Below, one piece after another: positions 1-33,442 of a DNA stretch of 33,442 nucleotides. Positions within the stretch are counted from its first letter, which is position 1. The number at the start of each line of letters is the position of its first letter. Made by a program: the position numbers and the translations under genes. A model generated the notes under the pieces. That model was not told where the DNA came from. It saw only the letters and a program-made list of their open reading frames with translations, and ran no database searches. Location: positions 1 to 33,442 of the forward strand of contig JAGXNS010000018.1 of assembly GCA_019894855.1 (NCBI GenBank), written 5' to 3'. The DNA comes from Promethearchaeota archaeon (lineage in GTDB: Archaea; Asgardarchaeota; Lokiarchaeia; Sigyniarchaeales; SOKP01).

Positions 1-300
1 GGAACATTAGGCCCGTTCTGAAGTCCTATATTGGATGGAGAGTAAAATGGTCTTTAGCTCAAATTGCTTGGATTCAGGTTCCATGAGGAATATTATCCAA
101 TTTTATGTTCCGTCGAAGCGATCCCCATGATGGTGGGTGTCAGAGCAGGGCTTTCCGTAGGGAAAGCATAAGCTCGTAATAACAAAACCGATCAGGCCAG
201 GGATGGAGCAATCGTAAGTTTAGATGTTCACGCTTTATGGTAAGGTCGTGGAGGGGCATATTATAAGGTCATAGTATTCGAATTGGAATCGAAATCCAGG
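1..300 (+). ncRNA. ffs: Signal recognition particle RNA (archaeal 7S / SRP RNA)
   Basis: RNA scaffold of the signal recognition particle, which targets ribosomes making membrane proteins. The diagnostic part is helix 8 at about 191-210: CAGG, then stem CCA (197-199), GNRA-type tetraloop GGGA (200-203), stem TGG (204-206) and AGCA (207-210). This matches the SRP54-binding pattern CAGG-NNN-GGAA-NNN-AGCAG. The first 35 bases (GGCCC...CTGAAGTCC) resemble the Alu-domain start of eukaryotic and archaeal SRP RNAs. The stretch is far more GC-rich than its surroundings and has no ORF. It ends in a T run at 301-306. The 5' end may lie at or a few bases before the window edge. The convergent glycosylase gene stops only 5 bases beyond the predicted RNA end. 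Confidence 0.87.
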
Positions 301-306
301 TTTTTT
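301..306 (+). terminator. T-run terminator of SRP RNA
   Basis: Six consecutive T on the RNA strand directly after the SRP RNA body, the usual archaeal intrinsic termination signal. It overlaps the last codons of the convergent DNA glycosylase gene. Confidence 0.5.
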
Positions 307-907
307 ATAATTTTTGTTCTAAAGTAAAGCGTAAAAGGCGATCTTTATCTTCTTCAGCATATCCTATCCCAATTCTTTTTCCAAAAATAATATGTTTATC
401 TAAAATCTTTTTTCCTTGAGCAAAATAGAGTTTTGAATTTTCCGTACAAGAATCTTTCCCGTTATATTTTTCTTTAGTTATATCAAATGCCATACACAAT
501 TTGCTTGGTCCATCAACCAAATTCTTATAATTTCTTCCGATTTTTACATTTCGATTTTCCAACATTAAATCAATTCCTTCTATTGGAGAAATACTTCTTA
601 TAAAAATAGCACAGGGGGTGCCTATTGACTCAGTAATGACATTTAAGCAGAAATATACCCCATAAATATAATAAACGTAAAAAGTACCAGGTTTCATATA
701 CATAACTTTTGTTTTTTCAGTTTTTTTGTAGTTATAAGCGTGGCACGCTTTATCATTTGGACCTAAATATGCTTCGAGTTCTATTATCTTTCCTATAATA
801 TTTCCTTTATCTGTTTCTTTTATTAGATATCTACCTAACAGATCCTTAACCACTTCAACTGTATCTCTTGAAAAAAAGTCGGTAGTTAGTCTTTTAAATT
901 CACTCAA
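305..907 (-). CDS. 3-methyladenine DNA glycosylase (AAG/MPG family)
   Basis: Base-excision repair enzyme that flips out and removes alkylated or deaminated purines (3-methyladenine, hypoxanthine) by hydrolysing the N-glycosidic bond. The 200-residue protein covers the whole AAG fold. Seen in sequence: E-A-Y at residues 45-47, with E45 matching the catalytic Glu125 and Y47 the Tyr127 of human AAG; H56 matching His136; the MKPGTFYVY-YIYG core near residue 71; and GPSKLC near residue 134. The family is common in bacteria and eukaryotes and patchy in archaea. The ATG at 907 is the only sensible start. It is divergent from the URO-D-like gene (105-base gap) and convergent with the SRP RNA. Confidence 0.93.
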   Translation of the reverse strand: MSEFKRLTTDFFSRDTVEVVKDLLGRYLIKETDKGNIIGKIIELEAYLGPNDKACHAYNYKKTEKTKVMYMKPGTFYVYYIYGVYFCLNVITESIGTPCAIFIRSISPIEGIDLMLENRNVKIGRNYKNLVDGPSKLCMAFDITKEKYNGKDSCTENSKLYFAQGKKILDKHIIFGKRIGIGYAEEDKDRLLRFTLEQKL

Positions 908-1012
908 ATCGGAACCAGCACTACAAATTTGTAAAATTAAACTTTTATATATTTTAAAGACCTTCTTTATGTAATAAAAGATTTTAATAAAAGATAATTA
1001 ACTTGTGATAGA

Positions 1013-2092
1013 ATGAAAGCTCCAGAAAGAATTCTAACTACTATTGAACATAGAGAACCGGATCGTGTTCCTGCCTTTGAAAGTGCGTTTACAAACAATA
1101 CTATAATAAAACGTTCTGGAGTAAATCTTAGTGGTGGTCGTGGGTATAAAAACATTTATAAATTCTTTAGTAAAGTAGGAATAGATTTAGTTCTTAGTTA
1201 TGTAAGCTTATTTCCCCGAAAAATGTTTAGGGGAGGATATATCGACGAATATGGTAGAATAATGAAATACGAATATGCTAATGATAAAACTATGATCTTA
1301 GCTTACCACGGAGGGCACTTTAAGTCGTTTGAGGACTACGAAAGTTGGGAACCGCCAGACCCGAATTTAAAATCTCGAATGGGTCAATTTCTATCAGGTA
1401 GAAGTGTTCAAAAAGAAATTAATGATGCCGTTTTTTCTATCCCTTCAACTGGTGCTCTTATGGAATGTTCTTGGGAAGGATTTGGATTAGAAACCTTTTC
1501 CCGAATAACTAGGCGCAATAAACAAATGAAAAAGATATTTGACGACAGAGGAACCTTCACAGTGGAGCTAGTGAAAATTTTAGCCGAAAACGATGCTAAA
1601 ATGGTGTTGTTATGGGACGATTACGGGTTTAAGAACGGACTATTCATGAAACCAAGTTTATATCGAAAACATATATTTCCATGGTTAAAACAAATATGTG
1701 ATACCGCTCATAAGAATGATTGCAAGATTCTCTTACATTCAGACGGAGATCTCCTAGAAATATTTGAAGATATTATAAACTGCGGAGTGGATGCAATACA
1801 TCCTATTGAATCAACTACAGCTAACCCAGAGTATGATATATTTAAGTTAAATGAAAATTTTGGGGATAAAATTACCTTTGTGGGTAATCTAAGTCCTGTC
1901 ATGCTTACGTTAGGTAACATCTCTGAGATTGAAGATTATTCTAAGAAATTATTACGAGAATTAGCACCAGGTGGCGGTTATATTTTCAGTTCAGGACATA
2001 GTATACATCCAGCTGTTACAATTGATAGATTTGAAGCCATGCAAAATATTAGAAGAAAATACGGCAAATACCCTATCAAAGTCCCATATTAA
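1013..2092 (+). CDS. Uroporphyrinogen decarboxylase-like (URO-D/MtaA superfamily) protein
   Basis: TIM-barrel protein of the URO-D superfamily, which includes haem-pathway decarboxylases and cobalamin or coenzyme M methyltransferases (MtaA, MtbA, CmuA). The 359-residue length is typical. The start R-x-x-x-x-x-x-x-H-x-x-P-D-R-V-P is the usual opening of the methyltransferase-like branch. The zinc ligand motif of MtaA-type enzymes (H-x-C) appears here as H-S-D-G, and the later Cys region reads S-S-G-H-S-I-H-P, so classical zinc-thiol methyl transfer is not assured. No haem genes are nearby, so haem synthesis is unlikely. It starts at ATG 1013 behind a weak GTGAT ribosome site. Its stop overlaps the convergent phosphatase stop by 4 bases. 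Confidence 0.82.
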   Translation: MKAPERILTTIEHREPDRVPAFESAFTNNTIIKRSGVNLSGGRGYKNIYKFFSKVGIDLVLSYVSLFPRKMFRGGYIDEYGRIMKYEYANDKTMILAYHGGHFKSFEDYESWEPPDPNLKSRMGQFLSGRSVQKEINDAVFSIPSTGALMECSWEGFGLETFSRITRRNKQMKKIFDDRGTFTVELVKILAENDAKMVLLWDDYGFKNGLFMKPSLYRKHIFPWLKQICDTAHKNDCKILLHSDGDLLEIFEDIINCGVDAIHPIESTTANPEYDIFKLNENFGDKITFVGNLSPVMLTLGNISEIEDYSKKLLRELAPGGGYIFSSGHSIHPAVTIDRFEAMQNIRRKYGKYPIKVPY

Positions 2093-2916
2093 AAATTGAA
2101 ACTTAACTCGTTTCTTAAGAATGGTTCTAAATTCGCATTACATGCTACAAAGGGAAATTTTAAGTCTATAGATAACTCCTGATCAATCTCGATTCCGTCA
2201 AGAGAGAAAAATTGACCATTTGCTTCTTTGAGTATTAAAAAGCCTGCAGCAACATCAACTAACCTATTAGTTTCTCGCAGATTAATAAAAGCTTCCATAC
2301 TACCCTTAGCAATTTGGCATAAAGTTAAAGCACTACTCCCAAGTATTCTAATCCGATGGAATCGTTCAATAATTGGTTTTAGTTTACCTAAATGTTGAAA
2401 AGCGTTTTCTTTTGGAAGATTCAGCTCAAAAAAGCAATTATCTGAAAGGTTCAAGTTTGAAACATGAATTTTCTTATCGTTTAAATATGCGCCTTCTCCT
2501 TTTACAGCCCAATATATGTCTTTTGAGACTAAATCTAATACCACAGCTTTTTTTATGTCCTTTATACTCTTACCTATTGCATAGGCGATTGATATAGAAC
2601 AGTACGGGATTCCTCTTACTGCGTTATTAGAACCATCAACAGGATCGATAATTAAAACATTTTGGCTTTTAATTGCTTTTTCTTTATTTCCTATATATCG
2701 TTCGCCTAATTCTTCGCTAATTAACAGTAGATTTATGTTCTCATTTTCTAAAGTGTTAATAACGATATTTTCCGCAATGAGGTCTATTTGCATTGATATA
2801 TCACCTCCTGCACCCCTCTGAGCCTTTTCTGCCGCCTTTTTAGAGCCTAAGATCGGATGTATGGCATCATATACATTTAACGCAATTGTTCTTAACAGGT
2901 TAATAGACAGTTCCAT
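2089..2916 (-). CDS. Inositol monophosphatase / fructose-1,6-bisphosphatase family phosphatase
   Basis: Mg2+-dependent, Li+-sensitive-type sugar phosphatase. Archaeal members hydrolyse inositol-1-phosphate and often fructose-1,6-bisphosphate. The metal-binding motifs are present: E-E-L-G-E (residues 68-72), D-P-V-D-G-S-N (91-97), and a late L-V-D-V-A-A-G that replaces the usual W-D-x-A-A-G. The 275-residue length fits the family. I place the start at the ATG at 2916; the frame could begin 9 bases earlier at a TTG (2925), which is less likely. The stop overlaps the convergent URO-D-like gene. Substrate cannot be decided from sequence. Confidence 0.87.
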   Translation of the reverse strand: MELSINLLRTIALNVYDAIHPILGSKKAAEKAQRGAGGDISMQIDLIAENIVINTLENENINLLLISEELGERYIGNKEKAIKSQNVLIIDPVDGSNNAVRGIPYCSISIAYAIGKSIKDIKKAVVLDLVSKDIYWAVKGEGAYLNDKKIHVSNLNLSDNCFFELNLPKENAFQHLGKLKPIIERFHRIRILGSSALTLCQIAKGSMEAFINLRETNRLVDVAAGFLILKEANGQFFSLDGIEIDQELSIDLKFPFVACNANLEPFLRNELSFNF

Positions 2917-2994
2917 AGAAATCAATTAAAAGTTAAGTAATTAATGTAACAAATAACGGCTTACCATAAAATTTTTCACTAATTTCTCTTTTTG

Positions 2995-3717
2995 TCATTT
3001 GAGTATTCTTTGTTTTTCTATGATCCATTTATCTACAATAAATGTTTGCAGTTTCTTTTTGTTTTCCACATCGTAATTGTTGTGAATTGTGCTTTTTGGA
3101 ATCCAAAATTCTTTATCCGATTCTAATGTTATTAAAAGAGCTTTAGGGCTTTCTACTTTAACTTTTGCCTCAATCTCGATTATTTCTTCTGAAACTCCAA
3201 ATTCCGTAGTCTCTACTACCTTAAAACCGTTTCTTGCTATGATATGTTCAGAAAATATGCCATAATCGTCCTCTTCCGGAGTAGCATCATCCTTTGACTT
3301 CTTTTTGGATTTTCCGCTCGTAGCGCATTCTATTTTTTCATTTAATATATGTTCAAGCATTAAGGTGAAGAAATTTAGATTTGGAAAACGGAGTTTCTTA
3401 ATATATTCCCCAATTTTAATTTGAATTACTTCACGAGATTCTTTTTCCCAGCCTACATATATTTCTGTTTTACGATCTTTAAAGACATGGAAACCTCTCC
3501 AATTTGCGCTTTTTTTAAGAAGAACCTCTAATATACAAATAATTTCTTCAATACTTATTTTAACAGTTTTCCCTTCTCCTTCCGATGTGTTCTCCCATGT
3601 CCCATCTTCCTTCCGATTTATACAACTTAAGGAAATATACGGAACCGTCTTAGAAGGGCTTGTAAGTGTAATGCTTGATTTTTGTCCGTAAAATGTTTTA
3701 GTATGATAATCTGTCAT
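2995..3717 (-). CDS. Unrecognised protein, possible PC4/whirly-like nucleic-acid-binding protein
   Basis: 240 residues, soluble, no membrane segment. The first ~105 residues alternate beta-like stretches with a helix (K-T-V-K-I-S-I-E-E-I) followed by W-R-G-F-H-V-F-K and T-E-I-Y-V-G-W. That arrangement reminds me of single-strand DNA-binding domains of the PC4/whirly type. A Lys/Asp/Glu-rich low-complexity linker lies at about 139-153. The C-terminal third has a small beta segment with the motif F-W-I-P-K-S-T-I, seen in several small nucleic-acid-associated proteins. The assignment is only an impression. It sits in a run of minus-strand genes 70 bases upstream of the phosphatase. Confidence 0.55.
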   Translation of the reverse strand: MTDYHTKTFYGQKSSITLTSPSKTVPYISLSCINRKEDGTWENTSEGEGKTVKISIEEIICILEVLLKKSANWRGFHVFKDRKTEIYVGWEKESREVIQIKIGEYIKKLRFPNLNFFTLMLEHILNEKIECATSGKSKKKSKDDATPEEDDYGIFSEHIIARNGFKVVETTEFGVSEEIIEIEAKVKVESPKALLITLESDKEFWIPKSTIHNNYDVENKKKLQTFIVDKWIIEKQRILK

Positions 3718-3786
3718 AATTCATTAAGAGCTCACTGTCTTAAAATCATAAAATTTACCTATTGATTTAAATTCATGCTAAAAATT

Positions 3787-4302
3787 TTAAATGGATAATT
3801 TTCTAATTTTAATTTTATGTTGAAACAGTCTAAAAAGATATACTAATATTGCTCCTATGAAACACCAAACACAAATTAAATACGATATTAAGCCAGGCAT
3901 GACGGTATTTCGATAAAAAGGATTAAATTCAAACGGAAAAAAAGGTCGAATGTCCAAGTAAATTGGAGAGTCTAATAAGATATGGAGGAAAATTGCACAA
4001 ATACTCGAAAATAATATTTTTTTAAACGAAAAAGATTGTTCTATTTTAAAAAATATAATCAAACGAGTGAAGTTCTTCCTAATCTTACTCATAATCACCG
4101 CAAAAAGAGCGGCGACGAGAAAACCTCCTAAAAAACTATGGAAAAAACCATGAAGGGGACAATTTAAGTGAAAAACCAAAACTAAAAAAGGCTCAAGGTC
4201 AATAATTACACTCGCTATTAAGAAAGTAGGAATATCAATGAACGAAAGAAATGTTAAACTAATAAGGAACCCCGGACCGAAATGAAATGGTGTAAAGGGC
4301 AT
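3787..4302 (-). CDS. Membrane protein, DUF457/YdjM-like putative metal-dependent hydrolase
   Basis: 171-residue polytopic membrane protein with about four hydrophobic segments. It begins M-P-F-T-P-F-H-F-G-P-G and carries D-L-E-P (about 36-39), H-G-F-F-H-S (about 50-55) and L-H-I-L-L-D-S (about 107-113). These spaced His and Asp residues are typical of the DUF457 / DUF4184 group of membrane-embedded putative hydrolases, where they are thought to bind metal. The substrate is unknown for the family. It starts at ATG 4302 in AT-rich flanks with no ribosome site. Confidence 0.7.
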   Translation of the reverse strand: MPFTPFHFGPGFLISLTFLSFIDIPTFLIASVIIDLEPFLVLVFHLNCPLHGFFHSFLGGFLVAALFAVIMSKIRKNFTRLIIFFKIEQSFSFKKILFSSICAIFLHILLDSPIYLDIRPFFPFEFNPFYRNTVMPGLISYLICVWCFIGAILVYLFRLFQHKIKIRKLSI

Positions 4303-4372
4303 AAATTATTGATAAATTCAAACTATTTTAATTCTTTTAAAAGAGTTTAAAAATCTAAAGAAAGAAGTTTTA

Positions 4373-4678
4373 TTACATTAACTCAATTTCTACTAAAACA
4401 GTCTCAGGAATTTGAATTTTCATAATTAGATGCATCGAGCGTTCGTTGGCAGTTATTTCAAAAAGTCGTTTGTGAATTCTCATTTCGAATTTTGCCCAAG
4501 TCAAAGTACCTTGCCCAGATGGTGCTTTCATTACAGGAACTCGTAAGCTCTTTGTAGGTAAAGGAATTGGTCCTAGTTTTCTAATTCCTTGATTTTTGCA
4601 CACGCTTTCTATTTGCTCACAAACAGCTTTCAAAGCAGGTAATTGGGTGCTACTGAGTCTTATTCGTGCTTGCTGCAT
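4373..4678 (-). CDS. rpsJ: Small ribosomal subunit protein uS10, archaeal type
   Basis: Ribosomal protein of the 30S head. Conserved archaeal/eukaryotic features are visible: Q-Q-A-R-I-R-L-S at the N-terminus, G-P-I-P-L-P-T-K, and M-R-I-H-K-R-L-F-E-I, with the C-terminal strand I-P-E-T-V-L-V-E-I. I chose ATG 4678 because it gives 101 residues, the usual archaeal length. The frame also has an ATG at 4717 that would add 13 residues. A TATA-like CTTTTAAGG on the minus strand near 4747-4755 lies at about the right distance for a leaderless start at 4717, so the longer form is possible. Many archaea keep this gene beside the EF-1A gene; here it stands alone. Confidence 0.93.
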   Translation of the reverse strand: MQQARIRLSSTQLPALKAVCEQIESVCKNQGIRKLGPIPLPTKSLRVPVMKAPSGQGTLTWAKFEMRIHKRLFEITANERSMHLIMKIQIPETVLVEIELM

Positions 4679-4765
4679 TTTTAAAACTTTTTTTAATTTA
4701 GTAGTTTGAAAAATCATTAAATTGTAATAAATTTTATCATTGATACCTTAAAAGACCTTAATTTT

Positions 4766-5863
4766 CTAATTTCTACTTTTCCTTTGTTCGATTTTATTTG
4801 CGATAATGAAACTTAAGATACCCAAATGTGCTTTTAATGAGGCTTTTATTCCTAACCTTTTATGCATACCCTTGAGTAAAAGCGTTATTAAAAAAAATAT
4901 CCCTATAAGAGTCAACCAGATATTTATAGCGTTTAATTGACGGTAAAACATAAAATATAACGGATCGTGAGCTATATAAATAGTAAAAGAGTAATATGAG
5001 AAATAAAAGAAGAATCTATATCTTTTTTTCGGTTTTATTTTTTCAAATTCCTCGAGATACAAGAGTATTACGAGTAAAACTAGGACAACCCCAATAGAAT
5101 AAAACATAGCCGAAAGAGTTCGGCGATAAATAAAATCATAAAAACGATAAATAATTCCGAATAAAGTAAATAGTATCCCTACTATAAATATCTTCCTTAT
5201 AAACAAATGTTTAATAGACTCTTTCCTTTCTTCTTGATCCTTAATGATAGTGAAATTAAAGAAGAAATCTCCAACTACAGTTCCGATTATGAATATTGCG
5301 AAATAAGACAAAATCGTAAATGCCTCTATTGGATGGTATAAAATGTGGAATAAAACGCCATAAATATTTGGTTGACCACTATATGTAAGTAGAAATGGTG
5401 AAAGCAGTTCATTCACAACTAATAATCCAATCCCTAAACCGATTCGCAAGTATTTTGGGGTGCATAATAAAGGCCACGCCAATAAGAGCGATATCGAAAT
5501 TGTTTGGAGAACATTCCAAGCCCAAATCCACCTTAAGTCGTTTAAAGTTAAAACGATTGCTGTATTATAAATTAAACTTATTGCCAATAACAATAATGCT
5601 CGAATGATATAGATGTTCCTGGCGTGGGTCGTACCAATATCAGTAGAAATTTCTGCCTTGTTAGACTTACTTTTAAATGCTATTGCTGCGCTGAATCCAG
5701 AGACAAATAAAAATCCCGTAGCAGCTATAGACGCTAAAAATGAGAATAAATAAAATACTAACCATCTATCCGATTTTATTATCCACCAATCAAGTAAGTG
5801 TCCCAGCACCATAAGAAATATGCAAAAGCCTCGAATCATATCAATGCTCTGGACTCTCTTCAT
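4766..5863 (-). CDS. Membrane acyltransferase-like protein (DUF1624 / HGSNAT-like)
   Basis: 365-residue integral membrane protein with about ten hydrophobic segments. It opens with R-x-x-S-I-D-M-I-R-G-F-C-I-F-L-M-V-L-G-H, the signature of the DUF1624 / heparan-alpha-glucosaminide N-acetyltransferase-like and related acyltransferase families. The Asp, Arg and His of this motif lie at the first membrane segment. Family members acetylate or succinylate sugars across a membrane, so a role in modifying surface glycans or lipids is possible, but the substrate is not known here. It starts at ATG 5863. The 182 bases upstream (to 6045) contain only AT-rich sequence. Confidence 0.75.
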   Translation of the reverse strand: MKRVQSIDMIRGFCIFLMVLGHLLDWWIIKSDRWLVFYLFSFLASIAATGFLFVSGFSAAIAFKSKSNKAEISTDIGTTHARNIYIIRALLLLAISLIYNTAIVLTLNDLRWIWAWNVLQTISISLLLAWPLLCTPKYLRIGLGIGLLVVNELLSPFLLTYSGQPNIYGVLFHILYHPIEAFTILSYFAIFIIGTVVGDFFFNFTIIKDQEERKESIKHLFIRKIFIVGILFTLFGIIYRFYDFIYRRTLSAMFYSIGVVLVLLVILLYLEEFEKIKPKKRYRFFFYFSYYSFTIYIAHDPLYFMFYRQLNAINIWLTLIGIFFLITLLLKGMHKRLGIKASLKAHLGILSFIIANKIEQRKSRN

Positions 5864-6045
5864 TTTTCATACCTAACTTTTCAATATAATTTAGATAAGA
5901 TGTTTTACTATATATTTCTAATATTCTAAATATATGTCGAGATTGCATAATTAAAGGAAATAGGGAAATTGTTAAGCCACACATTTTAAATGTTCATAAC
6001 ATGTTTATATTTTTTTCCGCAAAAATTACATGTTCCTATATTTAA

Positions 6046-6702
6046 TCACCGCTTTTTCAGTAGTAAAAAAGTCTGTCCTGATTTCTGATTAGGATTCTGT
6101 TTGACAATAAATCCATTAAACCCGTTAGTGTTAAAGGATGATGCAAACATCTCAAGCTCATTATCGTCTTTAGGGTAAAATTCAATTATAACTCTTCCAT
6201 CTGGTTTTAGCATTTTATGCAAATTTTTTGCAGTATTATGAGCAATTTTCACTTTATCTCGAATGGACTCTGCTCTATGGGTGATAAAATTGTAGGCTGA
6301 AATAGAAATTGCATGGCTAATTGAAGAATTTCTTAAAGGTAAGTAATTTATGTCTGCTAAAATGAGCTCGAGATTGTTTTGATTGGTCATAAGATTCTTC
6401 TTATGTTTTACTTTTGAAATCATGTCGTGTAAGACATCGATTCCGACTACTTTAAAACCTCTCTCTACTAAAATTTCAGTGGAATATCCAGTTCCACACC
6501 CTAAATCAAGAATAAAAGAAGGTTCATCTTTTAAAAAATCCGATTTCTCTAGATTATCTAATCTTTCGTCATACAAGTATTGTAAACAGAGGAGTGTAGT
6601 TTTTTTTTGATTTCTCTCCATCCATATTGAGGAATCATAATCTAGAGAATTATTCCCAAGATATGAGTCTGGGAACTTTGGAGTGCTATCGTGTTTAGAC
6701 AT
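6046..6702 (-). CDS. Bud23-like class I SAM-dependent methyltransferase
   Basis: Rossmann-fold methyltransferase that strongly resembles eukaryotic Bud23/WBSCR22, which makes 7-methylguanosine in 18S rRNA with the activator Trm112. Visible features: an N-terminal helix region D-Y-D-S-S-I-W-M-E-R-N-Q-K-K-T (21-35); motif I L-D-L-G-C-G-T-G (65-72); acidic D89 after the second strand; S-I-S-A-Y-N-F-I (133-140), matching the S-I-S-A-x-x-W/F of Bud23; E-F-Y-P-K-D-D (174-180), matching the Bud23 Q-F-Y-P-K-N-D; and a G-F-x-G-x-I/L-V tail. The 218 residues lack the eukaryotic Lys/Arg-rich C-terminal extension. The likely substrate is the 16S rRNA guanine equivalent; this is inference from homology. 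Confidence 0.8.
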   Translation of the reverse strand: MSKHDSTPKFPDSYLGNNSLDYDSSIWMERNQKKTTLLCLQYLYDERLDNLEKSDFLKDEPSFILDLGCGTGYSTEILVERGFKVVGIDVLHDMISKVKHKKNLMTNQNNLELILADINYLPLRNSSISHAISISAYNFITHRAESIRDKVKIAHNTAKNLHKMLKPDGRVIIEFYPKDDNELEMFASSFNTNGFNGFIVKQNPNQKSGQTFLLLKKR

Positions 6703-6820
6703 AATAGAATTTTAATTCAGAATAGTAAAAAGTATACATATAAATTAGTTAAATAAGTTGATCTAATATATTAAACGAAATTTAATATAAGTGATTAAAA
6801 AAAAAGTATCAAGATTTGAT

Positions 6821-7201
6821 ATGTTAGATAAAAATTCTATTCTTATTTGTGATGATGAGCCTGATATAGTTAGCCTCGTTAAAAAATTTTTACAGCTTGA
6901 TAATTTCAATATCCTTACATGTAGTAACGGTAAAGAAGCATTAAAAATTCTAGAAGAGAAATATGACGAAATCCTATTGATATTGTTAGATATTATGATG
7001 CCAGCGCTCAGCGGATTTGAAGTTCTTAGAACCATCAGATCGAAGGATTCCTACAATAATGTTAAAGTAATTCTTTTCACAGTTAAGAGTTTTAAGGAGG
7101 ATATAGAAAAAGGCACGGAATTAGGTGCAGATGGTTATGTAACTAAACCATTTTCAGGAAATGAGCTCCGATCTTACGTAAAAGATGTGTTAAATAATTA
7201 A
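6821..7201 (+). CDS. Stand-alone response regulator receiver (CheY-like)
   Basis: Single receiver domain with no output domain. Key residues are present: acidic pair D11-D12, phospho-acceptor D57 (L-L-D-I-M-M-P), switch Thr87 and conserved Lys109 (V-T-K-P-F). The frame is open from a GTG at 6791, but ATG 6821 gives the same seven-residue lead before the first strand as the paralogue downstream, so I chose it. A histidine kinase partner is not encoded nearby. The protein is about 50% identical by eye to the next receiver gene and likely arose by duplication. Confidence 0.9.
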   Translation: MLDKNSILICDDEPDIVSLVKKFLQLDNFNILTCSNGKEALKILEEKYDEILLILLDIMMPALSGFEVLRTIRSKDSYNNVKVILFTVKSFKEDIEKGTELGADGYVTKPFSGNELRSYVKDVLNN

Positions 7202-7217
7202 GTTTTATCGATTATTC

Positions 7218-7232
7218 GTTCAATTATTGAAC
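7218..7232. repeat. Inverted repeat after first receiver gene
   Basis: GTTCAAT-T-ATTGAAC is a perfect 7-bp inverted repeat with a one-base centre, 17 bases after the first receiver stop codon. The one-base centre makes it a better protein-binding dyad than an RNA hairpin. Function is unknown. Confidence 0.4.
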
Positions 7233-7291
7233 ATTTATAATCTCTTAATGCCTAATCGCATTGGAATCAATCCCCTTTTAAACAAAAAAAA

Positions 7292-7312
7292 TTGATCGAG
7301 CCTAGCGATCAA
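7292..7312. repeat. Inverted repeat upstream of second receiver gene
   Basis: TTGATCG and CGATCAA form a perfect 7-bp inverted repeat around the 7-base loop AGCCTAG. It lies about 20 bases upstream of a TATA-like box for the second receiver, the usual position of an archaeal activator site. It could also be a hairpin terminator for the first receiver, but no T run follows. Confidence 0.4.
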
Positions 7313-7330
7313 AACATGTGAATCAGATAT

Positions 7331-7343
7331 ACTTTTTATATAA
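7331..7343 (+). promoter_or_regulatory. TATA box candidate for second receiver gene
   Basis: ACTTTTTATATAA is a close match to an archaeal TATA element. Transcription would begin near 7365, leaving a leader of about 70 bases that ends in the ribosome site AAGGT six bases before the ATG at 7435. Confidence 0.45.
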
Positions 7344-7434
7344 CCAAAATGAAACAATATTAGTCATATTTTGAAATAAGATTAAAATTTAAGAATTTTA
7401 ATAAAAATTAGATTTATCTGAAATCAAGGTTTCA

Positions 7435-7815
7435 ATGTCCGCAGTGAAAAAGATTTTAATAGTAGACGACGAGGAAGATATTACAAATTTAACTGAAAAG
7501 TTTCTACAATTAGAGAAATATGAAACAATTACTTGTAGCAATGGATACGATGCGTTAGATATAGTAGAAGAAAAGCATAACGACATAGCACTTATTTTAT
7601 TGGACATTATGCTCCCTGGTAAAAGTGGGTATGAAATATTAACCGAAATCAAGTCAAGATATCCAAAAATTCTTGTAGTATTATTTTCTGTGAAAAATTT
7701 TTTTGAAGACATTCAAAAAGGTAAGGATTTAGGAGCAGATGGTTACTTGGTTAAAGCTGTTTCTGGTAATGAAATTATAGCTTATGTTAAGAATATCCTA
7801 AAAAAAAATAACTAG
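7435..7815 (+). CDS. Stand-alone response regulator receiver (CheY-like), paralogue
   Basis: 126-residue receiver domain without an output domain. It has acidic D11-D12, phospho-acceptor D57 (L-L-D-I-M-L-P-G), Ser85 at the switch position and Lys107. The residue after the conserved Lys is Ala where its neighbour has Pro (L-V-K-A-V-S against V-T-K-P-F), an uncommon change next to the active site. The ATG at 7435 is preceded by AAGGT. The 233-base gap to the first receiver carries two inverted repeats and a TATA-like box, so the two genes are probably transcribed separately. Confidence 0.9.
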   Translation: MSAVKKILIVDDEEDITNLTEKFLQLEKYETITCSNGYDALDIVEEKHNDIALILLDIMLPGKSGYEILTEIKSRYPKILVVLFSVKNFFEDIQKGKDLGADGYLVKAVSGNEIIAYVKNILKKNN

Positions 7816-7893
7816 TTATTAAATTTCTAATAAACCTAACCTAACAATAATAGGAACTTTTAAAGAAATTCTTTATTAATTTCTTTTGTAGCC

Positions 7894-8478
7894 TTATTTA
7901 TAATTTTTACCAACTTCCCATGCTTTTGCGAACTTTTCACCTACTTTCCAATAATGTCCCATTGAAAATGTGAAAGTTTTAAATTTAGAAATGTCTGGAG
8001 CACCCTCGGTTAGATATTCGTCATCTGCATAAGCGTTCACTACTTCTCCAATAAACAACTCATGGCTTTTCTCAATATCAACAAATTCGCTGATTTTTAT
8101 AGTCTTAATAACTTTGCATTCCAAATTTAGTGGGGACTGACTTATCATTGGTGCAGTCTTGAGTTCTCCATAAAAAACATCAAAAACTTCTGATTTATCT
8201 GCATTTTTTCCTGATACTATGCCGCAATAATCAGTACCCCTTATAATATTCTCAGAAGGTGTATTTACGCTAAATGCGCCATTTTCCTTTATTCCTATAT
8301 TGGTATAATGAGTCTCGTAGGACGCAATTGAAATTAAAGGTGGTTTATATTCGACGACACCAACATAAGCTAATGGCTCAAAATTTGGTTTTCCATTTAC
8401 ATTTGCCCCAATTAGCGCTACAGGCATAGGAAATAAATATGCGCTTGGCTTTATTTTATTTTTCTTCAAGTCACTCAC
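7894..8478 (-). CDS. Flavin reductase-like, FMN-binding split-barrel protein (flavoredoxin type)
   Basis: 194-residue protein of the flavin-reductase-like domain family, which binds FMN in a split barrel and includes flavoredoxin and ferric or flavin reductases of anaerobes. Typical segments are P-M-P-V-A-L-I-G-A (about 17-25), P-P-L-I-S-I-A-S-Y (near 45-53), the F-S-V-N-T-P region, D-Y-C-G-I-V-S-G-K (near 83-91) and the late E-V-V-N-A-Y strand. Likely an electron-transfer flavoprotein; its partner is not visible from context. It starts at ATG 8478 and is convergent with the second receiver gene. Confidence 0.85.
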   Translation of the reverse strand: MSDLKKNKIKPSAYLFPMPVALIGANVNGKPNFEPLAYVGVVEYKPPLISIASYETHYTNIGIKENGAFSVNTPSENIIRGTDYCGIVSGKNADKSEVFDVFYGELKTAPMISQSPLNLECKVIKTIKISEFVDIEKSHELFIGEVVNAYADDEYLTEGAPDISKFKTFTFSMGHYWKVGEKFAKAWEVGKNYK

Positions 8479-8605
8479 ATTTTTTAGTTATTTAGTTTGA
8501 TTAAGTATTATTTGATATATTATATAGATTAAAGAATTGTCAATTTAACAATTTTCTAAAAAGAAAATAATTAGAATGTCAGGCCATTTTTATGGATATA
8601 TCTGC

Positions 8606-9610
8606 TTAGTTATGTAGATCTTCGTTAGTTGGGTTGCCAGTAGTATCCATTTCCTCGATTGCAACCTGGTATTTACTTAAGACTATTGTAGCAAGAACTG
8701 TAAAAAGTAAAGCGATAAAAAATAACGGAAAATTCGCAAAAGTTTGCTTGAATACAAAAATACCGGCAAAAATAGGAAAAAGTAAAGCAATTGAGTCTAA
8801 TATTGGATACATTATAAGAATTTTCCCTTTCTGGAATCCGCTTTGATAATATGGAAGGCTACTAAGGTTAAAAATAGCCATCATCCAAAATCCTAAAAAT
8901 ATCCATAAAACTATGTAATTTCCTGCAAAAATAAACCAGAATATACCAAAAGGTAATTGCAATATGGTATACCATTGAAAATCACCTGCTTGAATTAAAG
9001 CTTGAGCTAATATGTTGGTAGCAGATCCTCCGAGAGCGAAAAGGATAGCGCCTCCAAACATTATAAAGAGTCCCTCAGAGCTCTTTCCTCTTTTTTTCCT
9101 TGCGATTGTCAAAGATATAACGCTGAGGGAAACTGAGACTGTTAAAAATATAATAAGTGAAGGTACAAACTCGACTAGATCTAGTTCAACATCGGATATC
9201 CCAGCGAGTCCAATGAGAATTGGTGATACCGTTAATGTTCCTATTGCAATGTACTCGATAATACCTACTCGCTCGTTTAACATTTTTATAGCTGCAAATA
9301 CGAAAAATATAAAGCCAGTCGCCATAACAGGTTCCGTAACTAGAACTCCAACCATTCCAATAGAAATAATATACGGGAACCAGCCTGTGATTCCTAAAAT
9401 CGCACCAATTAACCAAGATCTAATTTTAAATAGTTTCAAAAAAGTTTTTATTACCCTGACGAAGCCTTCTTCAGTTTTTATCTCAATGCCCTTTATTGCA
9501 GCTTCTTTCAGGCCTTTCTTCTGGAAAACTATACCAATGTTAAAACAAAAAGTAGTGATTAAAGCAAGAATTATTCCAACAATTGCGTTAATTAAAGTAA
9601 CTTCTGACAA
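8606..9610 (-). CDS. DMT-superfamily (EamA/NIPA-like) membrane transporter
   Basis: 334-residue polytopic membrane protein with about nine to ten hydrophobic helices. The first helix and loop (A-L-I-T-T-F-C-F-N-I-G-I-V-F-Q-K-K-G-L) resemble the start of NIPA-like magnesium transporters and of drug/metabolite transporters, which share the ...G...K-K-G-L motif. A cytoplasmic loop (about 178-188) carries A-R-K-K-R-G-K. The substrate is not predictable. It starts at ATG 9610 and lies 83 bases downstream of the GH172-like gene in the same direction, so the two could be co-transcribed. Confidence 0.72.
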   Translation of the reverse strand: MSEVTLINAIVGIILALITTFCFNIGIVFQKKGLKEAAIKGIEIKTEEGFVRVIKTFLKLFKIRSWLIGAILGITGWFPYIISIGMVGVLVTEPVMATGFIFFVFAAIKMLNERVGIIEYIAIGTLTVSPILIGLAGISDVELDLVEFVPSLIIFLTVSVSLSVISLTIARKKRGKSSEGLFIMFGGAILFALGGSATNILAQALIQAGDFQWYTILQLPFGIFWFIFAGNYIVLWIFLGFWMMAIFNLSSLPYYQSGFQKGKILIMYPILDSIALLFPIFAGIFVFKQTFANFPLFFIALLFTVLATIVLSKYQVAIEEMDTTGNPTNEDLHN

Positions 9611-9693
9611 GATATTAGTTAAAAATTAGTATATCTTTTAATTTTCACTTGTTGGTTTTTTCAGCTAATTTTTTAAACATAAAAGTCAAAAAA

Positions 9694-10878
9694 CTATAGA
9701 AAAATCCACACGAATGCAATCGTAAGTAGTAAGCCAATACAAAATGTTTTTCTAACCATATGTGCGAAGTGGAAACGCGGTTTTCTTCCTTTTTTATCCA
9801 ATAAGTTAGGAAATAAAGCTTGGTCGTGTGGTTCTATCTGATACCAATAAGCAGTGGACGACCAATCGTCTTTACGATGATTATCGTGCCCATGTTCAAT
9901 GGTTACAAGAATTTTTTTGTTAAAATAGATTGGATCTTCAATATGGTATCTATAATAAGAAATTTTTCCCCACCAATTTATACCCCCCGCTTTGATTGTA
10001 CCATGATAAGGAGCGTGATGTTTCTGAAATTGGGCCCAAGACTGGTTTACGTAATCTTCTGTACCCGTACCATGTAGAGTAGGAACACCTTTTTCGATAT
10101 CCTCGTCAATGTATATCATATCGTCGCCTTCACCTGGCCAATTTATATACCATGGGAGAAATGTTACATTATCAATATCTAAATGACATCCTACAAAATG
10201 ACCTTTCCCCATGGCTTCGAGAATTTTGTAATTCTGAGATCGAGGGTCTTCGATGTTTTCTCCACTATAGGCATAGTTTTTCGGCTTGATTTTAGTAAAT
10301 TTCTTGCCCGTGTTACTATCTTTCTTTTTTGGCGTAGTCGGATTTTCTCGATGCCAGAGTGCGTGAAAACGCCCATAATCTTTTTCGTTTTCAAATCCTT
10401 CTTGATATATTTCGTAATCGATATAGAAAAAGAACCTCATCGTTTTTGAATTATCGTTTTCTACTGTAATTTTGAACCCTTTTGAAAAAGGCATCGGCCA
10501 CCAACAATTGAATCCTTTTCCCCACTGAGGACTCATTTGGAGCGGTAAAGAAACGTAATTTTTATGTTTAGCATGACCTAATCCGAAAAAATCCCCTATA
10601 GGGGTTTCTACACTCGGAGAATCGTCTTGTTCGTTATCCCAATACATTCTAAGCATGATATTCCTTAAATAGTAGCGTGATTTGCATAAAATCGTGCACC
10701 AAATATGTGTAATGCACCCTGGATCGTTCACTTCGCCTATTACAACCTTTTCCCCTGGTTCGATATCAATCCAATCATGATTGCCACCAGAAGCGTCATA
10801 ACTCGAAATTCTTCTTCTTTTCACAGAATCCGGTTGTATCTTTGCTATGTCGTTTAAACTCGATTTACCTAGTTTCAT
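9694..10878 (-). CDS. GH172-family (DUF2961) glycoside hydrolase-like protein with C-terminal membrane anchor
   Basis: 394 residues. GH172 enzymes such as difructose-anhydride and arabinan hydrolases use two Glu in a jelly-roll-like fold. The conserved core is visible: D-P-G-C-I-T-H-I-W (52-60), F-F-G-L-G-H (97-102), C-W-W-P-M-P-F (125-131), W-P-G-E-G-D-D (247-253, E250 a candidate catalytic residue) and G-T-G-T-E-D-Y (270-276, E274 the second candidate). No N-terminal signal peptide is present. A single hydrophobic stretch at about 375-394 ends the protein, like a tail anchor. Which side of the membrane the enzyme faces cannot be told. The substrate is likely a furanoside glycan, by family inference. 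Confidence 0.85.
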   Translation of the reverse strand: MKLGKSSLNDIAKIQPDSVKRRRISSYDASGGNHDWIDIEPGEKVVIGEVNDPGCITHIWCTILCKSRYYLRNIMLRMYWDNEQDDSPSVETPIGDFFGLGHAKHKNYVSLPLQMSPQWGKGFNCWWPMPFSKGFKITVENDNSKTMRFFFYIDYEIYQEGFENEKDYGRFHALWHRENPTTPKKKDSNTGKKFTKIKPKNYAYSGENIEDPRSQNYKILEAMGKGHFVGCHLDIDNVTFLPWYINWPGEGDDMIYIDEDIEKGVPTLHGTGTEDYVNQSWAQFQKHHAPYHGTIKAGGINWWGKISYYRYHIEDPIYFNKKILVTIEHGHDNHRKDDWSSTAYWYQIEPHDQALFPNLLDKKGRKPRFHFAHMVRKTFCIGLLLTIAFVWIFL

Positions 10879-11035
10879 AGTTTAAATAAGCATTAATTAG
10901 TATTTTAATTTTTAATTTCCTTGAACAATTTTTTACTATTTTTTTATTAGTTATTTCAGTAAGTCTTAAATAACTCGTTAAATCAATTTATTATATTAAC
11001 TAATTATTCAAATTATACATAAAAGATGTTTTAAA

Positions 11036-11707
11036 ATGGTTTTAGAAGCAACTGACGACAAAATTTCTTTTTTTAAACAATATTTTTCAGTAATAATATT
11101 GATTGCGAACATAGCAGTTTTTGTATGGCAAATGATGGATCCTACAGGCAATATGCGCATTGAATACGCTTTTGTACCAGCTGAATTCTTTGCAGGCCAG
11201 AAATTGTGGACAATATTCACCTCGATGTTTATGCACGGAGATATAATGCACATTGTTATGAATATGTGGTTCTTTCTTGTAATAACAGATAATTGTGAGC
11301 ACGCAATGGGGCATGTCTTTTATTTGATAACGTACTTCGCTTCGGGTATATTTGCCACTTTACTTCACGCTTGGAGCACGGTTTTTATTCCAGTGTGGGG
11401 AGTCACAATAGCTCAATTTATCCCTTCATTAGGAGCGTCCGGAGCGATTTTTGGTCTTATGGCTGTTTACGCGATACTTTACCCTTCCAATAAGTTTTAT
11501 CTTCCAACGGGGACAGTAGTGCGTAAAGTAACTGCTAGTTATTTTATAATTACATATTTTATCGCTGAGTTAACCTACGCATTTTTCTCGTTTGAGTTAA
11601 CTGGAACAGCTCACTTTGCTCATGTGGGAGGTTTTGTTGCGGGCGCGATAATGGCATTTATATTTAAGGCTGTAAAAGGGACTTCTTATAAGAAAAAGTC
11701 GAAGTAA
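11036..11707 (+). CDS. Rhomboid-family intramembrane serine protease
   Basis: 223-residue, six-helix membrane protease that cleaves substrate helices inside the membrane. Catalytic residues are in place: Ser135 in G-A-S-G-A-I-F-G (133-140) and His196 in A-H-V-G-G-F-V-A-G. The oxyanion-side motif H-I-V-M-N-M-W (72-78) is also present, with the loop region W-T-I-F-T-S-M-F-M-H before it. The C-terminus is Lys-rich and cytosolic. The ATG at 11036 has no ribosome site, so the transcript may be leaderless. It is divergent from the GH172-like gene (157-base gap). Confidence 0.93.
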   Translation: MVLEATDDKISFFKQYFSVIILIANIAVFVWQMMDPTGNMRIEYAFVPAEFFAGQKLWTIFTSMFMHGDIMHIVMNMWFFLVITDNCEHAMGHVFYLITYFASGIFATLLHAWSTVFIPVWGVTIAQFIPSLGASGAIFGLMAVYAILYPSNKFYLPTGTVVRKVTASYFIITYFIAELTYAFFSFELTGTAHFAHVGGFVAGAIMAFIFKAVKGTSYKKKSK

Positions 11708-11830
11708 ATATAAAAACCAAATAATTAAATTTTTATCTTTTTTTTTATTTTCTGATCTATAATTTATTGAACTTTGATTTATTAAATCCAATAGTAACTC
11801 AAAAATAGAACTTAATTTTATTTTAAGAAA

Positions 11831-13195
11831 ATGACGACAAAAATTGTAGTAATCGGAATGGGATATGTTGGGATTCCTATGGCAGCATTATTAGCTGATG
11901 TAGATGATTTTTATGTTACAGGAATTCAGCGGAGATCGCATAGATCAGCATGGAAAATTGAGTGGCTTAATAACGGTAAAAATCCTTACGAGGGAGAAGA
12001 ACCTGGTCTAGATGAGCTAATCGAGAGAGTAGTAAAAGCAGGAAAATTCAAAGTTACTGAGAGTTATGATGATGTAAGCGCTGCTGATTTCATATTGATC
12101 GATGTTCAAACTCCCGTTGATGACGAAAAAGTTCCAAGATATGCATCCTTAAAAGAAGTATCCAAAAAAATTGCCAAACATATAAAAAAGGGAGCTACAG
12201 TAATAGTTGAATCTACGGTTGCCCCTGGAACAACAGATAACATTGTTCAATCTATATTGGAGGAAGAAAGTGGACTGCAAAGAGGTTCTGATTTTTATTT
12301 AGTGTTTTCATTTGAGAGAGTTATGCCAGGAAAATTAATTGAATATATCACGGATTTTCCTCGCGTAATAGGAGGTGGATGCGAACAAGCCAATGAAAGA
12401 AGCAAATTTTTATACGGTAAGGTCGTTAAAAAAGAACTGCAAGTAACTGATACGCTTACAGCGGAACTAACAAAATGCATAGAAAATTCATATAGGGACG
12501 TGAATATCGCATTTGCAAATGAAATGGCTTTGTTATGCGAGGATTTCAATAGAAATGTATTCGAAATCATCACTTTAATTAATCACCGTCATGACAGGAT
12601 GATGCATTATCCAGGTTCAGGAGTAGGAGGTCATTGTCTCACGAAGGATCCTTGGCTCTTACTCTACGGTTTTAACAAATATACCGAAAGAATTAACGAA
12701 TCGAAAATGAAAATAATTCCTGATTCGAGAAAAATAAACGATTATATGCCATATCATATGATCGAGTTGATGGAGAATGTGTTTAGAGATTCGCATCAGT
12801 TAGTAGACAATATTAAAATCACTCTTTTAGGTGTTTCTTACAAGGCAAATACTGACGATACCCGAAACACTCCAACTGAAAATATTGTAAAAATCCTAAA
12901 GACACGATATCATTCGCACAATATCGTATATATAGCACATGATCCTTATGTGAAAAAGCGAGATTATGATCTGACTGAACTTACAAGTGATTTCAACGAA
13001 GCGGTTGATAATGCAGATGTTTTACTTTTTACTACGAGTCATTCTGAATATTACAATATAGATTTGGATGATCTTAAAAAAAGAGTAAATACACCGATTA
13101 TTATTGATGGAAGAAACATATTTGATAAGAAAACTGTTGAAGAAAAAGGCTTTATTTACCGGAAAGTAGGAGAAGGTGCTAAAAAACCGGTTTAA
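11831..13195 (+). CDS. Nucleotide-sugar dehydrogenase (UDP-glucose / UDP-ManNAc dehydrogenase family)
   Basis: NAD-dependent enzyme that oxidises the C6 hydroxyl of a nucleotide sugar to a carboxylate in two steps, feeding surface glycan or N-glycan synthesis. Three domains are visible in 454 residues: the N-terminal Rossmann fold with G-M-G-Y-V-G-I-P (9-16), the central domain with V-E-S-T-V-A-P-G-T-T (126-135), and the C-terminal substrate domain with G-V-S-Y-K-A-N-T-D-D-T-R. Catalytic Cys269 sits in G-V-G-G-H-C-L. The S-F-E-R-V-M-P-G-K segment is closest to WecC/UDP-ManNAc and related enzymes, but the exact sugar is not certain. It is a lone gene with no clustered glycosyltransferases. Confidence 0.9.
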   Translation: MTTKIVVIGMGYVGIPMAALLADVDDFYVTGIQRRSHRSAWKIEWLNNGKNPYEGEEPGLDELIERVVKAGKFKVTESYDDVSAADFILIDVQTPVDDEKVPRYASLKEVSKKIAKHIKKGATVIVESTVAPGTTDNIVQSILEEESGLQRGSDFYLVFSFERVMPGKLIEYITDFPRVIGGGCEQANERSKFLYGKVVKKELQVTDTLTAELTKCIENSYRDVNIAFANEMALLCEDFNRNVFEIITLINHRHDRMMHYPGSGVGGHCLTKDPWLLLYGFNKYTERINESKMKIIPDSRKINDYMPYHMIELMENVFRDSHQLVDNIKITLLGVSYKANTDDTRNTPTENIVKILKTRYHSHNIVYIAHDPYVKKRDYDLTELTSDFNEAVDNADVLLFTTSHSEYYNIDLDDLKKRVNTPIIIDGRNIFDKKTVEEKGFIYRKVGEGAKKPV

Positions 13196-13207
13196 TATCT
13201 ATTTAAA

Positions 13208-13220
13208 TAAAAAAAATATT
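13208..13220 (-). terminator. T-run after SECIS-like element A
   Basis: On the minus strand a run of eight T (plus-strand A run within 13208-13217) begins about 10 bases after the base of structured element A. It fits the 3' end of a short transcript that includes the small selenoprotein gene and its 3'UTR structure. Confidence 0.45.
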
Positions 13221-13225
13221 GTTTT

Positions 13226-13290
13226 ATCTCAAGTCCTTGCGAGGAGCTTAATGATCAAATCCTACCATTTAACGATTTAACCATTGAGAT
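13226..13290 (-). promoter_or_regulatory. SECIS-like structured 3'UTR element, copy A
   Basis: Read on the minus strand this 65-nt stretch folds as a three-way junction. P1 is ATCTC/GAGAT (13286-13290 with 13226-13230). P2 is a long hairpin, 13280-13285 with 13250-13255 (one G-U), a U-G pair at 13279/13256, then AAATC/GATTT (13274-13278 with 13257-13261), with a 12-nt A-rich loop. P3 is TCCT/AGGA with loop CGCA (13242-13245 with 13234-13237). The two G-U type pairs exist only on the minus strand, so the RNA is read in that direction. It begins 88 nt after the in-frame TGA and 10 nt after the stop of the upstream small gene. Copy B has the same fold. I do not see the textbook archaeal or eukaryotic SECIS core, so the SECIS role is inferred from position and conservation. 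Confidence 0.6.
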
Positions 13291-13300
13291 TGGTTTTAAT

Positions 13301-13441
13301 TTATTTTTTAGGGGATTTTTTATTTTCTTCTGTTTTGCGCAATTTTAGCGCTCTTAAATACCACATATTGATTAGAGATCAACTGGTTTGATAACAATCA
13401 TCATCAAAACCGAAATCAAATTCGTTTTCTTCTTCAGACAT
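13301..13441 (-). CDS. Candidate small selenoprotein A (in-frame TGA at codon 21)
   Basis: 46-codon ORF if TGA (13379-13381) is read as selenocysteine; otherwise it is a 20-residue acidic peptide. The N-terminus is strongly acidic (M-S-E-E-E-N-E, then D13-D14-D15), with C16, Y17, T19 and S20 before U21. After U comes S-L-I-N-M-W-Y-L-R-A-L (22-32), a hydrophobic helix, and a Lys-rich tail ending at TAA 13301-13303. The paralogue at 13664-13819 shares D-[DE]-x-x-Y-x-T-[SG]-U-S-[LM]-[IV]-[ND] across the TGA, with different codons for Asp, Tyr, Thr and Ser, which indicates protein-level selection on both sides of the TGA. A TATA-like box lies about 26 bases before a leaderless start. I do not recognise the family; function unknown, plausibly redox. 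Confidence 0.6.
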
Positions 13442-13464
13442 AAGTTTTAATCACTATTACACTA

Positions 13465-13474
13465 TTATGTATAA
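13465..13474 (-). promoter_or_regulatory. TATA box candidate for selenoprotein A gene
   Basis: Minus-strand TTATACATAA is centred about 28 bases upstream of the ATG at 13441. This is the spacing expected for a leaderless archaeal transcript starting within a few bases of the ATG. Confidence 0.4.
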
Positions 13475-13566
13475 TAGAAAAAATAAGCCTATTAAGGGTG
13501 TGTTTTATAAATAATAAGGTTCTAGAAGGCTATTATTGTTGTTCGCAAAACTAATTCAATTATTTC

Positions 13567-13572
13567 AAAAAA
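13567..13572 (-). terminator. T-run after SECIS-like element B
   Basis: Six consecutive T on the minus strand, about 27 bases beyond the base of structured element B. Candidate 3' end of the selenoprotein B transcript. Confidence 0.35.
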
Positions 13573-13598
13573 TTCCTTTTACCTAAAATTTTGGTAGA

Positions 13599-13659
13599 AT
13601 CTCGAGTTCTTGCGGAACTTTAGATGAAATCCCAATATTTTTGATTTAATCTATGAGAT
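13599..13659 (-). promoter_or_regulatory. SECIS-like structured 3'UTR element, copy B
   Basis: Second copy of the three-way-junction element, on the minus strand. P1 is ATCTC/GAGAT (13655-13659 with 13599-13603). P2 is 13649-13653 with 13621-13625, a single U-C mismatch (13648/13626), then AAATC/GATTT (13643-13647 with 13627-13631) and an 11-nt loop containing AAAAA. P3 is AGTTC/GAACT with loop CGCAA (13615-13619 with 13605-13609). Relative to copy A, several outer P2 pairs and most of P3 differ in sequence but keep pairing, which is compensatory change. The element begins 88 nt after the TGA of the upstream gene, the same distance as in copy A, although the two ORFs differ by two codons after the TGA. 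It starts 4 nt after the TAA. Confidence 0.6.
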
Positions 13660-13663
13660 TTTT

Positions 13664-13819
13664 TTATTTTGTATTTTTTTTCACTTTTTTTTCTTTACGT
13701 TTTTGTTTTAATGAATTGATTATTTGTATAAATCCATCAACCATACTTCAGCCCGTACAGTAAGACTCGTCTGAAACTGGCTTTTTAACTCTGTTTTTCC
13801 ATTCCGATATAATGCTCAC
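13664..13819 (-). CDS. Candidate small selenoprotein B (in-frame TGA at codon 24, CxxU motif)
   Basis: 51-codon ORF if TGA (13748-13750) is read as selenocysteine; otherwise a 23-residue peptide. It begins at a GTG (13819); no ATG lies upstream in frame. Layout: N-terminal E-W-K-N-R-V-K-K-P (6-14), D17-E18-S19-Y20, then C21-T-G-U24, a classical CxxU redox motif, S-M-V-D-G-F (25-30), a hydrophobic segment to about L37, and a Lys/Arg-rich tail. It is a paralogue of the gene at 13301-13441. Copy A has Gln at the CxxU cysteine position but has a Cys two residues earlier. A TATA-like stretch (minus strand, about 13841-13850) precedes it. Small thiol/selenol redox proteins such as SelW use CxxU, but no other SelW feature is seen here. 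Confidence 0.6.
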
Positions 13820-13976
13820 AAGATTCTTCTTATTATTTATTTTAATAATAGTTGATTCTTAAAAGATTAGTTGATTATAATTGATAATGTTATTAGATAG
13901 GGTCTCTGATAAAAAAAACTTTAAATCAAACTTACTTTAAGAAGATTATTATAATAATTGTTAATCTCTAGTAAAA

Positions 13977-14243
13977 ATGGGATTGAAAGAAGAACTCTCA
14001 GAAATGAGAAAGACAATGGAAAAGTTAACAACTGAATTGCATGAAACTAACTTAGCAATAAGGGAATCTCTAAAATTAACATCTGACACCATTAAGGAAA
14101 TGAGCGATACATTCTCAAAAACCTTAGGAGACACACTAAAAGTAATGCAAGACATGAGAGTACAAGTGGATATTAGGGATAGTGTGTTAAAAAGCTTGGG
14201 AATAGAGGGTTTAATACCTGAGTTTTTAAAAAAAAAAAAATAA
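13977..14243 (+). CDS. Small coiled-coil protein
   Basis: 88-residue, almost entirely helical protein with heptad-like spacing of Leu, Met, Ile and Val from about residue 5 to 65 (M-R-K-T-M-E-K-L, I-K-E-M-S-D-T-F). A compact end follows: D-S-V-L-K-S-L-G-I-E-G-L-I-P-E-F-L and a Lys tail. No membrane segment or enzyme motif. I do not recognise a named family. It starts at ATG 13977, 157 bases from the divergent selenoprotein B gene. Likely a small oligomeric scaffold, but that is a guess from composition. Confidence 0.7.
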   Translation: MGLKEELSEMRKTMEKLTTELHETNLAIRESLKLTSDTIKEMSDTFSKTLGDTLKVMQDMRVQVDIRDSVLKSLGIEGLIPEFLKKKK

Positions 14244-14302
14244 ATGAACCAAAACGACTCTAAATTTATATTCTCCTATTTCTAATATCTCAGGTAATAA
14301 AT

Positions 14303-14488
14303 TTAAACCTTATCTCTCTGTTTAAAAACTACATACAAAATTATAAGAGAAATCGCGTAAATAATAGAGATCAGCAACCAAAGTGTAATTTCTGGAAAAT
14401 TATTGTAAAAAGCTGCTGAAATCGCTCTATATATAAAGAATATTATGAGTAGGGAAAGTAATTGAACTCGTGACCTAAGTTTATCCAT
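14303..14488 (-). CDS. Small two-helix membrane protein
   Basis: 61 residues with two hydrophobic segments (about 9-28 and 34-53) and charged ends (M-D-K-L-R-S-R and K-Q-R-D-K-V). This places both termini on the cytosolic side by the positive-inside rule. No family recognised. It starts at ATG 14488 and is convergent with the coiled-coil gene. Small size leaves some doubt that it is translated. Confidence 0.5.
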   Translation of the reverse strand: MDKLRSRVQLLSLLIIFFIYRAISAAFYNNFPEITLWLLISIIYAISLIILYVVFKQRDKV

Positions 14489-14570
14489 TATCTTCAGAAA
14501 TGTTGTTAAATTTAATTAATAATAATCATAATAATGTATATTATAAAAGAATTTAAATCGTATTATAATT

Positions 14571-14771
14571 ATGTCTAAAAACCCTCCAAATTGTTACATA
14601 TGTGGAAAAAACTGTGAAAACATACTAGATAGATGCTATTACTGCATTTGCGACACGTTTGTATGTGACATGTGCATAAATTCGATAAAAAAAAACGATA
14701 CAACATGGATATGTCCCAATTGTAAAGAAGAAAGAAACTTAAGTGAAAGCATGTTATTTCGTGACCAATAA
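14571..14771 (+). CDS. Small RING/treble-clef-like zinc-binding protein
   Basis: 66 residues with ten Cys. The pairs C8-x2-C11, C22-x2-C25, C32-x2-C35 and C48-x2-C51, plus C15 and C27, have the cross-brace spacing of small RING, RINGv or PHD-like fingers able to bind two zinc ions. The C-F-x-C-x-M-C style middle and the W-I-C-P-N-C end are typical of RING-like modules. No His is in the core. Some Asgard archaea encode RING-type E3 ligases for ubiquitin, but no E1, E2 or ubiquitin gene is in this window, so a DNA-, RNA- or protein-binding role is equally possible. It starts at ATG 14571. Confidence 0.7.
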   Translation: MSKNPPNCYICGKNCENILDRCYYCICDTFVCDMCINSIKKNDTTWICPNCKEERNLSESMLFRDQ

Positions 14772-14826
14772 ATTATAGTAAAATTAAAATCAATCTGATT
14801 CTTTAAGTTATAGAGATTTACCCAAG

Positions 14827-14894
14827 AGCCAATGATGACAAACTAAAAATGATTTAATGTCTAAAAGATGAAATAATCAAGGAAGTCTGAGGCT
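14827..14894 (+). ncRNA. C/D box sRNA candidate
   Basis: Archaeal C/D sRNAs guide 2'-O-methylation of rRNA or tRNA through L7Ae, Nop5 and fibrillarin. Here a perfect C box ATGATGA (14832-14838) and perfect D box CTGA (14887-14890) are 48 nt apart. They are enclosed by a terminal stem AGCC (14827-14830) / GGCT (14891-14894). An internal D'-like CTAA and C'-like GATGAAA lie between them. The guide just before box D would be about AATCAAGGAAGT (14875-14886). It lies in the 207-base gap between the zinc protein and the SRPBCC gene. The target was not identified. Confidence 0.55.
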
Positions 14895-14987
14895 ACCATT
14901 CTAACTTTTATATTCTTTAACATAAAAGATTAAAAACTTTCGATTTTTATTAGTAAATCATATACCCTATAAATCAAGGTGAAGATT

Positions 14988-15473
14988 ATGGCTAAAATCT
15001 CGAAAGTTTTAGAAATAAGTAACTGTAATGATAGTGATCTCATTAAAGCACTCTACATTGCAGAATTTTGGGAAGAAATTAACCCTACCAAGAAAATGGA
15101 AGCAAAATTTACCGCACCAAATGTACTACATACCAAGATATACGATGAAGTAGACTTAATAAAAATTCCAATCGAAATGGAAGGAGAATTGATACTTTCT
15201 GATAAGGGCCATGATCCAGGTAAAGGACATCTAATCGAATTTAATGTGAGAAATAATAAAGATATCCGAGAATTGGAAGGAAGAATACGCATCAAACCAT
15301 TATCTCCCAACAAATCAAAAGTTGGAATTTTTGTGGAAATTTTTACGCTTAGTAGCGATGTCTTACGTAGTATAGCCGGTGTAAGTGATTTAGTTCTACA
15401 AAATAAAATCTCTGAAATGTTAAGGAATGTTGAAAAATATTGCAAAACCAAAGATCTGAAAGATTTTTTGTAA
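14988..15473 (+). CDS. SRPBCC (START/Bet v1-like) superfamily protein
   Basis: 161-residue protein with the length and secondary-structure order of the helix-grip fold: first helix (S-D-L-I-K-A-L) and W-E-E-I-N-P-T-K-K-M near 25-37, long antiparallel strands including I-E-M-E-G-E-L-I-L and G-H-L-I-E-F-N-V-R, and a C-terminal helix (V-S-D-L-V-L-Q-N-K-I-S-E-M-L). Proteins of this fold bind hydrophobic ligands or act as cyclases. No ligand can be named. ATG 14988 is chosen because AAGGTGA precedes it by five bases. An in-frame GTG at 14979 overlaps that ribosome site and is rejected. Confidence 0.65.
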   Translation: MAKISKVLEISNCNDSDLIKALYIAEFWEEINPTKKMEAKFTAPNVLHTKIYDEVDLIKIPIEMEGELILSDKGHDPGKGHLIEFNVRNNKDIRELEGRIRIKPLSPNKSKVGIFVEIFTLSSDVLRSIAGVSDLVLQNKISEMLRNVEKYCKTKDLKDFL

Positions 15474-15558
15474 TGAATAAAAATTTTATTTAAAAATAAT
15501 CATTTATTAAAGCGGTCTTTTATATATCTAAATGTAATTTCTAAAAACACATTTTATT

Positions 15559-16407
15559 ATGAATATTTGGGTTCTTGATTCAGAAAGCGGTATTACATTG
15601 CTATACAAGGCATATATGGATTTACCAATAGATGAGGATCTTATTAGTGGTTTATTAGCCGCCCTTAACCAGTTTACGACCTATGAATTAAAAGAGGGGA
15701 TAGAAAGCATCGAAATGGGTGGCCTAAGGTGGTCATATTTAGAGGAAAAAGATGCAAACTTATTATTTGTTGCAACTTCAGAAAAAACCATCAGTTCAAA
15801 CATGTTAAAAGCTCGACTTAACATTATCAAGCATTCTTTTATAGAACAATTTGTTTCTGATAATAGAGATGAATGGAAAAGCTTATGGAAAGGCAACACC
15901 GAACATTTCAGTTCATTTAAAGACATTATCGATGAGTATTACTCCCAGTGGTTAACCGCTGAAAATATAACAACGATTGCAGAATATTTTGATATATTAG
16001 GCGTCTTTCAACAGATTCTAAATTTACTCATCAATGTAATTGAAGGCCATTTTACAATCGAGAAAAAAGAGAATATTTACGATCAGATCGAATTCATGTT
16101 TAATAATTATCTGAATCACAAATATGTTCAAAATAATCCAGAATTAAGTAAAATCTCGTTTAGTCGCGTTTCTGGAATAAATATTATCAACATAGATCCG
16201 TCAAACTGTGATATGATTGTAGTAGAAAAACAAGTAATCAATCTTATTAATCGGCTTGTAAATAAAATAAAGCAGGAAGAAGGTTATTATGTGACCTTAC
16301 ACTATTTTATTGAAGAGAATGTTTTTGAATATCTAATTTCAAACATAGCATTATTAAGCGAATTAAACCTATTCAAATTTCTTCTGCAACTTTTTCTATT
16401 TAAATAA
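15559..16407 (+). CDS. Longin-like domain protein (Asgard trafficking-type)
   Basis: 282 residues. The first ~115 residues read as a longin/roadblock-like fold: strand I-W-V-L-D-S-E-S-G-I-T-L-L (3-15), helix with L-I-S-G-L-L-A-A-L-N-Q-F (28-39), strands S-I-E-M-G-G-L-R-W-S-Y-L and N-L-L-F-V-A-T-S, and a final long helix. In Asgard archaea such domains occur with small GTPases and are viewed as precursors of eukaryotic trafficking regulators. The remaining ~165 residues are mostly helical with a hydrophobic C-terminus, which I do not recognise. It starts at ATG 15559 and probably follows the SRPBCC gene in one transcript (85-base gap). Confidence 0.62.
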   Translation: MNIWVLDSESGITLLYKAYMDLPIDEDLISGLLAALNQFTTYELKEGIESIEMGGLRWSYLEEKDANLLFVATSEKTISSNMLKARLNIIKHSFIEQFVSDNRDEWKSLWKGNTEHFSSFKDIIDEYYSQWLTAENITTIAEYFDILGVFQQILNLLINVIEGHFTIEKKENIYDQIEFMFNNYLNHKYVQNNPELSKISFSRVSGINIINIDPSNCDMIVVEKQVINLINRLVNKIKQEEGYYVTLHYFIEENVFEYLISNIALLSELNLFKFLLQLFLFK

Positions 16408-16525
16408 TTTTTTCTAGGAAATAGTTTATACATTCTAAAAACCTTGAAAATCTATTATAATTAGATTTATTAAAAACACTTTATTAAACAATATTAATAC
16501 AAAACTAACATTTTAATTTAGAGAA

Positions 16526-17845
16526 ATGATTAATCTTCCTCTACTTATTTTTGTTTTTATTGCCTTTGCATTAATTATTGTAAGTTACTCTATGAAAGAT
16601 GTAGATTTCGTAGCAGTTTCCCTCATATGTATGTTCATAGCTGCGTTTGTAACTGGTTTGGTATTGGAGATACCATTAAATTTTGAAAGTTGGTTTGATA
16701 ATTTCGTATTATCTATCGAATGGCAAGCAATAATAATTATATTGAGTATGAGTATTATATCAAAAATTGCTCAAGATTCAAACGTGTTAGAATATTTAGC
16801 CGTAAAAATTTTTAAAATCTCAAAAGGAAATCAACGATATTTTTTTTATTTAATTTGTGTTATTACTACATTATTAGCAGCCGTTATCAGTGATGTAGTC
16901 GTGGTTATCATTTTAGCACCTGTAGTTGTTCGCCTTTGTCATTTTTTAAAAATAAGAGCGGGAACTTACTTATTAGGAATGACGATTTGTATTAATATAG
17001 GTTCTATTATTACGCCCTTTTCAAGTGGGGAGAATATCATTATTTCTACTTGGTTTGCACTTGATACAGTCTTTTTTTTCCAGTATTTTTGGATTTTTTC
17101 TTTTGCATTGCTGTTTTTAACCATATTTTTAATAGATAAATTAATCCTTTCAAAAGAACCAAAAATTAAAGAGCAACAGAGAGAGTACGTGTTAGAACTA
17201 ATAAGTACAGATGTTGTAATCAAAAATAAAACAATGTTTTACTTTAATAGCATCGCTATACTCGTTACAATTACTTTATTTGTCGTTTTACCATTACTAT
17301 ATCTTACAGCTGCACTTTCAGCAGTAATATTAGTTTTAGTTAATAGAAAATCTACTAAGAAACCAATGGGAAAAATCTTAAAGGATGTTGAATGGGAAAT
17401 TATATTCTTTTTCATTTCCATGTATGTCGTTATTAATTGCATGTTGCAAGCTGGGTTTAGAGACATTATTGGGTTGATTCCTTTCGAGGCATTTGGTCCG
17501 ATATTAACAATATTTATAATCCTTATTCTTGTTAGCCTACTTTCTGGTTTTATTGCAAACACGCCAATAGCATTGATCTTTTTACCAATAATTGACGTTT
17601 TAATAGAGGAATTTACATTTCCAGCAATACCTTTACTTTTTGCCTTTATCGTTGCTATAAATATAGGGGGAAACATTTTACCTAGCGGTGCTGCAGCAGA
17701 TATGATGACTCTTAAAGTTGCTAAAGATAGTGGTGTTGAAAACTTAGGTTTTAAAAGGTTGTTAAAAACAGGAGCTATATTTGCTTTTATTCATATTGGA
17801 ATTTCATGTCTTTATTTATTAATCCTTATTCCCTTTACTTCGTAA
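16526..17845 (+). CDS. Ion transporter, ArsB/NhaD (SLC13-like) superfamily
   Basis: 439-residue membrane protein with 10 to 12 helices in two repeats. Each half has a re-entrant-like motif: V-I-S-D-V-V-V-V-I-I-L-A-P (near residue 118) with N-I-G-S-I-I-T-P-F-S-S-G (about 152-163) in the first, and G-F-I-A-N-T-P-I-A-L-I-F-L-P (near 340) with N-I-G-G-N-I-L-P-S-G-A-A (about 377-388) in the second. These paired motifs mark the ion transporter superfamily that holds ArsB, NhaD and citrate carriers. Substrate (Na+/H+, arsenite or dicarboxylate) is not determined. It is convergent with the first dehydrogenase gene, 28 bases apart. Confidence 0.82.
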   Translation: MINLPLLIFVFIAFALIIVSYSMKDVDFVAVSLICMFIAAFVTGLVLEIPLNFESWFDNFVLSIEWQAIIIILSMSIISKIAQDSNVLEYLAVKIFKISKGNQRYFFYLICVITTLLAAVISDVVVVIILAPVVVRLCHFLKIRAGTYLLGMTICINIGSIITPFSSGENIIISTWFALDTVFFFQYFWIFSFALLFLTIFLIDKLILSKEPKIKEQQREYVLELISTDVVIKNKTMFYFNSIAILVTITLFVVLPLLYLTAALSAVILVLVNRKSTKKPMGKILKDVEWEIIFFFISMYVVINCMLQAGFRDIIGLIPFEAFGPILTIFIILILVSLLSGFIANTPIALIFLPIIDVLIEEFTFPAIPLLFAFIVAINIGGNILPSGAAADMMTLKVAKDSGVENLGFKRLLKTGAIFAFIHIGISCLYLLILIPFTS

Positions 17846-17873
17846 AAATAAAATATAATTAAAAAAAAGTGAT

Positions 17874-19124
17874 TTAAGGGAAAATTCCTCTTAACTCAAT
17901 TGCTCTAGCAATTCTTGACACAGCGATGATGTAAGCTGCAGTTCTAAGAGGGATGTGCCTTTCTTCTGATATTTTATATGTTTCTTCAAATGCTTCAATT
18001 ATAATTCTTTTTAGCTCTTCATTAATTCGATCCAGTTTCCAGAAGTACGAATTAATACCTTGGACATATTCGAAGTAAGAGACGCAAACCCCACCACTAT
18101 TGGCGAGAATATCTGGTACAACATAGATTTCTTTCTTAAACAAAATTTTATCAGCTTCTGGTGTTGTAGGACCATTTGCACCTTCCAAAACAATTTTACA
18201 ATCTATTTTCTCCGCATTTTTTTCTGTTATTTGATTTTCTATAGCTGATGGGACTAATACATCACATTTTAATGTAAGTAGATAGTCGTTACTAATAAGC
18301 TTATACTTATCGTTTTTATAATCTTTTAATAAATTACCTTCTTTAGCCCATGCTTTTAATTTTTCTACATCTAAACCATCTTCGCAGTAGATGCCTGTTG
18401 ATATATCTGAGACAGCAATAACTTTACACCCGTGTTTATAGAGTATATCGGCAATCGTACCCCCTACGTTACCAAAACCTTGAACTACAATCTTTAAGGA
18501 CGTTAAGTCTAATCTTAGTTTTTCAACTAGAGCTTGAAGTACAAAATACAAACCCGTTCCGGTAGCTTCTGCTCTGCCAACTGAACCGCCAATTTCGATT
18601 GGCTTTCCAGTTACAACGCTAGGAATCGTTCGTCCTTTTTGCATACTGTAGGTATCCATAATCCATGCCATAATTTGTGGGTTAGTATTAACATCCGGCG
18701 CGGGAATATCAATATCTGGTCCTATGATACTAATAATTTCAGCAGTAAACCTTCTTGTAAGTCGTTCTAGCTCTTTTTTAGACAATTTAAAAGGATCAAC
18801 ACATATACCACCTTTAGCACCACCTAAAGGCAAGTTTAAAAGACTAGTTTTCCAAGTCATCCATATTGCTAAAGCTTTTACTTCATCAAGATTAACACCT
18901 AGAGAATATCGTAAACCACCTTTCCCAGGTCCTCTGATTGTTGAATGATGAACCCTATACCCTTCAAAAATTCTTACAGTACCATCATCCATCGTAATTG
19001 GAACAGAAACAATTAAAGAACGTTCTACTCTCTTTAAAAACTGAAGAATATTTGGATCTAAATCCATCACTTCTGCAACAATATCAATCTGCTTTTTTGC
19101 CATTTCAAAAGGATTAACGGTCAT
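17874..19124 (-). CDS. gdhA: Glu/Leu/Phe/Val dehydrogenase, paralogue 1
   Basis: NAD(P)-dependent oxidative deamination of glutamate (or a branched or aromatic amino acid) to the 2-oxo acid and ammonia. The 416-residue length is the hexameric archaeal GDH size. Visible: K68 in G-P-G-K-G-G-L-R, K92 in M-T-W-K, catalytic-site K104 in G-G-A-K-G-G, the D of P-A-P-D-V-N-T-N-P, the nucleotide fold G-F-G-N-V-G, and the late N-S-G-G-V-C-V-S-Y-F-E. A ribosome site AGGGG lies eight bases before ATG 19124. About 65% identical by eye to paralogue 2. A T-rich minus-strand run after the stop is a likely terminator. Confidence 0.93.
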   Translation of the reverse strand: MTVNPFEMAKKQIDIVAEVMDLDPNILQFLKRVERSLIVSVPITMDDGTVRIFEGYRVHHSTIRGPGKGGLRYSLGVNLDEVKALAIWMTWKTSLLNLPLGGAKGGICVDPFKLSKKELERLTRRFTAEIISIIGPDIDIPAPDVNTNPQIMAWIMDTYSMQKGRTIPSVVTGKPIEIGGSVGRAEATGTGLYFVLQALVEKLRLDLTSLKIVVQGFGNVGGTIADILYKHGCKVIAVSDISTGIYCEDGLDVEKLKAWAKEGNLLKDYKNDKYKLISNDYLLTLKCDVLVPSAIENQITEKNAEKIDCKIVLEGANGPTTPEADKILFKKEIYVVPDILANSGGVCVSYFEYVQGINSYFWKLDRINEELKRIIIEAFEETYKISEERHIPLRTAAYIIAVSRIARAIELRGIFP

Positions 19125-19227
19125 TATATTACCCCTTTTTTATTTTTTTTATTTTGCTTTATTTTATTTTATTTTTTATTTTTTATTTTAATTTCTGCTT
19201 ATTATCCATTGACTAAAATGCACACAT

Positions 19228-20478
19228 TTATGGAAATAACCCTCTTAATTCATGTGCTTTTGCTAATCGATTTGTGCTAATAGCATATGCTGCCGTTCTT
19301 AGTGATGTATCCCTTTTTTTTGAAAATTTATATATATCCTCAAAAGTATTTATTAGAATAGTTTTCATTTCACTATTAACGCGATCTAACTTCCAGAAAT
19401 AACTTTGCAAATCTTGGATATATTCAAAATAAGATACACATATTCCTCCACTATTTGCAAGAATATCTGGAACAACGACTATTTCTTTTTCCTCCAAAAT
19501 TTTATCTGCTTGAGAAGTTGTTGGACTATTTGCTCCTTCTAATAATATTTTACAATCTATCTTATCTGCATTTCTGCTATATATCTGATTTTCAACAGCA
19601 GCAGGAATTAACACATCACATTTAGTGCTTAATAATTCATCATTAGTTATTGGGCTTGTATTTTTACCTTCGTATTCTTTTAATAAATTACCTTGTTTTT
19701 TCCATTTAATTAATGTGTCTATATCTAAACCATCTGGTGAATAGATCCCTCCTTCTTCTTCAGAAATTGCAATAACATTGCAGGAATTGTTACATAATTG
19801 CTTGGCAACAACAGATCCTACTTTTCCAAAACCTTGAATTACAACACTCATTTTGTCTAAATTATAATTTAGTTTTTGACATAAATGCTGTAGTAAATAA
19901 ATCATTCCTGTACCAGGAGCCTCATCCCTTCCTATAGAACCTCCAATCTCAATTGGTTTACCAGTAACTACTCCAGTAATAGTTCGACCTTTTTGCATAC
20001 TATATGTATCCATCATCCAAGCCATTGTACGTGAGTCTGTGTACATATCTGGTGCGGCAATATCCTTATCTGGTCCAATCATATTTATAATTTCCATAGT
20101 ATATCTTCTCGTTAAAGTCTCTAATTCTTTGTTCGATAACTTTTTAGTATCGACCCTTATACCACCTTTAGAACCGCCAAGAGGTAACCCTAATAAAGCA
20201 GTCTTAAACGTCATCAAGAGGGCTAAAGCTTTCATCATGTCAAGAGTCACAAAGGGAGAATATCTTATACCTCCTTTTCCTGGACCTCGTAAAGTAGAAT
20301 GATGAACTCTGAATCCTTCAAAAATTTCGAGAGAACCATCATCCATCATTAGTGGGATAGAAACAATGAGGGCTCTTTCCGTCTTTTTTAGATATTCCAA
20401 AGAATTCGGGTTTAAATTAATTAATTCTGCCGCTATATCAATTTTTTTTTTAGCACTCTCATATGGGTTTATTATCAT
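19228..20478 (-). CDS. Glu/Leu/Phe/Val dehydrogenase, paralogue 2
   Basis: 416-residue dehydrogenase of the same family, closest to paralogue 1. The nucleotide-binding and lysine motifs are kept (G-P-G-K-G-G-I-R, G-G-S-K-G-G, G-F-G-K-V-G). The substrate-side segment is altered from the usual A-P-D-V-N/Y-T-N-P-Q-I-M to A-A-P-D-M-Y-T-D-S-R-T-M, and A becomes S before the catalytic K-G-G, suggesting a shifted substrate preference. I place the start at ATG 20478 because GGAGATT precedes it by seven bases; an in-frame TTG at 20493 is rejected. The 103-base gap to paralogue 1 holds an A-rich leader (minus strand). Confidence 0.92.
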   Translation of the reverse strand: MIINPYESAKKKIDIAAELINLNPNSLEYLKKTERALIVSIPLMMDDGSLEIFEGFRVHHSTLRGPGKGGIRYSPFVTLDMMKALALLMTFKTALLGLPLGGSKGGIRVDTKKLSNKELETLTRRYTMEIINMIGPDKDIAAPDMYTDSRTMAWMMDTYSMQKGRTITGVVTGKPIEIGGSIGRDEAPGTGMIYLLQHLCQKLNYNLDKMSVVIQGFGKVGSVVAKQLCNNSCNVIAISEEEGGIYSPDGLDIDTLIKWKKQGNLLKEYEGKNTSPITNDELLSTKCDVLIPAAVENQIYSRNADKIDCKILLEGANSPTTSQADKILEEKEIVVVPDILANSGGICVSYFEYIQDLQSYFWKLDRVNSEMKTILINTFEDIYKFSKKRDTSLRTAAYAISTNRLAKAHELRGLFP

Positions 20479-20691
20479 AATTCTAATCTCCAAATTAATA
20501 GTATTCTGATTAGTTAATATTTAATATTGTATTTAAAATTAAATTATTTTTAATAAACCAATCTATTATTAGGTATTAATTGTGTTTTTGTTCATTTTTT
20601 TAAAAAAAAAAAAAAGGATGTTCATTTTTTGTTATAAATTATAGAGTGAAGTATGACTTTCTAAAAATATATTAAAATTATGATACTAAAT

Positions 20692-21942
20692 TTATAACCA
20701 ACCACGCAATTTCATGGCACCTATCACCCTATCAATGGCTATTAAATATGCACCCATCCTGTAATTAGAATTACATTCTTTTGCTTTATGAACAACAGAA
20801 TTGTATGCTTTAGTTATTATTTTATCCATGGCAGTAAATACTTCTGCCTCAGTCCAGAAGTATTGATAATAACCTTGCACCATTTCGAAATATGAAACAG
20901 TAACTCCTCCAGCATTACATAAAAAATCAGGAATAACAATAATATCATTTTTAAATAAAATTTGATCTCCTGCAGGTGTTGTTGGTCCATTTGCGAGTTC
21001 TGCTACAATTTTACAATCTAAATTTTGTGAATTTTTACGTGTAATTACATTTTCAAGCGCAGAAGGAACTAAAACATCACATTCTAATTCTAACAATTCA
21101 TTATTTGTTATTTCTTGCGTTCCTTTCAATCCTACTACCGTGGAAGCTCTTTCTTTTTGTTCCGAAGCAGCATAAGCATTAATTCCATTTCTATTGTAAA
21201 TGCCCCCTTTTGAATCGGAAACCGCAATTATTTTGCAATTATAATCATCTTGCAGAATTTTACCCGCCCAAGAGCCAGCATTTCCGTATCCCTGTATTAC
21301 AACTCTTGCTCCATTTAAATCTAAATTAATACCTTTTGCGGCTTCTCTGATGCAATAAGACCCTCCTTTAGCCGTTGCGATTGATCGCCCAGCACTACCT
21401 CCTAAAGGTAATGGCTTTCCAGTTATTACAGATGGTGCATGTTTACGTACAATTATTTCATATTCGTCCATCATCCATGCCATAATTTGAGGGTTAGTAT
21501 AGACATCAGGAGCGGGAACATCAATATTTGGTCCTATAAAATCTGCTATTTTTCTAATATAACTTCTTGCAAGCGTTTCTAGTTCTCTATCACTCATCTC
21601 TCTTGGATTACATATGATGCCACCTTTAGCACCCCCCAATGGGATATCCACACATGCACATTTCCACGTCATCCAAGCACTTAATGCTTTTACAAGTGCA
21701 GCAGTTTCACCAGGATGCCACCTTATTCCTCCTTTCATTGGACCTCTCGCAGAATTGTACTGAGACCGAAAACCCTTAAAAGTTTTAAGAGAATTGTCAT
21801 CCATCTTCATTGTAAGCTTTACTTCAACGAATCTTTCAGGTTCACTTAAGGATTTATAAATTTCTCTATCACAACCTCGAATTTTACAAGCATTATAAAG
21901 TTGTATTTGAGAGATTTGAAATGGATCTAGATTTTCTTTCAT
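20692..21942 (-). CDS. Glu/Leu/Phe/Val dehydrogenase, divergent paralogue 3
   Basis: 416 residues, same fold but clearly more distant from the other two. Motifs: R-G-P-M-K-G-G-I-R-W-H-P, G-G-A-K-G-G-I-I-C-N-P, V-P-A-P-D-V-Y-T-N-P-Q-I-M-A-W-M-M-D, G-Y-G-N-A-G-S-W-A-G in the nucleotide fold (where the others have G-F-G-x-V-G), and N-A-G-G-V-T-V-S-Y-F-E. The classical substrate loop is intact, so this one may be the housekeeping glutamate dehydrogenase; that is inference. It starts at ATG 21942 without a ribosome site. The preceding gap (20494-20691) is plain AT-rich sequence. Confidence 0.92.
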   Translation of the reverse strand: MKENLDPFQISQIQLYNACKIRGCDREIYKSLSEPERFVEVKLTMKMDDNSLKTFKGFRSQYNSARGPMKGGIRWHPGETAALVKALSAWMTWKCACVDIPLGGAKGGIICNPREMSDRELETLARSYIRKIADFIGPNIDVPAPDVYTNPQIMAWMMDEYEIIVRKHAPSVITGKPLPLGGSAGRSIATAKGGSYCIREAAKGINLDLNGARVVIQGYGNAGSWAGKILQDDYNCKIIAVSDSKGGIYNRNGINAYAASEQKERASTVVGLKGTQEITNNELLELECDVLVPSALENVITRKNSQNLDCKIVAELANGPTTPAGDQILFKNDIIVIPDFLCNAGGVTVSYFEMVQGYYQYFWTEAEVFTAMDKIITKAYNSVVHKAKECNSNYRMGAYLIAIDRVIGAMKLRGWL

Positions 21943-22093
21943 GATTTTTTTTTCTTTATTTTAGTTTCTATGATTTTAAAAAAATATCAGTAGTATAAGT
22001 TCTGCTTTATGAAAAAGCATTTAATTATTACTTTTTTGAATTATAAATACTATTATAAATTCATTTAAATCTTCATTTTTACTACGATGATGA

Positions 22094-22114
22094 TCAATAT
22101 ATATTTTATATTGA
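22094..22114. repeat. Inverted repeat between gdh paralogue 3 and guaA
   Basis: TCAATATA and TATATTGA form a perfect 8-bp inverted repeat with loop TATTT, in the 236-base divergent promoter region. It overlaps TATA-like sequence and could be an operator for either gene, but AT-rich dyads are expected by chance here. Confidence 0.3.
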
Positions 22115-22178
22115 AAAGGTTAATTAAAATATCAATTTAATAAATACTTAATCAACATTACAAAGTAGTTAATATTCT

Positions 22179-23738
22179 ATGGATAAAATCTGCGTTATAG
22201 ACATGGGTTCCCAGTATACGCACCTTATAGTTAGACGTATTAGAGAATTAGGAGTATATTCCGAAATTTTGCCATACGAGATCTCTATTGGAGAATTAAA
22301 AAGAGTTAATCCAAAAGGGATTATTCTTTCTGGTGGGCCTAGTAGCGTCTACGAGGAGGATAGCCCACAACTTACCAAAAATTTCTTTAATTTTGTGAAA
22401 GAGGAAAAAATACCTGTTTTGGGGATTTGTTATGGTTTACACTTGATAATTCATCAATTAGGAGGAAGAATAAAGCCATTTAAACAGAAAGAATACGGTA
22501 AAACGGAGTTAGAAATCCTCAAGCCTAAGAAAATATTCGAATCTTTAGATAAGAGGGAGACTGTATGGATGTCTCACGGTGATCAAGTAGAAATCATGCC
22601 ACAGGGTTTTGAAATATTAGCTAAAACAGCTACATGTCCAATAGCAGCTTATGCAAATGAAGATTTAAAATTATTTGGCGTACAATTTCACCCTGAAGTG
22701 GTCCACACCCAAAGTGGTATGAAGATTTTGAAAAATTTTATTGAGAAAATTGTTCACGCTAAAAAAGAATGGAACTTAGAAAATTGGATAGAAAAGTCAA
22801 TTGAAGAGATTAAGAATGAAGTTGGTCCGAAAAACAGGGTTATTTTAGGCTTAAGCGGGGGCGTAGATTCTTCTGTTGTAGCAATTCTACTTCAAAAAGC
22901 CATTGGGAACAGGTTGCACAGCATTTTTGTAAACAATGGTGTGTTAAGGAAAAACGAGGAAATTCAAGTCCAAAAAACATTTGGACAAGAATTAAAATTT
23001 GAAAACTTCCATTATGTTAATGCCGAAAGTTTATTTTTAGAAAGGTTAAAAAATATTAGTGATCCTGAAGAAAAAAGGCGGATTATTGGCCATACATTTA
23101 TTGAGGTATTTGAAAAAAAAACAATCGAATTAGAAAAAGCTTATCCCGACATTACTTATTTAGCTCAGGGGACAATTTATCCCGATAGAGTAGAAACGAG
23201 CGCTACGAGCAGCGCATCAGTAAAAATAAAATCTCACCATAATTTAACTTTACCAGATGACATGACGCTAAAAATTATAGAGCCACTAAAAGAGCTATAT
23301 AAAGACGAAGTAAGAAAAATAGGATTGCAATTAGGATTGCCTGAAAGCATTGTATTACGACATCCATTTCCAGGTCCTGGATTGGCAGTAAGAATAATTG
23401 GTCCAATTGAAAAGAAAAAACTAAATATCTTAAGAGACGCTGATGAGATATTGATCGACGAGGTCAGGAAAGCAAAAATTTACGATAGTCTTTGGCAAGC
23501 ATTCTGTGTATTTTTACCTTTAAAAACTGTAGGAATTATGGGAGATTATCGTACCTATGAATACATTTGTGCTATACGCGTTGTCGAGTCTTTAGACGCG
23601 ATGACTGCCAACTTTGCTAAGCTGGATTGGGAATTACTAGAAAAAATTAGCACTCGCATCATAAACGAAGTAAAGGGAATTAATCGAGTCGTGTACGATA
23701 TAAGTCATAAGCCACCAAGCACCATTGAATATGAATAG
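22179..23738 (+). CDS. guaA: GMP synthase (glutamine-hydrolysing), two-domain fused form
   Basis: Converts XMP to GMP with ATP and ammonia from glutamine. 519 residues carry both halves: a class I glutamine amidotransferase with nucleophile C84 (G-I-C-Y-G-L), H171 and E173 (F-H-P-E-V); and the ATP pyrophosphatase with P-loop S-G-G-V-D-S-S (226-232), followed by the XMP-binding dimerisation domain with R-H-P-F-P-G-P-G-L-A-V-R and the C-terminal K-P-P-S-T-I-E-Y-E. Most archaea encode these halves as separate genes, so the fused bacterial/eukaryotic-type gene is worth noting. It starts at ATG 22179 with no ribosome site. Confidence 0.96.
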   Translation: MDKICVIDMGSQYTHLIVRRIRELGVYSEILPYEISIGELKRVNPKGIILSGGPSSVYEEDSPQLTKNFFNFVKEEKIPVLGICYGLHLIIHQLGGRIKPFKQKEYGKTELEILKPKKIFESLDKRETVWMSHGDQVEIMPQGFEILAKTATCPIAAYANEDLKLFGVQFHPEVVHTQSGMKILKNFIEKIVHAKKEWNLENWIEKSIEEIKNEVGPKNRVILGLSGGVDSSVVAILLQKAIGNRLHSIFVNNGVLRKNEEIQVQKTFGQELKFENFHYVNAESLFLERLKNISDPEEKRRIIGHTFIEVFEKKTIELEKAYPDITYLAQGTIYPDRVETSATSSASVKIKSHHNLTLPDDMTLKIIEPLKELYKDEVRKIGLQLGLPESIVLRHPFPGPGLAVRIIGPIEKKKLNILRDADEILIDEVRKAKIYDSLWQAFCVFLPLKTVGIMGDYRTYEYICAIRVVESLDAMTANFAKLDWELLEKISTRIINEVKGINRVVYDISHKPPSTIEYE

Positions 23739-23829
23739 CTGGTTCATAATATATTAACACTATTTAAGAAGAACAATTTTTTAGCTGGAAAACATTCTTA
23801 TTTATTAAAAATTTAAAATTGTGATAATT

Positions 23830-25620
23830 ATGAAAGAATATGAAATCGCATGGGACTTATCTGAGATTTTCACTAGTCACGACGATCCAAGAATTTCCAA
23901 AAATATAATCTCACTTCAAAACCAAGTTAACGATTTTGTAACTACATATAAAGGAAAGATAGACACAGAAACATTTTCAGCTAATAATTTATACGAGTTA
24001 TTCAAAAAGCAAGAGAAATTCGATGCAGATATTGATGAGTTAAACACTTATTCTCATATGAGTTATGACGCGAATATGACAATTCCGGAAGTAGAAGCAC
24101 TAAAAAAGAAAGTGGATGATTTTATAACTGAGAGCTCTAAAACTTTAGCTTTTTTTACAATTGAAATTGGAAAATTAGTTAATAATAAAAAAGACTTGAT
24201 TGATGATCCTATCCTCAAAGATTATAAGCATCATTTAGAGAATGTTAGAAGAAATATTCCTCATTTACTTTCGGAAATAGAAGAACAGTTAATTTTAGAA
24301 AAAGATCAATTTGGGGTTAGAGCATGGAGTGAGTTACAAGCTAAATGGCTTAATACTCGTGATTTTGAAGTTATGGTCGAGGGAGAAATGAAAAATTTAT
24401 CTTACGGAGAAGCAAATAGTCTTATAACTCATCCTGACAGAGAAACGAGGATATCAGCTAACAAATCAATTTATGGATTACTTGGTAAAGATCAAGAGAT
24501 CTTTTCAACAGCGCTCAAAAATATTTGCTCAGATTGGATGAAAATTACCAAAAGACGCAATTATGATAGCCCAATGCATCAAAGCTTAATTGTTAATGAC
24601 ACTACCCAAGTTATCGTAGATAATTTAATGAAGGTTATTGAGGAAAATGTCGATGTTTATCGAAGGTACCTTAAATTAAAAGCCAAAACTATGAAATTGC
24701 CTAAGCTTACTTGCGCTGATGTTCGAGCTCCCTTGGAAGCACCTGCAATGAAAAAAAGATCTTGGGATGATACAAAAGAACTCATCTTGGAAGCATACGG
24801 GAAAGTAGATGCTGATTTTGAAAAATTTGTTAACGACATGTTCGACCGAAATCATATTGACGCAGCTGTAAGGAAAGGGAAGCGAAATGGAGCGTATTGT
24901 GCAACATGGTATAAAGGAAAGTCAGCGTTTATTTTGCAATCGTTCACTGGAGCTCTAAATGAAATTTACACCCTCGCTCACGAACTCGGTCATGCTGTTC
25001 ACGCTTACCTTTTATCGGCCAAACAATCATATTTCAATATACATACTGCATTAACTGTCGCAGAAACAGCCTCCACATTTGGAGAGCTTTTGATAACTGA
25101 TCTTTTACTTACGAAAGTAGAAAGTAAAGATGAAAAAAGGGCAATACTGGCACATGTGTTAGATGATACGGGTCAAGCAGCATTTCAAGTAAGTGGTAGA
25201 GTATTTTTTGAGCAGAGCCTTTATAAGGCAATCGAAAATGGTGAAAATTTAGATGGAACAACGATCTCAAAATACTGGTGCGCAGGACGAGATAGAATAT
25301 ACGGAGATTCCGTTGAATGGTTTGATGAAATGATTTGGGAGTGGACCATGAAACAGCATTACTTTTTCCCGAATTTTCGATTCTACAATTATCCCTATGT
25401 TTACGCACAACTTTTTGTGTTCACCCTCTATCGGAAGTATAAGGAAGAAGGTAAGTCTTTTATGCCAAAATTTAAGAAATTATTAAGCGCTGGAGGAAGC
25501 CTATCCCCTGTCGAACTGGCCAATATTGTTGGATTAGACATAACCAAACCAGATTTTTGGAAACTTGGGATAAAACAAATCGAAGAATTTGTTAACGAGT
25601 TTGAAAAAACATTAGAGTAA
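23830..25620 (+). CDS. pepF: Oligoendopeptidase F, M3 family metallopeptidase
   Basis: Cytosolic zinc peptidase that cuts short peptides. The 596-residue length fits PepF. The zinc site is H384-E-L-G-H388, followed by the third ligand Glu in V-A-E-T-A-S-T-F-G-E about 25 residues later. The N-terminal helical domain is intact. Late M3 features W-F-D-E-M-I-W-E-W and F-Y-N-Y-P-Y-V-Y-A are present. ATG 23830 is preferred over the in-frame GTG at 23821. Fits with the adjacent amino-acid dehydrogenases in peptide catabolism. A T-rich run at 25623-25640 follows the stop and is a likely terminator. Confidence 0.95.
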   Translation: MKEYEIAWDLSEIFTSHDDPRISKNIISLQNQVNDFVTTYKGKIDTETFSANNLYELFKKQEKFDADIDELNTYSHMSYDANMTIPEVEALKKKVDDFITESSKTLAFFTIEIGKLVNNKKDLIDDPILKDYKHHLENVRRNIPHLLSEIEEQLILEKDQFGVRAWSELQAKWLNTRDFEVMVEGEMKNLSYGEANSLITHPDRETRISANKSIYGLLGKDQEIFSTALKNICSDWMKITKRRNYDSPMHQSLIVNDTTQVIVDNLMKVIEENVDVYRRYLKLKAKTMKLPKLTCADVRAPLEAPAMKKRSWDDTKELILEAYGKVDADFEKFVNDMFDRNHIDAAVRKGKRNGAYCATWYKGKSAFILQSFTGALNEIYTLAHELGHAVHAYLLSAKQSYFNIHTALTVAETASTFGELLITDLLLTKVESKDEKRAILAHVLDDTGQAAFQVSGRVFFEQSLYKAIENGENLDGTTISKYWCAGRDRIYGDSVEWFDEMIWEWTMKQHYFFPNFRFYNYPYVYAQLFVFTLYRKYKEEGKSFMPKFKKLLSAGGSLSPVELANIVGLDITKPDFWKLGIKQIEEFVNEFEKTLE

Positions 25621-25716
25621 GCTTTTTATTATTTTTTTCTCCTTATTAAATTAGTTTCGATAAAAAAAATAAAAATAGTAAAATAAAATGAAGGTATTTT
25701 TTTTTATTCTCAATAG

Positions 25717-27366
25717 TTATTCGTAATTTCCCGAATATATCTCGTCCTTTACTAATTCAAAATCAAGAGACTCTTGAGACTCAACGTGCAAATCCCATTT
25801 ATCACACACATCTTTAGCTCGTTGAGTAATATACGCTATATCATGACGACTTATAAGGTCCAAATTAAATTTTCTAACCCCTGCTAATAATTGTTTTAAA
25901 CCTATACCGAGCTTACTTTCAAAATACGTATAAACTCCAACTGCGGAGGGAGGAATTTCTTTTCCTTTGTAAATCCGCGTCAATTTATCATATTCTACGA
26001 AAGCTTCATTAAGGCTTAAACTCGAGGGTTCCTTATCTTGGGGAAATCCTAAGGTTTTCAACATCGCTGGTGTGACCATACCTTTTGAGATTGTTTCACC
26101 AACATACTTAGATTTCATAGCAGCTGTTATTGGAGCCCTTGCCATGGCTATACATTTCACATAGGGGGCACCCATGGCAAGAGCTTTGAACATCTGCGTC
26201 TCGTTTGCAATTCCACCCGCGATGGCCACGGTTGGAATATTAACATTAGGGTTCTTCTTTTTTATCATGTCTAAACATCCAACTACAAGAGCTTCTAAAT
26301 AAACTGTTGGAATTGAGCCTTCATTCATCATACTCACAGGACTCATTCCTGTTCCTCCTCCAGCACCGTCAAATGTTATCCCATCTATCTTTCCTTCCAC
26401 TGCTAACCTTATTAGCCAAGCTGTTGCCGCTGGACGATAAGCTCCAGTTTTGATAAATATGTTTTTTGCTCCTGATGAGCGAACTTGGTCTATTTCTTCT
26501 AAAACATCTTCAGTTGTGGACAATCCTACTCTGCTATGCCTTTCAAAGTCAGGTATTAACCCTGCGTTCCATTGATCTATAACCACTGGATCTGAGGGAT
26601 CAGGAAAGACTAAATAACCTCGTTGTTGAAGCAATTGTGCTCTTTCTAAAGAGGATAGCCTTACTTCTCCTCCGATTGCTTTTGCTCCTTGACCAAATTT
26701 CAACTCAAGTGATTCTATATCCAATTTTGACATCACATAATCGAATACTCCGAGTCTCGTGTCTTCAACATTTTTCTGGACAATTATATCACCATGCTTT
26801 CCGTCCCAAAACTCTCTATAGGTGTTGACACGGAATTTCATATCATCTGTATCAGTAACTTTGGGATAAACTCTATGATTTGCGAATTGAGCTAATGGAT
26901 CCATACCCACTACATTTTCTCCAATTGTAAGACTTACTCCTGCTAAAGCAGCACCAATTGCTAAACCTTTCCAATTTCGCTTAGCTACGTACGTACTGCC
27001 AAGCCCGGCGATCACGATAGGTAATTTTTGTAGGATATTACCCCAACGCATCGTCATATCCACATTTGGGAAAATCACCTTGTCTTCATGAGCTTCGATT
27101 CCTTGAGCGCCTCGCACTTCAAATTGAATTTGGAAATCGCCATAGGATAAACCAAAATCCTTTGGTGTTCCTGCTGTTGAGTTTCCAAAATATTCTCTTC
27201 GAGGATATAGCGCTTCTCGACCTCTTAACGCTGATTTTGAGACCTCACAGAACACAGGACAATCCGCAATACATATAGGGCATAATCCAGACTCACAAGA
27301 ATCTTCGACTCTTGTCCTTGAACCAATCATGCTTGTTTTGTGAGTAACCATCGAAAATTTTGTCAT
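25717..27366 (-). CDS. FMN-binding glutamate synthase-family protein
   Basis: 549-residue flavoprotein containing the central FMN-binding TIM-barrel domain of glutamate synthase large subunit, without the glutaminase domain. The N-terminus has a Cys cluster (C24, C29, C32, C36, C40) suited to an iron-sulfur centre. The barrel is marked by I-T-F-D-G-A-G-G-G-T-G-M-S-P, A-G-G-I-A-N-E-T-Q and A-M-G-A-P-Y-V-K-C-I-A-M-A-R. Archaeal proteins of this type are common but their reaction is often unproved. A hydrophobic segment near 105-145 (G-L-G-S-T-Y-V-A and G-A-A-L-A-G-V-S-L) is unusual. Strong ribosome site GAGGGGTGAT precedes ATG 27366. It may supply or drain glutamate with the nearby dehydrogenases. 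Confidence 0.88.
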   Translation of the reverse strand: MTKFSMVTHKTSMIGSRTRVEDSCESGLCPICIADCPVFCEVSKSALRGREALYPRREYFGNSTAGTPKDFGLSYGDFQIQFEVRGAQGIEAHEDKVIFPNVDMTMRWGNILQKLPIVIAGLGSTYVAKRNWKGLAIGAALAGVSLTIGENVVGMDPLAQFANHRVYPKVTDTDDMKFRVNTYREFWDGKHGDIIVQKNVEDTRLGVFDYVMSKLDIESLELKFGQGAKAIGGEVRLSSLERAQLLQQRGYLVFPDPSDPVVIDQWNAGLIPDFERHSRVGLSTTEDVLEEIDQVRSSGAKNIFIKTGAYRPAATAWLIRLAVEGKIDGITFDGAGGGTGMSPVSMMNEGSIPTVYLEALVVGCLDMIKKKNPNVNIPTVAIAGGIANETQMFKALAMGAPYVKCIAMARAPITAAMKSKYVGETISKGMVTPAMLKTLGFPQDKEPSSLSLNEAFVEYDKLTRIYKGKEIPPSAVGVYTYFESKLGIGLKQLLAGVRKFNLDLISRHDIAYITQRAKDVCDKWDLHVESQESLDFELVKDEIYSGNYE

Positions 27367-27545
27367 TCTACATCACCCCTCTATGATAATAATATATTCT
27401 ACAATTTTCACACTTAATTATCATTTTTCAACCACTTTTAAAAGATCTTCATATTTATAAAAAAATTGAATAACAAATTTGTGCGAAATCAAATGTGTGA
27501 AACAGTTCCAGAGAGATATATCAGCTTACATATCTTTAGTGAACA

Positions 27546-27803
27546 TTATATAGCTTCATAGAGTCGAGGGAACCTGTTATCGTAGATTTTAAGCATTTCT
27601 GGATATCGTTCTGTGATTCTTCGTATGATTTTCGCAAGTGAACTACGATGTGTGTAGCCCATTGCGAAAGACCAATCTCGAGCTGTCGATCTTCCAATTT
27701 CCTTTAACTTATCCAAACACATTAGCTCGTATGTCTTAAATACTTCGTCTACTGCAATTATTGCAGTAACTTCAGGGCTTTTATCTATTTCTTCCAACAT
27801 CAT
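27546..27803 (-). CDS. Small basic protein, possible helix-turn-helix DNA-binding
   Basis: 85 residues, all helical by composition. The C-terminal half (A-R-D-W-S-F-A-M-G-Y-T-H-R-S-S-L-A-K-I-I-R-R-I) reads like a helix-turn-helix followed by a basic end (Y-D-N-R-F-P-R-L-Y-E). No named family recognised. It begins with two ATG codons at 27803, preceded by GGATGTGA, a near-perfect ribosome site. An 18-base perfect palindrome lies 40 bases upstream and could be its own operator. Confidence 0.6.
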   Translation of the reverse strand: MMLEEIDKSPEVTAIIAVDEVFKTYELMCLDKLKEIGRSTARDWSFAMGYTHRSSLAKIIRRITERYPEMLKIYDNRFPRLYEAI

Positions 27804-27842
27804 TTATAATTCACATCCAATTTTTTTTTTTTAAATTTTATT

Positions 27843-27860
27843 ATGGGATTAAAATCCCAT
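27843..27860. promoter_or_regulatory. Perfect palindrome, candidate operator
   Basis: ATGGGATT-AA-AATCCCAT is an 18-base perfect palindrome with a GC-containing core in very AT-rich DNA. It lies 40-57 bases upstream of the small DNA-binding-like gene, just upstream of its A/T-rich promoter box, where an archaeal regulator would bind. No T run follows on either strand close enough to make it a terminator. Confidence 0.5.
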
Positions 27861-28086
27861 TGAACATTTTTTAAATAATATAGCGTTTGTCGACTTAAAA
27901 AGTTTTCTCAAGGATAAAATTTCTAAAAATTTTTCAATTTTTTTTGAAATCTTAAAAAATTTTTTAAAGCGTGCTTAACTTGTTTATATACTTATTGTTT
28001 TGCATTAAAAATATTTTAATCACAAAAAAAACGCTTACCGACAGAAATAATACAGATTAAAAAAAAAATGAGTTATTTATTATTGT

Positions 28087-28218
28087 ATGAATAATAAAAA
28101 AATTGAAGAGCTTACTCTAGGCATGAGAAATATATTTAAGTTGATAAAAAACATCTTATTATTAGAGATTTTTATACAATTTATAGAACGAGAGGGAGCG
28201 AATGCCTTGGAAAATTAG
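28087..28218 (+). CDS. Small ORF upstream of and overlapping a membrane protein gene
   Basis: 43-codon ORF, too short for routine prediction. Charged start (M-N-N-K-K-I-E-E-L), a hydrophobic middle helix (N-I-L-L-L-E-I-F-I-Q-F-I), then E-R-E-G-A-N-A-L-E-N. It overlaps the next gene by 17 bases in another frame and contains that gene's ribosome site, so translation could be coupled. A TATA-like TTTTTATA at about 28169-28176 argues instead that transcription starts inside it. No family recognised. The rest of the gap 27804-28201 holds the palindrome described above and otherwise featureless AT-rich sequence. Confidence 0.25.
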   Translation: MNNKKIEELTLGMRNIFKLIKNILLLEIFIQFIEREGANALEN

Positions 28219-28888
28219 TATCTTCTTTTATTTATCTCTTGGTTGTTTGTTGTGTGGATTGATCTTCCCTACTCATGTAACTCAAGCTATAGGCTGGGAT
28301 ATTGGAGACATAGTTCATTGGATTTATGGGTTTTACATCTTAATTCCACGCAATCCAACTGAAGAGATAACCTTTTATTTTACTATTAATATTCAGTGTT
28401 ATTTTTTGATAATTAATGCAATTATTTTAGTAGTGGTATGTTTTGTTGAGTTGCGTAATGCTAAACTTGGTATTCGATACGAAAAAAATCTAATTTATGC
28501 GATTGCAATTCTCCTGCTAATTGTATTACAACTTTATCAATTCTCCGGATTTATTGTTAGGCTGTTATCAACTTGGGGATTTTATTATAGTGCAATTTTT
28601 GCCCTTATAGGGAATAAAGAGCTTAATGTATTTTACATTGACGAAGGGATAGTAAATGTTAAGAACGAAAGAATTCTTGGGATTGTTCTAATAATATTAT
28701 CTCTTGTTTGGTTTATTTATAATATTTCGATGATTTTATTTTTTGCAGTTCCATATGGTATAGATGTATTTTCACCATCGTTCGCGACAGGTATGTTCCC
28801 AGCACTAATTTTACTACTAATAATGTTATTTTACGGAATTTATTCGCTATTAAGAGCTAAAAGAAAGAATAAATCAAAATTACAGTAG
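28202..28888 (+). CDS. Polytopic membrane protein of unknown function
   Basis: 228 residues with about six hydrophobic helices (near 5-27, 58-80, 95-113, 120-138, 160-180 and 192-220) and a Lys/Arg-rich C-terminus, so the C-terminus is cytosolic. The loop between the first two helices (G-W-D-I-G-D-I-V-H-W-I-Y) is conserved-looking but not assigned to a family. The strong ribosome site GAGGGAG, three bases before ATG 28202, fixes the start. Confidence 0.7.
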   Translation: MPWKISIFFYLSLGCLLCGLIFPTHVTQAIGWDIGDIVHWIYGFYILIPRNPTEEITFYFTINIQCYFLIINAIILVVVCFVELRNAKLGIRYEKNLIYAIAILLLIVLQLYQFSGFIVRLLSTWGFYYSAIFALIGNKELNVFYIDEGIVNVKNERILGIVLIILSLVWFIYNISMILFFAVPYGIDVFSPSFATGMFPALILLLIMLFYGIYSLLRAKRKNKSKLQ

Positions 28889-28998
28889 TAAATTGAGATT
28901 GATTGAATTATATATGTTAACCTCTAAAATTAAGGGTTTTGCTTTCCACAACTATTTATTGCCCGTTAACTATTACTACCTCATTCTCCCTATGATTT

Positions 28999-29214
28999 TT
29001 ACTTATTATTATCTGCTTTTTTTTTATCAATACTTTCATTTTTTGAATTTCTTTCGTCAATTTCTCTTAATGTGTCTCTAAGTCCTTTAATTCCTTTATT
29101 GCCTCTAACTCCTTTTTCTTTTTCTAAATCTCTTTTTTTGTTAATTTTTCTTTTCGCATATTCATATCCATATAGATATGTATATAATTGCATCCAAAAT
29201 GGCATATAATTCAT
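28999..29214 (-). CDS. Small basic hydrophilic protein
   Basis: 71 residues with an aromatic N-terminus (M-P-F-W-M-Q-L-Y-T-Y-L-Y-G-Y-E-Y-A) and a strongly charged helical remainder (K-R-K-I-N-K-K-R-D, D-K-K-K-A-D). Preferred over a Tyr/Leu/Phe-rich ORF on the opposite strand. GAGAG precedes the codons M1 and M4 (ATG at 29214 and 29205). Unrecognised; may be a membrane-surface or nucleic-acid-binding peptide. Confidence 0.45.
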   Translation of the reverse strand: MNYMPFWMQLYTYLYGYEYAKRKINKKRDLEKEKGVRGNKGIKGLRDTLREIDERNSKNESIDKKKADNNK

Positions 29215-29342
29215 CTCTCTCGGAAAATAGTAATCTAATATTTACTAGATTAAATAGCAAATTTAAATATTCGCATAAAGGAGCTAAAATAGGTAAAACA
29301 TTTTCTTTTTGTTTACAAGAAAAATGAGTTTTAGAAGTTAAG

Positions 29343-29561
29343 TTATAGAAATTCGGTTAGTAGAATTTTTTTATATTCCGGTTCTCTATCTTTAAAGGGA
29401 ATGGTTTCAATCCCTGCATATACATCTAAACGAGGACATTTTTGAAAAAAGTCTGAAAAGGAGATGATGGCTTTTGAAAGATCAAATAAATCGTTACTAT
29501 AAATATTTTCTTTTAGTAAAGGAATTTTTTTTTCGATTATCTCTAAACTCAAAATGATCAA
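29343..29561 (-). CDS. Small hypothetical protein
   Basis: 72 residues, mixed helix and strand, with a globular-looking composition (I-Y-S-N-D-L-F-D-L-S-K-A-I-I-S-F-S-D-F-F and a tail ...E-P-E-Y-K-K-I-L-L-T-E-F-L). The frame opens at TTG (29561), with AAGG a few bases before it; no ATG is available. Unrecognised. It could be a real short gene or a chance ORF. Confidence 0.35.
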   Translation of the reverse strand: MIILSLEIIEKKIPLLKENIYSNDLFDLSKAIISFSDFFQKCPRLDVYAGIETIPFKDREPEYKKILLTEFL

Positions 29562-29692
29562 AACCTTGTATTTTATTAATATAAGTATAAAAGCAGATTG
29601 AAATAAAAGAAGAGTCCCGACAAATTTAGTAATAAAAGTAAAATTGATAGGCTAAGTTCATACTATTTTTCAATCTTTTCAAATAAAAAAGC

Positions 29693-30139
29693 TCAATCCA
29701 TTGGCATATACCTAAACATCATAAATATCATAGAAAATAGCCATATATAAAAGGCTATCCATATTACAGTTCCAATAATGCCAATAATTAACCCTGCTTT
29801 TGCCATTCTCGGATCATCATCTTTATTTTTACCAACGGCACCAAGAACGATGCCAACGATTGAACCTACTACGGGTATAACACCAAATAATCCCAACAGT
29901 CCAAAAATTAGGGCAACTATTCCATTTGTATTATTACTTCTCGGACGATAAGCATAAGGTTGATATTGGCGGGGGTGATATTGAGGTTTCTGTTGAGAAT
30001 AAGTTTCTTTAGGAATTTGAGCCTGAGTTGGTTGTTGATTTACTAGCTCTGATTTGAGATTATGTCCACAATTAGGACACACATTCCACGAAGCTACAAT
30101 CTTAGTCCCACATTGAGGACAAAAATTCATAGAGTCCAT
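29693..30139 (-). CDS. Zinc-ribbon plus DUF4190-like membrane protein
   Basis: 148 residues. An N-terminal zinc ribbon (C7-x2-C10 ... C21-x2-C24) is followed by a Gln/Pro/Tyr-rich disordered linker (about 34-68). Two membrane helices follow (about 72-98 and 112-142), separated by G-K-N-K-D-D-D-P-R-M-A-K-A-G. The pair with that loop matches DUF4190-type domains. The architecture is common in archaea and bacteria; function is unknown. It starts at ATG 30139. The 270-base gap to 30409 is AT-rich with no gene seen. Confidence 0.8.
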   Translation of the reverse strand: MDSMNFCPQCGTKIVASWNVCPNCGHNLKSELVNQQPTQAQIPKETYSQQKPQYHPRQYQPYAYRPRSNNTNGIVALIFGLLGLFGVIPVVGSIVGIVLGAVGKNKDDDPRMAKAGLIIGIIGTVIWIAFYIWLFSMIFMMFRYMPMD

Positions 30140-30409
30140 TTTATTTTTTTTTGAAGGCTATTTTTTTTTTCCACTTCTTATGTTAAGTTATCAAAATTCC
30201 GCATAAAAAGTTATGTGATGAATATTGAAAGTGTTTTTACTTCTTTTTTTTCTCTTTATCTCACAATTTAACGAAAGAACTTCCTTGTATAGTGCGATTA
30301 AATTTTAAGATATCTTATTACGGTAGAAATTCGGTTGATAAATAATATTTTTATTCGAAAGCAAATTCTTTACGATTAACCATCTTGTCTGTTTCTATTA
30401 AATTTTTAA

Positions 30410-31993
30410 ATGGATGTTAATATTATGATTGAAGAAGAGCTGCAAATAATTCCTGAACCTGTGAAAGTCTCATTAAATGAGGGGGTATTTCTCCTTAGTC
30501 AAAAAACTACCATTCAAGTGGATTTAACATCCACAGGAAATGGTGAATATTTGAAACAAGTATTAGCTTTACACTACGGGTTGAATCTAGCTTTTGAGGA
30601 GCCCTCCCAAAACAATGGACGAAAAAACTCAATAATCTTTAAAACATCCAAAGAAAAAGAACTGAATAATCCTGAGAAGTATTCTCTTTTAGTTTCAAGA
30701 GAGAACATCACCATATCTGCAACTACATCAATCGGGGGTTTTTATGGTATCCAATCTTTACTTCAACTAATCCCTCATAAAGCATTAAAAGGAGATAAGA
30801 TTTCTTTAGAAATATCTATCCCTTGCATCTCAATTGAAGATTTCCCTCGTTTTAAGTGGCGAGGTTTCATGTTAGACGAAGCGCGCCACTTTTTTGGAAA
30901 AAAACAAGTGAAAAAAATGTTAGATTTAATGGCTCTCTTAAAATTAAATACATTTCACTGGCACCTCACAGATGATCAAGGTTGGCGAGTAGAAATAAAG
31001 AAGTATCCCTTACTTACGAAAATTGGATCAAAAAGGGAGGGGACAATTGTAGCCCAAAAAAAAGGTGTAATCAGTTCTCAGAAGCTAAAAGTACCTATTG
31101 ATGGAATCCCTGTATCTGGCTATTACACGCGTGAAGACTTCATGGAGATAATTGAATATGCAAACGAGCGCTATATAACCATCATTCCAGAGCTCGATTT
31201 TCCAGGTCACACCATGGCGGCATTAGCGGCATACCCCGAATTAAGTTGCACTGGTGGGCCATTTGAAGTTAGTACACGCTTTGGAATTCATAGAGATGTT
31301 TTCTGTATAGGAAAAGAGGAAGTTTTCGAGTTTACACAGAATGTTTTAGACGAGGTAATGGATATCTTTCCGTCTAAAATAATTCACACTGGAGGGGATG
31401 AAGTGCTTAGAAGGCGTTGGAATAAATGTCCCGAGTGTCAGAATAGAATAAATGAAGAAGGATTGGAGGGTTCTGAAAACCTTCAAGTTTACTTTACTAA
31501 TCGTATTGCTGACTATCTATCATCTAAAGGGCGTCAATTAATGGGTTGGAACGAAATTTTAAACGATAACCTTAACAAAGACGCTATATGCCATTATTGG
31601 ACCAATAACTTAAAATTGGTTCTGCAACACGCAATAAAGGGAAGGAAGGTAGTAATGTCTGAGATGTCAGCAGTTTATCTAAACTACCCGTATAACCTAA
31701 TCCCAACGAAAAAAACATATTTATATGATCCTATCCCCGATGAATATAGCAAGAACTATGAAAAATATATTTTAGGGATAGAAGCATGTTTATGGACTGA
31801 ATTTGTTAGTAATAAGGATACCTTAGAATGGCAAGCATTTCCAAGATTGATTGCTATTGCAGAAACTGGATGGACACCAAAAAATAAAAGGAATTTTGAC
31901 TCTTTTTTAAAACGATTAGAAAGTTTCCTCCCATTACTAAAAGCATTTGATGTAAATTATCCTACAAAAGAGGAATTTTTACAAGATCAATAA
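30410..31993 (+). CDS. Beta-N-acetylhexosaminidase, glycoside hydrolase family 20
   Basis: Removes terminal N-acetylglucosamine or N-acetylgalactosamine by substrate-assisted catalysis. The 527 residues cover the N-terminal alpha/beta GH20b domain (I-P-E-P-V-K-V...) and the catalytic barrel: F-P-R-F-K-W-R-G-F-M-L-D-E-A-R-H, N-T-F-H-W-H-L-T-D-D-Q-G-W-R, E-L-D-F-P-G-H, the catalytic pair D330-E331 in H-T-G-G-D-E, and E-A-C-L-W-T-E-F. No signal peptide or anchor is seen, so it is probably cytosolic. The start may instead be ATG 30425 (five residues shorter). It is a lone gene with no sugar transporter beside it. Confidence 0.94.
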   Translation: MDVNIMIEEELQIIPEPVKVSLNEGVFLLSQKTTIQVDLTSTGNGEYLKQVLALHYGLNLAFEEPSQNNGRKNSIIFKTSKEKELNNPEKYSLLVSRENITISATTSIGGFYGIQSLLQLIPHKALKGDKISLEISIPCISIEDFPRFKWRGFMLDEARHFFGKKQVKKMLDLMALLKLNTFHWHLTDDQGWRVEIKKYPLLTKIGSKREGTIVAQKKGVISSQKLKVPIDGIPVSGYYTREDFMEIIEYANERYITIIPELDFPGHTMAALAAYPELSCTGGPFEVSTRFGIHRDVFCIGKEEVFEFTQNVLDEVMDIFPSKIIHTGGDEVLRRRWNKCPECQNRINEEGLEGSENLQVYFTNRIADYLSSKGRQLMGWNEILNDNLNKDAICHYWTNNLKLVLQHAIKGRKVVMSEMSAVYLNYPYNLIPTKKTYLYDPIPDEYSKNYEKYILGIEACLWTEFVSNKDTLEWQAFPRLIAIAETGWTPKNKRNFDSFLKRLESFLPLLKAFDVNYPTKEEFLQDQ

Positions 31994-32036
31994 ACATTTA
32001 AGAATTTAATTCAAATCTTTCAACATCACAAGTTAT

Positions 32037-32699
32037 TTAGAATTGTTTCCGCGAAAATAATATGTTGCTTATGGTAAGCATAATTACTGTTGCTATAAAA
32101 CCAACTAGTAAAGAGAAGATAATAGGATCGATAAAATCTAGGAGTACTGTTGGTAAAATTGAGATAGCTGAGATTTGATTACCTATATAAACTGACAATA
32201 TCGTAGCTACAGGAACGGATGAAACAATAATCCCAAAAAATATACCTATCGAACAAGAAATTGCCATAGCCGCCATACTTATTGTTAGTGACTCTATAGT
32301 CTGATTTAGTACGAATTCGGGAAGATTCCCGATAAATATCTGATCCAGAATAAGTCCGAGAGTAAGAGAAATGCCTGTAGCAATAATTAGGCATAAATAC
32401 ACGGAAAAGAATTTTGCTAAAAGTATACTTGTGCGTTTAACTGGTCGAATTAAGAACAAATCATAAACATGCCGTATTTTTTCGCTTGCAATAGAGGTAC
32501 TCAACATAGCAGAGCCAAGTGTTCCACCAATACTTGATAAAATTATTGCCACGATTGAAGAGATTGGAATTCCCTCAGTGTTAGGTACGACATAATGAAA
32601 TAATAGTGATAAGAGAGGTAATCCAACCCATAGCACAATCATCACCTTTGATTTGTAGAATCCTTTTAATTCGTCTGCGAACAATATCTTTAAACTCAT
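32037..32699 (-). CDS. ABC-2 type transporter permease
   Basis: 220-residue membrane protein with about six helices, the membrane half of an ABC transporter. The segment S-T-S-I-A-S-E-K-I-R-H-V-Y-D-L-F-L-I-R-P-V (about 67-87) is the typical cytosolic coupling region of ABC-2 permeases. It starts in ATGA (32699) overlapping the ATPase stop by 4 bases, so the two are translationally coupled. Substrate unknown; exporters of this type move lipids, drugs or bacteriocins. Confidence 0.85.
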   Translation of the reverse strand: MSLKILFADELKGFYKSKVMIVLWVGLPLLSLLFHYVVPNTEGIPISSIVAIILSSIGGTLGSAMLSTSIASEKIRHVYDLFLIRPVKRTSILLAKFFSVYLCLIIATGISLTLGLILDQIFIGNLPEFVLNQTIESLTISMAAMAISCSIGIFFGIIVSSVPVATILSVYIGNQISAISILPTVLLDFIDPIIFSLLVGFIATVIMLTISNILFSRKQF

Positions 32700-33442
32700 T
32701 TAATATCACCTTCAATGTATTTTAAATAAACTTCCTCCAAACTTGGTTTAAGAATTTGAAAATTTCGCAACTTACATTTTTGATCTGCTATTGATCTAAG
32801 TATTTTTTGAATAGTATTATCTAAATCTGCGTTTACTTCTAAATGAATAAATTGTTTGCTAGGAGCTCCTAATTCGATCTTTTCAATTCCATCTATTTGG
32901 TCCAAATTTTGGCAAAGATTTCCTACTTCGGTATATACTATTTCTATAATATTACCTATGAGGAACTCACTTTGCAGCTCGTTAGGATCTCCAATCTTGA
33001 TTACTCTCCCCTTATTTAAAATACCAATCTTGTTAGAAATGTCTTGAATATCAGATAAAATATGGGAGGAAAAAAATATTGTAATCCCCCGTAGACTTAG
33101 AGATTTAATGAGGTTTTTTACCTGATACCTACTACTTGGATCGAGTCCAGATAATGGCTCATCTAGTACTAAAATCTGAGGATCATTTAGAAGTGCTTGA
33201 GCTAACCTTAATTTCTGTAGCATTCCTCCTGATAAATGGATTATTTTTTTATTCCTGACTTCTTCTAAGTTAACAAATTTTAACACTTCTGTGATTTTTA
33301 ATTCAAGGTGATCTTGTTTCAATCCCGATAATCGACCAAAAGTTCTTAGAGCATGCTCTACCGTACGCCAACTTTGAAAACCTGCTTCTTGTGGATGATA
33401 ACCGAGTATCTTATAAATTTTCTGTCGAATATTGGATATGTC
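32696..33442 (-). CDS. ABC transporter ATP-binding protein (5' end cut by window)
   Basis: Nucleotide-binding subunit for the adjacent ABC-2 permease. The frame stays open to the window edge, so 248 residues are visible and the Walker A part is outside. Visible: Q-loop region G-Y-H-P-Q-E-A-G-F (14-22 of the visible part), signature L-S-G-G-M (70-74), Walker B L-V-L-D-E-P (91-96) and H-loop His in F-S-S-H-I-L-S-D (about 127). The C-terminal extension is of the drug/antibiotic-exporter type. The start cannot be given. Confidence 0.92.
   Translation of the reverse strand, partial: DISNIRQKIYKILGYHPQEAGFQSWRTVEHALRTFGRLSGLKQDHLELKITEVLKFVNLEEVRNKKIIHLSGGMLQKLRLAQALLNDPQILVLDEPLSGLDPSSRYQVKNLIKSLSLRGITIFFSSHILSDIQDISNKIGILNKGRVIKIGDPNELQSEFLIGNIIEIVYTEVGNLCQNLDQIDGIEKIELGAPSKQFIHLEVNADLDNTIQKILRSIADQKCKLRNFQILKPSLEEVYLKYIEGDIK

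Follow-up and report, generated by a model that had tools for sequence, protein, structure and literature searches.

A pair of adjacent ~50-codon genes in Lokiarchaeia very probably encodes new small selenoproteins

Asgard archaea are used for tracing the origin of the eukaryotic selenocysteine (Sec) system. As given in the available text of Huang et al. 2024 (PMC11227280), the Asgard selenoproteome consists of seven families: SelD, FrhA/VhuU, HdrA, FrhD/VhuD, Prx-like, AhpF-N-like and DsbA-like. It was built on known families, and because the survey began with these, a new family could not show up in it. The same text credits Mariotti et al. 2016 with five Lokiarchaeal families. A 2026 review (PMC13188914), in its available part, ties the CxxU motif to redox function and names bin41 as the record holder with 19 selenoproteins. 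The two genes analysed here, A and B, lie close together in the window (the whole analysed stretch of 33,442 nucleotides) and very probably encode new small selenoproteins, as judged from sequence comparisons. In common with the described Asgard selenoproteins (PMC11227280, available text) are the UGA-coded Sec, the SECIS in the 3' UTR, the Lokiarchaeia hosts and the archaeal-type Sec synthesis. However, A and B fall outside all seven families, and none of the five credited to Mariotti et al. corresponds to either. The available texts of PMC11227280, PMC13188914 and PMC9723677, supplements aside, do not describe them; a record named bin41 carries both.

The original prediction placed two minus-strand open reading frames of 46 and 51 codons here, each with one in-frame TGA, and read them through as Sec. 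The coordinates proved exact, and the residues claimed to match before and after the TGA are present. The features of the locus are as follows.

Gene A: 13304 to 13441, minus strand; from its translation, a predicted 46-residue selenoprotein with a CYQTSU motif; stop codon TAA at 13301-13303.
UGA read as Sec in A (residue 21): 13379 to 13381, minus strand; TGA kept in this column across 23 aligned rows, TGT in genome G148.
SECIS-type element of A (three-way junction P1-P2-P3): 13226 to 13290, minus strand; covariation; model R1 scores it at 73.8 bits, but was built from aligned elements including both of the window, so that neither bit score is independent.
Gene B: 13667 to 13819, minus strand; from its translation, a predicted 51-residue selenoprotein with a CTGU motif and a Lys/Arg-rich tail; stop codon TAA at 13664-13666.
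UGA read as Sec in B (residue 24): 13748 to 13750, minus strand; TGA in all matches of the B profile.
SECIS-type element of B: 13599 to 13659, minus strand; covariation and 68.3 bits with the same model.

The 46 codons of gene A begin with ATG at 13441 and give the sequence MSEEENEFDFGFDDDCYQTSUSLINMWYLRALKLRKTEENKKSPKK. The 51 codons of gene B begin with GTG at 13819 and give VSIISEWKNRVKKPVSDESYCTGUSMVDGFIQIINSLKQKRKEKKVKKNTK. In the closest relatives, B starts with ATG at M-S-E-W; since this codon reads ATA in the window, translation there probably begins at the GTG three codons before it. The expected CxxU motif is found in B, and the corresponding spacing in A is C-x4-U. The A and B proteins range from 44 to 61 residues. 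The median net charge of A is -3, with values between -7 and +4, and that of B is +7, with values between 1 and 10. Profile comparison of the two (88% probability, E 3e-6) indicates that they are likely paralogues, as had been proposed.

Pairwise alignment of the genes together with their 3' flanks showed a conserved RNA element 3' of each gene that the original prediction had missed. The element is 61-65 nt long and overlaps or directly follows the stop codon. In 43 aligned elements, P1 is formed by AUCUC and GAGAU, P2 is a stem of ~10 bp with an AAA-N3-UAG loop, and the P3 hairpin, mostly with a YGCAA-like loop, abuts the 3' strand of P1. Pairing is kept in 92.7% of the cells, and 14 of the 20 pairs show double changes. 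The double-change cells number 102 compared with 31.3 +/- 4.9 in shuffles (0/500), and sliding of the pairing partners lowers all measures of pairing and covariation. An R1 search of the 65 genomes of the window's family, run with strict filters, gave 75 matches of 77-51 bits in 47 genomes, after which the scores drop to 34 bits or less. Assignment of the 75 matches by hand placed 28 behind A, 45 behind B and two behind truncated B genes, one running off its contig (G158) and one interrupted by an N gap (G154). Comparison of window positions 13100-13900 with Rfam gave seven matches, all under the gathering score.

Relatives of both genes were found in many genomes. Used as a single query, B matched 23 of 58 genomes (its own included) at E <= 2.8e-4, with the TGA inside every match, and A matched 10 of the 58 at E <= 3.6e-13. 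Profile searches were extended to 227 genomes of the phylum. The B profile matched 44 of these, all in the window's family and all with the TGA inside the match (44/44), after six weak matches lacking the TGA were discounted from a tally of 50 genomes. The A profile gave 29 matches in 27 of the 227 genomes, again all in the window's family, with TGA in 28 and TGT in one; weak matches in eight other genomes were discounted. Thus, sequence conserved past the TGA, whose absence from other genomes would have spoken against the prediction, is present in many. The search for Cys at the Sec position yielded one case, the TGT of A in G148, and no Cys form of B was found among the B profile matches in 44 genomes. 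A filter for a Cys at most eight residues before Sec, G or S at position -1 and an element nearby passed 23 A and 44 B proteins, 67 different ones in all; it leaves out the Cys-form A of G148 and the A proteins of G158 and G159 (...TTTU). The start Met, D9, D13, C16, Y17, S20, U21, W27 and Y28 are invariant in 23 aligned rows of A, and G23, U24 and D28 in 40 aligned rows of B. The Cys in the B rows is mostly at position -3 relative to Sec, with three rows at -5 and three at -8. In the B gene of G022 (contig C112), the reading frame is broken ahead of the TGA and the element is intact, which may reflect an assembly error or a pseudogene. A single match to A in a virus contig (L240), with no element there, looks like chance and was rejected.

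The pattern of substitutions bears out the claim that selection acts on protein on both sides of the TGA. In pooled pairs of moderate divergence, dN/dS for A is 0.08 before the TGA and 0.18 after it; the corresponding values for B are 0.21 and 0.34. The in-frame pN/pS after the TGA is 0.28 (A) and 0.44 (B), compared with 0.73-1.49 in the other two frames.

Two genomes offer natural experiments on the relation between element and TGA, each the single case of its kind. In G148 (assembly 99% complete, 6% contamination), A carries TGT (Cys) at the Sec codon followed by an ordinary TGA as its stop, and the neighbouring B keeps its TGA together with an element of 72.7 bits. A scan of 6.5 kb with the R1 filters off detected nothing above 12.1 bits apart from the element of B. 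In G142, no element lies behind B, and the single R1 match of the genome lies behind A. There, A starts after a Shine-Dalgarno-like GAGGTG, and its element comes after both genes. On sequence grounds, the G148 and G142 cases would mark the three-way junction as a SECIS. The best R1 match outside A and B (34.4 bits), likewise from one genome (G151), starts on the stop codon of a gene that matches AhpC-TSA (E 1.7e-19) and whose in-frame TGA lies within RDINUPFCRWHAARL. By the present assignment this gene is taken for the known Prx-like Asgard selenoprotein, a family named in the available text of PMC11227280. It was the only convincing case among the 24 inspected of the 48 sub-threshold matches listed; the others, many of which sit in long open frames, were rejected as further selenoproteins. 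The R1 matches in genomes other than G151 included no Prx-like gene. A 32-bit match on contig C163 of G025 (877-938, plus strand) has a P3-like end and no visible A or B gene upstream, and could be a relic.

The Sec machinery sought in the genome of the window is largely in place. Contig C33 encodes SepSecS (TIGR03531, 480 bits, cut-off 225), an EFSec-like protein (selB, TIGR00475) at 237 bits, just below the cut-off of 242, and, in the region 15811-15913, a tRNA-Sec with the anticodon UCA and two introns, one in the anticodon loop and one in the T loop. Two adjacent selD genes, both with an in-frame TGA, are located at C117:9765-12043. Each of these selD genes is followed 3' by its own SECIS-like structure. 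By eye, introns are also present in the tRNA-Sec of most relatives shown, some of them in the D arm and T loop instead. Because the introns interrupt it, the tRNA-Sec escapes the Rfam model RF01852, which scored above its cut-off in 24 of 58 genomes and in none of 23 in a later set. Within the family, SepSecS was found in 63 of 65 genomes. The exceptions, G006 and G016 (assemblies 85% and 79% complete), are also devoid of A/B elements and of a convincing tRNA-Sec, yet contain a TGA-containing selD. In a further 16 genomes, SepSecS occurs without any A/B element, indicating that A and B are dispensable for Sec users or absent from these assemblies. The link of the A/B element with SepSecS is weak.

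Taken together, A and B almost certainly represent two families of tiny selenoproteins, related to each other and served by the three-way-junction SECIS. The features by which selenoproteins are recognized were found as follows: the in-frame UGA is kept in homologues; a Cys homologue at the Sec column occurs in a single genome (A of G148); a SECIS, not of the published core type, is recognized in the mRNA by comparison; and the Sec machinery is encoded in the same genome, with the EFSec-like protein just under the cut-off. The interpretation of readthrough as Sec holds, and neither of the two findings named beforehand as refuting it turned up when sought. The protein appears to be selected on both sides of a UGA whose residue is probably replaceable by Cys, and the three-way-junction RNA at the mRNA end appears to go with the UGA and to be absent where the UGA became a Cys codon. 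The machinery present suggests that EFSec carrying Sec-tRNA(UCA) would insert Sec at the UGA as directed by the A/B SECIS.

TGA terminates three of 29 open reading frames elsewhere in the window, as would suit a UGA that is an ordinary stop here as well, leaving peptides of 20 and 23 residues or nothing, with a regulatory or noncoding RNA element unrelated to Sec. However, protein-level selection continues past the TGA, the TGA is kept in 44/44 B and 28/29 A matches, and the TGT of G148 coincides with the absence of the element, which together leave this explanation highly improbable. A decoding of the UGA by general read-through or a changed code (as Trp or Cys), with an element that is not a SECIS, deserves just as little credence: the one replacement observed is Cys, as would also be expected if UGA meant Cys, but TGA serves the window's genome as an ordinary stop and also ends the Cys-form A of G148, the element accompanies the UGA, and tRNA-Sec, SepSecS and TGA-containing selD are all present.

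Family searches and the genomic neighbourhood were compared for hints of function. Neither A nor B of the window has a match in Pfam or NCBIfam. The 40 B members gave scattered weak Pfam matches (best E 0.003), and the 23 A members none in NCBIfam. Neither profile matches a solved structure at E <= 1, and the amphipathicity of the helix after Sec is not above that of shuffles. Proteins of 44-61 residues are too short for a whole thioredoxin fold. Across 28 loci, redundant ones included, the pair adjoins a convergent gene of the UDP-sugar dehydrogenase family (a cluster in 25/28). Beside the pair, a short protein of 88-96 residues is encoded divergently in 16/28, and in seven other loci the open reading frame picked at this place is on the other strand. 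In the window, this 88-residue gene (13977-14243, no family above the cut-off) is transcribed away from B, possibly from a common promoter region. The gene at 15559-16407 lies near A and B in many compared loci; its match to the Longin domain of FUZ/MON1/HPS1 is weak and below the cut-off (E 7.5e-4). Three adjacent similar minus-strand genes of 416-421 residues at 17874-21942 resemble Glu/Leu dehydrogenases by eye. None of the genes in the 28 loci is a conserved operon partner of A and B. The pair looks like its own unit, and therefore the neighbourhood yields no functional partner. Thus, function is read from the Cys/Sec motif alone.

The Cys before Sec (CTGU in B, C-x4-U in A) may form a reversible selenenylsulfide, and the peptides could act as thiol/selenol redox carriers, possibly paired, as A is mostly acidic, B is basic and the genes are neighbours. 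A redox role is somewhat favoured by these motifs. VhuU is a separate small subunit of a methanogen hydrogenase, and it gives a precedent for small accessory subunits. Rather than redox carriers, A and B could be metal-binding or selenium-handling peptides or VhuU-like accessory subunits of a larger complex, which would fit their very small size, the variable Cys-to-Sec spacing, the acidic patch before the motif in A and the basic tail of B. However, CTGU is a CxxU motif, which is linked with redox function in the available part of PMC13188914, and an accessory role finds no conserved operon partner. A role of any of these other kinds is rather unlikely but carries real weight beside the redox role.

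Some selenium biology in these relatives of eukaryotes may thus have gone unnoticed, in genes that are easily missed with a stop codon in mid-gene. Two further families, whose element occurs in 47 of the 65 genomes of a single Lokiarchaeal family, suggest that the smallest selenoproteins can escape surveys. The Sec-to-Cys switch of G148 beside an intact copy and the one-element pair of G142 are ready-made comparisons. Since the core motif of current models shows no sign in it, the A/B SECIS would provide a direct test of archaeal EFSec recognition.

Comparison with the known SECIS types showed both shared and distinct features. A simplified type I pattern of the eSECIS-like AUGA_GA core, allowing no indels, fits 23 of 45 A/B elements and 484 of 900 shuffles. 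As the fit is no better than that of the shuffles, there is no sign of the published eSECIS core in the A/B elements. The same pattern fits 32 of 33 SelD UTRs, in longer stretches (110 nt) and unshuffled. The A/B elements appear to lack an AUGA_[G/A]A core below an upper stem of 7-15 bp, and no Euryarchaeal GAA_A bulge with a GC-rich upper stem is visible by eye in their consensus. The unpaired adenines of an eSECIS-like apical loop are present: AAA occurs in 45/45 elements, and the three A columns are invariant in 43/43 aligned ones. R1 did not detect the SelD SECIS at any of 17 loci (best 15.7 bits, E 0.2). A hairpin of at least 4 bp with an NGYRA loop occurs in 33 of 45 A/B elements versus 72 of 2250 shuffles, and in 21 of 33 SelD UTRs versus 222 of 1650 shuffles, with some of the 21 (such as L050 and L059) not at the place of P3. 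The likeness of the A/B elements to the SelD SECIS is confined to the architecture, the apical adenines and often the NGYRA-loop hairpin. Many Lokiarchaeal SelD SECIS have such an extra hairpin beside the 3' strand of the lower stem, which the SECIS model descriptions in the available text of PMC11227280 do not mention.

The small CxxU selenoproteins, among them the SELENOW-like ones (119-family table of PMC13188914, available part), have one Sec and a CxxU motif in common with A and B, which differ in their length of 44-61 residues and in having no convincing Pfam or NCBIfam match. The Asgard eSECIS-like elements (types I and II), as described in the available text of PMC11227280, resemble the A/B elements in their 3' position and A-rich apical loop, and in one case two genes share a single element, as also seen for A and B. 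A second SECIS class in Lokiarchaea, a three-way junction that lacks the kink-turn GA.GA core and whose AAA-N3-UAG loop and P1/P3 would be read by EFSec, serving two new families of ~50 residues, acidic A and basic B, as a joint selenol redox couple, can be put forward as a tentative possibility. In contrast to the AUGA_GA core described for the Asgard eSECIS-like elements (PMC11227280, available text), no conserved GA.GA quartet is seen in the A/B elements, which instead have a three-way junction with an AUCUC/GAGAU closing stem, an AAA-N3-UAG apical loop and an abutting P3 hairpin.
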